DNA from: Candidatus Poribacteria bacterium
GTDB lineage: Bacteria; Poribacteria; WGA-4E; WGA-3G
DNA: 64,000 nucleotides
Assembly: GCA_028821605.1 (NCBI GenBank)
Contig: JAPPFM010000054.1
Location: forward strand, 1-64,000
Direction: 5' to 3'
Below the pieces are notes generated by a model. The model searched no databases. It worked only from the letters and a program-made list of their open reading frames with translations, and was not told the DNA's origin. Below are positions 1 through 64,000 of the stretch, in pieces (the first letter of the stretch is position 1; every line of letters begins with the position of its first letter). The position numbers and the translations under genes were made by a program.

Positions 1-861
1 ATCGGTAAGTTTTTGGGGGCGTTGATCAGTACGAGCATTCCCTTTATGCTTGCTGTGTTGGTGAACCTTTTGATGCTTTCCTCCGCAAGTGCTGTTCACC
101 TGAATATCCAAGCGTGGGGACGTATAGGTATCATTCTCTTTATCGCGCTTTTGTATACGTGTCTGTTTCTGGCGTTAGGGTTGTTAGTCTCGGCGCGTGT
201 ACAACGGAGTGCCGTAAGTCTTGTGATACTTCTGCTGACATGGGTCACTTTTGTTGTTTTTATGCCCAGTACGCTTGCCTCACTTGCGAGCGGCTTTTCA
301 TCATCTATGGCACGCCATGAATATTTTGACCGATACGGCCAAAGTTATCACAAACTTCGGAGAACTTGGCGATACGCTTGGTACCAGTCAGATGACGAAA
401 AAATGCTAAGGATAAGAGGGGAGTGGCACACCAAAATGGCAATAAGCGAAGAACGCGTGAATGGCGCGTACTTAACCTTTAAAATTTCCCAAGTTCAACG
501 TGCACGTGCGATCACCCGTATCTCACCCGCGGCACTCCTCCAGCATCTCTTTGAGGCATTCGCCGGAACAGGTCTGGATCGGCATCAGCAATTTATAGAA
601 AATGTTCAGCGTTACGCCCGTGAATACCGAGAATTCGTCGTCGATATGGAGAGAGGCGATCCGGAGAGCCGCCATATCATGGGCGTTCGCGAGGGGATGT
701 CCCAGAAACCCGTCAATCCCGAGGCGGTCCCAAGATTTGAAGACACACGCAACATCGGTAAGGATTTCAATACCGCTGCGACAGAGTTGTTGCTGTTGAT
801 GCTGTTTGTCGTGGTTTTGCTGGCGGGTGCCTATCTTGCGTTTGTGCGCGTTGAAATCTAA
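1..861 (+). CDS. ABC-2 type transporter permease, 5' end outside window
   Basis: The reading frame is open from base 1, so this is the C-terminal part of a longer protein. It shows hydrophobic stretches typical of an ABC-2 permease: one near the start, one around residues 40-60 and one around 68-95. A roughly 160-residue polar region rich in Arg, Glu and Gln follows, and then a final membrane segment just before the C-terminus. A large extracytoplasmic loop between membrane segments is seen in ABC-2 permeases of the DUF3526 kind. The ATPase partner should lie upstream, outside the window. The substrate cannot be told. Family assignment is from membrane topology and general sequence character, with no catalytic motif to confirm it. 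Confidence 0.7.
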   Translation: MGKFLGALISTSIPFMLAVLVNLLMLSSASAVHLNIQAWGRIGIILFIALLYTCLFLALGLLVSARVQRSAVSLVILLLTWVTFVVFMPSTLASLASGFSSSMARHEYFDRYGQSYHKLRRTWRYAWYQSDDEKMLRIRGEWHTKMAISEERVNGAYLTFKISQVQRARAITRISPAALLQHLFEAFAGTGLDRHQQFIENVQRYAREYREFVVDMERGDPESRHIMGVREGMSQKPVNPEAVPRFEDTRNIGKDFNTAATELLLLMLFVVVLLAGAYLAFVRVEI

Positions 862-1002
862 TAGGGCTTACGCAAATTAAACAGAAGATCGGCATATTTT
901 GCTGAAAAGTTATTTTTCTTGTATTTATCCCCCTAAATCGCCCAACCCCCCATATCCCCCCTTATCAGGGGGTAGAGGGACTTTTTATCCGAAAACTAAA
1001 TG

Positions 1003-1062
1003 ACCCTAATATTTTAGCATTTTTTCTTGACTTAATTTTCCCAAATGCTAAAATATTAGCAT
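1003..1062 (+). promoter_or_regulatory. Paired BlaI-type operators bracketing a sigma-70-like promoter (copy 1)
   Basis: An 18-bp inverted repeat, ATGCTAA-N4-TTAGCAT, occupies 1045-1062. A second copy with a degraded left half (ACCCTAA-N4-TTAGCAT) occupies 1003-1020. Between and over them lie a -35 box TTGACT at 1027-1032 and a -10 box TAAAAT at 1049-1054 with a 16-bp spacer, so the right operator covers the -10. The same arrangement precedes blaI at 3144-3204, which marks both as targets of the BlaI protein encoded there. The next gene starts only at 1554, so transcription from here would carry a leader of about 490 nt that includes a dispersed repeat. Confidence 0.85.
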
Positions 1063-1180
1063 ATTACCTGCATTTAACGTGCATCCAAGAGTTTTTTCGT
1101 AGGGATTTTGCCTGGGTGTTCATGGTCTCCACGCTTGTTGGGTTGGGGCTAGCCGTCAATTTAGGGCTTCTGTGCTCTTG

Positions 1181-1470
1181 TAGGTTGGGTTGAACGGCGT
1201 TGAGAGACCGGATGTCGGTGTTTCAAACACACCTCAAATCCAAGAGGCTGCCCTATACACTCAAGAATATAGTGAAACCCAACTTCATACCCTCAGAGTT
1301 GCGGCACTTCAGAACAAAAGCGTTGGATTTCACTCGGTTTCTGGTCGATGTAGCGTGTCTGGAGAAAAGTTCGTTTTTCTATGATTTTTACGGTTCTGGT
1401 GGAATCTGTTCAACCTGACGGAAACACCCAAGCAAAAACACCTATGATGCCTCAATGCAGCTTTTCTTAC
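1181..1470. repeat. Dispersed ~290-bp repeat, copy A
   Basis: This segment shares its ends and several internal blocks with 12277-12571. The common left end begins TAGGTTGGGTTGAACGG; a GTGAAACCCAAC block lies inside; the common right end contains GGAAACACCCAAGCAAAAAC followed by ACCTA and GATGC. The interior is diverged. The short open frames across it look like shadows. Isolated pieces of the right end, in the form GCTTGGGTGTTTC, recur at about 20717, and a variant at about 41625. It lies between the operator-promoter at 1003-1062 and the TPR-TlpA gene. The rest of 862-1553 holds C-rich and G-rich runs near 930-975 and nothing else I recognise. Confidence 0.75.
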
Positions 1471-1553
1471 ACTGACGCTTATGGATTAGGAGTTCTACCC
1501 TTACAAATCTAATTACCCATTTCGATTGTCAAATTTCATACGGGAGGCAACAC

Positions 1554-3125
1554 ATGTCAGATGATAAGCATCAACAAGATTTGGCAACACAGATTAAGAA
1601 CTATCACAGATCTGGTGAATTTGATAAGGCTTTAGAGATCAGTAACCGCGTCCTAAAATCCGATCCGCCGGATTTGGAGGCTTACGATTCTCGATGGAGA
1701 CTGATAGCGGAAATGTTTTCAGAAGAAGTTGGAAAGAAAAGGATTGTACCTGAAATCGAAACCTTACTGCGGACACAACCAGAAACCCCGGAGTTATTAT
1801 ACACTGCCTGCTGGGGATATAAGAAACTTCCCGGTCGCGCGAAGAATGTCCCAAACAGCCTGTTTGATAAGATGTTGCAATATCCTAAAACCAAACTTTA
1901 CCTGACAGCACTTTTGGGGTTAGCACAACAGCGCGAAGGCACGGATCAAGAGTGGCACTATTACCAACGCATCATTAATGAGTGCACCGTTTCAGATGGT
2001 CCATCCTCTTGGTATATGATGGCTTATGAAAAAATGCTGCGATTAGCCGAGCAGGACCGCGCTCTGGCAAGTGATGACTACATTGACGAACTTATTGACG
2101 GACTCCTGAAAGCACATCTTTTTATGTGCCGAGAGACACAGCAGTTCCTCGGTTGGGCTTATATTGAAGCGGTTGAACGGCGGTTGAAGTTTAACAATCG
2201 ATTAGATAAAGCGTTGGAAACTTTAGAACGCGCTGAAATCAGGTTAGGGGAGAAAGAGGAACAGAAATGGCTTATCGAAAACAACGAAGGTTCTGTCAAA
2301 GCAGTGCACAAAGACTTCTCGCGCTTGCGTGCTGAAATCCACCTTCGGCAGGAATGGTGGCGGGAAGCATACGATGGACTTCTCGAAAACGCACCCGATT
2401 TTCTGGAATCCCTCTGGACAAGGTTTAAAGAGAGTAGTATAAATTACTTCTATATGTTGGGACGGTCGGCAGAAGGAATCGGAGAATGGGAAACAGCACG
2501 GCATTACTACGCCAATGCCTACTTCGCGCCTACCGCTCATACCGAAGCTCAGGCAGGCTTGGAGCGCGTCTATCACCAAATGGAACGAGGAGAAACCACC
2601 GATACGTTTGAGGTTTTCCTCAAAAACACCGAAGCGGAATACCGGATCCGAGAAGATGCGGACCGCGAAAATATCCGTCAGAAATTTATCACGAACAGAT
2701 TGAATGAGAAAGCAACGGATTTTCGGTTAGAAACTTTGGAAGGCGAGACCTACACGCTATCAGAGATGTTAGGCAAGGTTGTTTTGCTGGATGTTGGGGC
2801 TTCGTGGTGTGGACCATGCAACATGGCAGTGCCTCAACTCAAACTCATCTACGAGCATTTTAGCAAGACCAAAGATTTCGTTATTTGGGGTGTCAATGAT
2901 GGTGAAACCCCTCAACAAGTGCGGAAGTCTTTAGACGAACATCAGCCACCTTGGCCCGTTTTGCTTGATCCCACTCGGGAGGTAGCTAAGGCATATAAAG
3001 TCAGAGCCATTCCAAAATTTATTTTCATTGATAAAAACGGCTATTGGCAATACAACTTTGGTAGTTCAAATATCATAGATGGACAGCCGTTAATTTGGCT
3101 GATTGAAGCTCTTCTATCAGATTAG
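1554..3125 (+). CDS. Cytoplasmic TPR and TlpA-like thioredoxin-domain protein
   Basis: The 523-residue protein has no signal peptide or membrane segment at its N-terminus. Residues 1 to about 360 are helical, TPR-like repeats. Residues from about 385 to the end form a TlpA/AhpC-TSA-type thioredoxin fold. The active site is W418-C419-G-P-C422, and a cis-Pro loop (RAIPKFIFID) is present. TlpA-like proteins are usually exported or membrane-anchored thiol oxidoreductases; lack of an export signal is odd here and suggests a cytosolic partner. The start is supported by a GGGAGG ribosome-binding site about 10 nt upstream of ATG. The operator pair upstream (1003-1062) places the gene under BlaI control. 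It is diverged from the array downstream and lacks the pseudopilin-like segment. Confidence 0.85.
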   Translation: MSDDKHQQDLATQIKNYHRSGEFDKALEISNRVLKSDPPDLEAYDSRWRLIAEMFSEEVGKKRIVPEIETLLRTQPETPELLYTACWGYKKLPGRAKNVPNSLFDKMLQYPKTKLYLTALLGLAQQREGTDQEWHYYQRIINECTVSDGPSSWYMMAYEKMLRLAEQDRALASDDYIDELIDGLLKAHLFMCRETQQFLGWAYIEAVERRLKFNNRLDKALETLERAEIRLGEKEEQKWLIENNEGSVKAVHKDFSRLRAEIHLRQEWWREAYDGLLENAPDFLESLWTRFKESSINYFYMLGRSAEGIGEWETARHYYANAYFAPTAHTEAQAGLERVYHQMERGETTDTFEVFLKNTEAEYRIREDADRENIRQKFITNRLNEKATDFRLETLEGETYTLSEMLGKVVLLDVGASWCGPCNMAVPQLKLIYEHFSKTKDFVIWGVNDGETPQQVRKSLDEHQPPWPVLLDPTREVAKAYKVRAIPKFIFIDKNGYWQYNFGSSNIIDGQPLIWLIEALLSD

Positions 3126-3143
3126 GTGATAATGCGTTAATTT

Positions 3144-3204
3144 ATGCTAAAATTTTAGCATTTTTCCTTGACATAGTTTTCCGTAAATGCTAAAATTTTA
3201 GCAT
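3144..3204 (+). promoter_or_regulatory. Paired perfect BlaI operators and promoter of the blaI-M56 operon (copy 2)
   Basis: Two identical, perfectly palindromic 18-mers, ATGCTAAAATTTTAGCAT, lie at 3144-3161 and 3187-3204, 43 bp apart start to start. A -35 TTGACA at 3168-3173 lies between them and a -10 TAAAAT at 3191-3196 lies inside the right operator, with a 17-bp spacer. The predicted transcript starts around 3203, about 20 nt before the blaI start codon. This is the classical autorepression layout of BlaI/MecI systems, in which dimers bind two dyads over the promoter. Confidence 0.92.
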
Positions 3205-3225
3205 ATTACGAAAAGGGGTGAAAAA

Positions 3226-3615
3226 ATGGAAGACTACGGGACCGTCAAACTGAGTCGCCGGGAACGGCAAATCATGGATATCGTCTATCAACACGGTCGC
3301 GTTTCCGTTGCCGATGTGCTCAAAGATCTCCCCGATCCGCCAACTTACTCTACAGTTCGGGCACTGTTGGGAATCTTGGAGGAGAAAGGGTACCTCACGC
3401 ACGAAAAAGATGGCAAACGCTATATCTATCGTCCAACGCAACCCCGCCATCTGGCGGGACGTTCCGCGCTCAAACAGATTTTTCAGACTTTTTTTGATAA
3501 ATCCATTGAGAAAACGGTTATAGCACTGGTTTCCGAAGTTGACCTCTCGGATGAGGAACTCGACCGTTTAAGCCAACTTATTGAGCAAGCGAAAAAAGGA
3601 GGCACCTCGTCATGA
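3226..3615 (+). CDS. blaI: BlaI/MecI-family transcriptional repressor
   Basis: A 129-residue winged-helix protein with the BlaI/MecI/CopY pattern. Residues 8-70 contain the helix-turn-helix and wing (ERQIMDIVY, TYSTVRALLGILEEKGYL, YIYRP), followed by a helical C-terminal dimerisation region. In known systems the repressor is inactivated by cleavage triggered by the membrane peptidase BlaR1/MecR1. Here the stop codon overlaps the start of the M56 gene (ATGA, 3612-3615), the usual coupling. The two perfect operators just upstream indicate autoregulation, and a related operator pair at 1003-1062 extends control to the TPR-TlpA gene. A ribosome-binding site AAAAGGGG lies 8-15 nt upstream. Nothing in the sequence points to beta-lactams. 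Confidence 0.95.
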   Translation: MEDYGTVKLSRRERQIMDIVYQHGRVSVADVLKDLPDPPTYSTVRALLGILEEKGYLTHEKDGKRYIYRPTQPRHLAGRSALKQIFQTFFDKSIEKTVIALVSEVDLSDEELDRLSQLIEQAKKGGTSS

Positions 3616-5981
3616 TGCGATTCATTGAGACACTCTATGCAGACCCATTGCTGAAATTTCTCGTTGACACCACGCTGAAAAGTTTGGTTATTTTCGCCGT
3701 TGCGGGTTTATTCGCATTTTGCCTCCGTCGCAAATCGGCGGCGGTGCGTGGTTTCGTTTGGAGCATGGCAATTGTCGGATGCCTCATCGTCCCACTGTTT
3801 TCTTTCGTGCTCCCGAAGTGGGAACTGGGTATTCTACCGGCAGAAGCACCAGTTTCAATTGCACAGAACCAATTGTCACCAAAGCCGGTAGCGTCAATAC
3901 CAATCACACCGACAGCCCTGCAACCCAATCTTGTGACAGATCAGAGTGGTCCCCTTACCGCACTGCATTGGACAGACTGGATGGCGATAGTCTGGGCGGG
4001 GGCTGGTTTGTTTCTTCTTATCCGTTTGATTGTTGGAATCGGTGCTGTCTGGCATATCTCTGCTCGTGGTAACAATTTTAGCCGCGCTGCCGATCAGTGC
4101 CGATCCAATTGGAACCAACGAACAAATGTCCGTCTCAGCGATAAGATTACAGTACCCATGGTTTGGGGTTTCCTACGTCCCGTAATCTTGCTGCCGGTTG
4201 ATGCGGATCAATGGCAAACCGAGCGACTTCGCGCTGTTCTCCTACACGAATTGGCACATATCAAACGATGGGATTGGACGATGCAAATGGTCACACAGAT
4301 AACCTGTGCAGTCTACTGGTTTAATCCACTCGTATGGTTTTCAGCGCATCGGATACGGATAGAAGCAGAACAAGCCTGCGATGACCAAGTGCTAAACGCT
4401 GGGTATCAATCAACCAACTACGCGCAACTTCTGCTTGATATTACACGCAATGTAAAAATAGCAAAGGTGACGGCGCGTGCGGCTGTCGCGATAGCACGCT
4501 CCTCAAAGATTGAAAGACGACTCCGAACCGTTCTCGCTGAAAATCTAAATCGGCATCCGGTGACAAAGGTTGTTGCCGGAATTGGGCTGCTCATCTTTAT
4601 CGGTTTCGCTGTCCCGATGGGAACGATGCGTTTAACACAAGCAGCGAACACAGAAGAGGTGCTGCACCAACAAATTCAGGAGACACCCCAATCGCAACCG
4701 ACACCAGAGGAAGTGCTATCGAAACCTAAAGCACACTCCCAAAACTCAGGTTTGAAGCAGGACGAGAAACACACTGAAATCTGTACCCAAAATTTGCTTG
4801 CGATTGGTAAGGCGATTCAAGCCTTCCAGAAAGAACACAACGATTTTCCTGAGTGGCTCTCAGATCTTCACCCGAAATACTTGCCAGATGCAAACAGCCT
4901 AATTTGTCCGGCGGATACCAAAGGTGGCAAGCCACTTTTTCTTATCAACGCGGATCCGAAGATGCCTGTGAGTTATGGGTACCAGTTTCACACTGGGTAT
5001 CGAGAAAGAACGCGGGAAAACCTCGCTATATATGGCGATGTCATACCACTCGCGCGTTGTCGACATCATACGAATCAATCGTTTGCTTGTCTAAACCTGA
5101 GTTTTTCCTTCAAGGTTTACCAGTCATCCAATGTCTGGGAACAAACACCGGAAGAGATGTATGGAACGCCTGAAGAAACCATCACCGCCTTAGAAGCGGG
5201 CCTTCAGCAACAACAGGAACGACAACAGGACAATGAACCTTCCTTCAATCTCTACTTTTCGCTCGTCCGTCTCTATATTGAAGTTGGACGACAGGAAGAT
5301 GCCAACAGACTTATTAATCGTTTCAAATCTGCTATAAAACCCGACGACCTTCAGGCACATTTTCTTCTCCGCACAATGCTTGAGATGGCAAACCGGGATG
5401 AAGAAGTACTTGCGGTTTTTGAGAAACTTGAGGAAAGGTATCCGGACAACTACTATGTTCTTGATGAACTCGCCCGAATTCATGAAGAACTCGGCAATTC
5501 CGAACTTGCTGAAAAATATCGGAAAAAGGTTAATCCTATGTCAGAACTGGTTGGAAAGGTTGTGCCTGACTTCACTGCAACTGACCTTGATGGGAAACCG
5601 ATTTCGCTGCAGCAATATCGCGGGAAAGTTATTCTGCTCGATTTTTGGGCAATTTGGTGCGGTTTCTGTCTCGCGGAAATGCCGAATGTGAAAAGGGTTT
5701 ATGATACCTATAAAGATCAGGGATTTGACATTATCGGAGTTAACCTGGACACCGATGAAAGGAGACTGCGAAACTACCTCAAGGAGAATGACATCCAGTG
5801 GCGGCAAATTTTCAGCGGACAAAAATGGAAAAGTCCTCTTGTCCAACAGTATCATATTCGTTCCATTCCTGCCCCGTGTCTCATCGCCAAAGACGGCACA
5901 TTAATCTCAAGCGAAGCCAGAGGGGTGAAATTAGAACAACTTGTAGCAGAAGCACTCAAGGATAAGACCGGGAATGAATAG
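3612..5981 (+). CDS. BlaR1-like M56 membrane metallopeptidase with TPR-TlpA thioredoxin ectodomain
   Basis: A 789-residue fusion. The N-terminal third is an M56 peptidase with membrane segments near residues 24-38, 48-66 and 122-145, the zinc motif HELAH at 212-216, a downstream IEAEQACDD (E251/E253 as candidate third ligand), and a last membrane helix near 315-332. In BlaR1 a penicillin-binding domain would follow. Here there is instead a segment like the four downstream proteins: a pseudopilin-like stretch with C at ~389 and CPAD at ~432, TPR-like helices (~500-630), and a TlpA domain with W682-C683-G-F-C686. By analogy with BlaR1 the ectodomain would sense an external signal and the peptidase would relieve BlaI repression. 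The redox-active sensor is inference. It starts inside the blaI stop codon. Confidence 0.92.
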   Translation: MMRFIETLYADPLLKFLVDTTLKSLVIFAVAGLFAFCLRRKSAAVRGFVWSMAIVGCLIVPLFSFVLPKWELGILPAEAPVSIAQNQLSPKPVASIPITPTALQPNLVTDQSGPLTALHWTDWMAIVWAGAGLFLLIRLIVGIGAVWHISARGNNFSRAADQCRSNWNQRTNVRLSDKITVPMVWGFLRPVILLPVDADQWQTERLRAVLLHELAHIKRWDWTMQMVTQITCAVYWFNPLVWFSAHRIRIEAEQACDDQVLNAGYQSTNYAQLLLDITRNVKIAKVTARAAVAIARSSKIERRLRTVLAENLNRHPVTKVVAGIGLLIFIGFAVPMGTMRLTQAANTEEVLHQQIQETPQSQPTPEEVLSKPKAHSQNSGLKQDEKHTEICTQNLLAIGKAIQAFQKEHNDFPEWLSDLHPKYLPDANSLICPADTKGGKPLFLINADPKMPVSYGYQFHTGYRERTRENLAIYGDVIPLARCRHHTNQSFACLNLSFSFKVYQSSNVWEQTPEEMYGTPEETITALEAGLQQQQERQQDNEPSFNLYFSLVRLYIEVGRQEDANRLINRFKSAIKPDDLQAHFLLRTMLEMANRDEEVLAVFEKLEERYPDNYYVLDELARIHEELGNSELAEKYRKKVNPMSELVGKVVPDFTATDLDGKPISLQQYRGKVILLDFWAIWCGFCLAEMPNVKRVYDTYKDQGFDIIGVNLDTDERRLRNYLKENDIQWRQIFSGQKWKSPLVQQYHIRSIPAPCLIAKDGTLISSEARGVKLEQLVAEALKDKTGNE

Positions 5982-6005
5982 CCGAAATTGGCAAAGGAGA
6001 ACAAA

Positions 6006-6518
6006 ATGAAACGGTTTTTGATACTTTTTCTTGTAGTTAGCATAATGCTAAGTTTCATAGCAATCTCATTAGAAAGCATACCTGTCCGAGAATTTCCAGA
6101 ACATTCCGGGAGCATCAAAATCTTTCTTGATATTGCAGGGGACGACGATCTTAAACCCTTAGTAGAGGAACATTTTCTTGAAGCCTTTAGTAGAGCCGAG
6201 AATATAAGTGTTGTTTTGGAGATTGAAAAAGGTGTATCCTATGTGGTATCCATCGTTCTCGTCGAAGCACGAGTTGGAGAAGATCGGCGAAAAACCGGTA
6301 ATATTGTTGCCTGTGTTCAGTATATTGATTATTTTGACAACAGTATTCTCAAACCGGATGTTGCTGTGTCAAATTGGGAACGCGTTAACGATCTCACAAT
6401 AAACCTGATTGAACATTCTCAAGCAGGTTTGTACCTATTCCCTAAAAATGATTTAGGAAACGTGGCAAGCGGTGTCGTTGCTAAATTCCAGAAACTATTC
6501 TTGGAAGCGCGTGAATAG
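6006..6518 (+). CDS. Small exported protein of unknown function
   Basis: A 170-residue protein that I do not recognise. The N-terminus is a clear signal peptide or anchor (MKRFLILFLVVSIMLSFIAI). The rest is a mixed alpha/beta region with only one cysteine. ATG at 6006 is preferred over an upstream in-frame TTG because AAAGGAG lies at 5994-6000. It sits between the M56 receptor and the first free TlpA paralogue, 24 nt after the receptor stop, so it is very likely co-transcribed with them. An everted TTAGCAT-A-ATGCTAA lies in its signal-peptide coding region. It could be an accessory factor of the system; no motif supports a specific job. Confidence 0.75.
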   Translation: MKRFLILFLVVSIMLSFIAISLESIPVREFPEHSGSIKIFLDIAGDDDLKPLVEEHFLEAFSRAENISVVLEIEKGVSYVVSIVLVEARVGEDRRKTGNIVACVQYIDYFDNSILKPDVAVSNWERVNDLTINLIEHSQAGLYLFPKNDLGNVASGVVAKFQKLFLEARE

Positions 6519-6586
6519 TCAATTCTCGCAGATGCCGGAAATATTCAATACTATTTGGTAAGAAATTTGAAAAGGAGAATACGAAA

Positions 6587-7891
6587 ATGAAAGCAATTTT
6601 GACCGTGGCGATGATCCTGAGTTTACTGATAACTTCTGCGAACGCAGATACACCTGCGGAAAAGCCGAGTGAAGATCTCACCGAGGCACAGAGCCAGAGA
6701 AACATTGAAATCTGCACACAAAATTTGGTGGCGATTGGCAAGGCGGTTGAAGCCTATAAGAAAGAACACGGCGATTTTCCAGAGTGGCTATCGGAACTCC
6801 ATCCGAAGTATTTGCCAGATGCGAATCTCTTGCTGTGTCCCGCAGATGAATTGGGTGGCAAGCCAGTCTTTACAAGCAACGCGGACCCGAAAATGCCTGT
6901 GAGTTACGGGTATCAGTTTCACCCTGAATATCGAACAATGAAAAGTGAAGAACGTGTAGTGTATGGGGACGTTATACCCCTGGCTCGTTGTCGGCATCAT
7001 AAGAATCAAGCGTTTACGGTTCTAAACTTGAGTTTCGCTTTTAAAGTATTTTGGTCATCGGGTGTGTACACATCAGAAGAGATATATGGTAGTCCCGAAG
7101 CAGCTATCACTGCTCTTGAAGAGACACTTGAACGACACCCAGATGATCCTCGTTTCTTTGAAATCTATCCGCGGCTTATCAGTCTCTATACTAAAGTAGG
7201 AAACGAACAATCTGCAAACGCCATCGTTGAGCGTCTCAAGTCATACAAGACAACAGACATTGATTATTATCGAATGCTATTCGAAGTGCTTGCGAGAGCC
7301 GAGCGATATGAGGAAATGCTTGAGATTTTTAAGGAGGCGGAGCAGCAGCTTCCCGATGCACAACCTATCCATGCGAGACTTGCCTACATCTATAGGAAAT
7401 TAGGAAATACTGAACTTGCTGACGTGTATGACCGCAAGGCTGATCCTAAATATGAATTGTGGGGAAAATCGGTGCCTGACTTTTCCGCAATCGATCTCGA
7501 CGGGAATCCGATCTCATTGCAAGACTATCGCGGAAAAGTCGTTTTGCTCGATTTTTGGGCGGTTTGGTGTGGTCCGTGCATCGCAGAAATGCCCAACGTC
7601 AAGCAGGTTTACAATACCTATAAAGACCAAGACTTTGATATTATCGGGGTCAGCCTTGATGATGAGGAACCGAAACTGCGAGACTACATTAAGGAGAACG
7701 ACATCCAATGGCGGCAAATTTTCGATAGAGCAAGGGGTGAAGATTCTCTGGTCCGGCAATACGGTATCCGTGGTATTCCAGCACCGTGGCTTATTGATAG
7801 AGATGGTAAATTAATCACGCATAAAGCGAGAGGTGAAGATTTAGAACGGCTTGTGGTGGAAGCACTCAAGGATAAACCAGAAGACCGATAG
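6587..7891 (+). CDS. Exported pseudopilin-like/TPR/TlpA thioredoxin protein, paralogue 1
   Basis: A 434-residue protein with a 20-residue Sec signal peptide (ending ITSANA before DTPAEK). The mature protein repeats the M56 ectodomain. First comes a segment like major pseudopilins (NLVAIGKAVEAYKKEHGDFP, then C84-P-A-D) with C43 and C84 as a possible disulfide. TPR-like helices follow at about 155-290, and then a TlpA domain with W327-C328-G-P-C331 and a cis-Pro loop GIPAPW. It should be periplasmic or surface-exposed and thiol-active. The start follows AAAAGGAG by 9 nt. The short leader (from GAAATATTCAATACTATTT at 6538) recurs before paralogues 3 and 4, so gene and leader were duplicated together. 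The substrate is unknown. Confidence 0.9.
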   Translation: MKAILTVAMILSLLITSANADTPAEKPSEDLTEAQSQRNIEICTQNLVAIGKAVEAYKKEHGDFPEWLSELHPKYLPDANLLLCPADELGGKPVFTSNADPKMPVSYGYQFHPEYRTMKSEERVVYGDVIPLARCRHHKNQAFTVLNLSFAFKVFWSSGVYTSEEIYGSPEAAITALEETLERHPDDPRFFEIYPRLISLYTKVGNEQSANAIVERLKSYKTTDIDYYRMLFEVLARAERYEEMLEIFKEAEQQLPDAQPIHARLAYIYRKLGNTELADVYDRKADPKYELWGKSVPDFSAIDLDGNPISLQDYRGKVVLLDFWAVWCGPCIAEMPNVKQVYNTYKDQDFDIIGVSLDDEEPKLRDYIKENDIQWRQIFDRARGEDSLVRQYGIRGIPAPWLIDRDGKLITHKARGEDLERLVVEALKDKPEDR

Positions 7892-7906
7892 CCGTATTTA
7901 CCGAAA

Positions 7907-7928
7907 AGGCGCGGCTCCAACCGCGCCT
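7907..7928. repeat. GC-rich palindrome after paralogue 1
   Basis: An 8-bp perfect stem AGGCGCGG/CCGCGCCT closes a 6-nt loop. There is no clear T-tract, so it is either a weak terminator or one of the many short hairpins of this genome. A hairpin of the same geometry lies at 35376-35397. It falls in the 204-bp spacer between paralogues 1 and 2, the longest spacer inside the array. Confidence 0.7.
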
Positions 7929-8095
7929 ATAACACCCGATTAAAGCCAGACTTCTAACTAAAATACCTGTTGGAAAAGAATAACCGATTGATTTTGTTGA
8001 ACAATGGGTTATATTATTTTCCAAGTTTTCACGAAACTCCAATGTATAAAACACACAAGACTGCAGTACCCCGAACAAACAGAGGAGCGTACCAA

Positions 8096-9415
8096 ATGAA
8101 AACAATTTTGACCTTAGGAATCGTGTTGAGTTTGTTGATGACTTCTGCGAACGCAGATACACCTGCGGAAAAGCCGAGTGAAGATCTCACCGAGGCACAG
8201 AGCCAGAAAAACATTGAAATCTGCAAGCAGCATTTTCTTGAAATTCGCAAGGCGATTCAGGCATACAAAAAGGAACACGGGGATTTCCCAAAGAGTCTCT
8301 CAGAACTTCACCCGAAATATTTGCCAGATGCAAACCTTTTGCTTTGTCCTGCAGATAAAGAGGGCGGCAAGCCAATCTCTTATTGGAACGCAGACCCGAA
8401 AATGCCTGTGAGTTATGGGTATGAGTTTCTTCCTAAAAACCGAGAGAAGAAAAATGAAACCCGTTTTGTGTATAGCGATAACATACCGCTTGTCCGATGT
8501 CTACATCACATCAACCCGGATAAAGTCTCTAAAGAAGGTCTGAACTTGAGTTTTTCCTTGAAAATTTACAAGTCAGGTTTTGATTGGAGCTCCGAAGATA
8601 TATACGGTAGTCCTGAAGCCGCTATTGCTGCCTTTGAAAACGCACTTTCACAACACCCAGATGATCGGCGTTTCTTTGATCTCTATCCGATACTTGTCGT
8701 ACTCTACACCAAGGTCGGAAACGAAAAATCAGCGGATGCCCTGATTGAGCGTTTCAAGTCACCAAGCATGATGCCAGACAATAAGGGGTACCGCTCAGTG
8801 TTCGGGAAACTTAGGCGCGTGGGCCTCTATGAGGAGCTGCTTGAGATTTTTAAGGCAGCTGAGCAGCGGCAGCCCGACGAGGAGGTTATCCTCTTTCGCC
8901 TTGCCTACATTTATGAGAAATTGGGCAATACTGAACTCGCCGAAGTTTACTATCGGAAGACCGATCCCAAATATGAATTGTGGGGAAAATTGGTGCCCGA
9001 CTTCTCTGCGACTGACCTTGATGGCAAACCGATTTCGCTGCAGCAATATCGTGGAAAAGTCGTCTTGCTCGACTTTTGGGGAGTCTGGTGTGGTTTCTGC
9101 ATTGACGAAATGCCCAATCTCAAAAAAATCTACGACACCTATAAAGACCAAGGGTTTGACATTATCGGTGTTAGTCTTGACGATAAGGAAGCAGTACTGC
9201 GGGACTATATTAAAGAGAACGACATCCAGTGGCGGCAGATTTACAGTGGCAAAAGGTGGGAGGACGATCCACTTGCACAGCAGTTTAAAATTACGAGTGT
9301 TCCATCACAGTGGCTTATTGACAGAGATGGCAAATTAATCACGCATAAGGCGAGAGGAGAAAAGTTGGAAGGTCTCGTCGTGGAAGCCCTCAAGGACAAA
9401 GCCGAGAATGAATAG
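8096..9415 (+). CDS. Exported pseudopilin-like/TPR/TlpA thioredoxin protein, paralogue 2
   Basis: A 439-residue member of the array with the same order: signal peptide (MKTILTLGIVLSLLMTSANA), pseudopilin-like segment with two cysteines (EICKQH and LLCPAD), TPR-like helices, and a TlpA domain. The active site is W331-C332-G-F-C335, with Phe in place of the usual Pro between the cysteines. The frame is open from 7970, but ATG at 8096 is chosen because the signal peptide begins there and AGAGGAG precedes it; the upstream extension would be unrelated to the family. The DNA is near-identical to paralogue 1 over the first 40 codons. It may share the operon promoter of blaI. Confidence 0.9.
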   Translation: MKTILTLGIVLSLLMTSANADTPAEKPSEDLTEAQSQKNIEICKQHFLEIRKAIQAYKKEHGDFPKSLSELHPKYLPDANLLLCPADKEGGKPISYWNADPKMPVSYGYEFLPKNREKKNETRFVYSDNIPLVRCLHHINPDKVSKEGLNLSFSLKIYKSGFDWSSEDIYGSPEAAIAAFENALSQHPDDRRFFDLYPILVVLYTKVGNEKSADALIERFKSPSMMPDNKGYRSVFGKLRRVGLYEELLEIFKAAEQRQPDEEVILFRLAYIYEKLGNTELAEVYYRKTDPKYELWGKLVPDFSATDLDGKPISLQQYRGKVVLLDFWGVWCGFCIDEMPNLKKIYDTYKDQGFDIIGVSLDDKEAVLRDYIKENDIQWRQIYSGKRWEDDPLAQQFKITSVPSQWLIDRDGKLITHKARGEKLEGLVVEALKDKAENE

Positions 9416-9523
9416 CCTAATTTGTGTCTTATAATCAAGCGTTTACTTAAACCCAAGTAAGTTCCCAGATATGGGAAACGTTCAATACTATTTCGTCAGA
9501 AATCTGAAAAGGAGAATACTGAA

Positions 9524-10843
9524 ATGAGATCAATTTTGACTGTGGCAATCGTGCTGAGTTTATTGATGACTTCTGCGAACGCAGATACATCTGCTGAAAA
9601 ACCGAGCGAAGATCTGATAACGGAGCAGCATGAGAAAAATATCGAACTTTGCACGCAAAATTTAGTCGCGATAGGTAAGGCGGTTGAAGCCTATAAAAAA
9701 GAACACGGCGATTTTCCTGAGTGGCTCTCAGACCTTCACCCGAAATATTTGCCAGATGCGAATCTCTTGCTATGCCCAGCAGATGAAGAGAGTGGCAAAC
9801 CACTTTTTTCCAGCACTACAGATCCGGAAATGTCCGTAAGTTATGACTACCAATTCCACCCTGAGAATCGAGAGGGGAGAAATGAAGAACGTTTGGTGTA
9901 TGGCGATGTTATACCGCTTATCCGATGTTTCCACCACCTAAATGAAGATTTTGAAGGAGACCGTCTAAACTTGGGTTTTTCCTTGAATACTTACAGGTCA
10001 GTTGCTAATTGGAAATACGTGCCGGAAGATATGTACGGTAGCCCCGAAGCCGCGATTACTGCCTTTGAAAAAGCACTTGCACAACACCCGGATGATCGGC
10101 GTTTCTTCGATCTCCATCCGATGCTTGTCGTCCTCTACAACAAAGTAGGAGATGAACAATCCGCAGATGCCATGATTGAGCGTCTCAAGTCAGGCAGGGT
10201 CCCAGATATTAAAGGATATCGCTGGGTGCTTAGGATACTTGCAACGGCGGGGTTATATGAGGAGCTGCTTGAGATTTTTAAGGTGGCTGAACAGCATCAT
10301 CCGGACGACGGACGTATCCTTGAAAGACTCGCCTACATTTATGAGAAATTAGGTAATACTGAACTCGCCGAAGTTTATTGGCGGAAATCTGATCCCAAAT
10401 ATGAATTGTGGGGAAAACCTGTGACAGATTTTTCCGCAACCGACCTTGATGGTAAGTCTATTTCGCTAAAGGACTATCGTGGGAAAGTCGTTTTGCTTGA
10501 CTTTTGGGGCGTGTGGTGTGGTCCGTGCATCGCCGAAATGCCCAACCTTAAAAGGGTTTACGCTACCTATAAGGATCAGGGATTTGACATCATTGGGGTC
10601 AGTCTTGATGATGAGGAATCGGCACTGCGGGACTATATTAAGGAGAACGACATCCAGTGGCGGCAGATTTACAGCGGTGAAAGGTGGGAGAACGATCCAC
10701 TCGCACAGCAGTTTAAAATTACCGGTGTTCCGGAACCGTGGCTTATTGATAGAGATGGCAAATTAATTTCGCATAAGGCGAGGGGGGAGAAGTTAGAAGG
10801 TCTCGTCGTGGAGGCACTCAAGGACAAAACCGAGAATGAATAG
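9524..10843 (+). CDS. Exported pseudopilin-like/TPR/TlpA thioredoxin protein, paralogue 3
   Basis: A 439-residue member of the array: signal peptide ending TSANA, pseudopilin-like segment with cysteines in ELCTQN and LLCPAD, TPR-like middle, and a TlpA domain with W331-C332-G-P-C335. The C-terminal 170 residues are nearly the same as in paralogue 2, including GERWENDPLAQQFKITGVP. The start is preceded by AAAAGGAG at a 9-nt distance. The roughly 108-bp spacer before it and the 110-bp spacer after it are almost identical to each other, including the hairpin TTACTT-N6-AAGTAA, which points to a recent duplication of a unit of about 1.43 kb. Confidence 0.9.
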   Translation: MRSILTVAIVLSLLMTSANADTSAEKPSEDLITEQHEKNIELCTQNLVAIGKAVEAYKKEHGDFPEWLSDLHPKYLPDANLLLCPADEESGKPLFSSTTDPEMSVSYDYQFHPENREGRNEERLVYGDVIPLIRCFHHLNEDFEGDRLNLGFSLNTYRSVANWKYVPEDMYGSPEAAITAFEKALAQHPDDRRFFDLHPMLVVLYNKVGDEQSADAMIERLKSGRVPDIKGYRWVLRILATAGLYEELLEIFKVAEQHHPDDGRILERLAYIYEKLGNTELAEVYWRKSDPKYELWGKPVTDFSATDLDGKSISLKDYRGKVVLLDFWGVWCGPCIAEMPNLKRVYATYKDQGFDIIGVSLDDEESALRDYIKENDIQWRQIYSGERWENDPLAQQFKITGVPEPWLIDRDGKLISHKARGEKLEGLVVEALKDKTENE

Positions 10844-10953
10844 CCTAATTTGTGTCTTGTAATCGAGGGTTTACTTAAACCCAAGTAAGTTCCCATAGAT
10901 ACGGGAAATGTTCAATACTATTTCATAAGAAATTTGAAAAGGAGAATACTAAA

Positions 10954-12270
10954 ATGAAAGCAGTTTTGACTATGACAATGATGCTGGGTTTACTGATAAC
11001 TTTTGCGGATGCACATCCACTTGGAGAAAAACGCAGCGGAGGTGTGATAACGGAACAGGAAGAAAAAAACTTTAAACTTTGCACACAAAATTTGGTTGCG
11101 ATTGGTAAGGCGGTTGAAGCCTATAAGAAAGAACACGGCAACTTTCCAGATTGGCTCTCAAATCTTCATCCGAAATATTTGCCAGATGCCGACATTTTCC
11201 TTTGTCCAACAGACAAGTTGGGTGGCAAGCCAATTTTTACACGCAACGCAGACCCGAAGATGCCCGTGAGTTATAGCTACTATTTCCGCCCTAACAATCG
11301 AGCGCAGATAAAAGAAGACCGTTTCGTGTATGGTGATGTCATACCGCTTGTCGGATGTCAACATCACCTGTTCAATGAAGACAGAGAATGTCTATACTTG
11401 AGTTTTTCCTTGAACGTTTACGAGTCACATATTAATTGGCACTACGCGCCGGAACATACGTACGGCAGCCCCGAAACCGCTATTACTACCTTTGAAAACG
11501 CACTTGCACAATACCCGGATGATCGGCGGTTCTTTGATTTCTACCCACTACTTCTTGCACTCTACACCAAGGTCGGAAACGAAGAATCCGCAGATGCCAT
11601 GATTGAGCACCTCAAGTCAGCAGACATGATACCAGACGATGAGGGTTACTACTCAGTGCGCGATATACTTAAGGAGTCGGGACTCTTTAAGGAAATGCTT
11701 GAGATTTTCAAGGCAGCTGAGCAGCGGCAGCCGGACGCGGAAATTATCCTCGGGAGACTTGCCTGGATTTATGAGAGATTGGGCAATACTGAACTCGCCG
11801 AAGTTTATTATCGGAAGACCGATCCCAAATATGAATTGTGGGGAAAACCCGTGACAGACTTCTCTGCGACTGACCTTGATGGCGCACCGATTTCGATGCA
11901 GCAATATCGTGGAAAAGTTGTCTTGCTCTACTTTTGGGCAGCGTGGTGTGGCTTCTGCACTGATGAAATGCCGGATATCAAAAGGGTTTATGACACCTAT
12001 AAAGAGCAAGGATTTGACATCATCGGGGTCAGTCTTGATGATACGGAAAAGGAACTGCGGGACTACATCAAAGAGAATGACATCGAATGGCGGCAAATTT
12101 TCGATAACACAAGGGGTGAAGATTCTTTGGTCCAGCAATACGGTATCCGTGGTACTCCAGCACCGTGGCTTATTGATAGAGATGGCAAGTTAATTTCGCA
12201 TAAGGCGAGAGGAGAAAAATTAGAAGGTCTCGTCGTGGAAGCACTGAAAAACAAATCCGCGGACCAGTGA
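10954..12270 (+). CDS. Exported pseudopilin-like/TPR/TlpA thioredoxin protein, paralogue 4
   Basis: A 438-residue member of the array with the family architecture and a somewhat more diverged signal peptide (MKAVLTMTMMLGLLITFADA). The pseudopilin-like segment keeps cysteines in KLCTQN and FLCPTD. The TlpA active site is W331-C332-G-F-C335. The tail is a mosaic: its thioredoxin C-terminal part (DNTRGEDSLVQQYGIRGTPAPW) matches paralogue 1, not paralogues 2 and 3, which suggests gene conversion within the array. The ribosome-binding site AAAAGGAG and the leader are shared with paralogue 3. The gene is followed 6 bp later by dispersed repeat copy B. Confidence 0.9.
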   Translation: MKAVLTMTMMLGLLITFADAHPLGEKRSGGVITEQEEKNFKLCTQNLVAIGKAVEAYKKEHGNFPDWLSNLHPKYLPDADIFLCPTDKLGGKPIFTRNADPKMPVSYSYYFRPNNRAQIKEDRFVYGDVIPLVGCQHHLFNEDRECLYLSFSLNVYESHINWHYAPEHTYGSPETAITTFENALAQYPDDRRFFDFYPLLLALYTKVGNEESADAMIEHLKSADMIPDDEGYYSVRDILKESGLFKEMLEIFKAAEQRQPDAEIILGRLAWIYERLGNTELAEVYYRKTDPKYELWGKPVTDFSATDLDGAPISMQQYRGKVVLLYFWAAWCGFCTDEMPDIKRVYDTYKEQGFDIIGVSLDDTEKELRDYIKENDIEWRQIFDNTRGEDSLVQQYGIRGTPAPWLIDRDGKLISHKARGEKLEGLVVEALKNKSADQ

Positions 12271-12276
12271 GTTCCG

Positions 12277-12571
12277 TAGGTTGGGTTGAACGGTGTTGAA
12301 AATCAAAGGCAGGTATTTCAAAATACATCAAACCTAATATACCCGCATAGACATAGAGAAAACCAGTGAAACCCAACGCTCTTTGCGTCAAATGCTACAA
12401 ACAAAGCGGTAGGTTTCTGTTGGGTTTCGCTATTTCCTTGATTGATAAGACGGTATCGGGTGGTAAATGTGCTTGGGTGTCCGCATCGTTTTTCTCGGTT
12501 CCGCTCAACCTAGGGGAAACACCCAAGCAAAAACACCTACGATGCTATGATGCGTCTTTTCTAAAATTAAC
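12277..12571. repeat. Dispersed ~290-bp repeat, copy B
   Basis: This is the second copy of the repeat at 1181-1470, with the same left end (TAGGTTGGGTTGAACGG), the GTGAAACCCAAC block, and the same right end (GGGAAACACCCAAGCAAAAA and then CACCTACGATGC). It lies between the fourth TlpA paralogue and the selenoprotein gene. Both copies stop about 50-80 bp before a gene start. I see no good promoter in the 48 bp between the repeat and the selenoprotein gene. Confidence 0.75.
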
Positions 12572-12619
12572 ACCCATACTAATTCACCATAAATCACCCT
12601 AACAACAGGAGTGGAGATA

Positions 12620-14506
12620 ATGATAGACCTTCGTAACGTGCTAAGTACTTCAGCAACTGTTCCAGTGCAGGCGCATTGGGATCGGATCGAGAATACAGCA
12701 AATAATCTGCAGTGGGCAACAGCAGAAAAGTTTAATCGATCCAAAGCACAATGGCATGAACCGGTAGATATGGCGTGGGAACAGTGGTTGGCGTTATTCA
12801 ACCCCGGACCTGCACAGCCATTGAAACACTACAGCACAACGGATTTCCAAGTCTTTCTCCCGCCATCAACCGCTAACGTTGGGGATGTTTGGGACTTGGA
12901 GCCGGAGGGGATTCTCCCCTTTCTCTGTCAGTTTCATCCAGGCGCAACAATGAATCTCAGACACGGTCAGAACGGTGCAAAGGCGTGCTTACGGGCAATT
13001 TCATCCGAATATGCTGATATTGTCTTCCGAATCCATGCGCGCTTCATATTGGACACGTCCATCGGTGCCTATTTGAGACCGGCACAATTTACTGGACATC
13101 TCGTCATCAACCGCAAGAGTGGAACGATCTGTCAATGGACGCTATCGCTTCCACCCCGCAACAGCAATGTAGATATCGGAGCATTTAGAACTGCCGATAT
13201 AGGGTTTGTGCCTCGCATGGAACTCTGCAGTTTATCGGAGACGCAGCCAGAATCAATTGCTTGGGAAACTGCCATCACTGCAGAAGAAGCTGAGAGGAAG
13301 TTTCAGGAGGTGCTCTACAAATTCGCTGAAATTGAGTGGACTCCCATTGAAGATGCGGTTGAACGCGCGAAAGCATCGAATCACCCGATTCATGCAGTCC
13401 TTTTATTCGGTGCACTTGACGATGAATCCTGCTGAGGGTCGGGCAAAAGTTTGAGAGCGGGTCCGCTCTCCTCACCGAAAATTATTAAGTTGCTCAACAC
13501 GCACTTTGTGAACGTCTGGGTCTTGCTCAGGGATCTGCCTGAGCTGCAAGTGGGTGCCAAAGGTGCAAATGCAGCTGCCTTGGCAACGAAACTCCGACAA
13601 CATTACACCGATTCTGTGGATATTCTGACACTCACGCCCGACTTGGAAGTGCTCGGACATCTACACAATATGAGTCTGTTTCATCCGTATTATCTACCTC
13701 GCAGTGAGCGGATACCTCGGTATTTAGAAATGTTAAAGTCGTCTGCGGGGGTGGAAGTTGCGGCACAAAAGCCGAGCGAAAAACTCAACGAGGCAAACAT
13801 TGAAAAATCTATCGCCGATTTGGAAGCGAGGCTTCAGCAACACCCAGATAATGAAAGTTTTTTCTATATCTACCGCATACTTATTCGTCTCTATATTAAA
13901 GCTGGACGGGAAAACGATATAGATCAACTTATTGAGCGTTTCAAAATTGTCAACGCTAAAACCCTTATTGCCCAGATTTATGAAGAGTTAGGCAACACCG
14001 AACTTGCAATGGAATACCGCAGCAAGGTTACGCCTCCGTTGGCGTTGCTTGGAAAACCTGTTCCGGATTTTTCTGCGACCGATCTTGATGGCAAACCGAT
14101 TTCGCTCCAGCAATATCGCGGGAAAGTCGTCTTACTCGATTTTTGGGCGGTCTGGAACAGTTTCTGCATCGGTGATATACTGAATGTCAAAAGGATTTAC
14201 GACACCTATAAAGATCAGGGATTTGAGGTCATTGGGGTTAGCCTTGATACTGATGAAACGAAGCTGCGAAACTTCCTCAAGGAAAATGACATCTCTTGGC
14301 GGCAGATTTACAGTGGTCTGGAAAGACAGTGTCCGCTTGTGAAACAGTCTGATGTTAAATCTATTCCAGCCCGGTGGCTTATTGATAGAGATGGCACGTT
14401 GATCGCCCATGAAGCCAACCATAAGTTAATCTCCAGCGAAGGTAGACAGGCGGATTTAGAGAAGTTGGTGGCAGCGGCGGTGGCGGATAAACCTAAGAAC
14501 CAATAA
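12620..14506 (+). CDS. SelenoN-like selenoprotein (UGA = Sec272) fused to TPR-TlpA domain
   Basis: A single 628-residue gene read through an in-frame UGA at 13433-13435. The flanks, FGALDDESC-U-GSGKSLR then LLNTHFVNVWVLL, match what I know of the vertebrate SelenoN active site (GALDDQSC-U-GSGRTLR). An upstream block (LRPAQFTGHLVINRKSGT, DIGFVPRMEL) also matches SelenoN. After the SelenoN thioredoxin-like region (to ~375) comes a linker like the post-signal region of the neighbouring paralogues, a short TPR-like part and a TlpA domain. In that domain the motif is W512-N-S-F-C516, so the first active cysteine is lost. No signal peptide is evident. ATG at 12620 follows AGGAG by 7 nt. An annotation ignoring Sec would split it into 12620-13435 and 13451-14506. 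Confidence 0.93.
13433..13474 (+). promoter_or_regulatory. Candidate bacterial SECIS element
   Basis: The UGA at 13433-13435 is followed by a perfect 7-bp stem, GAGAGCG (13453-13459) with CGCTCTC (13464-13470), closing a GGTC loop whose first base lies 24 nt after the UGA end. TGAG at 13433-13436 can pair with CTCA at 13471-13474 as a lower stem. Bacterial SECIS elements are hairpins inside the coding region just 3' of the UGA, with a G at the start of the apical loop. This one fits in position, size and loop base. SelB binding is inference. Confidence 0.85.
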
Positions 14507-14541
14507 CCGCGTCCCACCGAAAAGGCGCGAAGGAGCTCCTC

Positions 14542-15567
14542 ATGGCACTGAAACAGATACAGGTTTATGCGATGTTAGGTATCGCGTTGTTGGTAAGCAG
14601 TAGCCTTTTGACCGAAGATGCACACGCCAGAGCTCAGGCACTCTCCTTTATCTCCAAACATGAAGGAGCTGCTGATCTCTATCTCATTGATAGCACAGGT
14701 CAGAATCTACGAAAACTTGACACCAATAACGCAAAAAAAGGGGGCGAGCACGCTTGGTCACCTGATGGACGCTTTCTTGCTTATGTATCCAGAGAAATAG
14801 GGAAAACCACTATCCACGTAATGAACCTCCAGAGCAAGGAATCGCGTCGGTTGATAGACCATCGAAGCCGGAACTATTCTCCTACTTGGTCGCCTAATGG
14901 GAAGTGGATTGGCTTCATCTCCGATCGAAGCGGGGATCGGCAAATCTATAGAATCAATGCAAATGGCTCAAATCTGAAGCAGTTGACCAAAAAAGGAGAC
15001 AACACGAATCCTGCTTGGTCGCCAGACAGCCAATGGATCGCCTTTACCTCCTATCAAGGACCGGAGCATAGGGCGGACAACTTTTTGCTCTATGTGATGA
15101 CTGCCGATGGTGGAAGGTTGAGAAAACTGGGAAAAGGTGCGTTAGCGGGATGCACGTGGTCTCCCAATGGCAAACAGATTGCCTATGCTACGACGAGCTT
15201 GGAAAATGAAACCAAGAATATCCTTGTCATTGATATAGATGGGAATAACCTTCGCAAGGTGACGCGATTAGGGGCACGTGAATGGGCAAGTTATCCCGCA
15301 TGGTCCCCTGATGGACAATGGATTGCCTATGCTTTCCGAAGAATAGTGCGGCTGCCGGGACCCGGTGAGGCACTCCCTGTCAATGAAATCTTTGGAGATA
15401 GTGCTATCCATCTTGTAAAGGCTACAGGTGGACTCAGCGACCCCATTGAAATAGCAAATGAGTTGTCACTGAGTTTGTATCCGGAGTGGGTGCCGGAAGC
15501 ATTCTTGCCCGTTTCACCGAGCACAGAAAAGCAAATAGTGCCGTGGGGCAGACTCAAGCAGCATTGA
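14542..15567 (+). CDS. Exported TolB-like beta-propeller protein
   Basis: A 341-residue protein with a signal peptide (residues about 1-30, ending in DAHARA) and at least five WD40/TolB-type blades marked by repeated WSPDG/WSPNG-xx-I/LAY/F units (for example at about residues 72, 116, 160, 205 and 255). The family binds partner proteins or peptides in the periplasm; there is no tol-pal context here, so a TolB role is not implied. It begins 35 nt after the selenoprotein stop with AAGGAG just upstream and is probably the last gene of the block. Its own stop codon (15565-15567) lies within a TTGACAACTGACAACTGATA heptamer repeat. Confidence 0.88.
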   Translation: MALKQIQVYAMLGIALLVSSSLLTEDAHARAQALSFISKHEGAADLYLIDSTGQNLRKLDTNNAKKGGEHAWSPDGRFLAYVSREIGKTTIHVMNLQSKESRRLIDHRSRNYSPTWSPNGKWIGFISDRSGDRQIYRINANGSNLKQLTKKGDNTNPAWSPDSQWIAFTSYQGPEHRADNFLLYVMTADGGRLRKLGKGALAGCTWSPNGKQIAYATTSLENETKNILVIDIDGNNLRKVTRLGAREWASYPAWSPDGQWIAYAFRRIVRLPGPGEALPVNEIFGDSAIHLVKATGGLSDPIEIANELSLSLYPEWVPEAFLPVSPSTEKQIVPWGRLKQH

Positions 15568-15586
15568 CAACTGACAACTGATAACC
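15564..15586. repeat. Heptamer-type repeat (TGACAAC/TGATAAC) at the end of the TolB-like gene
   Basis: Three consecutive 7-base units of the TGACAAC/TGATAAC type. Longer elements with the same units lie at about 22880-22980, 27285-27400 and 32126-32155. Short tandemly repeated heptamers of this kind are known from cyanobacteria and other repeat-rich genomes. This copy supplies the TGA stop codon of the TolB-like gene. Confidence 0.8.
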
Positions 15587-15640
15587 AACAAAAAAGTGGA
15601 TTTGAATTCCGAGTTATGCTATCATCTGAATTTACGGATT

Positions 15641-17116
15641 GGAAACCCCCTGCCTTTAGGCGGGGGAGGAAAATCCGCCCTCGTGTGTTAGACCACAACT
15701 TGTGGCATGAAAATAATTGTTTTTTTTGACAAAAAGTGTATAATTATACTATCGTGTGGGAGGCAACTAACAACCTACACAACCAAGTGTAGCCTTGTCT
15801 CCCAACCGACTGTTGTTAGCGGTTAAAACACGATACACGATAGTCGAATGAAACGCACTTACAAATATCGAGTATACCCTACCAGTGATCAAGAACGCTG
15901 GCTTTATGCCGAGTTGAAGCACCAGAAACGCTTGTATAACTACATGCTTCAGATGCGTTCGCAAATGTGGGAATATGGTAAGGTGTCGGTATCGAAGTAT
16001 GACCAGATAAACCACCTTGCGAAACTGCGTGAAAACTCGCATTATTCCGATCATCCGCAGGATATGCAGGTATCTACAATTAAGCGCGTTGATGTGGCTT
16101 ATGACCACTTCTTTGATAGGTGTAAAGACCCTAAAGAGAGAAAGAAAGGACACCCCCAATTCAAGCGTTCTGTCCGTTCTGTGTCTTGGAGTCTGCGTAA
16201 ATACAAAGTCAAAGATAAAGCGACAGGTACATTTAAACGCGTCCGTCAAAATCCTATCCGTGAAACAGGTTCGCGTTTGAATCGGTTGAAAGTCCCAAAT
16301 CTTGGTGAAGTGAAAGTCAGAAGGCATCGTCCCTTCAGTGGAGACCCGAAAGAGGTCACGTTGAAAAAGACGGCGCGTGGCTGGTATTGCTTTATCGTTT
16401 GCGAAGTGCCTGAGACGCTGAAATGTGTTCCGAAATCCGCGTGGGGTGTGGATGTCGGGACGCAAGACTTTCTGACGACTTCCACGGGTGAGAAGAGACC
16501 TAACCCTTGCTTTTACCGCCAAGCCGAGCGTAAACTTGCGAAACTTCAGCGTGATTTGTCGCGTAAGCAATACAAAAGCCGCAGATGGTATAAGGCGAAA
16601 GACGCTTTGGCGAAACAAGCGAATATTGTTGCCTGCCAACGACTTGATTTTATCGCAAAAACAGCGTATTGGCTTTTTCACCATAAAGGCGTTGATGCCG
16701 TTGTTGCTGAGAAACTTAAACCAAGTAACATGGTCAAGAACCGGTACCTTGCCAAGTCTATCTCTGATGCTTCTTGGGGTATGTTCTTTGACTGGTGTGC
16801 TTGGGCTGCCAAACGCGATGGTAAACATTTCCATCAAGTGCCAGCACACCACACAAGTCAAACCTGTTCGGCATGTTGTCAAAAATCGGCTATTAGACTG
16901 AAGTTGTCCGATCGTGTGTTCCATTGTGCATTCTGTGGTTTTAAACTTGACCGCGACCACAACGCGGCTCTAAATATCCTACATAGGGCGGCTTGCGCCC
17001 TTCGTGGAGAGGTATGGGATGCCATCCTCTGTGAAACGAGAAACCCACTACTATTGCAGGCTTGTTGGGGTTAACACCTCTACAAGCCCCCACGCTTTAG
17101 CTGGGGGTACTTGACA
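15641..17116 (+). mobile_element. IS605-group element carrying only tnpB
   Basis: The left end has a hairpin-forming CCCCCTGCC-TTTA-GGCGGGGG near 15646-15666. The right end has CCCCCACGC-TTTA-GCTGGGGG near 17086-17107 and ends at TTGACA (17111-17116). These subterminal hairpins are typical of IS200/IS605-group ends, and the right-end region is where the omega RNA of TnpB systems is normally encoded. No tnpA (Y1 transposase) is present, so movement would need a transposase in trans. Between the left hairpin and tnpB lies a nested inverted repeat (ACTATCGTGT at 15748-15757 with ACACGATAGT at 15834-15843). Outer limits are set by comparison with the relic at 60.2-60.9 kb and are approximate. Confidence 0.8.
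15848..17074 (+). CDS. tnpB: TnpB RNA-guided nuclease (IS605 OrfB family)
   Basis: A 408-residue TnpB of full length. The N-terminus (MKRTYKYRVYPTSDQ) is the usual strand-rich start. The RuvC-like active site is visible as D202 (GVDVGTQ), E288 (VVAEKLKPSNM) and D370 (LDRDHNAALN). A zinc ribbon (CSACC...CAFC) lies between the last two. TnpB uses the omega RNA from the element right end to cut DNA next to a transposon-associated motif and helps keep the element at its donor site. All catalytic residues are present, so it may be active. There is no strong ribosome-binding site; the ATG follows the structured leader directly. Confidence 0.92.
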   Translation: MKRTYKYRVYPTSDQERWLYAELKHQKRLYNYMLQMRSQMWEYGKVSVSKYDQINHLAKLRENSHYSDHPQDMQVSTIKRVDVAYDHFFDRCKDPKERKKGHPQFKRSVRSVSWSLRKYKVKDKATGTFKRVRQNPIRETGSRLNRLKVPNLGEVKVRRHRPFSGDPKEVTLKKTARGWYCFIVCEVPETLKCVPKSAWGVDVGTQDFLTTSTGEKRPNPCFYRQAERKLAKLQRDLSRKQYKSRRWYKAKDALAKQANIVACQRLDFIAKTAYWLFHHKGVDAVVAEKLKPSNMVKNRYLAKSISDASWGMFFDWCAWAAKRDGKHFHQVPAHHTSQTCSACCQKSAIRLKLSDRVFHCAFCGFKLDRDHNAALNILHRAACALRGEVWDAILCETRNPLLLQACWG

Positions 17117-17147
17117 AAGCGCATAAATACTCTAAATGAGGTAATAA

Positions 17148-17969
17148 ATGAAACTCGGTGTATCCACTTACTCCTATTGGCATTTCAAGCCTGAACGCGT
17201 TCCCATCGAGCACGTCATTGAGGAAGCCGCGCGGCTTGAACTCGATGGCGTTGAAATCCTACATCAACAGATGGCATCGGAAGCGAATCCGTATCTTCAG
17301 AAACTCAAACGGCTCGCCTTCATTCATGGACTTGATCTCTACGCACTCTCCATCCATCAAGGCTTCGTTTCGCCAGACGAGGCAACACGACAAAAAAACA
17401 TCAATCATACCATCCATTGCATCCGATTAGCACACGAACTCGGTATCCCGGCGATTCGTCTCAACTCAGGGCGGTGGGGTACTGCTCCCTCTTTCGACGA
17501 ATTGATGAAAACCGAAGGGCAAGAGCCAACACTCCCTGGACACACAGAAGATGAGGCATTTGCGTGGGTAATTGCTTCCATCGAAAAATGTCTTCCAGAT
17601 GCCGAAAAATACGGGGTTATCCTCGGACTTGAAAACCACTGGGGATTGACATGCACGCCTGAAGGTGTCAATCGTATCGTCTCTGCTTTCGATTCAGAAT
17701 GGTTGAAGGTGACAATGGACTGTGGCAATTTCCTCTCAGATCCATACCAAAAACTGGAACAGATCGCCGATGAAGCGGTGCTTGTTCACGCCAAAACCTA
17801 TTACGGTGGTGGTGAATGGTATACATTAGAGTTGGACTATGCTAAAATAGGCAACATTCTAAAAGATGTCGGATTTCAGGGATACATATCCATTGAATTT
17901 GAAGGGAAGGCGGATGCACACATCGGGGTTCCACAGAGCGTGGCGATGCTCCGCGATGCCCTCCCCTGA
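17148..17969 (+). CDS. Sugar phosphate isomerase/epimerase family TIM barrel
   Basis: A 273-residue protein of the xylose-isomerase-like TIM-barrel superfamily (AP endonuclease family 2 fold). It starts MKLGVSTYSYW and carries acidic and histidine metal-ligand candidates at strand ends: GVEILHQ, GLENHWG, TMDCGN and ISIEFEG. Such proteins isomerise or epimerise sugars or inositol derivatives with a divalent metal; the substrate is unknown. It lies directly behind the right end of the TnpB element, whose terminal TTGACA (17111-17116) is 32 nt before the start codon. The PIG-L gene follows 39 nt after its ATG-chosen start, so the two probably form an operon. Confidence 0.88.
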   Translation: MKLGVSTYSYWHFKPERVPIEHVIEEAARLELDGVEILHQQMASEANPYLQKLKRLAFIHGLDLYALSIHQGFVSPDEATRQKNINHTIHCIRLAHELGIPAIRLNSGRWGTAPSFDELMKTEGQEPTLPGHTEDEAFAWVIASIEKCLPDAEKYGVILGLENHWGLTCTPEGVNRIVSAFDSEWLKVTMDCGNFLSDPYQKLEQIADEAVLVHAKTYYGGGEWYTLELDYAKIGNILKDVGFQGYISIEFEGKADAHIGVPQSVAMLRDALP

Positions 17970-18008
17970 TAGAAAGGCACAAAACCGATAGGATTGGAGA
18001 ATTTTCTA

Positions 18009-20705
18009 ATGTTCAGAAAAATTGTAATACCAATTTTGATTCTGGCACTACTCGGAACAATAGGGGGGAATACGGCTATGGCAGACACCGGAGAAATGGC
18101 AGGCACAACGAACGCTTCGGAAGTTTGGCGTGCTTTGCAACGTCTACAGACAACCGCCACCGTCCTACACACCGTTGCGCACCCCGATGATGAAAACGGC
18201 GCGTTGTTGACATGGCTCAGCAGGGCACGTGGTATCAGAACGGGATTATACTCAACCACGCGGGGTGAAGGTGGCGCAAACCTCATTGGGTCCGAATTAT
18301 TCGACGCGTTGGGTATCGTCCGAACCGAGGAACATCTTGCCTCTGTCCGCTACTACGGTATAGACCTTTTTTTCAGCAGTGCTGTTGATTTCGGTTATTC
18401 CAAGCGACTCGACGAAACTCTGGAAAAATGGGACTATGAGATGCTCTTGGAAGATATGGTCCGCCTGATTCGTTTCTACCGTCCCGATGTCATCATCTCT
18501 CGATTTCAAGGGAATCGTCAAGATGGACATGGACACCATCAGGCATCTGGAGTTGTGACTTTGGAGGCATTCCGTGTCGCAGGCGATGTGAATCGGTTCC
18601 CAGAACACCTTTCCGAAGGACTACACCCGTGGCAACCGAAGAAACTCTATATCTCACGCTCCAGATGGCGACGCAGCAACACCGCAACCGGTGATGCGCC
18701 CGTTCTAAAAATCGATACAGGCGAATACAATGCTTTGTTGGGGCTTTCATATTCTCAGATTGCACGGCAAGGACTTAGCTACCAACGTTCACAAGGTGCC
18801 GGACAGACACGCGCATCCAAGGGTTCTTCGGTTGCAGAATTGCGATTAGTGGACACAACCCTATCCGAGCAACCAAACCCTGAAAACACGTTATTTGATG
18901 GACTCGACACAACGATTTCAGACATGGCGAAACTCGCCAACACCGCCACTCTGAATGCGGAGTTTGCGCAACTTCAGAATAGTGTTGATGCCGCCGTCCG
19001 CGACTACGATGCCCGTCAGCCTTGGACGATTGTCCCTCATCTCGTAAGCGGGTTAAGGACAACTCGCGGGTTAATCGAAAAGATACAGGAAGCGGACATC
19101 AATAGCAGTGATCAATCACATCTCCTTTTCTTACTTAGGAATAAAGAACAGGAATTTATGACTGCTGCGAACGCCGCGCTTGGGGTGTCATTGGAAGTGC
19201 TTGTTCAACCCACCGGGGAACGCTCGCTTGACACTTTTACTGTCGCAATTCCTGGTCAAAAATTTTCAATCGGAATTCGGATGGTGAATCCGGCACCGGT
19301 CGCCGCTGAATTCATCAATGCCTGGCTCGACACGCCTGAAGGTTGGGACACGCATCAAATACAAGGAGACGAGGACGCGAAAGAGATGACCCCTATAGAG
19401 ACGAACAAACCTGTCTCTATCGCATTCGGGGTGGAAGTGCCACAAAATGCGGCGTACACGCAACCTTATTGGTCGCGGGCATCCGAATATCACGATGCAG
19501 TCTATACACTCAATCATCCAGCGGCCCGTTTTCTACCCTTCACACCACCTGAGGTTCATGGCGTTGTAACCTACCGCGTGGACGGTGTGGACTTTATAGT
19601 AACGCAGCCCGCCCAAACGCGTTCGATTAACCGACCTTGGGGTGAAAGACGGCGTTTGCTAACGGTTGCCCCTGCCATTAGTCTATCTGTCTCACCTCGT
19701 ATCGGCGTTATTCCAATCTCTGAATCTACGATGATGGGTGGGAAAACGACCTTTATTGCAACGGTGGAGATGCTTAATAATGTAAAGGGTGAATCGGAAG
19801 GAACACTTTCGCTCAAACTTCCGGACGGATGGCAGGTGTCACCTGAAAACGCGCCTTTCGCCTTCACACACGAAGGTGCAAGCAAGACGTTTACTTTTCA
19901 GGTATCTACTGAGGACGTGGAAGCGGGTAGTGTATACACAATTCAAGCAGTCGCTACACATAACGGCAAAGAATATACCACCGGTTATCAGACGATTGAT
20001 CATCGAGACCTTGAACCGCGTCACCTGTATCACTCTGCCACGATGACGCTTCATAGCATCTCGCTTGAACTTCCACAGAAGAATTTGAGCGTCGGCTATA
20101 TCATGGGTGTCGGCGATAAAGTTCCTGAGGCTTTGGAACAGATTGGGATCGATGTAGAGATGTTAGACAGAGAGGAACTCCGTACCGGCGATTTGAACCG
20201 CTTTGATACGATCCTCGTTGGCATTCGGGCGTACGCCGTGCGACGGGACCTCGTTGCCTATAACAGTAGGCTTCTCGATTACGTGCATAAGGGTGGTAAT
20301 CTCATCGTCCAATATCAGACCCCGGAATTCGATGCGGCCCCCTTCGGTCCGTATCCTTATACAATGGGCAGACGACCAGAAGAAGTCTCCGAAGAGGATT
20401 CACAGGTAACGATTTTGATGCCGGACAATCCTATCTTCCGCAGTCCGAATCAAATTACAGAGGCGGATTTCGATGGGTGGGTTGAGGAGCGCGGTTCTAA
20501 ATTCCTTACCGAGTGGGACGCAAATTATCAGGCACTCCTCACATGCAACGACCGTGAGCAGGAACCACAACACGGCGGATTTATGTATGCAGAATACGGA
20601 CAAGGCACCTACACCTACGCCGCTTACGCCTTTTACAGACAACTCCCAGCAGGTGTAGGCGGCGCATATCGCCTTTTCATTAATATGTTAACCCTGGGTC
20701 AGTGA
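18009..20705 (+). CDS. Large exported PIG-L/LmbE-family deacetylase
   Basis: An 898-residue protein. ATG at 18009 is chosen over an in-frame TTG at 17994 because GGAG precedes it and a signal peptide starts there (MFRKIVIPILILALLGTIGG). The zinc motif H58-P-D-D-E is followed by QDGHGHHQASG, the second metal-binding part, giving a catalytic PIG-L domain over roughly residues 50-290. The family removes acetyl groups from N-acetylglucosamine and related sugars. The remaining 600 residues contain beta-sandwich regions and a terminal alpha/beta domain (residues ~690-890) that may bind glycans. Export and the glycan context suggest breakdown of external aminosugar polymers; this is inference. Confidence 0.9.
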   Translation: MFRKIVIPILILALLGTIGGNTAMADTGEMAGTTNASEVWRALQRLQTTATVLHTVAHPDDENGALLTWLSRARGIRTGLYSTTRGEGGANLIGSELFDALGIVRTEEHLASVRYYGIDLFFSSAVDFGYSKRLDETLEKWDYEMLLEDMVRLIRFYRPDVIISRFQGNRQDGHGHHQASGVVTLEAFRVAGDVNRFPEHLSEGLHPWQPKKLYISRSRWRRSNTATGDAPVLKIDTGEYNALLGLSYSQIARQGLSYQRSQGAGQTRASKGSSVAELRLVDTTLSEQPNPENTLFDGLDTTISDMAKLANTATLNAEFAQLQNSVDAAVRDYDARQPWTIVPHLVSGLRTTRGLIEKIQEADINSSDQSHLLFLLRNKEQEFMTAANAALGVSLEVLVQPTGERSLDTFTVAIPGQKFSIGIRMVNPAPVAAEFINAWLDTPEGWDTHQIQGDEDAKEMTPIETNKPVSIAFGVEVPQNAAYTQPYWSRASEYHDAVYTLNHPAARFLPFTPPEVHGVVTYRVDGVDFIVTQPAQTRSINRPWGERRRLLTVAPAISLSVSPRIGVIPISESTMMGGKTTFIATVEMLNNVKGESEGTLSLKLPDGWQVSPENAPFAFTHEGASKTFTFQVSTEDVEAGSVYTIQAVATHNGKEYTTGYQTIDHRDLEPRHLYHSATMTLHSISLELPQKNLSVGYIMGVGDKVPEALEQIGIDVEMLDREELRTGDLNRFDTILVGIRAYAVRRDLVAYNSRLLDYVHKGGNLIVQYQTPEFDAAPFGPYPYTMGRRPEEVSEEDSQVTILMPDNPIFRSPNQITEADFDGWVEERGSKFLTEWDANYQALLTCNDREQEPQHGGFMYAEYGQGTYTYAAYAFYRQLPAGVGGAYRLFINMLTLGQ

Positions 20706-20745
20706 GGGGTTTTTGCTTGGGTGTTTCTTCAAGGTGACCTCGCCC

Positions 20746-21858
20746 CTACGCATCTTCCCACGGTGCCACATCGCCAACCGGCTGTGGTGCGGGGAAGCGG
20801 CTTACAACATCAACAGGCTTGCCTGCATCCGAGGATTCGATTATCCGTTCACAGACCTCTAATGCGTGCCGTGCTTGCGCGCCGTTACAACGTGGGTTTC
20901 GGTCGGATCTGATTGCGTCTGCGAAATCGGCGACTCCTTTGCCCCAATCTAATCCAGTGAAGGCTTTCGGCGGCGAGGGTTCATCTTGCCATCCGCCTGA
21001 CGGGGTAAATTTCTTGATACCACGTCCGTCATCGTGCGCCTGAAGTGAGAATCCGCCTTCTGTGCCGTGAATCTCATAGGGCGGAATCCCGGAAGCGACA
21101 GTAAAACTGTGATAGATGAATCCGTGTGCGCCCCCTTTTTGTGAAACGTCGAATTCAAGCACGGCAAACCCGTGATCTTTCTCATTTATCTCAAACTCAG
21201 TGCCTTGGCGTGGTCCTTGGGTTAGCACCCGTTTCGGAACAGCGACTCGTGCAAAGCCATGCACAGTTTTCACTGGGGCGATCATGGTCGTCATCGTTGT
21301 TAGCGGATAAGGGGCAACATCCCGGAACGGACCGGCATGCATGAGAAACGCATCAGCACTCGGATGCCAGTGTTCTAAGGGACCTCCGAAGTTGCCGATT
21401 GAAGAGATGACATCACCGATTTCACCTTCACGTATGCGTTGCCAGACGTTCTGCTGAACATAGCCGAGAATCGCCGATGGTGCGCACGCGAGTTTTAAAC
21501 CCATCGCTTCCGCTGTTTCCACGAGTTCGTTCGCTTCGTCTGTACGGATGGAAATTGGCTTTTCAGAATAGACGTGCTTCCCTGCCTTCAGTGCCGCCAA
21601 CGAAACCGGATAGTGAGAGATGTGAAGCGTCAAATTTACAATCGCCTCTACGTTTGCGTCATTTAGGACTTCGTCAAGCGATTTGTAAACACGACCGCCG
21701 TTCCGTTCTGCCAATGCTGAGGCACGCGCCTCGTCTTGATCATAGTAGCCAACCAATTCAATGAGATGTGGGTACGCTTGGCAACGGGGTTGATAGCCGC
21801 CTGCGGATATCATACCGCATCCGACAATTACCGTGCGGAGTGGAGTTGTATTGGACAT
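20746..21858 (-). CDS. Gfo/Idh/MocA-family oxidoreductase
   Basis: A 370-residue NAD(P)-dependent sugar dehydrogenase-like protein. The N-terminal Rossmann fold carries VIVGCGMISAGGYQ, and a conserved EKPIS (VYSEKPISIRTDEA) provides the usual catalytic-region lysine. The C-terminal half is the alpha/beta substrate domain. The family oxidises or epimerises sugars and inositols; the substrate is unknown. The gene converges on the PIG-L gene with only 40 bp between the stops, a segment that contains a GCTTGGGTGTTTC repeat piece. Confidence 0.92.
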   Translation of the reverse strand: MSNTTPLRTVIVGCGMISAGGYQPRCQAYPHLIELVGYYDQDEARASALAERNGGRVYKSLDEVLNDANVEAIVNLTLHISHYPVSLAALKAGKHVYSEKPISIRTDEANELVETAEAMGLKLACAPSAILGYVQQNVWQRIREGEIGDVISSIGNFGGPLEHWHPSADAFLMHAGPFRDVAPYPLTTMTTMIAPVKTVHGFARVAVPKRVLTQGPRQGTEFEINEKDHGFAVLEFDVSQKGGAHGFIYHSFTVASGIPPYEIHGTEGGFSLQAHDDGRGIKKFTPSGGWQDEPSPPKAFTGLDWGKGVADFADAIRSDRNPRCNGAQARHALEVCERIIESSDAGKPVDVVSRFPAPQPVGDVAPWEDA

Positions 21859-22171
21859 TCAGATAATTCCCCTTTTTATCTATCAATTTTGTCACGACCT
21901 GTGAGACTTAAAGTTTAGCAGATCGATACATTCCTTACAAGCCCATTTTTCCCGTCCCTTACCCCATTTTTTCTTATGTGTAGAATGTAGTTGCTGTCGT
22001 TAGGTTTGTGTGTGAGAAAGGCAGTCAATAACGGGTACCCCAAAACGGATCGCCTCTACGGCGTATATCCGTGAAAAATGAATGAGAAAGTTGGTGTTCC
22101 ACATATCTGTGAGAATGCGTTTGATAATGGTAATAAAAGATGGGGGTAAGTGACACGATGCATATAATCGT

Positions 22172-22200
22172 TTGACAGAAAATCGCTTCTGTAGTATAAT
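22172..22200 (+). promoter_or_regulatory. Perfect-consensus sigma-70-type promoter next to a start codon
   Basis: TTGACA at 22172-22177 and TATAAT at 22195-22200, with a 17-bp spacer, match the consensus at all 12 positions. A start site 6-8 nt downstream would fall at about 22206-22208, only 4-6 nt before the ATG at 22212, so the mRNA would be practically leaderless. The rest of 21859-22171 holds no gene or repeat that I recognise. Confidence 0.88.
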
Positions 22201-22211
22201 AATTGAAAAAT

Positions 22212-22874
22212 ATGGAAATATGTCTGCTGCTACCGGCTTACAATGAATCCAAAACAATTGGGGAGATAATTCAGGAGTCATCTGAATTTATCAGCGAAAT
22301 TGTTGTTATTGACGACGGTTCGTCAGATGAAACAGGTGAGATTGCAATAGCGTCTGGTGCTGTCTGTTTGTCAAATGCTATGAATCGTGGTAAAGGTAGT
22401 GCCTTACGAAAAGGCTTCGCTTATGCCCTCGCACACGGTTACGAATTAATCTTCACGATGGACAGCGATCACCAACACGAACCCGCGGATATACCGCGCT
22501 TTTTGGAACACTTTCATAACACACGTCCCGATATACTCATCGGGGCAAGGATAAAACATGACTCGCGGGTGTTAATGCCGTTGCATAGGCGTGTCAATAA
22601 CCGCCTAATTTCTTATGTCGGTTCCAAGTTGTGTGGGCAACAGGTGCCGGATTTCCAATCAGGGTATCGGCTCATTCGTGCTGATGTTTTGCAGCAGGTT
22701 CACCTGGAGACGGAGCGTTATGAAACGGAATCTGAACTCCTGATAAAAGCCGGACGACTCGGATTTCGGATTGAGAGTTTACCGATTCAAACACGATATG
22801 GCGATGAAGTCAGCCATATTAAACCGCTGCGAGAGATGTGGCTCTTTACAAAATTGTTGCTTCGGAGTTTATAA
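22212..22874 (+). CDS. GT2-family (DPM1/DPG synthase-like) glycosyltransferase
   Basis: A 220-residue GT-A-fold enzyme. Visible motifs are LLPAYNESKTIGEII at the N-terminus, VVIDDGSSDETGE and MDSDHQHEP (the DxD motif). The short length without C-terminal membrane helices resembles polyprenyl-phosphate mannose or glucose synthases, which load sugars onto the lipid carrier at the membrane. ATG at 22212 is chosen; the frame also has a TTG nine bases earlier, but neither has a ribosome-binding site. It is followed by a DUF368 transporter, which fits lipid-carrier metabolism. Confidence 0.88.
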   Translation: MEICLLLPAYNESKTIGEIIQESSEFISEIVVIDDGSSDETGEIAIASGAVCLSNAMNRGKGSALRKGFAYALAHGYELIFTMDSDHQHEPADIPRFLEHFHNTRPDILIGARIKHDSRVLMPLHRRVNNRLISYVGSKLCGQQVPDFQSGYRLIRADVLQQVHLETERYETESELLIKAGRLGFRIESLPIQTRYGDEVSHIKPLREMWLFTKLLLRSL

Positions 22875-22879
22875 AGAGT

Positions 22880-22980
22880 CGGAGGAGGGTCATGCGTTAT
22901 TGGTTTTCAGTTAAACGAGAGTTTTGACGAACCAAAGCACCTCTTAACTGACAACTGATAACCGACAACTGATAACTAAA
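22880..22980. repeat. Heptamer-repeat hairpin element ending at a start codon
   Basis: The element has a left arm with TATTGGTTTTCAGTTAA, a variable centre, and a right arm of TGACAAC/TGATAAC heptamers that can pair back to the left arm. It ends in GATAACTAAAAA directly against the ATG at 22983. The element at 27285-27404 has the same plan and the same junction with a start codon. Confidence 0.78.
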
Positions 22981-22982
22981 AA

Positions 22983-24011
22983 ATGAATTCACTCCAGCTT
23001 TTTGTTAACGGTTTTCTGATAGGTATTGCTAATATTATCCCCGGTATGAGTGGCGGGACCCTCGCACTCGTTTTGGGCATCTATGAACGACTCATCGGGG
23101 CATTGCGGCGTATCGGGTTTTCAACGGTTAAAAAATTGCTTGGGGTCGTCCGACTAAAGAGGCATGCCTTCACAGAAGCCGGAGACGAACTTCGCCGTAT
23201 CGATTTCGGCTTTCTGGCACTGTTAGGAATTGGCGCGATCGCTGCCCTATTGCTTACGTCAAAACTGATTGTCTATCTACTGAACAATCAGCACAATGCG
23301 ACTTACGGTTTCTTTAGCGGGTTGATTTTGACATCTATTCTGATACCGGCGCGAATGCTAAAAGGGTTTGGTGTCAAGGAATCGATTGTCCTGTTAATTG
23401 CCGTTGCGCTGATATTAGGCTTGTCTCTCGGTATGGGTGAAAAACAATTGGAACGGGTTGCGTATAAGTCGGGAGATGCCGCAGCAATGGAGAGTCCTGC
23501 CGAAAGCGCAGCTGAATTTCCAACGTATTGGGAGCTTGGACTCTTTTTTGGAAGCGGGGCATTGGCTGTTTCAGCGATGATTCTACCCGGCATCAGTGGT
23601 TCCTTCCTGATGCTCGCTTTGGGGGTCTATTTTCCGCTCTTAACGGCGATAAATACGTTAATAGAGGGTGTGCCGAAATTACTCAAAGGCATTTTATCCG
23701 AAGCGATGTTAGGGAGTTTGCTGATACTCGGTTTCGCCGCGATTGGATGCTTGTTTGGGCTTCTTGCATTCACACGGTTACTCAACTATCTACTGGAACG
23801 TTACCGGAACCTGACGATCGCCTTTCTCATCGGTTTGATGATCGGTTCACTTTACGGGTTATGGCCCTTTCGCGAGTTTGCGATGGTTGATGGGGAACGG
23901 ATAGATACCGCCCACATCTTACCGCAGCTCGATATAAATCTACTGATTACGATGGGGGCTTTTCTAATCGGCTGTGGTGTGATTTTTCTGTTTACCCGTT
24001 TGGAGAATTAG
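22983..24011 (+). CDS. DUF368-family polyprenyl-phosphate transporter
   Basis: A 342-residue integral membrane protein with about eight to ten hydrophobic helices and the family signature near the N-terminus (NGFLIGIANIIPGMSGGTLA) and again in the second half (MILPGISGSFLMLALGVY), showing an internal inverted repeat. DUF368 proteins (PopT) have been described as flippases that return undecaprenyl phosphate to the cytoplasmic face. The neighbour upstream is a glycosyltransferase of the type that uses this carrier. The start codon abuts a heptamer repeat with no Shine-Dalgarno sequence. Confidence 0.88.
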   Translation: MNSLQLFVNGFLIGIANIIPGMSGGTLALVLGIYERLIGALRRIGFSTVKKLLGVVRLKRHAFTEAGDELRRIDFGFLALLGIGAIAALLLTSKLIVYLLNNQHNATYGFFSGLILTSILIPARMLKGFGVKESIVLLIAVALILGLSLGMGEKQLERVAYKSGDAAAMESPAESAAEFPTYWELGLFFGSGALAVSAMILPGISGSFLMLALGVYFPLLTAINTLIEGVPKLLKGILSEAMLGSLLILGFAAIGCLFGLLAFTRLLNYLLERYRNLTIAFLIGLMIGSLYGLWPFREFAMVDGERIDTAHILPQLDINLLITMGAFLIGCGVIFLFTRLEN

Positions 24012-24039
24012 GTGTATGTGATACCATTTCTGATTGAAA

Positions 24040-24095
24040 TTGTAGCATAAACTTTTAGTTTGTGTTTCCTTTGTAGCATAGACTGTTAGTCTGTG
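24040..24095. repeat. Two GTAGCATA-type hairpin repeats
   Basis: Two related 25-mers in direct order at 24040-24064 and 24071-24095. Each reads TTGTAGCATA, then an R-ACT core, then the inverted TTAGT-TGTG half, so each can fold on itself. The same motif occurs twice more at about 37565-37622, inside a TIR-bounded element. Confidence 0.75.
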
Positions 24096-24165
24096 CATTA
24101 AGGTGTGGTTAATGCGATATAAACTTTTAGAGATGGTATGATGCTGTCGAATCGGGCTTGCAAGC

Positions 24166-24431
24166 ATGAAAAATCCAAGAATTAGCAAAATGGAAAATCA
24201 ATGCTGGTAGCCTGCCAACAACGGCGGCAGGCGGAACTTAATCAAGGAACATTATCATACAAGATGCTTGCATTCACGCTTGGCGACCCATTAAGAAAAT
24301 GAAAGATCCAAGAGTTAGTAAAATGGAAAATCAATGCTGGTAGCCTGCCAACAACGGCGGCAGGCGGAACTTAATCAAGGAACATTATCATACAAGATGC
24401 TTGCATTCACGCTTGGCGACCCATTAAGAAA
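24166..24431 (+). repeat. Tandem 133-bp duplication immediately upstream of nadK
   Basis: Two consecutive 133-bp units (24166-24298 and 24299-24431). They are identical from the TGGAAAATCAATGC block to the end and differ only by a few substitutions in their first 25 bases. Each unit begins with ATG, and the nadK ATG at 24432 is in the same phase, so nadK starts where a third unit would. Each unit opens with a 14-codon frame (MKNPRISKMENQCW and MKDPRVSKMENQCW) ending in TAG, and contains the hairpin GCCTGCC-N9-GGCAGGC. The element fills most of the 420-bp gap before nadK. Confidence 0.88.
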
Positions 24432-25427
24432 ATGAAAAAAATAAAAAACGTCGGCTTATTTGTCAATACCACCAAAGAGAACGCAGCGGGTGTCGTCGAA
24501 GGTGTGTCTGTATGGCTGAAGGAACGGGGTATTACGCCACTTCTACCGGAGGAACAAGCTGTTGAATTAGAACTGCCCCAAACCGGTATCTCCAAAACCG
24601 CGATGGTAGAGCAGGCAGATGTGCTTCTCGTTCTTGGCGGAGATGGGACACTATTGAGCGCAGCCCATACGCCACAGATTGAAAATGTACCTATCTTGGC
24701 GATCAATATCGGGACGCTTGGGTTTCTGACGGATGCATCCCTTGACGAACTCTATCCGACGCTGAGCGCGCTTTTGACAGGTGCCTATCGTATAGAACAT
24801 CGAATGATGTTAGAGGTTGTGGTGAACGGTTTCCAAGCCCAAGCAGACCAAGATTTACAAAGTCCAGAAGATATAAGCCCAACCAACGGGCTGGGCTGGA
24901 CAGACGAAAAAAATCGTTCTCGCCAAACCAAACTGACCGAACCGCAAGGAACATTAAAAAAGTCGTTTCGGGCTTTTGCACTCAACGACGTTGTCATTCG
25001 GCACTATACACGTCTCATAGAATTAGACGCGTATGTTGATGGCGAACTCTTTATACCGTATAACGCCGATGGGTTAATCATCGCAACGCCGAGCGGTTCG
25101 ACCGGCTATTCGCTTTCGTGTGCTGGCACTATCATTTCTCCACAATTGGAGGCGATTCTGCTAACGCCGATTGCGCCACATAGTTTAACGGTGCGTCCAT
25201 TCATCGCTGATGGCAACGCGGAGATAACCGTCAAGATGCGCGCCGCATATCAGAATGTAGATGTTTTCGTAGACGGTCAACGTGAGACACACAGCCTCAC
25301 CGCCGGAGCGGTCATAAAAGTGGAGAGAGCAGAACGGACAATTCAACTGATACGGTCACAACACCATAGTTACTACAGAGCCTTGCGTGAAAAACTAATG
25401 TTAGGTGAAGGCATCAAACGCGCCTGA
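24432..25427 (+). CDS. nadK: NAD kinase carrying an in-frame repeat insertion
   Basis: A 331-residue ATP-NAD kinase. Conserved motifs are LVLGGDGTLLSA, the FALNDVVI segment, and TPSGSTGYSLSCAG. Between EVVVNGFQ and FRAFALNDVV there are about 45 extra residues. The DNA of this part (24875-24961) matches the intergenic repeat just before recN (25455-25541), both running from AAGCCCAACCAACGGGC to GAACCGCAAGGAAC and TTAAAAAA. The repeat therefore sits in frame inside a housekeeping gene, at a surface loop of the fold. NAD kinase makes NADP and is normally essential, so the product is presumably still active. The start is set by the tandem unit. Confidence 0.93.
   Translation: MKKIKNVGLFVNTTKENAAGVVEGVSVWLKERGITPLLPEEQAVELELPQTGISKTAMVEQADVLLVLGGDGTLLSAAHTPQIENVPILAINIGTLGFLTDASLDELYPTLSALLTGAYRIEHRMMLEVVVNGFQAQADQDLQSPEDISPTNGLGWTDEKNRSRQTKLTEPQGTLKKSFRAFALNDVVIRHYTRLIELDAYVDGELFIPYNADGLIIATPSGSTGYSLSCAGTIISPQLEAILLTPIAPHSLTVRPFIADGNAEITVKMRAAYQNVDVFVDGQRETHSLTAGAVIKVERAERTIQLIRSQHHSYYRALREKLMLGEGIKRA
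24875..24961. repeat. Dispersed repeat inserted in frame within nadK
   Basis: An 87-bp segment beginning AAGCCCAACCAACGGGC and ending CCGCAAGGAAC then ATTAAAAAA. It is the same length as, and clearly related to, 25455-25541 upstream of recN. The right-hand core recurs before the PhyH gene at 61861, at 61984-62012, and in shortened form at about 41690 and 52815. Confidence 0.85.
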
Positions 25428-25454
25428 TGGGATTCTCCATCAGCCAAAGTTTGT

Positions 25455-25541
25455 AAGCCCAACCAACGGGCGGGCTGGATATACGGATGAGATTATTTTT
25501 GCCACATACTTCCTGAACGAACCGCAAGGAACTTTAAAAAA
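25455..25541. repeat. Dispersed repeat ending at the recN start codon
   Basis: An 87-bp copy of the same family as the insertion in nadK. Its right end, GAACCGCAAGGAACTTTAAA, supplies the only Shine-Dalgarno-like AAGGAA in front of recN and ends directly at its ATG. It fills most of the 114-bp gap between nadK and recN. Confidence 0.85.
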
Positions 25542-27284
25542 ATGATTGAAACACTCTCTATCCGCAACATTGCCCTCATAGATGAACTTGAATTAGAACT
25601 CGCGCCGGGGTTGAATATTTTCACCGGTGAGACGGGTGCTGGCAAGTCAGTCATCCTCAAGTCTATTGGATTGGTGTTAGGTGAGAGAGCCTCTGCCGAC
25701 ATTGTGCGCGAAGGTGCCAATTTTGCAGAAGTAGAGGTGAGTGTCGCCCCTGACGATAAGCATCCGATTTGGCACACAGCACAGAATGAGACTGATGATC
25801 CCTTATTGGCAGACGCTTTAAGCGACGTATTGGATCCATCGGATGTCGTGATTCTCTCCAGACGAATTACGGCGAGCGGTAGGAGCCGCTGCCTTGTCAA
25901 CGGACGTTTAGTAAATTTAAAACAGTTGCAAGCACTCGGTACATTACTTGTTGATATCCATGGTCAACATGAACATCAATCGTTGTTCAGGACGCAGACA
26001 CATCTCAAGCTTTTAGACGATTTCGGTGGTAGCAGTGAGGCGCGTCAACACGTTGGAAAAGTATACACGCAGCTGCGAGCCTTGCAACAAGAAGCAGCCG
26101 CTCTCACAGAGACTTTGAAAGCATCGGAACGGGAAAAGGAACTCCTTGAGTTTGAGATTAAAGAACTCACCTCAGCAAATCTGGAGGAAGGTGAGGACGA
26201 AAGACTGGCGGATGAAGCTCGGATCCTCAAAAACGCAGAGGCGTTAAGTGGGTCGGCGGACAGGGCGTATAGACAACTTGATGACGATGGAGGGGCTGGT
26301 TTTGGAAGTCCCGTTGAACGCCTAAAAGCTGCCGCGAAAGAACTTACAAAGTTGTCGGAATTTGATGACAGCCTCTCTGAATTGCAGGATCGGTTGGAAT
26401 CATCGCTCTACGAATTGGAGGACATTGCGTTACAGGTCCGACACTATGCAGAGGCAATGGAGTCCAACCCGATGCGGTTGGAGGAAGTTACGGACCGGTT
26501 GGCATTGATTGGGAAGCTCAAACGGCGTTATGGCAATTCTATTCCAGAGATATTAGCCTACCACGCCGAAGCCGAGCAGAAATTGGAGACCCTACAACTC
26601 GGTTCAGAGAAGCAGGACGCGCTTCAAGAGGAAATTCACAAAACGATCCAAGAAGCGCAACATTTATCTACTGCACTCTCTGCGAAACGGCTTCACGTTG
26701 CGAAGCATCTTTCAGAACGGATTGAGAAAGAACTTCGGACACTCGGCATGGACAAGGCGGAGTTTCAGGCATCCGTCCGGCATATACCCGACGAACGCGG
26801 TCCATTTCAGATAGATGGTAAACGCTATGCGTTCCGTTCCGACGGAATGGACGATGTTGAGTTCTTGATTGCACCGAATGTCGGTTCTGAAGCTCGCCCG
26901 ATTGCCAGAATCGCGTCAGGCGGCGAAATTTCACGCATCATGCTCGCGTTAAAGACAGTGTTGGTTCAGGTTGATGAGATTCCGACACTACTTTTTGACG
27001 AAGTTGATAGTGGCATCGGTGGCAAGGTCGCGGATGTGGTCGGTAAAAAATTGAAAGAACTGTCAGCATTTGCGCAAGTTATCTGTATTACGCATCTCCC
27101 GCAGATCGCCCGTTTTGCGGATAGCCATTTCCGAGTCGATAAAGAGGTCGTCGGCGAACGCACGTTGATTACAGCAAAACCGCTGACCGCAGAAGAACAG
27201 GTTAACGAAATCGCCCGAATGCACGGCGGCAAAGAAACCGAAATAGGGCTTGCCCATGCCCGTGAGTTGTTGTCAGTGGAATAG
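25542..27284 (+). CDS. recN: DNA repair protein RecN
   Basis: A 580-residue SMC-like ATPase of normal RecN length. The N-terminal Walker A is GETGAGKSVIL (about residues 29-39), a QHEHQSL block follows, then a central coiled coil (about 165-370). The C-terminal signature motif ASGGEISRIMLAL, Walker B LLFDEVDSGIGG and the CITHLPQIA switch region are all present. RecN acts in double-strand break repair. It follows nadK, a common gene order (nadK-recN) in bacteria. Confidence 0.95.
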   Translation: MIETLSIRNIALIDELELELAPGLNIFTGETGAGKSVILKSIGLVLGERASADIVREGANFAEVEVSVAPDDKHPIWHTAQNETDDPLLADALSDVLDPSDVVILSRRITASGRSRCLVNGRLVNLKQLQALGTLLVDIHGQHEHQSLFRTQTHLKLLDDFGGSSEARQHVGKVYTQLRALQQEAAALTETLKASEREKELLEFEIKELTSANLEEGEDERLADEARILKNAEALSGSADRAYRQLDDDGGAGFGSPVERLKAAAKELTKLSEFDDSLSELQDRLESSLYELEDIALQVRHYAEAMESNPMRLEEVTDRLALIGKLKRRYGNSIPEILAYHAEAEQKLETLQLGSEKQDALQEEIHKTIQEAQHLSTALSAKRLHVAKHLSERIEKELRTLGMDKAEFQASVRHIPDERGPFQIDGKRYAFRSDGMDDVEFLIAPNVGSEARPIARIASGGEISRIMLALKTVLVQVDEIPTLLFDEVDSGIGGKVADVVGKKLKELSAFAQVICITHLPQIARFADSHFRVDKEVVGERTLITAKPLTAEEQVNEIARMHGGKETEIGLAHARELLSVE

Positions 27285-27404
27285 TTATCAGCGGAGGAGT
27301 CATCGGTTCTCGGTTTTCTGTTATCGGTTAAAGAATCTCTTGTCCCAGTCACGGACACCTCTTTGACTGATAACTGACAACTGACAACTGATAACTAAAA
27401 AGAA
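27285..27404. repeat. Heptamer-repeat hairpin element ending at a start codon
   Basis: The same plan as 22880-22980: a left arm (CGGTTTTCTGTTATCGGTTA), a variable centre with GTCACGGACACC, and a right arm of TGATAAC/TGACAAC heptamers that can pair with the left arm. It ends in GATAACTAAAAAGAA against the ATG at 27405. Its first bases overlap the end of recN. Confidence 0.78.
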
Positions 27405-30400
27405 ATGGATGAAAGGTTTACACAAGCCAGCGGGACGCACGTCTATACCGGGTGCGAATTGTTAGTTAAGGGTGCCTTGGAGAGTGGTGTCAGCCTTCTT
27501 ACAGGTTATCCCGGCTCCCCTATTGCTGAAGTCTTTGACATACTTCAACGCAATGCGGAGTTGTTAAAAACTAACGGCATTGTCGCTCAGATAGCCAATA
27601 ATGAGGCGTTGAGTATTGCGCGGCTCAACGGTTCGCAGATGGCGGATGTCCGGGCGATTGCGTTTATGAAGAGTGTCGGCTTCCACGTCGCATCTGATGC
27701 GCTGGCGATTAGTAATCTCGCAGGCACAACCGGTGGTGCTGTTGTGGTTGTCGGTGATGATACGTGGTCCCACAGCACGCAAGTCCCTGCCGATTCCCGA
27801 TTTCTCGCACGGCATGTCTATACGCCGCTTATTGAACCCAGTACATTTCAGGAACTCAAAGATTGGATTAACTGTGCCTTCCAGATTTCCGCTGCAGCCG
27901 ACCTCTATGTTTGCTATTTAACCACTGAAAATCAAGCGAGTGGCGGTGGAAACGTTGAACTTCAACCGAACATTTATCCTGACATTACCGGTTTGAATCA
28001 GGTTAACTTAGATACCCAACTCATCGATGCCGATAAACGGGTTGTCTTACCGCCACATACTGCTCAGATTGAGACGGAGACGTTGCAAGAACGGTTTCCC
28101 ACTGCTCTTGAGAGGGCAAGAGATCTAGGTCTCAACGAAATTCAGTTTGTAGACGGAACTTCAAGCAAAAAGCGTCATGCCCTCGGATTTGTCAGTGCAG
28201 GCTTAGCACACAGTTGTCTCCTCCACGCCCTCGGAGAATTAAACCTATACGGCGACATCCCTATTCTCAAACTCGGTATGACCCATCCGATTGATGCGAA
28301 TATGATCAAAGAGTTCGCTGAAAAGGTTGACGAAATATACGTCGTTGAGGAGAAACGTCCGCTCTTAGAAAACGAAATTAAAGCACTCCTCACCCATGCG
28401 TATCAGAATGGAGACCTTGAGCGGTATGTAAACATCTGGGGAAAACAATTTCCCGACGATCTTGCAGGAATCCCGACAGTCTCCGGTTTAGATGCCTCCA
28501 TTCTCATTCAGAAACTCATCCCTCTTATCAAACACCGCTTTAGCGCAAATGGTACACCTGTTGATTTGGAACACTTCGCACGTGAAGAGGCACTCCAAAG
28601 GCGGGTGTCTGAACAGCAAATTGACATTCCGCGACGCACACCTACCTTCTGCCCTGGCTGTCCACACCGTGATTCTTCGAGCGTCTTTCTTGAAATCACG
28701 GAACAATTTATGGATGCCGACTATATGAAGAAGCATCACGATTTAGATCCGGTGGATCTCGTCTTTCATGGGGATATCGGGTGCTATTCAATGCTCAAAT
28801 ATGAGCCGTTTCCTCGTTTGATGCATAACCTCTCCGCGATGGCTTTAGGGGGTGGGTCAGGTGCTGGCATCGATCCGTTTATCGAAAATAAACAGATTGT
28901 CTTCATGGGGGATTCAACCTTTTTTCACGGTGGAATGGCAGCGATTTCGGATTCAATCAAAAACAATCAAGACATCGCCTACATCATTTTAGACAACCAA
29001 ACGACAGCAATGACAGGACACCAACCGACACCTGCTGGTGACCTTGATCTCCTCGGCAATCCGACGTTTGCACAGGATATCGAGGAAGTTGCCCAAGGAC
29101 TCGTTGGCGATTCTGAAATAGACATTGTGCGCACCAACCCCGAAGACCGGGTCAACTACAAAAAATATCTGGAGAAAACGATTCTCAAACCGGGGGTCAA
29201 AATTGTCATTGCCGATAAAGAGTGCGCTATTACCTATCATCGCCGTATCCGTCGCGAACAGCGAAAAACGATCGCCAAAGACGGTTTCCTTAAATATGAA
29301 AAGCATATCAACATAACCCCTGAAGTCTGCGAATTTTGTCGAGAATGCACCACTGTGACGGGATGTCCCGGTTTAAAAATTGTTGATACCGATTACGGTG
29401 AGAAGGTCGCCATTGATCAATCAAATTGTGTCTCCGATGGTGCCTGTGCAAGGATTAAATACGCATGTCCTGCTTTTGAAGAGGTTATCGTAACGCGTAA
29501 GCGTCCGCCTCAAGAGCAAGCGATCGCATCCGGTAATCGGAAACTCTTGAGTGATGAACCTTTACCGCCGCCACCACCACTGACGTTTGAGCGGGACTGG
29601 AACATGTACGCTGCAGGAGTCGGGGGTATGGGTATTGGGACGATTTCAAAAGTTCTCGTCGTTGCGGGGTATCTTCAAGGTTACAATGTGACGTTCTGTG
29701 ACAGGAAAGGGTTGGCGATTCGCAACGGTGGTGTCTATACACACATCACTTATGCCCAACCCGATGTTCACGCTTCCCCGATGATTCCGTATGGCAAGGC
29801 GGATCTTCTGTTAGGGCTTGATATTTTAGAGGCGGTCCGCGGTATCACAGCACAATCGCTTTTCCGGGTCGCATCACCCGATCGAACCGCTGCTATGGTG
29901 AATACCGCGAAAACTGAAACGATATCCACCCTTATCGGTAAGGACGATTTTGACCCCGACACACTTGAAGAAGCACTTCAGACCCATACCAACGCCGACG
30001 CATATTTCGGCGTTGATTTGTTTGCGATCTCTGAGGAATTGTTCGGCAATAAGTTGTATGCAAACATGATGCTCCTCGGGACTGCCTTCCAGCGACAGCT
30101 GATACCTATTGAATTGGAACCACTCCAATTGGCACTCAAACAGATGGTGCCGCACGCTGATTTGGATACCAACATGAAGGCGTTCACCATCGGTCGCCGT
30201 CTTGCCCTTGAACTGCCTGAGTCCACCGTAGGGGCTGGGTTACCCAGCTCCTACAAAGAAATGCTCAAGTCAAAACGACAAATTTTGGAACGAAAACGCG
30301 GTGGAAAGCGTTTATCACAGAAGTATGTGACACTCGTTGAGGAAATTGTGGAGACATTGGTCATTAATGCCGATGACATCCATCGGCTGTTAGCCCTCTA

Positions 30401-30974
30401 TATATACGATCTTATTCAGTTCGAGGATATGAATTATGCGCACCGATATGTTGAAAAGATAAAACAGGTTAATGCCCGTGATTCAGAAACCTACAACTAT
30501 CGCGCTACAAAAGCCGCGATTCGGTATCTTCATAAGGTGATGCTGATTAAAGACGAAGTTTACGTCGCGCATCTGCTAACGAGTGAAGAAAAATTGGCGC
30601 GCGACAAGGAATTATACAAAGTTGATACGAAAAACGGCGACAAGGTTAAATATGTCCATCTCAATCGACCCCATTTCACTGTCATGGGACTTGATTTTGA
30701 AACAGATATTGACGCACGTAACTGGCAATTAAACTTAATGAAACGGATGAAGTTTCTGAGACATTGGCTCTCAAAGTGGCACGCCAAGGAGAAAGCGTTC
30801 CGAGAGTGGTATATTACCCGCGTGATTGACACCTTCGCACCAACCCATGCTGAAGCGTATGAAAAACATCTCCAAGCATTAGAATGTGCGGAAGAAGTCC
30901 GCGGCTATCGGGAAATTCGCTATCCGAAAATGGAAGCCGCAAAGCGAACAGTTGAAGAACTACTTGGGAGATAG
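27405..30974 (+). CDS. Fused indolepyruvate:ferredoxin oxidoreductase
   Basis: A 1189-residue fusion of the alpha and gamma parts of the enzyme. Residues 1-400 are the pyrimidine-type thiamine domain (TGYPGSPIAEVFD). Residues about 420-620 are the thiamine pyrophosphate-binding domain (FCPGCPHR, GDIGCYSM, GGGSGAGID). Cysteines for Fe-S centres follow at about 640-690 (CEFCRECTT...CPGL, CVSDGACARI). The C-terminal part is the gamma domain (AAGVGGMGIGT). It oxidises arylpyruvates or related 2-oxoacids to acyl-CoA with ferredoxin. A 27-bp palindrome at 30228-30254 adds nine codons (VGAGLPSSY) in frame within the gamma domain. The substrate is not certain from sequence. Confidence 0.92.
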   Translation: MDERFTQASGTHVYTGCELLVKGALESGVSLLTGYPGSPIAEVFDILQRNAELLKTNGIVAQIANNEALSIARLNGSQMADVRAIAFMKSVGFHVASDALAISNLAGTTGGAVVVVGDDTWSHSTQVPADSRFLARHVYTPLIEPSTFQELKDWINCAFQISAAADLYVCYLTTENQASGGGNVELQPNIYPDITGLNQVNLDTQLIDADKRVVLPPHTAQIETETLQERFPTALERARDLGLNEIQFVDGTSSKKRHALGFVSAGLAHSCLLHALGELNLYGDIPILKLGMTHPIDANMIKEFAEKVDEIYVVEEKRPLLENEIKALLTHAYQNGDLERYVNIWGKQFPDDLAGIPTVSGLDASILIQKLIPLIKHRFSANGTPVDLEHFAREEALQRRVSEQQIDIPRRTPTFCPGCPHRDSSSVFLEITEQFMDADYMKKHHDLDPVDLVFHGDIGCYSMLKYEPFPRLMHNLSAMALGGGSGAGIDPFIENKQIVFMGDSTFFHGGMAAISDSIKNNQDIAYIILDNQTTAMTGHQPTPAGDLDLLGNPTFAQDIEEVAQGLVGDSEIDIVRTNPEDRVNYKKYLEKTILKPGVKIVIADKECAITYHRRIRREQRKTIAKDGFLKYEKHINITPEVCEFCRECTTVTGCPGLKIVDTDYGEKVAIDQSNCVSDGACARIKYACPAFEEVIVTRKRPPQEQAIASGNRKLLSDEPLPPPPPLTFERDWNMYAAGVGGMGIGTISKVLVVAGYLQGYNVTFCDRKGLAIRNGGVYTHITYAQPDVHASPMIPYGKADLLLGLDILEAVRGITAQSLFRVASPDRTAAMVNTAKTETISTLIGKDDFDPDTLEEALQTHTNADAYFGVDLFAISEELFGNKLYANMMLLGTAFQRQLIPIELEPLQLALKQMVPHADLDTNMKAFTIGRRLALELPESTVGAGLPSSYKEMLKSKRQILERKRGGKRLSQKYVTLVEEIVETLVINADDIHRLLALYIYDLIQFEDMNYAHRYVEKIKQVNARDSETYNYRATKAAIRYLHKVMLIKDEVYVAHLLTSEEKLARDKELYKVDTKNGDKVKYVHLNRPHFTVMGLDFETDIDARNWQLNLMKRMKFLRHWLSKWHAKEKAFREWYITRVIDTFAPTHAEAYEKHLQALECAEEVRGYREIRYPKMEAAKRTVEELLGR
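30228..30254. repeat. 27-bp palindrome inserted in frame in the oxidoreductase gene
   Basis: A palindrome reading GTAGGGGCTGGGTT and then ACCCAGCTCCTAC. It has the same length and form as 51590-51616 (GTAGGGGTTGGGTT then ACCCAACCCCTAC), which is intergenic. Being 27 bp, it adds exactly nine codons to the host gene. Confidence 0.88.
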
Positions 30975-31076
30975 CCGTCGGCTATCGGAAACTGTCAGTA
31001 TGTAACACGCAAAACGCGCATACCTTCATACAAGAGTCTCTGGCTGACAGCCATTACGTCAAAAGCCATTAAAACA

Positions 31077-31931
31077 ATGCACACGCGACATTTATTGACA
31101 GGACATACCCGTGTTGTCGGTGTTATTGGTGACCCTGTAGAACACAGCCGTTCACCTCAGATGCACAACGCCGCCTTTGCTAAGGCAGGGCTTGATTATG
31201 TATACGTCCCTTTCCATGTTCGTCCCGATGATTTGGCGCAGGCGATCGCCGGATTTAAAGCAATTAGTGTCGTTGGAATTAACGTAACACTTCCGCATAA
31301 ACAGGCAGTCATTCCGTCCCTTACATCGATCTCGCGGGAAGCGGAACTTATCGGTGCTGTGAACACGCTGACCTTTACCAATGAAGGTATACACGGCGAC
31401 AATACAGATGCTCCGGGAGTCTTAAGGGCATTGGAAGAAAGTGGAGACATGTCTGTGCCGGTAGGCGGAGATGTTGTCGTCTTAGGCGCGGGTGGTGCTG
31501 CAAGGGCCGTTGTTGTTGCATTGGCACTTGCCGGTGTGGCATCAATCACAATCGCCAATCGTACGGTGGAGAAAGCCGTTTCCTTAGCGGAAGAGATGTG
31601 TCAAAAGACAGGTGTTTCCATGCAGGGAATGGGACTTACAGATACTCGATTGCCTGTTGCTGTCGGTCAAAGTGTGCTTCTCATTAATACGGCGACGGCA
31701 AGTATGGATACAAACGTTCCGCTGCTGGTTTCTGCCGATTGGCTTCAACCGAATACTATCGTTTACGACATTGTGTATACGCCTCCGGTGACACCCTTGA
31801 TGCAAGCCGCTGCCGAACGCGGATGTCAAACCCTTGGCGGTATCGGGATGTTAGTGTATCAAGGGGCGATCGCTTTTGAAAAATGGACGGGTGTCACGCC
31901 GTGTACAGAGACAATGCGTCAGGCCCTATAA
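31077..31931 (+). CDS. aroE: Shikimate dehydrogenase
   Basis: A 284-residue enzyme with the AroE pattern: GVIGDPVEHSRSPQMHNAAF for shikimate binding, NVTLPHKQ with the catalytic lysine, GDNTDAPG with the conserved Asp, and the NADP-binding VVLGAGGAARAVV. It reduces 3-dehydroshikimate to shikimate in aromatic amino acid synthesis. The 100-bp gap before it contains CTGTCAG and CTGACAG arms in inverted order and ends at the start codon, another case of a repeat-like segment abutting a gene. Confidence 0.95.
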   Translation: MHTRHLLTGHTRVVGVIGDPVEHSRSPQMHNAAFAKAGLDYVYVPFHVRPDDLAQAIAGFKAISVVGINVTLPHKQAVIPSLTSISREAELIGAVNTLTFTNEGIHGDNTDAPGVLRALEESGDMSVPVGGDVVVLGAGGAARAVVVALALAGVASITIANRTVEKAVSLAEEMCQKTGVSMQGMGLTDTRLPVAVGQSVLLINTATASMDTNVPLLVSADWLQPNTIVYDIVYTPPVTPLMQAAAERGCQTLGGIGMLVYQGAIAFEKWTGVTPCTETMRQAL

Positions 31932-32189
31932 ACATATAGAAGAAATGCCCAAGCAAATAAACCCTACGGGACTAAAAAGGTTTTAGGCTACACAAAGTAT
32001 GTGCCTAAAATTCGGTGCAGTTTCAAACTGTGTTTATCGGGCCTGGGGACCGAGGCTGTCATTTTCTTCTAAAATTGATATCTATGATACGGTTACAAAC
32101 CGCACTTACCTCGTAGGATCAATTCTGATAACTGACAACTGATAACTGATAACCCTCAAAAAAACACGAAAGGGGTCAATAACAATATA
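31932..32189. other. Intergenic region with hairpins and a heptamer repeat
   Basis: TTTTAGGC (31981-31988) and GCCTAAAA (32003-32010) form an 8-bp stem that may terminate aroE transcription, although no T-run follows. CAGTT-TCA-AACTG follows. TGATAAC/TGACAAC heptamers occupy 32128-32155, just before the zapA region. No riboswitch or RNA gene is recognisable. Confidence 0.55.
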
Positions 32190-32537
32190 ATGGAACAAGA
32201 ACAACAAGAACAGCAGGAACACGAAGGTAAGCCGATTCGCTTTGTTATACTCGGAACGCCTTATACCATTAAACCGACTGAGGAATTAACATCCGAAGCC
32301 ATCGGTGAACTCGTTGACTATGTCAAAGCGTTGGTCGAATCCTATCTCAGAAAAGGTTTTGACGAACAGCGAGTTCCGTTACTTGTCGCTTTCCACATCG
32401 CTGACGAGAAGCGCCGTCTTCAAGAAAAGTATGAATTGCCGTTATACCGAATAGTGGAGAGGCTACAGTTTGCGATTGAAGAGGACACGGAGTCGGGACC
32501 TCCACCTCTTACTGCGGAGAGGCAGACTTCCGATTGA
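32190..32537 (+). CDS. zapA: Cell division protein ZapA family
   Basis: A 115-residue protein with the ZapA pattern: an N-terminal strand region IRFVILGTPYTIKPTEE, then a long helix with LVDYVKALVESYLRKG and a heptad-like C-terminal coiled coil. ZapA binds FtsZ and stabilises the Z ring. The first 13 residues are Gln/Glu rich (MEQEQQEQQEH), which is unusual. The ribosome-binding site AAAGGGG lies about 14 nt before ATG, somewhat far. It converges on the M48 peptidase gene. Confidence 0.8.
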   Translation: MEQEQQEQQEHEGKPIRFVILGTPYTIKPTEELTSEAIGELVDYVKALVESYLRKGFDEQRVPLLVAFHIADEKRRLQEKYELPLYRIVERLQFAIEEDTESGPPPLTAERQTSD

Positions 32538-32593
32538 CGTGTTTACCGGAGTACCAATTTTCCAATCATCTCGTTCCACGTTATTGAAGGACC

Positions 32594-33943
32594 CTAACGA
32601 AGCAGCAAGACGAGAATACCGAATATTGGAAGCAGTGCGATTAAGATTTTAACTTCAAGCAGATAATTTTTATAGCGTTGAATTGCCAAGTTTTGCTCTA
32701 TCCATTGGTTGATGAAATCAATTCGCCGATGAATAGACGGATGTGTGTTGAATATTTCAAAAAACCGTCGAATTGATTTTGGCACTGAATTCAGCACAGC
32801 GAGTTTCATCAAGGCGTTTTTGAAGGCTTCCGGCTTCTTCGTGAGCGAAGCCGCATATAAATCTGCCTGATGTTCGCAACGTCTTGACAAATACCGGAAG
32901 ATGAACACGAAATAGACAATTAGAAAAACTAACGAACATAACGTGGGCAGGATTTGTGATTCTCCGAAGTGCAGGACTAATGGCTCCTCAACAAGGACAT
33001 AGAAAAACCAGTAACTCAAAAGATAAAAAAGCGCAAAGAGCATATATGTCGGAATATGTCTGTAGCGGATGTGTCCGAGTTCATGAGCGACGACGGTTTC
33101 GATCTCTTCATCTGTGAAGTATTCGAGAAGTGTATCCGTCAGGAAAATTCGACGGTTCCACGGAAAGGTTCCCGCAACTGCAGCGTTTGCTATCGACAGG
33201 GAACCTGTCTGCCACACTACAATATCTCGGTATTTCAAACCACTCTGTTTCGTTAACAAATCCAATTTTTCCTTCAATACTGAACCCGCCGCCAACGGTT
33301 TTGTTTTCCATAGAAACTGCATGAGTAATGGGGCAAGAACATAAGCGGATGCGATCACGGGCAGAATCAACCCGATCAAAACATAAGGGTGTTTGACAAT
33401 GAACACTTTCGCTGAATACGGGAGCCAATAAATAGCATCCATCGTCATGAGATAAATAAACATCGGCAACAGCGGGAAAAGCAGGAACTTGAATTGAAGC
33501 GTGGCGATTTCCCGATAGTGTCCTTGTTGGTATTGGTTCACCTGATAAAACGCGAGCCGAATACAGATAAGCCCGATCAGGAGAGGGAGCAAAGCGAGTA
33601 TTTGACGTAGATTTTCCATCGGGAAAAATGCGAAGTGTTTATTAATCAGGGCAGGCAAATTCAACAGATACAGATTACACAGATACGCTACTAAGCTAAT
33701 ACACTCGAAAACAACCATGAAACGTCGCAAAGAATAAAGTTTCGGTAGGTTTTCCTCTTTGTTTGCAGAAAAGGTTCGCGCAACGTACGATGTCACAAAG
33801 CATGTGATGAGCACAGGGAGACCTGTCAATACAATTGTCCAGAGAACCACCTGCATGTCGCTGATGTTTGTGCTTTCTTGCGGCGGTTCAAAGTAGAAAA
33901 GAAAGAGCAGTCCTGCGATTAAGATAATGCTTATCTGTCCCAT
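32594..33943 (-). CDS. M48-family integral membrane metalloprotease (Ste24/HtpX-like)
   Basis: A 449-residue multi-pass membrane protein with the zinc motif VVAHELGHIRYRH near residues 285-300 and the downstream glutamate-region CEHQADLYAASL. Membrane helices flank these on both sides (for example about 1-20, 30-50, 70-90, 180-200, 305-325 and 335-355). M48 proteases act in membrane protein quality control or CAAX-type processing; which one is not evident. It is divergent from the OmpA-like lipoprotein gene. Confidence 0.9.
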   Translation of the reverse strand: MGQISIILIAGLLFLFYFEPPQESTNISDMQVVLWTIVLTGLPVLITCFVTSYVARTFSANKEENLPKLYSLRRFMVVFECISLVAYLCNLYLLNLPALINKHFAFFPMENLRQILALLPLLIGLICIRLAFYQVNQYQQGHYREIATLQFKFLLFPLLPMFIYLMTMDAIYWLPYSAKVFIVKHPYVLIGLILPVIASAYVLAPLLMQFLWKTKPLAAGSVLKEKLDLLTKQSGLKYRDIVVWQTGSLSIANAAVAGTFPWNRRIFLTDTLLEYFTDEEIETVVAHELGHIRYRHIPTYMLFALFYLLSYWFFYVLVEEPLVLHFGESQILPTLCSLVFLIVYFVFIFRYLSRRCEHQADLYAASLTKKPEAFKNALMKLAVLNSVPKSIRRFFEIFNTHPSIHRRIDFINQWIEQNLAIQRYKNYLLEVKILIALLPIFGILVLLLR

Positions 33944-34114
33944 ACTGTCAATATCCTTGATTCATCGTCAGTGATTTCAGCGTGCTTATGTGATCCGCCT
34001 ATCAATGTCGGTTTCTGAGAAGCGTGCGTACTGAATTTTACCATATCTCACGGTGGAAATCAAGAGTGTTTTGGAATCTAATCTTGTTGTTCTGGACGGA
34101 TGTGAAAAAAACTT

Positions 34115-34144
34115 TTGACTTTTTTGGGAGAAAAGTGATATAAT
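34115..34144 (+). promoter_or_regulatory. Sigma-70-type promoter of the OmpA-like lipoprotein gene
   Basis: TTGACT at 34115-34120 and TATAAT at 34139-34144 with an 18-bp spacer. The transcript would begin near 34151 and carry a leader of about 259 nt before the ATG at 34410. The part of the 466-bp gap before this (33944-34114) holds no other feature I recognise. Confidence 0.75.
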
Positions 34145-34150
34145 TGATAG

Positions 34151-34409
34151 TAAAAGCACCTGTGAGGCTAAATTGCTTACAGGTTTCCCATATTTTACAA
34201 GTTCGCGAAGCAGTTTCGGGCATTGAAAAACTGTTTTCTGCGTGGGTAAGTTAGTTATTCCGTTTGGACACATACGTTTAAAGCGGGATTTGAGAAGAAT
34301 TCCGTGGAAAATAAAGTATATTAATTTTTTGGCGTAACTTGAAGACCGGCTCCTTAAACCGGTTCGCAAGCAATGCCCTAAATTGTTGTTAAAAACTTAG
34401 GAGGAATCC
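34151..34409 (+). ncRNA. Possible structured 5' leader or small RNA upstream of the OmpA-like gene
   Basis: The leader contains several inverted repeats: ACCTGT...ACAGGT at about 34158-34185, CAGTTT...AAACTG at about 34211-34233, and ACCGG...CCGGT at about 34345-34363. It ends with a good GGAGGA ribosome-binding site. Length and structure would suit a cis-regulatory leader or a separate small RNA, but I match it to no known family. Confidence 0.35.
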
Positions 34410-35294
34410 ATGTTAAGTAGAACCGCTTTCACAATTATCGCTCTTCTTGGAGTTGCACTTGTTATGAGTAGCTGCGGTAAGTTGAATCAGGAAGAGTTTG
34501 AAATGTGGAAGAATGAACATGTCTCGAAGATGGAGCAGACCAATTCTGAAGTGTCAAACAAAATCACGATGTTAGAGGGCAAACTCGATCAGCATGATAA
34601 AGATACGACAGAAGCAATCTCCAGAGCGAAGGACGAGGCAATTGCCGTATCTCAGCAAGGTGATGCTGACACCATGGCTGCTGCGGAACAAAAAGCCAAA
34701 GAACAGGATGCACAGCTCCGCGTAGACCTGACGAAGGCTATTGATATGCAAGGGCAGAAGTCAATGGATTTCGCGAAAAGCGAAGACGCAAAAATCCAAA
34801 AACAGCTCATGGCTGTTGAAGATACCGACAAGGCGCAAAATGAAGCGATAAATCAGCTTGCCTCTAAAGTGATGGCTATAGAGGAAGGGTTGGCAATGGT
34901 GGCAGAAGAGGTCTCCTCAATGCCGACACTGCTGGTTACCGTCACTTTCGCCAGTGGACGTACCGCTTTAGACAGCGACGCGAAACAGACAATTGATGGT
35001 ATCCTTGAACAACTCATGGAAGCTTCAGATGCCAAAGTCCAGGTTATTGGGCACGCTGATGGCATGCCAGTACTGCGCGGAAGTTACAGAAGCAATTGGG
35101 ATCTCTCACAGGCACGCGCGAACTCCGCTTCAAAGTATCTACAATCGAAAGGGATCGATGCCGGTAGAATTGAGACAATCGGTAAGGCACATACCGATCC
35201 TGTTGCCCCGCAGAATACCGCTGCAGGCAGAGCTATGAATCGTAGGGTCGAAGTCATTCTGGTTCCGGCACATAGCCATAGTCATCCACATTAA
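34410..35294 (+). CDS. OmpA/Pal-like peptidoglycan-binding lipoprotein with coiled coil
   Basis: A 294-residue protein. The lipoprotein signal ends in VMSSC (Cys22). Residues about 30-170 are predicted coiled coil, rich in Ala, Lys, Glu and Gln, similar in style to the periplasmic helical part of Lpp or YbgF. Residues about 180-285 form an OmpA C-terminal domain (VTFASGRTALDSDAK, VIGHADG, LSQARANSASKYL, NRRVEVIL) that binds peptidoglycan. The tail is His-rich (HSHSHPH), possibly metal-binding. GGAGGA lies 7-9 nt before ATG. It probably tethers the outer membrane to the wall. Confidence 0.9.
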   Translation: MLSRTAFTIIALLGVALVMSSCGKLNQEEFEMWKNEHVSKMEQTNSEVSNKITMLEGKLDQHDKDTTEAISRAKDEAIAVSQQGDADTMAAAEQKAKEQDAQLRVDLTKAIDMQGQKSMDFAKSEDAKIQKQLMAVEDTDKAQNEAINQLASKVMAIEEGLAMVAEEVSSMPTLLVTVTFASGRTALDSDAKQTIDGILEQLMEASDAKVQVIGHADGMPVLRGSYRSNWDLSQARANSASKYLQSKGIDAGRIETIGKAHTDPVAPQNTAAGRAMNRRVEVILVPAHSHSHPH

Positions 35295-35375
35295 TTCCAA
35301 ACAATTTATTGGGTCGCAGTTATCTGAGTTCCCCTGATCCAATGCATGCAGTCCAAGTATTTCGTATCAACGTGG

Positions 35376-35397
35376 AGGCGGGTCACTGTACCCGCCT
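35376..35397. repeat. GC-rich palindrome
   Basis: An 8-bp stem AGGCGGGT/ACCCGCCT with a 6-nt loop, the same geometry as at 7907-7928. It lies between the OmpA-like gene and the beta-barrel gene and may act as a terminator. Confidence 0.7.
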
Positions 35398-35450
35398 ATC
35401 GTTGTCATATTACTGCCCAATACCGCAAGTCGGATGAGGACCTTATCGTT

Positions 35451-36134
35451 ATGCGTTTGGTATTTGCCAGTTTCTTGCTTCTGTTGTTGATTCCCTCTCT
35501 AACACTTGCGGATACCACCGATGTACAACCATTACGTCCGTCACCTGTCCGAGATTTTTTAGCGGAACATCTTCAATTCCCATCTTTTCAACTCTCTCTA
35601 TTTTCATACAAGCCGGAGTTAGGCGATTTGGTTGATATCCTCCAGAGCGTTGGGGTATCACGCGTTCCAGGGGCAATTTTACCTACGTTTTCGGTTCTAT
35701 TTGAACATAGCCAGGCGTTGGATTCACGTATAGAACTTGGCTATTGGCGGATGGAACTTGACATCCCACCACCTCTCTCGGCAAATCTCTCTACAACCCT
35801 TATCCCTATTTCCTATCAGTTTATCTATCGTCCGGTCCTTCTGTCGGAATATATCCCGATCTATGTGGGCGGCGGTATCGGCTTTTTAGGGGCGAGTTTT
35901 AGCGGTAGTGCAGTCGATTTAGTTGAACAGCAAGGCATCAGTTTTGATGACAGTTCTTCAGGTCCGACCGGGTTTGCCTTCATCGGGGCAGAGCTCTTCC
36001 AATGGGACTATAATCTTTCTCTCAACTTTGAGTTGAAACGGATACTCAAAACGGTGGAAACAACAGGCGATACCCCGCTTGACCTGATTTTAGACGGAAC
36101 TGCTGTTGGACTGGGTGTCACAATGCGATTTTAG
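35451..36134 (+). CDS. Predicted outer-membrane beta-barrel protein
   Basis: A 227-residue protein. The frame is open from 35346, but ATG at 35451 starts a clean signal peptide (MRLVFASFLLLLLIPSLTLA) and the upstream part lies across a palindrome, so the later start is chosen. No good ribosome-binding site is seen. The mature part has alternating amphipathic strands, a Gly-rich turn (YVGGGIGFLGASF) and a C-terminal strand ending in Phe (GLGVTMRF), the usual signal for barrel insertion. It follows the OmpA-like lipoprotein, which suits an envelope role. No specific function is recognised. Confidence 0.72.
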   Translation: MRLVFASFLLLLLIPSLTLADTTDVQPLRPSPVRDFLAEHLQFPSFQLSLFSYKPELGDLVDILQSVGVSRVPGAILPTFSVLFEHSQALDSRIELGYWRMELDIPPPLSANLSTTLIPISYQFIYRPVLLSEYIPIYVGGGIGFLGASFSGSAVDLVEQQGISFDDSSSGPTGFAFIGAELFQWDYNLSLNFELKRILKTVETTGDTPLDLILDGTAVGLGVTMRF

Positions 36135-36152
36135 TTTTCAGTTTTCAGAAAT

Positions 36153-37544
36153 TTGAAATCTGGTAAGCGAATCCTCCCCTTTGTTGTCTGTCTCGCGTTC
36201 GGCTGCGTTATCGGCAGTTATTCGGACACACCACTCCCGTTTCTCTGTTTGTTGATCACAACGGGGACTTTCGTTTTCCTCGGCATGGAGATTGCAGTGT
36301 ATCTGCTGTTAATTGCCCTGCCGTTTTCATTTCGCTATATTCTCCCCGGTCGTTTTTTCGAGATTCAAACACCGACAGAACCCCTATTAGGCATGCTTGC
36401 CGCCGTTTATTGTGTGCGAAAGCTAATTGACCGGACACTCCAAAAGGATAAACCGGAAAACACCTTCCCCTTTTTCTTACCAATCTGCTTATACATCTTC
36501 ATTATGTTCCTCTCGGCAATCAACACGCCGGATCTGTTTGGTACACTTAAAGGAACACTCCGTGCGACAGTTTACGTACTGTTTAGTGTCGTCGTGTATA
36601 CTGTGGTTCAAAATAGGACGACACTGAAACGATTTTTTATTGCGAGTTTTCCGTCTGCAGCGGTTGCCGTTATCTGGACAGTTATTGTCTTAGTTTATCA
36701 CATTGATGCATGGCAGTGGACAAGTGCTTATCGGAGCGCGCCGTTTACGAATTACTCCGTCTACGGGGCATTCACCGCACTTTTCTTTCTTGTGTGCCTC
36801 AGTCGTTTCCTGTTTGACAATAGTCAGTATGATCGTGTGTTATGGACGGTGTGGTTTGTCTGCTTCGGTGTGGGGTTACTGATGTGCTTTTCACGCGGCG
36901 TTTGGCTCTCTGTTATTGTCGCCGTCGGCTTTATGCTGTTGCAACTCGGACGAGGTGTCACGCATAAAAAGGTTCTATTTGTTAGTGCGGCGTGTCTCAT
37001 CTTATTAGCCTGTCTAAGTTTACCCAGTATCTATAACATCTTTGTTGAACGAATTTCGTCCACGGTGGACCTCAGTTATGCTTCAAACCGGGCGCGCCTC
37101 CTGCGGTGGGGACAGGCATTCGTGATGTTCGTTGAAAACCCTATTTTGGGGAAGGGCTATGGGGCATTTGCGATGCTATATGAGGAGGATGTAGCACTTG
37201 TTGGGAGTTATACAGCGCAATATCAACTCGGTGCACATAGCGAATATCTTCAGGTTATGGCGGAATTGGGGATCGTTGGGTTAGCCGTGTGGATCTGGCT
37301 GAATTTTGCCTTCTTGCGCTACGGCTTCCGTGCGCTCAAAACGCTAAGCGATGGCTTTTACCGTGCTATTGTTATTGGGTTGATGGCAGCAGAAATTTCA
37401 CTGATGGTGCATTTCACGGTGAACAACCTCCTGAATGGCGATGCCATTGGTGTTCCTTTTTGGGGCATTTATGGGTTGTTGCCAGCTGTCGTGCAGATGG
37501 CTGCCCGGGAAAAGAATACATCGGAAACCGAAGATGATGTATAA
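36153..37544 (+). CDS. O-antigen ligase/polymerase-like membrane protein
   Basis: A 463-residue protein with about 11 membrane helices and the Wzy_C-type periplasmic loop, where FVENPILGKGYGAF and GAHSEYLQVMAELG match the conserved region of O-antigen ligases and polymerases. Such proteins join glycans from a lipid carrier to lipid A or another acceptor. The first in-frame start is TTG at 36153, 18 bp after the beta-barrel stop; the next ATG falls well inside the first membrane segments, so TTG or another rare start is likely. Confidence 0.85.
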   Translation: MKSGKRILPFVVCLAFGCVIGSYSDTPLPFLCLLITTGTFVFLGMEIAVYLLLIALPFSFRYILPGRFFEIQTPTEPLLGMLAAVYCVRKLIDRTLQKDKPENTFPFFLPICLYIFIMFLSAINTPDLFGTLKGTLRATVYVLFSVVVYTVVQNRTTLKRFFIASFPSAAVAVIWTVIVLVYHIDAWQWTSAYRSAPFTNYSVYGAFTALFFLVCLSRFLFDNSQYDRVLWTVWFVCFGVGLLMCFSRGVWLSVIVAVGFMLLQLGRGVTHKKVLFVSAACLILLACLSLPSIYNIFVERISSTVDLSYASNRARLLRWGQAFVMFVENPILGKGYGAFAMLYEEDVALVGSYTAQYQLGAHSEYLQVMAELGIVGLAVWIWLNFAFLRYGFRALKTLSDGFYRAIVIGLMAAEISLMVHFTVNNLLNGDAIGVPFWGIYGLLPAVVQMAAREKNTSETEDDV

Positions 37545-37550
37545 TATGCT

Positions 37551-37680
37551 AAACTTTGGACAATTGTAGCATAGGCTGTTAGCCTGTGGCATCGTAGCAT
37601 AGGAGACTGTTGGTCTCCTATATAACAAAAGATGGAGTCCGCTCAGAAGCCCTTGGTCATCTTAAAATTGTCCAACGTTT
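37551..37680. repeat. 130-bp MITE-like element with imperfect terminal inverted repeats
   Basis: The left end AAACTTTGGACAATTGTA (37551-37568) and the right end, inverted, AAACGTTGGACAATTTTA (37663-37680), match at 16 of 18 positions. Inside are GTAGCATA-type hairpins related to those at 24040-24095 and GGAGACTGTTGGTCTCC. It sits between the O-antigen ligase-like gene and the sulfatase-fold gene. No transposase gene is linked. Confidence 0.75.
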
Positions 37681-37723
37681 ACTATAAATGAATTTCATCG
37701 CTCAATTCCAACGGAGATATTAA

Positions 37724-39082
37724 ATGAACATCATCCACATTATTTCAGATACCTTTCGACGCGATAACCTCGCTCTTTATGGCGGAAAAGGATACACACC
37801 CTCTCTAAACGCTTTCGCAGAAAAATGTGTTGTTTTCGACAAGGCGTATGTCTGTAGTTATCCGACTGTGCCAATCCGGGGTGACTTAGTAACAGGTCAG
37901 GTCGGCATCTGTCGACGCGGATGGGAACCCCTCAAACGAGATGTACCGGTCATCGCAACCGATCTGACAAACGCCGGTGTTGTCAGCATGATGATTGCAG
38001 ATACACCACACCATATCAACAACGGCTTTTTTTACAATCGCGGGTTCACCGGATGGAAATGGATTCGCGGGCAGGAAGGCGATTGCTTAGAAACCCATCC
38101 GTACGATTACGAATCGCAGGATTCACTGCGGTATCGCGAATATACACGAACCCATCCGAATAAATTACCCTCTGGACTCGGCAACCACATTAGAAATACC
38201 GACTTTCGGCAGACAGAGGCGGACACCTTCGTCGCACAGACTGTGCAGACGGCTTGCGATTGGTTAGAACGGAACTATCAACACGAAAACTTCTACTTGA
38301 TGGTAGACACCTTCGATCCGCACGAACCGTGGGATGCCCCCGAATGGTATCTAAAGCGTTTCGATGCAAGCGATTACGACGGACCGGAACCGATCTATCC
38401 ACCCTACGGTCCCAATCCGATGAATGAACGCGAGACGGAACGTCTCAATGCGCTCTACCGTGCGGAAGCCTCACTCGTTGACAATTGGATCGGGCAGCTT
38501 CTACGGAAAATTGACTACATGGGCTTGATGGAAAACACGATGGTAATCTTCATGGCGGATCACGGTTTCCTATTGGGTGAACACGGACTGCTCGCCAAGA
38601 ATCTTAGCATGTATGAAGAGATTATCCACATTCCGCTGTTGGTTTATCACCCGGATGCAACCCCGCGTAGGACGGATGCGCTTGCGAGTATCGTCGATAT
38701 CCCTCCCACTGTCATTGATGTGTTCGGTGCCGAACGCGGTGCACAAGTGGAAGGCAACAGTCTCCTCCCAATTGTTATGGGAGATACCGACACAGGACGT
38801 GAATATACTGTGACGCACGGTGCTTGGGTCGGGGGATGGAGTCCTGATGGCGGAAGTCCACACGGCAACATCACCGATGGCACATGGTCACTGCTTTTGG
38901 AAAACAAAGGAGCACCGAAGCAATTGTTCCATTTACCCTCCGATCCTGAACAGTTGAATAACCGATTTGAATCGGACACAGCAGAAGCGCGTCGGCTCTA
39001 CCAAGCATTCTTGGACTTCTTAGCACAACACGGCGCACCTGAAGCGATGGTCACCCAATTCCAAGATCGCTGGCCGGTTTAA
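37724..39082 (+). CDS. Sulfatase-fold hydrolase with Thr at the nucleophile position
   Basis: A 452-residue member of the alkaline phosphatase/sulfatase superfamily. Metal-binding signatures are visible at the N-terminus (IISDTFRRDN), in FDPHEPWDAP, and in MADHGFLLGEHG. In type I sulfatases the nucleophile is a formylglycine made from Cys or Ser in C/S-x-P-x-R. Here the aligned motif is T48-V-P-I-R52, within SYPTVPIRGDLVTG. The protein therefore cannot be a formylglycine enzyme of the usual kind and may use Thr directly, as phosphodiesterases of the superfamily do. No signal peptide is seen, which also argues against a standard exported sulfatase. Confidence 0.85.
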   Translation: MNIIHIISDTFRRDNLALYGGKGYTPSLNAFAEKCVVFDKAYVCSYPTVPIRGDLVTGQVGICRRGWEPLKRDVPVIATDLTNAGVVSMMIADTPHHINNGFFYNRGFTGWKWIRGQEGDCLETHPYDYESQDSLRYREYTRTHPNKLPSGLGNHIRNTDFRQTEADTFVAQTVQTACDWLERNYQHENFYLMVDTFDPHEPWDAPEWYLKRFDASDYDGPEPIYPPYGPNPMNERETERLNALYRAEASLVDNWIGQLLRKIDYMGLMENTMVIFMADHGFLLGEHGLLAKNLSMYEEIIHIPLLVYHPDATPRRTDALASIVDIPPTVIDVFGAERGAQVEGNSLLPIVMGDTDTGREYTVTHGAWVGGWSPDGGSPHGNITDGTWSLLLENKGAPKQLFHLPSDPEQLNNRFESDTAEARRLYQAFLDFLAQHGAPEAMVTQFQDRWPV

Positions 39083-39162
39083 AATTGCAGATATGCGTAA
39101 AACACACAAGGAGGGACAGAAATTTGCACAACCAAAAACAGGTTTTTTTTAGGAAAGACAGG

Positions 39163-39351
39163 ATGATCGACCTCGACATCGCCGACTGCATCAACGCGAC
39201 CTGCCCTTGGTCTGGCAAGCCGGTACAGGCGGACTCGCTAACTGAGTACAATGGCGACATCGTCGGGTTCTGCAACCCGGGATGCCGCGACAAGTTTGAC
39301 GCTGCAGTCCGCCATTTCGAGGCGGCGAAGGCAGTGAGAACGGACCGGTAG
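39163..39351 (+). CDS. Small Cys-rich YHS/TRASH-like protein, foreign base composition
   Basis: A 62-residue protein with four cysteines in two pairs (DCINATCPWSGKPV and VVGFCNPGCRDKF), the pattern of a small metal-binding YHS- or TRASH-like domain. I recall similar short proteins in alphaproteobacteria, sometimes labelled glutathione S-transferase without good reason. By eye the gene is clearly richer in GC and in C/G-ending codons (GAC, ATC, CTC, AAC) than its neighbours, which suggests transfer. The start at 39163 follows AGGAAAGACAGG; the frame upstream is not convincing. Confidence 0.75.
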   Translation: MIDLDIADCINATCPWSGKPVQADSLTEYNGDIVGFCNPGCRDKFDAAVRHFEAAKAVRTDR

Positions 39352-39354
39352 CCT

Positions 39355-39465
39355 TCCATCAGGGTGGGCGATGCCGTAGCATTTGATCTGCCACTGGTCC
39401 GGTCTCCAAAGTTCGAGGAAACGGACTTCCCGTTTGGAATATGGTGAAGTTAACTCGATCATCAT
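39355..39465 (-). pseudogene. Probable gene fragment facing the Cys-rich gene
   Basis: About 35 codons on the minus strand starting ATG at 39465 or 39462 read as a plausible protein start (SKREVRFLELWRPDQWQIKC then YGIA), and then run into the antisense of the Cys-rich gene. This looks like a 5' remnant of a gene cut when the foreign segment arrived. The evidence is only the protein-like character of the fragment. Confidence 0.35.
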
Positions 39466-39498
39466 TTTTGTTTCTATAACATGAGTTCTGTGGAAATG

Positions 39499-40503
39499 CT
39501 ACGTCCAGTCCATAATTACGCCTAAATATTCATCTTTCCGATCTGTCAATCCATCGTAAGCGGATTGTGCATCTTCTGGATCAATGACGTGCGTCAATAG
39601 TTCTTCTACTTTGAACTTACCTTCACGCATCAATGAATACACCAAGCGCGAGTTGCGTTCAAGCGAGTGCTTCGATTCGCCGGAATGCATCGTCGGATAG
39701 ACCCATTCGTGTGCACTTCTGAGCGTGATCGCACCTAAGCCGATACTGTGACTATAGTTCAAAATCTCCGTTGCATTGGTAACGTATTCACCTCGCGGTG
39801 AACCGAGTAAAATAACTTCACCCTTAGTGCCAGTCAATTGGTACGCCGTTTCGACGAGCCGTGGATTTCCGATCGCTTCAACGGTAACTGCCGCTTTTTC
39901 GCCGTTTGTTAGTGCCATAACGCGTTCCAGCGCATCTTCTTCGTCAGGATTAATCAGATGTTGGATACCACACTGCCGAGCGATTTCAAGCCGACGCGGT
40001 ACACGTTCAATGCTGATAACTTTCATGCCAGCCAAATTGAAAAGTTGAGATGCGGAGTTCCCTACCAACCCCAAGCCGATAATAGCAACAGTGTCTCCGA
40101 ATTCAGCAGACGATACCCGCAGAGATGTCATCGCGACCGTCGCCATCCGGACGAATGGAACCAGTTTCTCGTCTATATCTAAGGGGGGTTTGAACGCCAA
40201 AAGCACTGCCTCGGTTTTGGCGATTGAGGCGTGTGGACTATAACAGAAGGCGAGATCCCCGACGGCACATTTCGTTACGTTTTCACCGACTTTCAAAACC
40301 TCACCGATGGCTGTGTAGCCTGAACCGTGCGGGAATCGGGTGCCGCTTTCAAGTCCGGTATACCCTGCGCCTTCGGTGCCGGGACTAATCAAACTGTAGT
40401 GCGTTTTCAGTAGAATTTGGTTCCGTGTGAGTGTTTCATCAAGTTCAAAATCTTCCAGCGTTGCTGACCGCTTCGCTGGCATCACAATCTGTTTGCCTTT
40501 CAT
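39499..40503 (-). CDS. Zinc-type alcohol/sorbitol dehydrogenase family protein
   Basis: A 334-residue MDR-family dehydrogenase from ATG at 40503, preceded by AAGGAG; the longer open frame to 40851 is rejected. The N-terminal GroES-like domain contains SPGTEGAGYTG and HGSGYTAIGEV. The Rossmann domain has IIGLGLVGNSASQLF. The catalytic Cys/His zinc ligands of classical alcohol dehydrogenases are not obvious, so it belongs to the divergent group often found with sugar or polyol catabolism. It is divergent from a PhyH gene, with 124 bp between the starts. Confidence 0.88.
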   Translation of the reverse strand: MKGKQIVMPAKRSATLEDFELDETLTRNQILLKTHYSLISPGTEGAGYTGLESGTRFPHGSGYTAIGEVLKVGENVTKCAVGDLAFCYSPHASIAKTEAVLLAFKPPLDIDEKLVPFVRMATVAMTSLRVSSAEFGDTVAIIGLGLVGNSASQLFNLAGMKVISIERVPRRLEIARQCGIQHLINPDEEDALERVMALTNGEKAAVTVEAIGNPRLVETAYQLTGTKGEVILLGSPRGEYVTNATEILNYSHSIGLGAITLRSAHEWVYPTMHSGESKHSLERNSRLVYSLMREGKFKVEELLTHVIDPEDAQSAYDGLTDRKDEYLGVIMDWT

Positions 40504-40627
40504 TCCGTATGCTCCTTGTTGAATTTTCCTTCTTATGCTATCATATATGCACAACTTTTTATAGAAGATAATGTAAAACAGAGACAAGTTTAGCTTGCAA
40601 GCCTTACGAAAACGGAGATGTTTCCTT

Positions 40628-41509
40628 ATGAAACTCACGCAAGAGCAGTGTGAAACCTTTCGGACACAAGGTGTCCTAATCGTCAAAAATGCTTTGACTG
40701 ACGCGGATCTACAGCCCGTAATTGACGAAATTTCGGATTGGATTTCGGAACGCGCCCTTGCCTTAAAACAGGAAGGTAAAATCGAGAACCTGTATGAAGG
40801 TGAACCTTTCGACAAGCGGTTCGGAATGTTACTTGCACAGTCCGGCGACATGGCAGGCGGGTTGGATATTATGCACTACCGCGGCAAAGCCATCTTTGAA
40901 TTCCTGAAGAACGATAACCTTTTAGATGTTGTTGAAGGAATCGTTGGGCCGGAGATTACCTGTAATCCGATACAGCATCTGCGCGCGAAACCGCCAGTTA
41001 TAGATGGGAACGCGAGTTGGGCAGGTGGTGTACCGTGGCATCAGGATGCTGGTGTTATGATGCCGGAGGCGGAAGATTCCATTATCATCACGTGTTGGCT
41101 GCCGTTAGGTGACAGCACAGTGGAGATGGGGTGCCTTCAAGCATTACCCGGTATTACTGAAGATATAGGGTATCTGATCCATCAGAAAGAGGGCGGGACT
41201 ATGATCAAGCCGGAGTTAATGCCGGAGGTCGAACCGCTCATGCTGGAATGTTACCGCGGCGATGTCATCATATTAAGTCGTTTTACACCACATCGTTCGG
41301 AACCGAACACGTCTGACCGGTGCCGTTGGTCATTGGATTTGCGCTATCAGACAACAGGACATCACACCGGGCGGACAGCGCATCCTGATTTCATTGTGCG
41401 CAGCCGCGAAAATCCTGAAAGTGTCCTATCCGAACACCAAGAGTGGTGTGATTTGTGGATAGATGCTTATGAAAATCCTCGCGGCTTCGCAGGACATAGG
41501 TCGGTGTAA
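40628..41509 (+). CDS. Phytanoyl-CoA dioxygenase (PhyH) family protein 1
   Basis: A 293-residue Fe(II)/2-oxoglutarate dioxygenase. The metal triad is visible as VPWHQDAG (H-x-D) and FTPHRSEPN (distal H), with an Arg in DRCRW for 2-oxoglutarate. ATG at 40628 follows the weak CGGAGATG region. PhyH proteins hydroxylate diverse small molecules; large families are known in sponge-associated bacteria. The divergent dehydrogenase gene suggests a shared pathway. The substrate is unknown. Confidence 0.9.
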   Translation: MKLTQEQCETFRTQGVLIVKNALTDADLQPVIDEISDWISERALALKQEGKIENLYEGEPFDKRFGMLLAQSGDMAGGLDIMHYRGKAIFEFLKNDNLLDVVEGIVGPEITCNPIQHLRAKPPVIDGNASWAGGVPWHQDAGVMMPEAEDSIIITCWLPLGDSTVEMGCLQALPGITEDIGYLIHQKEGGTMIKPELMPEVEPLMLECYRGDVIILSRFTPHRSEPNTSDRCRWSLDLRYQTTGHHTGRTAHPDFIVRSRENPESVLSEHQEWCDLWIDAYENPRGFAGHRSV

Positions 41510-41703
41510 ATCGGTTGTCAGTTGGCAGAAGAATGGCTGTTAGTCAAGAGGTCTTGGTTTAACAAAGCTTCTCTCAAGGCATTCTGAAAAGGCATATAGC
41601 CCGTAATGTAATGGAGGGGTTTTGCTTGGGTATTTCTTCAGATTTGAGAAAAGAACACCAAAGACAGAACCCACGCTGCTCCTCCGCAAGGTAAATTAAA
41701 AAA

Positions 41704-42393
41704 ATGGAAGCCATCATTCTGTGTGGCGGTCTTGCGACACGACTCGGTGAGGCAGCAAAAACGGTGCCTAAGGTTTTGTTGGAGATCGCCGGGAAAACGG
41801 TGTTGGAGTGGCAGATCCGACTGCTAATGGATGCAGGCGTTACCAAGGTCGTCCTCGCGTCTGGACACCTACACGATGTGCTTTATGGGCAGGTGGGTGA
41901 CAATTACGCCGGAATGCGCATCCGTTATGCCAAAGAGGAGAAAAGACTCGGTACTGGCGGCGCGATTCAAAACGCGATGAAACAGATTCGGACATCGCCC
42001 TTTTTTGTTTTAAATGGTGATATTCTGATCGCGGACTTTTTGCTGCGGGGGATGTTAGATCGCTTTCACGAGGGAATGGCGGGAGTGCTTTTGAGTGTGC
42101 ATGTACCAGACATCCGTCCTTATGGTGAAATCGTCTCGGACAGTGATGGAAAGATTCAGGCGTTTCGTGAGAAACAACCTACCTATCGTGCCGGGTATGT
42201 CAACAGTGGGATCTATCTTTTCGATCAAAGCATTGCTGACGCATTTCCGAACGGGCAGGAAACTTTCTCTATGGAACGAGACGTTTTTCCGTCCGTTTCT
42301 AATCTTTATGCGTTACAAACGGATGCGGATTGGATCGATATAGGTGTGCCAGAACGATTAGACTATGCGCGTGAGCATTTCCTGTATTTGTAG
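41704..42393 (+). CDS. NDP-sugar nucleotidyltransferase
   Basis: A 229-residue GT-A-fold nucleotidyltransferase with the signature AIILCGGLATRLGEAAKTVP and PKVLLEIAGK, then VLNGDILIAD with the metal-binding Asp. The size and the lack of a C-terminal acyltransferase domain suit heptose- or mannose-phosphate guanylyl/cytidylyltransferases. It activates a sugar for glycan synthesis; the sugar is not certain. The start codon is directly preceded by CCGCAAGGTAAATTAAAAAA, a short form of the repeat leader found before recN and PhyH. Confidence 0.88.
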   Translation: MEAIILCGGLATRLGEAAKTVPKVLLEIAGKTVLEWQIRLLMDAGVTKVVLASGHLHDVLYGQVGDNYAGMRIRYAKEEKRLGTGGAIQNAMKQIRTSPFFVLNGDILIADFLLRGMLDRFHEGMAGVLLSVHVPDIRPYGEIVSDSDGKIQAFREKQPTYRAGYVNSGIYLFDQSIADAFPNGQETFSMERDVFPSVSNLYALQTDADWIDIGVPERLDYAREHFLYL

Positions 42394-42517
42394 TGTAAAC
42401 TGTATGAGGTTTTAAAAAATTAATTCGATCATTTGAATCGTCCAACCTTCAGCAAAGAGATTCTATAAAGGTTTCTGTCCTACCAGACTGAAGGAAATCT
42501 ATTGAAAAGACGCTTAA

Positions 42518-42557
42518 AATCCGCGTAATCCGTGCCATCCGCGTAATCCGCGATTCA
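42518..42557. repeat. Short AATCCGCGT-type tandem repeat
   Basis: Four units of about 8-10 bp, AATCCGCGT, AATCCGTGCC, ATCCGCGT and AATCCGCG, lie in tandem in the 264-bp gap between the nucleotidyltransferase and rsgA. Nothing else is recognised in this gap. Confidence 0.7.
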
Positions 42558-42657
42558 GACAATTAAAACCGAACATTACCCAATTAAATTCTTAATTTCC
42601 ATTCAAATTTGCGTTAGGTTGTACAATCTAACAGATTATGCCACAACAGAGACTGCA

Positions 42658-43620
42658 TTAGGTCTCCGCAGCATCCCCTGTCCGCAACACAACGTAGCTC
42701 CGATACCGTTCCGCATGTATCTCACCGGATTCAACAGCGTCTTGGATAGCACAATCAGGTTCTGCGACATGAGCACAATCGCTGTATTTACACTGACCGA
42801 GGTGAGGTTCCATCTCAGGGAAATAGTATTCTAAATTCTCAGTATCCACTCCCCACAATCCAACTTCTCGGATACCGGGAGTATCCGCAACTTCACCACC
42901 AAAATTTAATGAGAAGAGTTCAACAAGTGTTGTTGTGTGCCTACCTTTTTGGGTTCTGATAGCCACTTCGCCCGTTCGCAAACCTAAGTCCGGTTGGAGT
43001 GCGTTCAGTAGACTGGATTTCCCAACCCCCGACGCACCAATGATAACGCTGAATTTATCTCTTAAGATGTGCTGAAGCGTGTCCAAACTTTCAGGTATGT
43101 GGATACTCGTATAGAGAATTTGATAGCCGAGTTTCCCATAATTGGTAAAGGTCTTGATGAGTTCATCGCGTTGGGATGCGTCCACCAAATCCATCTTATT
43201 CACGCATATCACAGCCTCCATGTCCCCTGCCTCAGCTAAGATCAGAAACCTGTCCAACGTTCTAAAATTAAGTGGCGGCATTAGTGTCGCGACAACGGCT
43301 ACGATTTGATGTGCGTTGGCGACGATAACTTGTTCAATGTCGCCCTGTTTCCCTGCGTATTGTCGCGAGAATTTCGTCTCGCGAGGCAGAATGTCCTCTA
43401 CCACTCCTTCTTCAGCGTCAAGCTGCGTGAAAATAACTTGATCGCCGACGGCAACTGGGTCCGCGTACAATCTACGTCCAGTTGCTGAGCGGTGTCGCCG
43501 TTTGAGTGTGCCGCGGAGCGTGCAACGCAGGACAATATCACCGTGCTGCACGTCATAAAATCCTGTTCGTGCTCGGATGACTCTGCCTTGTTCGCGTGTA
43601 AGGATAAACAACACCTCCAA
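42658..43620 (-). CDS. rsgA: Ribosome small subunit-dependent GTPase A
   Basis: A 320-residue circularly permuted GTPase. Motif order is G4 (CVNKMDLVD), then G1 (GASGVGKSSLLN), then G3 (DTPGIREVG). An OB-fold lies at the N-terminus and a zinc-binding region at the C-terminus (CKYSDCAHVAEPDC). RsgA promotes maturation of the 30S subunit. No ATG lies near the expected start; the frame begins with TTG at 43620 and has GTG at 43614, overlapping a GGAGG motif. It starts 8 nt after the stop of the upstream TIM-barrel gene, so the two are co-transcribed. Confidence 0.93.
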   Translation of the reverse strand: MEVLFILTREQGRVIRARTGFYDVQHGDIVLRCTLRGTLKRRHRSATGRRLYADPVAVGDQVIFTQLDAEEGVVEDILPRETKFSRQYAGKQGDIEQVIVANAHQIVAVVATLMPPLNFRTLDRFLILAEAGDMEAVICVNKMDLVDASQRDELIKTFTNYGKLGYQILYTSIHIPESLDTLQHILRDKFSVIIGASGVGKSSLLNALQPDLGLRTGEVAIRTQKGRHTTTLVELFSLNFGGEVADTPGIREVGLWGVDTENLEYYFPEMEPHLGQCKYSDCAHVAEPDCAIQDAVESGEIHAERYRSYVVLRTGDAAET

Positions 43621-43627
43621 GAATCTG

Positions 43628-44395
43628 TCAGACGTAAGTCTTCATGGTTTTCAAAGCTACCTCAATATCTTCGTCAAAATTGTCAAACTTGCACTCACAC
43701 GAGACGCGGCCGTCGTAGCCTGCTTTTTGTAATGCCGAAAAGAAATCAGTGAAGTCGAAATCGTCGTTTCCGGGATAGGAGCGTTTGACCGGTTCCGCTA
43801 TGTGGACATGCGCAAGCCATTCAGCCGCGTCAATAATGTTCTGCATCGGTTCTTCTTCCTGCCAGATGTGGTAAAGATCCGCCAATGCTTTGATACCCGG
43901 ACGATTCACGCGTTTTGCCATAGCAACACCATCCGCAACGGTACGAAGGATATTTCCCTCTCGCCAGCAGATTGGCTCAATGACAATCGTCATGTTGTGT
44001 GCTTCGGCGTGATCTGCCGCCATATCAAGGAATTCGGCAATCTGTGCCAATGCGCGTTCGCGCGAGTAGCCTTCCTCTATACTCCGGGAACCGCTGCTGC
44101 CGTAGACGATAACCTCACCACCGATTTCGCTGCCTCTACGACACGCGTTCTCTACATAGCGAGACAAGCGTGGATGATCCACAGTGTCACCTACCACTCG
44201 TAGGTCCCCAGGGATGAATCCTGAGTACGACTCCGCCTTTAACGGTGCTTGCGTTGCTTGCTCACGAATTTTCTGAAATTCGGCTTCGTCCGCTTCGGGC
44301 ATCAACGCCGGGCGAACCCCTAATTCAATATAATCATACCCAACTTCTGCGAGTCGATTAACGTTTTCTAAACCGGTACAAATCCCAAATCGCAT
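43628..44395 (-). CDS. Sugar phosphate isomerase/epimerase family TIM barrel 2
   Basis: A 255-residue xylose-isomerase-like TIM barrel (MRFGICTGLENV at the start). Candidate metal ligands are in VIEPICW, LADLYHIW, HVHIAEP and CECKFDN. It is only distantly similar to the barrel at 17148. AGGAGC lies upstream of ATG. It is followed directly by rsgA. The substrate is unknown. Confidence 0.87.
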   Translation of the reverse strand: MRFGICTGLENVNRLAEVGYDYIELGVRPALMPEADEAEFQKIREQATQAPLKAESYSGFIPGDLRVVGDTVDHPRLSRYVENACRRGSEIGGEVIVYGSSGSRSIEEGYSRERALAQIAEFLDMAADHAEAHNMTIVIEPICWREGNILRTVADGVAMAKRVNRPGIKALADLYHIWQEEEPMQNIIDAAEWLAHVHIAEPVKRSYPGNDDFDFTDFFSALQKAGYDGRVSCECKFDNFDEDIEVALKTMKTYV

Positions 44396-44497
44396 GCATT
44401 CGCTCCTTTTACCTGTGTACCTACGGAATTAGAACAAAAAATGTAACAAATTTTTAAGGATAGTAATTGGTGCCGAGAAGTGTTTACGTTATATATT

Positions 44498-45301
44498 TTA
44501 TTTGCCGAATCGTCGTTTTCGCTGGCTATAAGCACGTAAGGCACGGAGAAAGTCGATCTTCCGAAATGAGGGCCAATATGTGTCGCAGAAATAGAATTCT
44601 GAGTAAACGCTCTGCCAGAGGAGAAATCCTGATAACCGGACCTCCCCACTAGTGCGTATGATTAACTCTGGGTCTGGGAGGTCTGAAGTGTATAGATATG
44701 GTGTAATCTTATCCACTGTGAGTTCGTCTGCAATTTGGTGAATCGGTTTTCCACTCTCACTTTCAGCTTTTAGGTGTCCCCGAAACGCTTCAATAATTTC
44801 CTCTCGTCCTCCATAAGCAACAGCCACATTTAAGATAAACTTGTCGTAATTTCGCGTCGCTTCTTCCGCCTCCCGAATTGCTTCTTGAAGACTCGGCGGT
44901 AGCAGTTCTATCTGCCCCATTGCGCGGACCTTAATCTGATTGGCATGGAGTCCCTCAATGGTGACGAGTTCCCGCATCTTTCCCTCAATAAGTCCAAGGA
45001 TTCCTTCGACTTCATGCGCTGCGCGCTTGAAATTGTCAAGCGAGAAAATCCAGATTGAAAAAATTTCAACACCGAGTTCGTCGCACCAATGAAGCACCTC
45101 TTCGAGTTTATCTGCCCCTTCATGGTGTCCTTTAATAACGTTGTTAAGTCCACTGGCTTTAGCGTAACGGCGATTTCCATCTAAGATTACACCAATATGG
45201 CGCGGGATATTCCACGTGTTGGCTTCAGATTCCAAACGCCGCTGGTAAATCTTGTAAAAAAATCTTTCGATTCGATTTTTAATATAGCGGAATGGCTTCA
45301 T
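44498..45301 (-). CDS. uppS: Undecaprenyl diphosphate synthase (cis-prenyltransferase)
   Basis: A 267-residue enzyme of the UppS family. The N-terminal motif HIGVILDGNRRYAK contains the catalytic Asp. Later blocks are IWIFSLDNFKR, NVAVAYGGREEI, and the C-terminal SDLPDPELIIRTSGEVRLSG with SEFYFCDTYWP. It makes the C55 lipid carrier for wall and glycan synthesis. The sequence has an N-terminal basic extension (RYIKNRIERFFYKIYQRR). Confidence 0.94.
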   Translation of the reverse strand: MKPFRYIKNRIERFFYKIYQRRLESEANTWNIPRHIGVILDGNRRYAKASGLNNVIKGHHEGADKLEEVLHWCDELGVEIFSIWIFSLDNFKRAAHEVEGILGLIEGKMRELVTIEGLHANQIKVRAMGQIELLPPSLQEAIREAEEATRNYDKFILNVAVAYGGREEIIEAFRGHLKAESESGKPIHQIADELTVDKITPYLYTSDLPDPELIIRTSGEVRLSGFLLWQSVYSEFYFCDTYWPSFRKIDFLRALRAYSQRKRRFGK

Positions 45302-45647
45302 GTTCGCATCCTAAGTTGTTAGAGCTGCAATTTAGATGCAGCCTGTATGAGCCTATACTGCAAAGTCTATTATAACACGGGAACGTTATAAAGAAAAGTC
45401 AATAATCAGCAGAGATTTTAAAGTTGACTTGCTCTGGAAAATGTGATAAAGTTATTTGGAAATATTCACAGATGGCGGTCGGGCGTTTGTGATGGTCGCT
45501 ATGAAGATTCTAAAACCTCAGCGACAAAGCAAGCCCGTGCTAAATTTTCTCTTTAAACCTCGCACAAATTCTCAAAAAAATTGCGACGTAACCAGAAACC
45601 TGCCCGGAACGTAGTGGAGGGCAGAGCGGAGGCTCATAGTTAAAAAA
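45302..45647. other. 346-bp intergenic region between divergent genes
   Basis: This region separates uppS (minus strand) from the large membrane protein gene. It must hold both promoters, but I find no box pair close to consensus. The last bases before the 45648 start read AGTTAAAAAA, similar to the A-rich ends of the repeat leaders seen elsewhere. Confidence 0.5.
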
Positions 45648-47627
45648 ATGGAAGTTGAAACTTCCGCTTCGTTTGCATCATCACGAATTCCTGCCCACGG
45701 TGTCACGCTTAAATCTATTCTTATTGCTGTTATTCTAATACCGATTAACTGCTATTGGGTTATTGAGATGGAGGTTATTCGGTATTCGGGTCATCCTGTA
45801 ACAATCTCCCTCTTTTTCAATGTGATTTTCAGCCTGTTCGTGGTTATTGGTGCAAACTATCTGTTGCGCCGTTTTATACCGAGATTCGCGTTAGTACAGA
45901 GTGAGTTGGTCATTGTTTACCTGATGCTTTCTATCGCTTCGGGTGTTACTGGCCACGATATGCTTGAGATTTTAGTGCCGATGCTGGGGCATGCGTTCCG
46001 CTTTGCTACCCCCGAAAATGAGTGGCAGCAGTTGTTTGTTCAGTTTCTACCAACATGGCTCACTGTGAGCGATCCATCGCTTTTACAAGGCTATTATGAA
46101 GGCGAGCTTCCCCTTTATACTGCTGAGACATTGCTTGGGTGGGCAACGCCTGTGCTTTGGTGGACTGCCTTTATTACTGTGTTGATTTTTGGCATGCTTT
46201 GCATCAACATAATTGTTCGTAAACAGTGGATCGAACATGAGAAGTTAAGTTATCCGATCATCCAGCTTCCACTCCAGTTGACAGAGACCCCGCAGAATCG
46301 TCTTTTTCAGAGCAAGTTGATGTGGCTTGGCTTTGGGATTGCTGGTGGGCTTGCACTCTGGAATGGTCTTAACTTTCTGTATCCGGTTTTACCCGAATTT
46401 CGGACACGTATCCGGAGTTTCCAAGTCTTTACAGAAAGCCCTTGGAACGCTATGGGTAGAATCCCTTTTTCACTCTATCCATTTGCAATCGGACTCGGTT
46501 TCTTTATCCCCCTTGATCTTTCATTCTCTTGCTGGTTCTTCTTCTGGTATTGGCGGTTGATGCGTGTTCTTGGTGCTGCACTTGGGTTGCGTAGTCTACC
46601 CCGCTTTCCCTACATGAATGAGCAAGCAGCCGGCGGTTACCTCGCGTTGTGCGTTTTAGCAATTTGGGCGAGTCGCAGACATCTATTGCATGTAGCGAAA
46701 ACCGTTGTCGGACTGAATACCCAACGGGACAATACTGTCGTCAGTGCTTCAGGGCGCGAAACACGGGAAGCGATGTCCTATCGCGGGGCGACGATAGGGC
46801 TTATTGTAGTAATGGCATTCCTTGTACTTTTCTGCTACTATGGCGGTGCTGAGCTTTGGGTGATGTTCGTCTTTTTTGTTATCTATTACATGATTTCGAT
46901 CGCTATTACCCGGATGCGCGCCGAACTCGGTACACCTGTGCATGATCTGCACTATTCCGGACCTGATGAAATTCTGACTCGGACTGTTGGCACACGTCAA
47001 TTGGGAAGAGGCAACCTCATTATGTTCTCTATGTTTTGGTTTATTAATCGTGCACATCGGAGTCATCCAATGCCGCATCAGTTGGAAGGCTTTAAAATCA
47101 TAGAACGGACAAACATGACGATGCATCGCATCATTTTCGCTTTAACGCTCGCAACTATTTTGGGTTCGTTGGCAGGATTTTGGGCACTGATTGATCGGGG
47201 TTATCGTTTGGGCATGGAGGTGCGTGCCTATTGGCCCTCTTTAAGTGCTTTCGGGATAGAGCCGTATCGGCGTCTTGCGCGGTGGTTACAGGCACCAGAA
47301 GCAACGCTCATACCGGAAAGTGGATTTATGGGCATCGGCTTTTTGATAACAACAGTGTTGATGTTTTTTCGGATGCGATTTGTGTGGTGGCCCTTTCATC
47401 CCGCTGGGTTTGCAATCTCTACGAGTTGGGGCATGCATGTGACCTGGAGTTGTCTTTTCATGAGTTGGTTAATCAAATGGTTGATTCTCCAGTATGGTGG
47501 TGTTGTGAGGCATCGCAAGATAGCACCCTTCTTTTTGGGATTGATCTTGGGAGAGTTTACAGTAGGGAGTCTCTGGACGATCTTAGGGATTATCGTTGGT
47601 ATTCCTACTTATGGATTCTGGGTGTAG
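45648..47627 (+). CDS. Large multi-pass membrane protein, DUF6785-like, unknown function
   Basis: A 659-residue membrane protein with roughly 14 hydrophobic helices and few charged loops. It has the look of a group of uncharacterised membrane proteins frequent in Poribacteria and related phyla (labelled DUF6784/DUF6785). No transport signature or catalytic motif is visible. Short conserved-looking motifs include TGHDMLEILVPMLGHAF and MRAELGTPVHDLHYSGPDE. I can state only that it is an integral membrane protein; a transporter-like role is possible. Confidence 0.75.
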   Translation: MEVETSASFASSRIPAHGVTLKSILIAVILIPINCYWVIEMEVIRYSGHPVTISLFFNVIFSLFVVIGANYLLRRFIPRFALVQSELVIVYLMLSIASGVTGHDMLEILVPMLGHAFRFATPENEWQQLFVQFLPTWLTVSDPSLLQGYYEGELPLYTAETLLGWATPVLWWTAFITVLIFGMLCINIIVRKQWIEHEKLSYPIIQLPLQLTETPQNRLFQSKLMWLGFGIAGGLALWNGLNFLYPVLPEFRTRIRSFQVFTESPWNAMGRIPFSLYPFAIGLGFFIPLDLSFSCWFFFWYWRLMRVLGAALGLRSLPRFPYMNEQAAGGYLALCVLAIWASRRHLLHVAKTVVGLNTQRDNTVVSASGRETREAMSYRGATIGLIVVMAFLVLFCYYGGAELWVMFVFFVIYYMISIAITRMRAELGTPVHDLHYSGPDEILTRTVGTRQLGRGNLIMFSMFWFINRAHRSHPMPHQLEGFKIIERTNMTMHRIIFALTLATILGSLAGFWALIDRGYRLGMEVRAYWPSLSAFGIEPYRRLARWLQAPEATLIPESGFMGIGFLITTVLMFFRMRFVWWPFHPAGFAISTSWGMHVTWSCLFMSWLIKWLILQYGGVVRHRKIAPFFLGLILGEFTVGSLWTILGIIVGIPTYGFWV

Positions 47628-47639
47628 GATTACTTGTAG

Positions 47640-47660
47640 GGGCAACCCTTGTGGTTGCCC
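47640..47660. terminator. Palindrome between convergent genes, possible bidirectional terminator
   Basis: GGGCAACC (47640-47647) pairs with GGTTGCCC (47653-47660) around a 5-nt loop. It lies in the 40 bp between the convergent stops of the membrane protein and the P-type ATPase-like gene. It begins GTAGGGG (47635), like the 27-bp palindromes, so it is probably one of the dispersed hairpins reused as a terminator. Confidence 0.65.
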
Positions 47661-47667
47661 ATAGATT

Positions 47668-50529
47668 CTAATCATCGTCTGGTCGCGAGTTTATTGCCAA
47701 GTTCAAGGGTAACAGAAGCACTGCCAGGCTGAACAGAAGCGTCCACTGCCATTCCCATTTCAGGTACCCCATTCCTAAGAATTGCGCGATAGGTTCAACA
47801 TAAATCGCTGTCAGGTGAAGCGCGATAACGATAACGGAGATAATTATGAGTCCGGGGTTCGCTAAAATTCTTTGGGCGAGCGATTCCCATGGATACCGCA
47901 GGGCTTGCCAACATGTAGCTAACTGCGTGAAGATAAGTGTCGTACACGCCACCGTTCGCGCAATCGAGATAACTGACGTATTTGGATTCTCTGCATTTCC
48001 GGTGGAAAGTACATCTTGCATAAGTGTTGAAACACCAAATGTGTCGGACAATGCAGGTGAACGCCACAGTATGAATAAAAACGGGATGATCGTCATTAAA
48101 CTAATCGTCGCGGCCCGGCAAACGATGTCCACACCTGTTGTTTTTGAGAGGAAGCGTGACCCTGAGAACAGCGTCGGACGGTGGTGTTTTTCGTCAGCAA
48201 ATATCTGTTCCGTACCTATAACTAATGATGGGAGTAAAGTTGAGAGTAGTTGTACCCAAACTATTTGCGTTAGCGTCAATGGCATAGGCATTTTATAAAG
48301 ATAGTGTAGCACGGTGCCGAAGGTGAGCGTGAGGAGCAGAGAGAGCGTACATGAGAAGCTCCATCGTAGAAAGCCAGCAGCGTTATGATACGCCTCGCGA
48401 GCGTAAAGCAGAGCATCCCTCACCGCTTCAAACTTATCAATCAATCCGTCGGCAGCGGCTTGAACGACGTGCGACCCGTCGGTTCTATTTGCAAGGGTTA
48501 TGTCGGCAACAGTCATCGCACGAAGATCTTTGCTATTTTGTCCCAAAAACCCGACAGCGTGACCTTGACGTTTCAAACTGAGAACTACATTTCGCCGCTG
48601 GTCCCAAGTTAGCTGCGAATATGCGAGCCACTTTTCCGTCTCGTTATCGAGTTGTTCACGCTCGACTTCCTCAAGTTCTTCGCTTGAGACCACGGCTTTT
48701 CGGTTGTGGATGAGTCCGAGGTCTTTTGCAAGATCAACTGTTTCTTGCTCTGTGTTCTCAGAGACGAGGATAATTTTAAGTCCAGTATCAAGACTGGATT
48801 TGAGAACTGCTTTTGTGTGTTCGTCGTTACTGACGGAAAAACTGATGAACCCTAAAAAGATTGGATTATCTTCCATCTCTTGCGGTTTCAGAACGACATC
48901 GGAGGCGTGAAAGGCTACACCATAGACTTGGGATTTGGGACTTAGTAGATAGTCTATGATGTCATGATACATTTCGTATCTGTCGTCTAATAATGGCGCG
49001 ATTTCGTCATTAATAAGCACATAACCACAGGTGTCAAGCACTGTTCGGGCATCTCCAAAGATGATATTGAGATAGTTTTCTGGTGCTGACTCGAACACTT
49101 GCATTTGATACCTATAGTTACGTGTGGATGGATATGTGTTCACTAAGGGTAACTTAGCACTCACGCTGTCGGGTTGATACCCGAGTTTTCTCATGTTCTC
49201 TTGGATGGTAGCCTGAGGTGGCAGCACCGTGTCGTCTGATAAGGTTGTTGAGGCGATCTGCCCATTAGAGGATAGCGTATCATCCGTATCTTGTCCATCG
49301 GCGACACCAAGTCCAGCCGTGAACACTAAGTGTGGGGCACCTTGTGGAATTTTTCCATTGGGCGACATTGCTGTGATCGCTTGCTGCCGTTCTTCGGCGG
49401 AAAGATCTGTCAGGGAGTCTAACCACGTCTGCCATGTTTTACCATCAACCAATTGTTCATCAACAAAGAGGTTTGAAATCGTCAGGTCGCGTGTGGTCGA
49501 GAGTCCATCTTCATTTGCAAAAAGAGCAGTAATACGGCTCAATTTTTCGAGACTACGTGAATTTCGTAGAACAATCCCTTTTTTTAGCAATTTTTGGGTG
49601 TGCTTAGAAAAGAACAGCTGGAGAAGTCCAGGCGCATTTTGTGGGGCGGATGCAATAGCGAATAGCATGCCGAGATAGATTAGAGAGTGCCAATCGGTAG
49701 CCTGATTCTGATATTCAAACCACCAAGCGATCGCAACGCCTACGGCTGCTATTGTTATACCTGCAATCTTTATAACAATCTGCAAGTCGCTTGTCTCATT
49801 TTCAGCGAAGGTATTCATGGTAGACGTTGGCGGTATATCTCGGCGCTGCCTCCATATTTCCAGTTGCTTGCCTGTCTGTACCACAATTGCGTAGCCGTGT
49901 CCTGCTGTGACGTATGTTCCACCGAACGCCATGTTTTTTTGCTTTTCCGGAGGGATAGTACTATCTGGAACATCTATGCTTACTTTTTGCACAGGTCCTT
50001 CAGTACCAAAGAGCGCAGATTCGTCAATCATCAGCCCTTCGGATTCAATAATTCTGGCATCGGCGGGTATGTAGTCACCTGCACTGAAGGAGAGTAAATC
50101 ACCAGGGACTATATCCTCCGGCGGGCATGTGTCAAATTTCCCCTGTCGGATAACCTTAATGTTAGGCACTATGAGTTTATTTGTGTAGATATTTCGGCTA
50201 TGAATTCGGTATTCTGTTATGCATGCCCATACGATATGAACGACCAGAACTGCCCCAACGATGCCTACTGTGTAAAGGGAAATGCTACTCACGTCTGTGA
50301 AAAATGAAAACGCGAGAAAGGCGGTCATAAGTGCCAAAACAATAATCCGCCACGTGAACAGCGGTTTCAGAAACGCCTCAAGGGAAAAAGCACTTTCCTC
50401 CGTCCCAAATTCATTCTTGCCGTACTGTGCTTTTGCTTTCTCAATGGCTTCGGCACTCAACCCCTGATCCATGTTGGAGTCGAATTTATTCAGTATTGAT
50501 GCGAGGTTTTCCGCATGAAAGTTTGACAT
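47668..50529 (-). CDS. P-type ATPase homologue with degenerate catalytic motifs
   Basis: A 953-residue protein with the full layout of a P2-type cation ATPase: actuator domain, membrane pairs, a nucleotide/phosphorylation region and six C-terminal helices. All signature motifs are altered. DKTGTLT is replaced by NEDGLST (about residues 336-342), so the phosphorylated Asp is Asn. TGES becomes FGTEGPV. PEGLP of helix M4 is PQNAP. KGAPE is GDART. TGDGVND becomes LGQNSKD (about residues 656-662). The frame is intact over its whole length, which suggests selection for a non-pumping role. It starts next to the thrB stop region and may be co-transcribed with nothing else. Confidence 0.85.
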   Translation of the reverse strand: MSNFHAENLASILNKFDSNMDQGLSAEAIEKAKAQYGKNEFGTEESAFSLEAFLKPLFTWRIIVLALMTAFLAFSFFTDVSSISLYTVGIVGAVLVVHIVWACITEYRIHSRNIYTNKLIVPNIKVIRQGKFDTCPPEDIVPGDLLSFSAGDYIPADARIIESEGLMIDESALFGTEGPVQKVSIDVPDSTIPPEKQKNMAFGGTYVTAGHGYAIVVQTGKQLEIWRQRRDIPPTSTMNTFAENETSDLQIVIKIAGITIAAVGVAIAWWFEYQNQATDWHSLIYLGMLFAIASAPQNAPGLLQLFFSKHTQKLLKKGIVLRNSRSLEKLSRITALFANEDGLSTTRDLTISNLFVDEQLVDGKTWQTWLDSLTDLSAEERQQAITAMSPNGKIPQGAPHLVFTAGLGVADGQDTDDTLSSNGQIASTTLSDDTVLPPQATIQENMRKLGYQPDSVSAKLPLVNTYPSTRNYRYQMQVFESAPENYLNIIFGDARTVLDTCGYVLINDEIAPLLDDRYEMYHDIIDYLLSPKSQVYGVAFHASDVVLKPQEMEDNPIFLGFISFSVSNDEHTKAVLKSSLDTGLKIILVSENTEQETVDLAKDLGLIHNRKAVVSSEELEEVEREQLDNETEKWLAYSQLTWDQRRNVVLSLKRQGHAVGFLGQNSKDLRAMTVADITLANRTDGSHVVQAAADGLIDKFEAVRDALLYAREAYHNAAGFLRWSFSCTLSLLLTLTFGTVLHYLYKMPMPLTLTQIVWVQLLSTLLPSLVIGTEQIFADEKHHRPTLFSGSRFLSKTTGVDIVCRAATISLMTIIPFLFILWRSPALSDTFGVSTLMQDVLSTGNAENPNTSVISIARTVACTTLIFTQLATCWQALRYPWESLAQRILANPGLIIISVIVIALHLTAIYVEPIAQFLGMGYLKWEWQWTLLFSLAVLLLPLNLAINSRPDDD

Positions 50530-50562
50530 CTTTTATTTAAAATAACTGGTGTGATGGACCGT

Positions 50563-51492
50563 TCAATTGCCCTCAATGCGTACACTCGCGCCGCAAGCAT
50601 CCGGCTTTAAGATTTTAATATCAGATACGATCTGGTGCTTTTTGAAAGCAGCCTTCATCTTTTCAGCAACCTGTTCTGTGTGTTCCAGACAGTAGGCTGC
50701 AACAGTGGGTCCCGCGCCGCTCAATGCGACACTAAGCGCACCAGCGGCGGTCGCGGCTTCTGCGACCTCATCAAACCCTGGAATCAGCGATGTCCGGTAA
50801 GGTTGATGCAGCCTGTCTTTCATCGCAATGCGTAACATCTCAAATTGCTTCGTGGCGATGCTGGCGATTAGCAGCGTACTTCGGCTTGTGTTATAGATGG
50901 CATCGGAGAAACCTACTGACGTGGGTAGTACACCGCGTGCTTGTTCTGTTGACAGTGGGAAGTCCGGAATTGCAAGCACAATCGAAAGAACAGGCGGACA
51001 TTCTAACCGAACAGTGTGCACCTGAGCGTTCTCTTGCGCTGAAACGACGAGTCCACCGTATAATGAGGCGGCAACATTGTCTGGATGCCCTTCCAGCTCT
51101 GTCGCAAAGTTGAGGAGTTCTGGGTCAGAGAATGGAGTATCACAGAGCGCGTTTGCAGTTAGCAACCCACCAAGAATCGCTGTGCCACTACCGCCAAGTC
51201 CACGGATCGCAGGGATTCCATTTTCTATTTGCAATTTGAAGCCTTTTGGACGTTTCGTTCCACTTCGGTTGAAAACAAGTTCTACCGCTTGAAAAGCAAC
51301 ATGCTCTGGCGTGCTCGGTATTTTATCCGCGTCTACGCCGCTCACAACAACTTCAGTGTCAGTTTCAATGGGTTCCAATGTAACCATACTATAAAGTTGG
51401 AGGGCAAGCCCTAACACGTCGAACCCAGGTCCCAGATTCGTTGTGCTGGCAGGAATTCGTGCAGTAACTTTTTGGTTAAAAGTAGGAGGCAT
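50563..51492 (-). CDS. thrB: Homoserine kinase
   Basis: A 309-residue GHMP-family kinase. The N-terminal RIPASTTNLGPGFDVLGLAL and the phosphate loop IRGLGGSGTAILGG fit homoserine kinases, with the C-terminal motif ALSGAGPTVAAY. It phosphorylates homoserine in threonine synthesis. The aminotransferase gene upstream on the same strand is 120 bp away, separated by a 27-bp palindrome. Confidence 0.92.
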   Translation of the reverse strand: MPPTFNQKVTARIPASTTNLGPGFDVLGLALQLYSMVTLEPIETDTEVVVSGVDADKIPSTPEHVAFQAVELVFNRSGTKRPKGFKLQIENGIPAIRGLGGSGTAILGGLLTANALCDTPFSDPELLNFATELEGHPDNVAASLYGGLVVSAQENAQVHTVRLECPPVLSIVLAIPDFPLSTEQARGVLPTSVGFSDAIYNTSRSTLLIASIATKQFEMLRIAMKDRLHQPYRTSLIPGFDEVAEAATAAGALSVALSGAGPTVAAYCLEHTEQVAEKMKAAFKKHQIVSDIKILKPDACGASVRIEGN

Positions 51493-51589
51493 ACAAAAGA
51501 TTCCTGTAGAATCGGTTGCGGCTTAGAGGTCTATATCCACTCGTTACCTTTTTGGGGTGCTGCTTACAGTCGAGAGACGCGCTATTGAA

Positions 51590-51616
51590 GTAGGGGTTGG
51601 GTTACCCAACCCCTAC
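51590..51616. repeat. 27-bp palindrome providing the aminotransferase stop codon
   Basis: A near-perfect inverted repeat, GTAGGGGTTGGGTT then ACCCAACCCCTAC. The minus-strand TAG stop of the aminotransferase is at 51613-51615, inside it. The same palindrome type is found in frame at 30228-30254. It may also act as a terminator ahead of thrB. Confidence 0.88.
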
Positions 51617-52785
51617 AATTTCGAGATCGCAGTTTCCATTCTGCCTAATGCCTCTTGGATGTTTTCTAACGAATTGGCGTATGAGAGACGGAGATAACCA
51701 TCGCCGTATTTGCCGAAGGAAGTACCGGGCAGTAGAGCGACATCTGCCTCCTCCATCAAATAATCGGCAAGGGCTTCACACGAAAGTGGCAATTGCGTAA
51801 CATTCGGAAATACATAGAAAGCACCAAGCGGTTTGATACAACTGATGCCCTCAATCGCGTTCAATCCATCTACAATTGCATCACGTCGTTTCTGGAATTC
51901 CAAAACCATTTCTGTGACAGAGTCCTGTTGTCCTGTCAACGCCTCCATTCCGGCGAGTTGTGTAAAGGTGGCAGTGCAGGAATTGGAGTTAATAGTTAAC
52001 TGCGTGATCTTGTCCGCGATTGCTTGGGGAGCGATACCGTAGCCCAAACGCCAGCCGGTCATGGCGTATGTTTTGGAATGCCCTTCAATCAGAATTGTTC
52101 TTTCCTTCATACCGGGTAGACTGAGGACGCTGTGGTGTTGACCTTCATAGAGAATACGTGAATAAACTTCGTCTGTCAACACATAAAAATTGTGTTTCTG
52201 TGCGAGTTCTGCTATTGCTTCAAGATCTTCGATGGTGAGCGTACCGCCTGTGGGATTCTGCGGTGAATTGAGAATTAGCAGTTTCGTTCGGTCAGTGATT
52301 GCTCCCTCAAGATCCTCAAGACGGAACCGGAAATTCACTTCCTCGCGAAGGGACAGTGGCACCGGTTTTCCACCGATGAAGTCGATAACGGATTCATAGA
52401 CAGGGAAACCGGGTTCAGGATAGATGACTTCGTCGCCATCATCAATAAGTGCCAAGATCGTAAAAAAGATAATCGGTTTCGCTCCGGGGGTCACCGTGAC
52501 TTCATCTGGATGGATAGTAACACCTCGTGTTTCTGTTATGTGTTGCGCGACAATCTCGCGGAATTCCGGCACGCCAGCGGATGGACAGTAACCGGTGTGT
52601 CCGTCCTTCATTGCTTTATATGCTGCTTCAATGATGTTAATCGGTGTTGGGAAATCCGGCTGACCTATCTCCAGATGGATGATGTCTTTGCCTTGTGCTT
52701 CCAACTGTTTTGCTTTGGCGAGCACCTCAAATGCGGATTCTGTTCCCAATCTGCTCATCCGCGTCGCGAATGTGGATATTTCCAA
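51613..52785 (-). CDS. Class I/II PLP-dependent aminotransferase (aspartate aminotransferase-like)
   Basis: A 390-residue enzyme. LEIGQPDFPTP is the N-terminal substrate region, NSPQNPTGG is conserved, DEVYSRILYEG holds the pyridoxal-binding Asp/Tyr, and the lysine is in GHSKTYAMTGWRLGY. Most similar in pattern to bacterial class I-gamma aspartate/prephenate aminotransferases. The C-terminal stop lies in a palindromic repeat. The 142-bp upstream region contains a diverged CCGCAGGGAAAATTAAAAA leader-type block, but a GGAGG site lies nearer the ATG. Confidence 0.92.
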   Translation of the reverse strand: MEISTFATRMSRLGTESAFEVLAKAKQLEAQGKDIIHLEIGQPDFPTPINIIEAAYKAMKDGHTGYCPSAGVPEFREIVAQHITETRGVTIHPDEVTVTPGAKPIIFFTILALIDDGDEVIYPEPGFPVYESVIDFIGGKPVPLSLREEVNFRFRLEDLEGAITDRTKLLILNSPQNPTGGTLTIEDLEAIAELAQKHNFYVLTDEVYSRILYEGQHHSVLSLPGMKERTILIEGHSKTYAMTGWRLGYGIAPQAIADKITQLTINSNSCTATFTQLAGMEALTGQQDSVTEMVLEFQKRRDAIVDGLNAIEGISCIKPLGAFYVFPNVTQLPLSCEALADYLMEEADVALLPGTSFGKYGDGYLRLSYANSLENIQEALGRMETAISKL

Positions 52786-52927
52786 AATTATACCTCCACT
52801 TCAACAAAATTTTTAATTTTCCCTGCGGTTCGAGAAGGATGGTTTTGCAGGAACAATCTTCTTCTTATATTCGGTTTCCCGGCGCGAGGCTTGGGAAACC
52901 TACGCGCGCTAATCTTCTAATGTCCTT

Positions 52928-53947
52928 CTATTGTGTCTGCATTATGGCACCTGTGGCACTCGCTACCCACACATTTTGTCCGTCAAGCACAAAAACTTTG
53001 ACTATTTTTTCCTTGGAATCTTTGAGTTCCCAAGTTTTGCCGCCATCACTGGTGTGTAGGATAGCACCGACACCAAAGTCACCGCCAACTGCCCATCCAT
53101 TCTTCTCATCTGCAAATCCGACGCTGCGTAGTGTTTCTTGTGTGCCACTAACTTGCTCTGTCCATTTTTCCCCGCCATCATTGGTGTGAAGAATTACGCC
53201 GTTTTCACCGACTGCCCATCCCATTGACGCATCAAGGAAAAAAATGTCTTCAAGAATATCCTCTTTACCAGTCGCTTGCGTGACCCAATTTTGTCCACCA
53301 TCCGTTGTTTTCTGAATTAAGGCAAATTGGCTTTGTGTCGTGGGACTAACACGAACACCAGCAACCCATCCGGTCTCTTCGTCAATAAATTGAATTGCGC
53401 TATACATATTCGCATCGTCATCGCCAACGGCACCGAGTTGTCCACCTTGGAGTATTTTCCATGAATCGCCACCATTTTTTGTAGAAAGAATGGTGTCGCT
53501 CTCTCCAACGGCATACCCGACATCTTTATTAACAAAGTAGATGCCCTTGAGTCCGTTACCGACTTTGCTCGTTTGCAGTTCCCAGTCTCTACCGTTAGTG
53601 GTAGTGACAATTGTGCCGTTCGCACCGACTGCCCAACCGCGGTCAGCATCCAAGAAGTAGACTTCGGCTAAATCATTGGCGATTTTGATTTCCGATTTTT
53701 GCCATGTTTTACCACCATCCATGGTGTAACCGATAAAGCCAGGATTTTCAAAATCTTCAAACGATGCGGCACCGACAACCCAGCCAGTATTTTTGCTTGT
53801 AAAAGCGATGGACATGTAGTCCCTAACTTCTGGATCGCGTTCTTGTAAAATACTCCAATCTCCTGCCACCGGTAAAACGATTGCCAAGGCACCGACGATT
53901 GCAAGTAGCATTGTACCCAATCGTGGGCGTGATGCAAATTTGTTCAT
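52928..53947 (-). CDS. Exported Ycf48/BNR-type beta-propeller protein
   Basis: A 339-residue protein with an N-terminal signal sequence (TMLLAIVGALAIVLPVAG) and about seven repeats of the type GWAVG-xx-G-x-I-xx-T-x-DGG-x-W. This is the Ycf48/Hcf136-like propeller. In photosynthetic organisms such proteins help photosystem II assembly; in other bacteria they are exported proteins of unclear role. No photosynthesis genes are near. It has its own promoter region (53948-54210), in which I find no consensus boxes. Confidence 0.88.
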   Translation of the reverse strand: MNKFASRPRLGTMLLAIVGALAIVLPVAGDWSILQERDPEVRDYMSIAFTSKNTGWVVGAASFEDFENPGFIGYTMDGGKTWQKSEIKIANDLAEVYFLDADRGWAVGANGTIVTTTNGRDWELQTSKVGNGLKGIYFVNKDVGYAVGESDTILSTKNGGDSWKILQGGQLGAVGDDDANMYSAIQFIDEETGWVAGVRVSPTTQSQFALIQKTTDGGQNWVTQATGKEDILEDIFFLDASMGWAVGENGVILHTNDGGEKWTEQVSGTQETLRSVGFADEKNGWAVGGDFGVGAILHTSDGGKTWELKDSKEKIVKVFVLDGQNVWVASATGAIMQTQ

Positions 53948-54210
53948 TGTTGTTGTATCTCCTTTTTTCTAAAGATATTCTGCCAAGAGCAAGCTCTTTT
54001 TTAAGGCAGTTTGCGGACTAAGATTTTGCTGTTGTAAAATTTGGTGAAACTTAGCCAACCAAAGGGTTGCTATTAAACTTATAATATAACCTTGAATAGG
54101 AAATTAAGTCAAATAGTTTTTTCGGTTGTCCGAGCGGCGACTGCTTGAAAGCAGCGACGTTCGCGTCCAGAAAAAATTTACTTGTTCCTTTTGGCTGTAA
54201 AGTTAATCTA

Positions 54211-55596
54211 TTACTTAGCGGCGATTAAAGTACCCGTTTTAAAACTGTCCCCGACTTGGAGTTGATAGACATAAACACCGCTTTCCACAATTTCCCCGGC
54301 TTCGTTGCGTCCATCCCAAATCAATTCTGTTTCACCTGGTGATGCCGTTAAGCTCCTGACAAGCATTCCGTCAATGTCAAAGATGGAGACTGTGAATTCA
54401 CCCGAAGCCTCTTCAAGTGCGCGAGCAGGGAACACAACCTGATTAAAATCTGTGTCTGGAGAGAGTGGTGTGAATGGATTTGGATAAGGTTCATCAAGAA
54501 TACGAAGTCTTTTTTCTAAGAGGATGGATTCGTTATCCGCCTCGTCAATAGCGATGACAGCATACGTAAAGCTGCCTGTAGGAAGTGGGCGGTCGTCAAT
54601 AAATTTATATTCCGTTTTTAACTCATTGATTTCAATTTCAGTAAGTATGGTAAGTCCTTCGGTAATTCGATACGTCGTTACGTCACGACTGACGCTCGGT
54701 TTCCACAAAATTTCGACACCATCACTTGAAAGGGTGAGGCTGAGCATTGTCGGTGGTTCCGGTGCAGCGGTGTCTGGTGATACCACCACTGTTTGTTTGG
54801 GTGAGCGTTCCGATTGCAAGAAAATCGTCTTGTAAGTGACAATCTGATAAGTGTAGTTTCCCGGCGGAACGTTTACATCACGAAATGTGGTTGAGGAGCG
54901 GTTTTCGACATTAATAGTATCGTCCTCAGTAACAGTATTTTCATTATTTCTGTAGATGAGATAGCCGTTGACGTCCGGGTCTCCCGATTTCTGCCAACGG
55001 AGCGTCACATCGTTTTCGCCAGTTCCATCGGCTTCAGCGGTAAAACCTATAACTGGATCGGGTGGGACATTCTGAATTACTTCCAAGTTGAAATCATCGT
55101 TGTTAAGTTTACTATCCGCCTGCCCTTCTCGGATAAATTCGCCAATAGGTGCATCGTCAAGATTACGTAAGCGTGCTCTGAACACAGCTTCTAAGATAAC
55201 CGTGTTCGGTGTCCGGCACTCAAAGGTGATTTCATAGAGTGAATTCTGGAAGTCGACGATGGCATCTGCCAGTTCAACGCGCAGGACATTTCCGCCGGAG
55301 ACGACGGGTCTTGCTGGAATTTCTTTTCGGTCCCGCAAGATGCCTTTGAAGTAAGATGATTGGGTCAGGAATCCCGACGGCATTGCGATCTCAATCGTTT
55401 TAATTTCTTCTCCGGGTTCTGCTAACGATCGGTCGATTGAAAGTGTCACGATCAGCGGTACCGTTGAACTGGCAGGAACAACGCCTCTCGTTTGACCTAC
55501 GACGTTGATCTCTCCGACAGAGGTCACCGCGCCGTAGTTGTTGTTGGCGATGAGTAGGCTACCGATAAGTATTAAAGCGATGGCTATGTTTTTCAT
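54211..55596 (-). CDS. Exported fibronectin type III protein with FlgD-like C-terminal domain
   Basis: A 461-residue protein from ATG at 55596, where a signal peptide starts (MKNIAIALILIGSLLIANN) after AAGGAAAGG. Residues about 25-190 form an N-terminal beta domain. Two fibronectin type III domains follow (VTLRWQKSGDPDVNGYLIYR and ILWKPSVSRDVTTYRI). The end is a FlgD-type Ig domain (DEPYPNPFTPLSP, FDIDGMLVRSL, WDGRNEAGEIVESGVYVYQL). This terminal domain resembles C-terminal sorting or attachment domains of the FCB group. The preceding PorV-like gene is 16 bp upstream, so the two form an operon. Confidence 0.87.
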   Translation of the reverse strand: MKNIAIALILIGSLLIANNNYGAVTSVGEINVVGQTRGVVPASSTVPLIVTLSIDRSLAEPGEEIKTIEIAMPSGFLTQSSYFKGILRDRKEIPARPVVSGGNVLRVELADAIVDFQNSLYEITFECRTPNTVILEAVFRARLRNLDDAPIGEFIREGQADSKLNNDDFNLEVIQNVPPDPVIGFTAEADGTGENDVTLRWQKSGDPDVNGYLIYRNNENTVTEDDTINVENRSSTTFRDVNVPPGNYTYQIVTYKTIFLQSERSPKQTVVVSPDTAAPEPPTMLSLTLSSDGVEILWKPSVSRDVTTYRITEGLTILTEIEINELKTEYKFIDDRPLPTGSFTYAVIAIDEADNESILLEKRLRILDEPYPNPFTPLSPDTDFNQVVFPARALEEASGEFTVSIFDIDGMLVRSLTASPGETELIWDGRNEAGEIVESGVYVYQLQVGDSFKTGTLIAAK

Positions 55597-55612
55597 TACA
55601 TGAGACCTTTCC

Positions 55613-56560
55613 TTAGAATAGCAGATTGAGGGAGAACCGCTGTGTTGTATTGTCTTGGAAGTTTCCACTCAGTAATTGAAATCCGTAGTCGAGTTGGAGG
55701 GCGGTGCCTCCAATCGGAACTTTGGCACTGCCACCAAAGTTGAGGGTTGTAGCAGAGTTGCTACCGTTTTTTATACCATAACCACCACGAACAGCAATGG
55801 ATTTATTCAACCAGACTTCTGCTCCTGTGCGGATATAGATTTCACTATTGCGTGATGCAACCTCAAAGGTCACCAGACTGCCTTTTAGCAAGGTACTGAC
55901 TGCTGCACCCTGCGCACTCATCTCCGCAATAGATTCGAGGCTGTACACTAAACCTGCCCGGATGTTCAGCGGCACCGAATCTGTTTGAGCCTCAGAGATG
56001 CTCATATCTGCAGGAAGTAAATTCTCCGCGGAGACACCGAGACTCAGACTTTGGAACGGCTTCCCAATAACACCCACATCTAACGAAATGGCTGAGTTGG
56101 AAGTTTGGACGAAATACGGATTCTCGACGACAAATTCGCTCGTTTCGTCAAAAGAGGTCCCGAAGAGTTTTAGGTTCGCACCGATCGCCAATTGCTTGAA
56201 AAGGGCGTTTCCATAAGAGACGCGGACCGTCTGTTCCCGGTAGATTTCAGAATCTTCTCCCAAAACACCGAGGCTCGCTCCGATCGAACCTGCTCTCCCA
56301 AAAGGGATGATCCCGCTGATACTATTATAGGTGATGAGTCCATTAAAACGTTGTGCGTGCGTAACACCGAGATGGATTTCATCAATATAACCTAACCCTG
56401 CGGCGTTGTAATTCGCCGCATTGCTATCATCGGCGAGCGCGACGAATGCACCACCTAAACCGAGCGGTCTCGCTCCGACACCAATATCGTTAAACGTAGC
56501 GAAAGCAGCAGTCGGGGAAAGCATCACGACGAGTAGAATTAGATAAGATATGCGTTTCAA
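55613..56560 (-). CDS. PorV/UPF0164-like outer-membrane barrel protein
   Basis: A 315-residue protein with a signal peptide (MKRISYLILLVVMLSPTAAFA) followed by the PorV/FadL-type start GVGARPLGLGGAFVALADD and NAANYNAAGL. The rest is antiparallel barrel strands ending in Phe (RFSLNLLF). In Bacteroidetes, PorV is a shuttle of the type IX secretion system that hands over proteins with C-terminal signals. Its pairing with the FlgD-tailed protein suggests a surface display pair, but no other secretion gene is in the window. Confidence 0.85.
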   Translation of the reverse strand: MKRISYLILLVVMLSPTAAFATFNDIGVGARPLGLGGAFVALADDSNAANYNAAGLGYIDEIHLGVTHAQRFNGLITYNSISGIIPFGRAGSIGASLGVLGEDSEIYREQTVRVSYGNALFKQLAIGANLKLFGTSFDETSEFVVENPYFVQTSNSAISLDVGVIGKPFQSLSLGVSAENLLPADMSISEAQTDSVPLNIRAGLVYSLESIAEMSAQGAAVSTLLKGSLVTFEVASRNSEIYIRTGAEVWLNKSIAVRGGYGIKNGSNSATTLNFGGSAKVPIGGTALQLDYGFQLLSGNFQDNTTQRFSLNLLF

Positions 56561-56881
56561 ATCTATTATTTCCTTTGTAATAATATACGTTTTTTACGAT
56601 TCTTCGTAGCTGATTTAATTCATCTCACCATAGGGGTCAATTTAATAAAAAGGACAGCCTTGATCCCCCACTTAGCAGATACGGTTTCCAACCACACCGG
56701 TGCTGAGATATAAACCTTGTGGATTCACTACTCTCTTTTGAGTTCCGTAGCGTTTATTTTCTTGGGTTTTTCTGCAAGAAACATGTGCCAAACAGTGAGA
56801 AAGCCGCGTATGGATGGAAACCTCTATAGAGATGCTCCTATAAAATACTGAGAAAATCCCTAAATTGATACTTATAGGATT

Positions 56882-57000
56882 TATAGTAAAACCCGAAAAT
56901 AAGAGGGCACTTTGGAAAATACAAAACACCTCACCACCGCTGGCGAGGTTTGGAACCTCGCCCTTCTACAATGTCCAATTAATTGTAGGTTTTACTATAA
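56882..57000. repeat. 119-bp MITE with perfect 13-bp terminal inverted repeats
   Basis: TTATAGTAAAACC (56882-56894) and its exact inverse GGTTTTACTATAA (56988-57000) flank a 119-bp segment that contains a hairpin GGCGAGGTT-TGG-AACCTCGCC (56942-56962). The right end runs into pcm and encodes its last codons and stop. No transposase with such ends is in the window. The rest of the 418-bp gap (56561-56881) holds no gene that I can support. Confidence 0.88.
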
Positions 57001-57659
57001 TTCAGATTACCTGTCATAGGGACGAAACGGACTGGAATAATCTCGGTGGTTTCAAGAGATGGTGCCGAATTCTCATCAGTTTGAAACCCTTTCCGGATTA
57101 ACAGGAGGTTTTGCTCGGAACTACCGACCGGAATTACCATCCTGCCACCCGGTTCCAGTTGCTGAATGAGCCGTTCGGGTACGTCTGTAGGTGCAGCAGC
57201 GACGAGCATGGCATCATAAGGCGCGTGTTCTTGCCAACCGTAATATCCGTTCCCCTTCTTCAAATGAATGTTTTGATAATTGAGCACCTCTAACCGTGCT
57301 TTCGCGCTTTTAGCAAGTCCCGGTATAATCTCAATAGAATAGACATCCTTCGCAAGTTCTGCTAATATCGCTGTTTGATAGCCGCAACCTGTTCCAATCT
57401 CAAGAACTTTTGAAGTTGGTGTGAGCTCCAGCAAATCCGTCATCAGTGCGACGATATAGGGTTGCGAAATTGTTTGGTCACAATCAATCGGTAGTGCGCC
57501 ATCCTGATACGCCACATTGAGGTGTTCGGGTTTTACGAACAGATGTCGCTCTACCTTCCGCATAACAGCAAGCACTTCAGGGGTGTTGATGCCACGCGCT
57601 TTGATTTGGTTTTGCACCATTTTACGCCGCTGTGTTGCGTAGTTCTTAGCGAATAGCAT
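56979..57659 (-). CDS. pcm: Protein-L-isoaspartate O-methyltransferase
   Basis: A 226-residue enzyme of the Pcm family with VLEIGTGCGYQTAILA for S-adenosylmethionine binding and the upstream DGALPIDCDQTISQPYIVA block typical of the family. It repairs isoaspartyl residues. The last residues (NYSKTYN) and the stop codon are encoded by the terminal inverted repeat of a MITE (56882-57000), so the natural C-terminus was replaced or extended. It precedes the SppA fusion gene on the other side of a short gap. Confidence 0.93.
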   Translation of the reverse strand: MLFAKNYATQRRKMVQNQIKARGINTPEVLAVMRKVERHLFVKPEHLNVAYQDGALPIDCDQTISQPYIVALMTDLLELTPTSKVLEIGTGCGYQTAILAELAKDVYSIEIIPGLAKSAKARLEVLNYQNIHLKKGNGYYGWQEHAPYDAMLVAAAPTDVPERLIQQLEPGGRMVIPVGSSEQNLLLIRKGFQTDENSAPSLETTEIIPVRFVPMTGNLNYSKTYN

Positions 57660-57705
57660 TTTAACTCAGCTCCGAGGTATCGGTTTTCGCAACTTTACTG
57701 TATTT

Positions 57706-60165
57706 TTAATTTCCTACACTTATATGATAAGGCATGAGAAGAAAAAACCTATGCTTTCCGATTGTGTTTAGGAGTCTTGCAGTCGTACTCAAGCCACTAT
57801 ACCGTGCAATGAACTGTAATCGGGATTCCGTTCCCACACGCTCGTTTTCCGTGCCCTTGTTTGCAGACCCACCACGAAGTAGCGGGGAGATAAGTGGAAT
57901 CCTGAGATTGTTGAAGAGTTGTGACAACCATGTCTTTTTAGGAAACTCGACAATCTCAATTGATTTTTTTTCCAATCCCGCGCGTTCTCGTGCGATTGCA
58001 AGCGCGAGGCTTAAACCGCCTAACTCATCTACAAGTCCATTTTCTTTCGCCTGTCTCCCTGACCAGATGCGTCCCTGTCCAAGCCTATCTACATCTTCCA
58101 CTGTCAAATCGGTTCGTCCAAGTGCCACCTTTTCAACGAAATCGTCATAAATCTCTTTAATCTGCTTCCGTACAATTGCTTGTTCTGCAGGCGGATAGTC
58201 TCCATAATCTGAATAAAAATCAGCATGTTCACCCCGTTTGAGGATTTCTTTATGGATGCCGAGTTTTTCATAGAGTCCTTTGAAACTATACTTGCCACCG
58301 ACAACGCCGATAGAACCCGTAATCGTTCCGGGTTCAGCAACGATCGCATCTGCAGGAGCTGCGATATAGTAACCGCCTGATGCCGCTACATCACCCATTG
58401 ACACGACAAGAGGTTTGACTTCTTTGAGTCGCACTAATTCACGCCATATAGTGTCAGCGGCGACAACAAGCCCGCCACCGCTGTCAATTCTCAGGACAAC
58501 TGCCTTTATAGAATCGTCGTCTTTTACCTCCCTGACCGCATCTGAGATTGTATCCGATCCCATCACTTCTGTCCCAAGAAACGGATCCACAAAACTGTCG
58601 CCTGTTAGCATCAACCCTTTCGCCTCGATGATAGCGACCTTCGGTTGTGGAACTTTCCAATCTTGCGCATAGAGTTCGCTTATTGCGTATTCGTTGAGCG
58701 ACACTAAATCGGTTCTGGGATCGGTGAGTTCGGCTACAACATCTAACAATTCATCTTCATAGACCATCCGGTCAACGAGTTCAGCGGTGAAGGCTTGGCG
58801 TGCTGTGTAAGGTCCATTGTTGATACGTTTCTTGACGTTTTCGTGCGTCCATCCCCTTCCTTCTGCGATCGCATCTACGAGTTGTTCGTAAAGGTCGTCG
58901 AGAATAATGTTCTGGATCTCGCGATGTGTTTCGGACATCTCCTTCCGTGTGAATGGTTCTGACACAGATTTATACTTGCCGAGATGCTCAAGATCCGCCC
59001 GAATGCCGAGCATGTCTAATGTGCCTTTGTAGAAGGAGCGTTCTGTCCGTAAGCCGATTAACCGGACTTCAGCGGACGGATGGATTAGGATGCCATCGCA
59101 TGTAGCTGCGACGATGTAGTCGCCGGTGGAACAGTTGGAGAGGTAGCAGAGGACGACGCGTCCCGATTCTCTGAAGTCCAAAATGGCATCTGACATCTCT
59201 TGGAGTTGCGCCATACCGTAGGCACTCCCGTTAATACGGATGAGAATACCAGCGACATCTTCATCCCATTTCGCGATCGGGAGGACCCGTTTGAGGTAAC
59301 GCATTGACAAGTCAAGGAATATACGGCGGCGAGGCACTGGCTTGGTTTTGGGCGCGTTAGAAAAATGAAAGTAGCCGACACCCAACTGCGCTTCTCGATT
59401 GCTGTCGAAGGTGTTACCTGTGCCGAATCCCCAATTTCCGATGTTAATACCGAAACGGACATCGAAACTCCGATCACTGTTTATGCTCCCACGGAGTATA
59501 ACTTCGCGAATGGGGCGAACCTCTAATCCATAATGAAGTTCTATACCTTCAATGCCTTGTGTTTTCTGTAGATCAATGGAGAGCGTTGTCCGCCATGTTC
59601 CGGGGCGAAGTGCCAACCCCACAGCGTAACTTCTCCCGAGCTTTTCACCAAGCAATTTAGGACGATTGAGATCACGCGCCGTTGCACCAATTGAAATGTA
59701 TTGCCTCCGGTACATCAAGCCCATCGAGAGTGAACGAAATCTGTCGTAGTCTTTATCGTCGGAATTCATCCAACTGTAACTGGTGCCCCAGTAGAGTGAA
59801 CTTCCCAAATGGTATCCACCGGAGAATGTATAGCGTGTAAAGTCGGTATCTGCATCGGCACTAACGAATTCCATGCCGAAGCCTGCACCGGGGACAGCGA
59901 GGAAGAAAGCATCATCGCCTGCCCAATTGCTCTGATATGTGCGGAGGTAGTATAAGTTTAAGCCGCGCCCTGCACCGAGTCCGGACGGGTTAAAAAAGGT
60001 AGCTAAGGCATCGTCGCTCATGGCAATGGAGCTTGAAGGCAAGTGAGTGCGTGCCTTTGGCGGCGTGGCAACAGCACAAAGCGTGCTCATTCCATAGATG
60101 AATGCCGCCGAGATGATGCTTTTGCTGATGTGCCCTAAACACTTGTTAAATGAAGGCGGAACCAT
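57706..60165 (-). CDS. SppA-type S49 protease with N-terminal outer-membrane-like domain
   Basis: An 819-residue protein. Residues about 30-280 look like a PorV/barrel-type domain (DDALATFFNPSGLGAGRGLN, then alternating strands). Residues about 290-780 form a tandem S49 peptidase of SppA type: the N-terminal half holds the candidate general-base lysine region (LGKYKSVSEPFTRKEM), and the C-terminal half holds the nucleophile in GDVAASGGYYIAAP (about residue 595). SppA normally digests signal peptides from the cytoplasmic membrane; fusion to a barrel-like domain is not standard. The open frame extends to 60183, but ATG at 60165 is used, only 3 bp from the end of a TnpB element relic, so the natural promoter may be lost. 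Confidence 0.87.
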   Translation of the reverse strand: MVPPSFNKCLGHISKSIISAAFIYGMSTLCAVATPPKARTHLPSSSIAMSDDALATFFNPSGLGAGRGLNLYYLRTYQSNWAGDDAFFLAVPGAGFGMEFVSADADTDFTRYTFSGGYHLGSSLYWGTSYSWMNSDDKDYDRFRSLSMGLMYRRQYISIGATARDLNRPKLLGEKLGRSYAVGLALRPGTWRTTLSIDLQKTQGIEGIELHYGLEVRPIREVILRGSINSDRSFDVRFGINIGNWGFGTGNTFDSNREAQLGVGYFHFSNAPKTKPVPRRRIFLDLSMRYLKRVLPIAKWDEDVAGILIRINGSAYGMAQLQEMSDAILDFRESGRVVLCYLSNCSTGDYIVAATCDGILIHPSAEVRLIGLRTERSFYKGTLDMLGIRADLEHLGKYKSVSEPFTRKEMSETHREIQNIILDDLYEQLVDAIAEGRGWTHENVKKRINNGPYTARQAFTAELVDRMVYEDELLDVVAELTDPRTDLVSLNEYAISELYAQDWKVPQPKVAIIEAKGLMLTGDSFVDPFLGTEVMGSDTISDAVREVKDDDSIKAVVLRIDSGGGLVVAADTIWRELVRLKEVKPLVVSMGDVAASGGYYIAAPADAIVAEPGTITGSIGVVGGKYSFKGLYEKLGIHKEILKRGEHADFYSDYGDYPPAEQAIVRKQIKEIYDDFVEKVALGRTDLTVEDVDRLGQGRIWSGRQAKENGLVDELGGLSLALAIARERAGLEKKSIEIVEFPKKTWLSQLFNNLRIPLISPLLRGGSANKGTENERVGTESRLQFIARYSGLSTTARLLNTIGKHRFFLLMPYHISVGN

Positions 60166-60168
60166 AAA

Positions 60169-60920
60169 TGTCAAGGCACCCACACGCTAAAGCGTGGGGC
60201 TTGTGCTTCGTAGACAATAGCGTTTTATAGAAAAACGTCTTACGTTGTCTCCACAGAGGGACCCAAGGCAGCCCTCAAAATGTTTATCGCAGCGTTTATG
60301 TCTCTATCGTGGTGCGAGCCACATTCGGGACACGTCCCTCCTCAAGAAGATACGCTGATTGAAACTTGGCAGAACGGTAGCGGTCTTTGCGTTTAAACTT
60401 TGGAAGTCCGCCGAGTCCATCAAAGAAACGCTCATAAGTGATGTGGATACGGATAATCACTTCGTCAAGTGTATCACGCGGTATCCATGCCCAATGTTGC
60501 TTGGTGCGGTTAAGCAAGTTTGTCAGGTGCGGTTGCAAGCGGAAACGCCCCGCATATTTCCCGTATCTACGGTAATATCGCTTTTCCAACTTCAGAAAGT
60601 GGTTATAGACATCCGCAAGGTCGTCAAGCATATTGCCGAGACGCACATTTTTGGGGTCCTCGCACAACTGGAACTTGTATGTTCTGCGGTTCTTTTTCTT
60701 TTTCCGTTTTCTCATAGAGGTTCACGTATCACGCCTTTATCCCTTACGAAGTGGGAGGCAGACACGTAACCGAGAGGCTACGCTTCGTATGTCTGCCAAC
60801 GTGATACATATATTGAACCACAACTTACTGAGAATGTCAAGTTTTTTCAAAAAAAGATGCCTTGGTCTCACACACGAGAGCGGATTTTCCTCCCAACGCC
60901 TAAAGGCGTGGGGCTCCAAT
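60169..60920 (-). mobile_element. Internally deleted IS605-group relic
   Basis: The element lies in minus orientation and has the same ends as the element at 15641-17116: a right end with CCCCACGC-TTTA-GCGTGTGGG and TTGACA (60169-60174 inverted), and a left end with CCCACGCCTTTAGGCGTTGGG at about 60893-60912. The leader before the truncated gene again has a nested inverted repeat (TATCACG/CGTGATA). About 750 bp remain, half the size of the full element. Confidence 0.8.
60240..60715 (-). pseudogene. tnpB: Truncated tnpB with internal deletion and frameshift
   Basis: The N-terminal part (about 125 codons from 60715, MRKRKKKKNRRTYKFQL) is a TnpB start with YERFFDGLGGLPKFKRK. The core of the RuvC domain is deleted, and near 60330 the reading frame shifts to the C-terminal part ([20 protein letters not shown]), which still shows half of the zinc ribbon and the last catalytic DRD-N-A motif. 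The product cannot be an active nuclease, but the ends for mobilisation in trans remain. Confidence 0.85.
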
Positions 60921-61045
60921 CCATATTTTTAGATGATTTCCATTTAAAATATAAATTCGCAAGCTCGAAGAGTGCCTACTCGCAGTATGCACCTATACTA
61001 TAGGATACCACAAAACAGTGGGGATTGCAACCGAAATGCCGTATC

Positions 61046-61861
61046 CTAAGAACGCCGAGCGTATTGAGGAAACATTTCATCGTGAATGTCACCGCATTGC
61101 TGGAGATGGATTTGTCGTTTCGCATCGGCAGTATCAACCATCGTTGGAAAATACATCCCCGCGCCCGTCTCAATCTTATATCCGCCTGCGGAATGGACGC
61201 TCAGGTACTGGTGCAGTGTCTCTAAATCCGGTTCGGTTGTGCAATGCTGTGTGCAATTCATTGTGAACATCCGCCGCCGAGTTCCACCGCCAAACGCCGC
61301 GTGATACGTATCATGATTGAAAATTACGACATCACCGGGTGCGCTTTCTAATGCAATGCTGGTTGGGAAGTCGCGCGGCGGAATGCCGTAAAGTGCCTCT
61401 GACTGGTTCGGATCAATCTTTCCAGCTCTGACGAAGTGTGCGGGGTTTTGGCTGCCCGGAATGATGCGTAGGCATCCGGTGTCTTTCGTCAACGGGTCAA
61501 GGTAAAACGCCACCTTACAGGCGAAGAGTCGTCCCCAACCACCGTCGGGATGCCAACCCGTATCACCAGTGTAATAGTTCCCGTCGCCACCGGCGTAGTT
61601 GAAATCTTCACCCAGTACACCACCGATGAGTCCTTTAACACGTTCATCATCGAGCAGGGTACAGAGCCGAGGGCGATGCTCGATCGGCCCCCCGAACATT
61701 GTGCGGCTTGTGCCATCATGGTCTTTACCACCGCCGAATTCCTGAATCGATATTTCAAATTCCTCGATAATCCATCCCATCTCGCTCGGCGAGAACATGC
61801 CCGGTATTGCGAGGTAGCCAAACGTATTGAAAAAATTTACCTGATGTTCTGTCAGTTTCAT
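61046..61861 (-). CDS. Phytanoyl-CoA dioxygenase (PhyH) family protein 2
   Basis: A 271-residue Fe(II)/2-oxoglutarate dioxygenase. The iron ligands are in GWHPDGGWG (H-x-D) and FNHDTYHAAFGG (distal H), with Arg in GTRRRM. It starts after a repeat leader (GAACCGCAAGGAAAATTAAA then AAT-ATG) that supplies its AAGGAA. The segment 60921-61045 downstream holds nothing recognisable. The substrate is unknown. Confidence 0.9.
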   Translation of the reverse strand: MKLTEHQVNFFNTFGYLAIPGMFSPSEMGWIIEEFEISIQEFGGGKDHDGTSRTMFGGPIEHRPRLCTLLDDERVKGLIGGVLGEDFNYAGGDGNYYTGDTGWHPDGGWGRLFACKVAFYLDPLTKDTGCLRIIPGSQNPAHFVRAGKIDPNQSEALYGIPPRDFPTSIALESAPGDVVIFNHDTYHAAFGGGTRRRMFTMNCTQHCTTEPDLETLHQYLSVHSAGGYKIETGAGMYFPTMVDTADAKRQIHLQQCGDIHDEMFPQYARRS

Positions 61862-61890
61862 ATTTTTAATTTTCCTTGCGGTTCGGTCAG
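61862..61890 (-). promoter_or_regulatory. Repeat-derived translation leader of PhyH 2
   Basis: On the minus strand the 29 bases before the start codon read CTGACCGAACCGCAAGGAAA and then ATTAAAAAT. An identical block lies at 61984-62012, and related blocks precede recN and the nucleotidyltransferase and lie within nadK. It contains the only Shine-Dalgarno-like sequence for this gene. Confidence 0.8.
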
Positions 61891-61896
61891 GTGCGT

Positions 61897-61983
61897 TTAG
61901 ATTAAGCAGTCCGTTCCCGTATACCCGTCCTCCATTTCATTACGGACTACAAACTCTCTACAAACAAAATAAGAATCTTTCAT
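61897..61983 (-). CDS. Possible 28-residue small ORF behind a duplicated leader
   Basis: The reading frame starts with ATG directly behind a second copy of the repeat leader (61984-62012), with the same AAGGAA spacing as PhyH 2, and encodes MKDSYFVCREFVVRNEMEDG and eight more residues. It may be the truncated 5' end of a lost gene, a leader peptide, or only a by-product of leader duplication. No family is recognised. Confidence 0.35.
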   Translation of the reverse strand: MKDSYFVCREFVVRNEMEDGYTGTDCLI

Positions 61984-62037
61984 TTTTAATTTTCCTTGCG
62001 GTTCGGTCAGGTGTGTTTCCGCTACGAGTTGTTCATA

Positions 62038-62862
62038 CTATTCCCATCGCGCCCAGACATTTGGTGTGATATATCCTTCGTCAATATACGGGTCTTCACC
62101 AGTGACGGTGATAATACCGCGATAATTTCGCTGCCCCTTCCAGCCCAACCACGATGCTGTTGAACAGTAGTGACTCACGAGGATACGCCGAAATGTATCG
62201 CTTCGGTTCTTTTTCGAGCGGTGTAAGAGGTAGCCGTTGAAAAAGAGGACGCTGCCCGCTGACATTTCAATCGGAATCTCACCGGTATCATCAAAACCGG
62301 CAGCTTCATGGCAGCTGTCGAATTCATGACGTTTGTTGTGTGGAAAGCGGTCGTAGATTACACCGGCGCGATGACTATTCGGTAGAACCCAGAGACACCC
62401 GTTCTCAATCGTAGCATCATCTAATGTGATCCAAGCACCGAGCAGCGACCTGTCCCGTGTCGGAATCGGGTGTTCGTCTTGATGCCACGGGTTGCCAGTA
62501 TGTCCGGGTACTTTACCCAACATCATCGTCTGCATGCACTTCACACCGCCGTCCCAAAATGGGATATGTGCCCCGACAATCGTTCGGAGGACTTCACAGA
62601 TTTTCGGATGTTCAACGTAACGCCGAACCAAGGGACTAAAAACGTGCGGTTCGCCGACACACATAATTCTATCTAATATTTCTGTCTCGCTTGCTGTTTC
62701 CGGCAGCGGTGGGACCGCCTCACACGGATAATCCCCGCGAAAGATTTTCAACATCTCTGCTTTCAGTGCGTCGCATTCTTCTTGTGTAATCAGGTCAGGA
62801 AGCATTAAATAGCCATCGTTGATATAGGATTTTGCCCAAAGATTGGACTGATCTTGTACCAT
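62038..62862 (-). CDS. Phytanoyl-CoA dioxygenase (PhyH) family protein 3
   Basis: A 274-residue Fe(II)/2-oxoglutarate dioxygenase with PWHQDEHPIPTRD (H-x-D), the distal His in GYLLHRSKKNRSD, and DTFRRIL for 2-oxoglutarate. It is only moderately similar to the other two PhyH proteins of the window. AAGGATC lies a few bases upstream of ATG. It follows the discoidin lipoprotein gene by 37 bp on the same strand and is likely in the same operon. Confidence 0.9.
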   Translation of the reverse strand: MVQDQSNLWAKSYINDGYLMLPDLITQEECDALKAEMLKIFRGDYPCEAVPPLPETASETEILDRIMCVGEPHVFSPLVRRYVEHPKICEVLRTIVGAHIPFWDGGVKCMQTMMLGKVPGHTGNPWHQDEHPIPTRDRSLLGAWITLDDATIENGCLWVLPNSHRAGVIYDRFPHNKRHEFDSCHEAAGFDDTGEIPIEMSAGSVLFFNGYLLHRSKKNRSDTFRRILVSHYCSTASWLGWKGQRNYRGIITVTGEDPYIDEGYITPNVWARWE

Positions 62863-62899
62863 TTTCAGATCCTTTATAGGGGTTGTTTAGAACCTCTAA

Positions 62900-64000
62900 T
62901 TATTCAGCTCGAATGATCCGCCACGTTTCCGCTTCATTGGCGAAAACGAGTGTTAATTTCCCAGATGTTTGTTCAACCTGCCCGTTCGCTTTCGGGGTGT
63001 ATTGCAGTGTATACCCGCCCGTCACAATCGCCGTGTCGTCAATTATGTTCGGATGGATGTTGATGTCGGTCAGCGTCATGTCAATCTGATGGTGTGCCTC
63101 AAAAAATTGCGCTGCCTTCGTCTTAACATCTTGATAGGTGCGTCCGTTGGATAAATATGTCTCTGAAAAACAGGACATAACCTTCGCCAGATCCGCCATA
63201 TCGTATCCGAGTTCATATTGATTTAGAACGCTCTGAATCGTCTCCTTGATTGTCGGTTCTTCTTGGCTCTGAGTCTGTGTCTCTATTGATACAGGATGCC
63301 CTACCGATTCTGGCGGTATACCTTGCGCAATCTGCTTGAGCGTGTGTACCTCCGGTGCAGCATAACCCCACACCTCTAATTCCATGACCCGCGCGATGCC
63401 TTCCACCTCGTACACAGGTCGCTTACCTGCCATGTGCTGGTAGTTACGCACTGTATCATTTGAGGAAACCGGGACGAGCCGAACTTTGCTCGCAATGAGG
63501 CGTTGCCGGATTTCGTGAATCCGTTTACCTTTGGTGTTATCTCGCGCCGTGTACTGCTTATCTTTCGTGTTCTCAGATGGAATAAGCCCCCAACCAGTGC
63601 CATGCCAATACTCGATCCGATAATCTTTCAACCCGAATTGCGGTGCCGGATATTTCTCAGAATCGACCGTCCACATAACAATTTTGCGAATGTCAACCGG
63701 TTTGGCGAGCGTCACAGAAACATAGGGACGTTTGTTCAGATCTGAGGTGCGTAGATGTTCTAAACTGCTCCCCCATCCACTGCCTTCGTCCCACGTCTCG
63801 GAATTGGTGTCACCATCAATTATCTCCGCTGCGCGATGGTTTGGCACAGACTGCGATGCTTCCGCGGTTGCTCCATTTCGACTCAGTGCGAAATTGATGA
63901 GAGGCGGTGGTGGTTCTAAAAGATGTTCCTGCAAAGTTCGCGATTGACAGCCTATCACTGAAAGCAAAAGCGTCAGACATAGAGTATATACACGAAACAT
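62900..64000 (-). CDS. Lipoprotein with F5/8 type C-like and SnoaL/NTF2-like domains
   Basis: A 366-residue protein beginning at the last base of the window. The signal MFRVYTLCLTLLLSVIGC ends in a lipobox with Cys18. Residues about 40-215 resemble a discoidin (F5/8 type C) carbohydrate-binding domain (EIIDGDTNSETWDEGSGWG, RKIVMWTVDS, VMELEVWGY). Residues about 245-366 form an NTF2/SnoaL-like domain (IQSVLNQYELGYDMADLAK and KLTLVFANEAETWRII). Its likely role is surface carbohydrate binding. It is complete if the ATG at 63998-64000 is the true start. Confidence 0.85.
   Translation of the reverse strand: MFRVYTLCLTLLLSVIGCQSRTLQEHLLEPPPPLINFALSRNGATAEASQSVPNHRAAEIIDGDTNSETWDEGSGWGSSLEHLRTSDLNKRPYVSVTLAKPVDIRKIVMWTVDSEKYPAPQFGLKDYRIEYWHGTGWGLIPSENTKDKQYTARDNTKGKRIHEIRQRLIASKVRLVPVSSNDTVRNYQHMAGKRPVYEVEGIARVMELEVWGYAAPEVHTLKQIAQGIPPESVGHPVSIETQTQSQEEPTIKETIQSVLNQYELGYDMADLAKVMSCFSETYLSNGRTYQDVKTKAAQFFEAHHQIDMTLTDINIHPNIIDDTAIVTGGYTLQYTPKANGQVEQTSGKLTLVFANEAETWRIIRAE

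Follow-up and report, generated by a model that had tools for sequence, protein, structure and literature searches.

The window analysed here is a 64,000-nucleotide stretch of contig JAPPFM010000054.1 from a Candidatus Poribacteria bacterium. On its forward strand, positions 12620-14506 form a frame that in read-through translation encodes 628 amino acids followed by a stop, and that contains a lone in-frame TGA at codon 272. A preliminary description of this DNA had noted two same-phase frames parted only by a UGA at 13433-13435, within the motif ALDDESC-U-GSGKSLR, and both are as described there. The product joins a SelenoN-like part, through a linker and a helical segment, to a C-terminal TlpA/ResA-like domain (Table 1); an alternative in-frame start, GTG, lies at 12611. 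Hydropathy analysis revealed neither a signal peptide nor a membrane segment in residues 1-215. The missing signal peptide, the NSFC motif of the TlpA domain and a 12-copy family in the genome go beyond the preliminary description.

A Pfam search of the whole protein returned AhpC-TSA/Redoxin in the TlpA part (E 3e-18) and a weak TPR match. No Pfam family matched residues 1-271 at E up to 1, and no NCBIfam model matched the first 378 residues. Because neither collection models the SelenoN-like family, automatic annotation probably splits or truncates such genes at the UGA.

The array is led by genes for a BlaI-type repressor and a BlaR1 M56 peptidase-TPR-TlpA protein (3226-5981), an arrangement that suggests a signal-controlled redox operon. 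Shortly downstream of the locus, at 15848-17074, lies an IS200/IS605 OrfB (TnpB-like) gene with a Cas12f-like TNB domain.

Table 1. Features of the fusion gene and of the array to which it belongs
Feature	Position	Strand	Description	Basis
BlaI-type repressor, array head	3226-3615	+		Pfam Penicillinase_R
BlaR1 (M56 peptidase)-TPR-TlpA protein	3612-5981	+	TlpA closest in genome to that of the fusion	Pfam
Four TPR-TlpA paralogues	6587-12270	+	6587-7891, 7970-9415, 9524-10843, 10954-12270	ORFs, Pfam
AGGAG, probable ribosome binding site	12607-12611	+	8 nt 5' of ATG 12620	Sequence reading
SelenoN-like domain-TPR-TlpA fusion gene	12620-14506	+	628 aa, Sec = residue 272	Translation, orthologues, dN/dS
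N-terminal beta-rich domain, SelenoN-like part	12620-13264	+	Residues 1-215	AlphaFold model, hydropathy
Thioredoxin-fold domain, SelenoN-like part	13274-13747	+	Residues 219-376	Model and structure matches
In-frame TGA, selenocysteine codon	13433-13435	+	Sec272, Cys271 just before	Translation, homologues, dN/dS
bSECIS-like hairpin	13453-13470	+	7-bp stem, GGUC loop 13460-13463	Comparative tests
Linker AAQKPSEKLNEANIE	13745-13795	+	Resembles post-signal-peptide region of TlpA paralogues	
Helical TPR-like segment	13790-14047	+	Residues 391-476	Pfam, structure model
TlpA/ResA-like thioredoxin-fold domain	14048-14503	+	Residues 477-628	Pfam, sequence and fold matches to ResA
Degenerate CxxC, NSFC	14156-14167	+	First Cys gone, Cys516 retained	

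Decoding of the in-frame UGA

Sequence evidence strongly supports selenocysteine (Sec) as the residue encoded by the UGA, which would be decoded by SelB and tRNA-Sec under the direction of a hairpin. The preliminary description had made the same assignment, and a full Sec machinery, conservation at the codon level and a hairpin under synonymous constraint bear it out. The host is a sponge-associated bacterium whose genome (6.0 Mb, 60 contigs, 98% complete) holds all the components for which that description had advised a search: tRNA-Sec (78 bits) next to selB (353 bits), selA (600 bits) and selD (359 bits). The selD gene carries an in-frame TGA of its own, and its frame 5' of the TGA reads MKQEKIRLTATVKCAG-U-ASKLAPG, where Sec usually stands in SelD. 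In the phylum, selA scored above the cut-off in 72 of 85 genomes, and several others are incomplete bins.

The codon is conserved well beyond the fusion gene. Among 157 distinct family proteins read from their loci, 156 have TGA and one has GGC at the Sec position, and seven more loci that the motif search had overlooked likewise have TGA. Homologues with an ordinary stop, which would have spoken against the assignment, were not found, although a subfamily with Gly in place of Sec exists. Cys at this position, for which the preliminary description had advised looking, was never seen among the members examined; one apparent case (L136, among the best 80 contig matches) proved at the DNA level to be a broken copy lacking the downstream part. 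Across 16 aligned fusion orthologues, dN/dS within the SelenoN-like part was 0.182 before the UGA and 0.184 after it; the values were 0.442 for the linker plus TPR and 0.155 for TlpA, so that of the four parts TlpA experiences the strongest purifying selection.

The hairpin starts 17 nt 3' of the UGA and its four-base apical loop, at 24 nt from the UGA, contains GGU. Over the 157 homologues, synonymous-codon constraint was highest at codons +6 to +11 from the UGA and slight a few codons on: Gly+9 is GGT in 123 of 123, Leu+11 is CTC in 154 of 157, and Arg+7 is encoded by AGG or AGA only. Nearly all members have a stem of at least 6 pairs and a loop GGUC, AGGU or AGUU at nucleotides 26-31, counted from the start of the UGA. 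Ala+8 is encoded by GCG where Pro stands at +10 (57/57) and by GCA where Val, Ala, Glu or Ile stands there, so that its codon tracks the +10 residue as two stem registers need; consistently, pairing within a subfamily is good in its own register but poor in the alternative one. Cell pairing was 0.966 as compared to a mean of 0.936 and a maximum of 0.955 in shuffles, a small excess in counts that are confounded by subfamily membership and by coding constraint, the stem lying within conserved codons; the synonymous-site result therefore weighs most. Single-sequence folding of the region 3' of the UGA was not significant (z -0.68), and no Rfam family was matched over the window. The position of the hairpin and its GGU loop fit a bacterial SECIS, with a putative function in SelB binding and recoding.

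If the UGA were a normal stop, the gene would encode a 271-residue protein ending in DESC, and the downstream sequence would be either a TlpA gene in its own right or a remnant in decay. A mechanically called ORF of 351 aa from TTG 13451 suits this reading, but it is extremely improbable: SelenoN-like sequence spans the UGA with equal dN/dS on either side, the UGA occupies the same codon in 156 of the 157 members (most of which lack TlpA), the hairpin is under synonymous constraint, and the genome has the full Sec machinery. Equally improbable is the insertion of another residue such as Gly, through a changed code or a suppressor tRNA. Gracilibacteria read UGA as Gly, and in some homologues GGA or GGC stands in place of the Sec codon. 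However, because 6 of the 18 genes in the window and 45 of 144 in the family end in TGA as an ordinary stop, the code is not reassigned, and a changed genetic code was rejected. This reading would also leave the hairpin and the Sec machinery without a role, the UGA is limited to one codon beside the active-site Cys, and the genome's own Gly (GGC) copy, C2:8569, has the loop AACU where others have GGU. With the UGA read as Sec, the gene encodes a real, conserved bacterial selenoprotein.

The SelenoN-like family

SelenoN (SELENON, SEPN1) is a human muscle-disease protein and a selenoprotein of the ER, and its molecular reaction is still debated. The human sequence that we aligned is provisional; it matched the SelenoN-like part at 33% over 250 aa (E 1e-42), with a profile score of 190 bits. 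The preliminary description had proposed homology to SelenoN, including a block upstream of the UGA. Both proposals agree with the alignment to the provisional sequence, through the shared SCUG centre, the extended alignment, and a score of 96 bits for the upstream segment alone. The SelenoN-like part is in all likelihood homologous to the SelenoN catalytic core, and its likeness to the human protein should be treated as a lead, since the human sequence is provisional.

The principal challenge to this homology accepts the selenoprotein and the fusion, but holds that the N-terminal part belongs to a separate thioredoxin-fold family, unrelated to SelenoN, that converged on SCUG. Such convergence would agree with a lack of EF-hand and membrane anchor and with the family being named by neither Pfam nor NCBIfam, and the comparison sequence was a provisional one. 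Against it, similarity extends well beyond the motif: the upstream and downstream segments of the provisional human sequence score 96 and 33 bits with the family profile, while the best of 300 shuffles reached about 2 bits. We consider convergence improbable and retain homology to the SelenoN core.

This genome has 12 copies of the SelenoN-like part, of which 11 carry UGA and one carries GGC (Gly). In the phylum, the family occurs in 65 of 85 genomes, all in one order, and a single genome can have as many as 17 matches. A search of 387 genomes, with scoring of the top five candidates in each, found no match in the 302 outside the phylum. Among the matches listed, the relatives of the fusion gene are Candidatus Poribacteria genome bins; 130 lower-ranked relatives lie beyond these and may include other phyla. 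Viral contigs gave no match to two patterns, one of which read the Sec position as Cys and was blind to UGA. Eleven UGA copies of one family in a single genome are unusual for bacteria, as organisms with six or more selenoproteins counted as rich in a bacterial survey (PMC1794560).

Gly, encoded by GGA or GGC, occupies the Sec codon in a subfamily comprising C2:8569 (L030:8569), L147, L153 and L154. Besides the genome's own GGC copy, three genomes have GGA, in a small related clade. The UGA members L125 and L049 nest within the Gly clade, so the change from Sec to Gly occurred more than once or was reversed. Hairpins are kept in the GGA members and point to UGA ancestry. As the subfamily shows, copies can be retained in the absence of Sec.

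Members also differ in the domains around the shared core. A hydrophobic N-terminal segment precedes the domain in 36 of 145 members, and three exported Sec copies (L131, L133 and L134, locus coordinate 5822) have a lipobox-like LQSC following that segment; some family members may thus be lipoproteins. In L120:5708, which has the Sec codon, a sigma-factor-like (RNA-polymerase) domain of about 200 residues, a probable membrane helix and a SelenoN-like selenoprotein follow one another in one frame. Most paralogues (for example L028, L029 and L031) end in a domain of about 130 residues that is beta-rich by appearance; the tested pieces of these C-terminal domains gave no convincing Pfam match. 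Two copies in this genome have an extra VMNAFVEAFKNLD domain. SelenoN-like selenoprotein genes also stand in tandem, four in a row at C1:31385-37990 and two at C16:35218-38406, and such genes probably spread by local duplication. A broader scenario combines an expanded selenoprotein family in the Poribacteria, diversified by domain shuffling, with a cytosolic fusion of two thioredoxin folds and an exchange of the SelenoN gene between this lineage or a relative and early eukaryotes; we regard the whole as possible but rather doubtful.

Probable origin and redox centre of the fusion

The orthologues L063-L080 keep the same frame and UGA, and also the TlpA module where the contig extends far enough. 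In the tree, the 17 fusion rows form one clade with support 100/97; single-domain copies, among them C55:20143, branch closest to it. Synteny is conserved as BlaR1-TlpA, TlpA paralogues, fusion and a TIM-barrel gene. The earliest fusion branch is L075, whose coordinates match the G029 locus, of a different genus in the same family; the fusion is therefore older than the genus. The 628-residue TPR-TlpA fusion put forward in the preliminary description is thus a single clade common to at least two genera. The further suggestion that it arose inside this array is plausible as to source, but the event is old and not local. Within the genome, the array's own BlaR1-TlpA gene has the most similar TlpA (66%), and the linker, which varies in length among fusion members, resembles the post-signal region of the TlpA paralogues; on these similarities, the TlpA module likely came from this array. 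As far as checked, a conserved TPR-TlpA fusion to a SelenoN-like part is new.

An AlphaFold model of the SelenoN-like part (pLDDT 89, pTM 0.84) consists of a beta-rich N-terminal domain followed by a thioredoxin fold. For the latter, VIA-align returned 3f9u, AGR3, DsbH, ERp19 and AGR2 with Z between 12.6 and 11.7 and an rmsd of 2.3-3.1 across 113-120 residues; Foldseek coverage was of the thioredoxin domain only, and a PDB sequence search with the SelenoN-like part found no relative. The active loop Ser-Cys-Sec-Gly-Ser-Gly-Lys is predicted to lie in a thioredoxin fold of the AGR/ERp19/DsbH type. Sec272 would take the place of the attacking first Cys of CxxC and Gly275 would replace the second, a placement read from the motif against an ERp19-type WCGACK and not from a structural residue map. 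The working redox pair would most likely be a vicinal Cys271-Sec272 selenenylsulfide, to judge from motif and model; thioredoxin reductase has a vicinal Cys-Sec selenenylsulfide.

In the TlpA domain, CGFC occurs in L075 only, and in 15 of 16 fusion proteins the first Cys has become N or H (N/H-x-F-C), while Cys516 is invariant in all 16 and the fold too is strongly conserved. A module that, coming from a neighbouring paralogue, retained the second Cys alone could not perform a TlpA reductase cycle, and it would most likely bind a partner or substrate, or else supply the Sec centre with a single-Cys partner. A self-contained redox relay, in which a substrate is reduced at the Sec centre, with Cys516 resolving the selenenylsulfide or passing it on, would draw on the invariance of Cys516 alongside loss of its partner in 15 proteins, and on the lowest dN/dS of the four parts in TlpA (0.155). 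Opposed to it are the position of Cys516, a second Cys and normally buried, and a flexible linker of variable length, poorly predicted with pLDDT down to 43. We hold the relay to be unlikely, though worth keeping in mind.

Very probably, then, the gene encodes a 628-residue selenoprotein that joins a SelenoN-core homologue to TPR-TlpA and would be a cytosolic Cys-Sec thiol oxidoreductase. Lacking a signal peptide, it should act in the cytosol, in thiol-disulfide exchange or peroxide reduction. We infer its activity, redox partner, substrate and location, and place its role no more closely than thiol or selenol redox chemistry. With a natural UGA, a bacterial SECIS and neither anchor nor EF-hand, the family would allow the isolated catalytic core to be produced in E. 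coli as a genuine selenoprotein, open to structure and kinetics, and would offer a bacterial handle on the poorly understood human SelenoN.

Comparison with SelenoN and other known systems

Bacterial SelenoN homologues may have been mentioned before. In the open literature, as distinct from subscription papers and preprints, we found no paper that joins selenoproteins with Poribacteria or SelenoN with a bacterial homologue. SelenoN orthologues are described in all vertebrates and some invertebrates (2026 review, PMC12839072) and in algae (PMC7539508), and SelenoN goes unmentioned in a survey of 25 bacterial selenoprotein families (PMC1794560).

Like SelenoN, the window protein has an S-C-U-G centre (DESC-U-GSGK, in nearly all homologues) with Sec encoded by UGA, and is similar over about 250 residues to the provisional human sequence, including the block FRIHA.F...PAQFTG. 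The bacterial family is almost exclusively of the Sec form, as is reported of algal SELENON (PMC7539508). In contrast to animal SelenoN, no EF-hand was found by Pfam up to E 1 in residues 1-271 or the full protein, and where SelenoN has a type II anchor and a lumenal catalytic domain, neither the window protein nor its fusion orthologues have a hydrophobic N-terminus. We therefore class it as a homologue of the catalytic core of SelenoN and not as an animal-type SelenoN. It differs further in its in-frame bacterial hairpin in place of a 3'UTR SECIS, its C-terminal TPR-TlpA, and its multi-copy occurrence, with up to 17 matches per genome.

The hairpin resembles a bSECIS of the E. coli fdhF type in its place right behind the UGA and in its four-base apical loop containing GGU, but one family uses two stem registers (GGUC or AGGU/AGUU) and some loops have GU only (AGUU). 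The thioredoxin-fold domain is like those of AGR2/AGR3, ERp19 (TXNDC12) and DsbH (Z 11.7 to 12.5 over 113-120 residues); identity is 16-21%, the N-terminal beta-rich domain is unaligned, and these proteins have CxxC or CxxS-type centres where the window protein has C-U-G-S-G. The C-terminal Redoxin/AhpC-TSA module is of the TlpA/ResA kind, with ResA structures as its best sequence and fold matches; unlike those oxidoreductases, it has NSFC for CxxC and no export signal.
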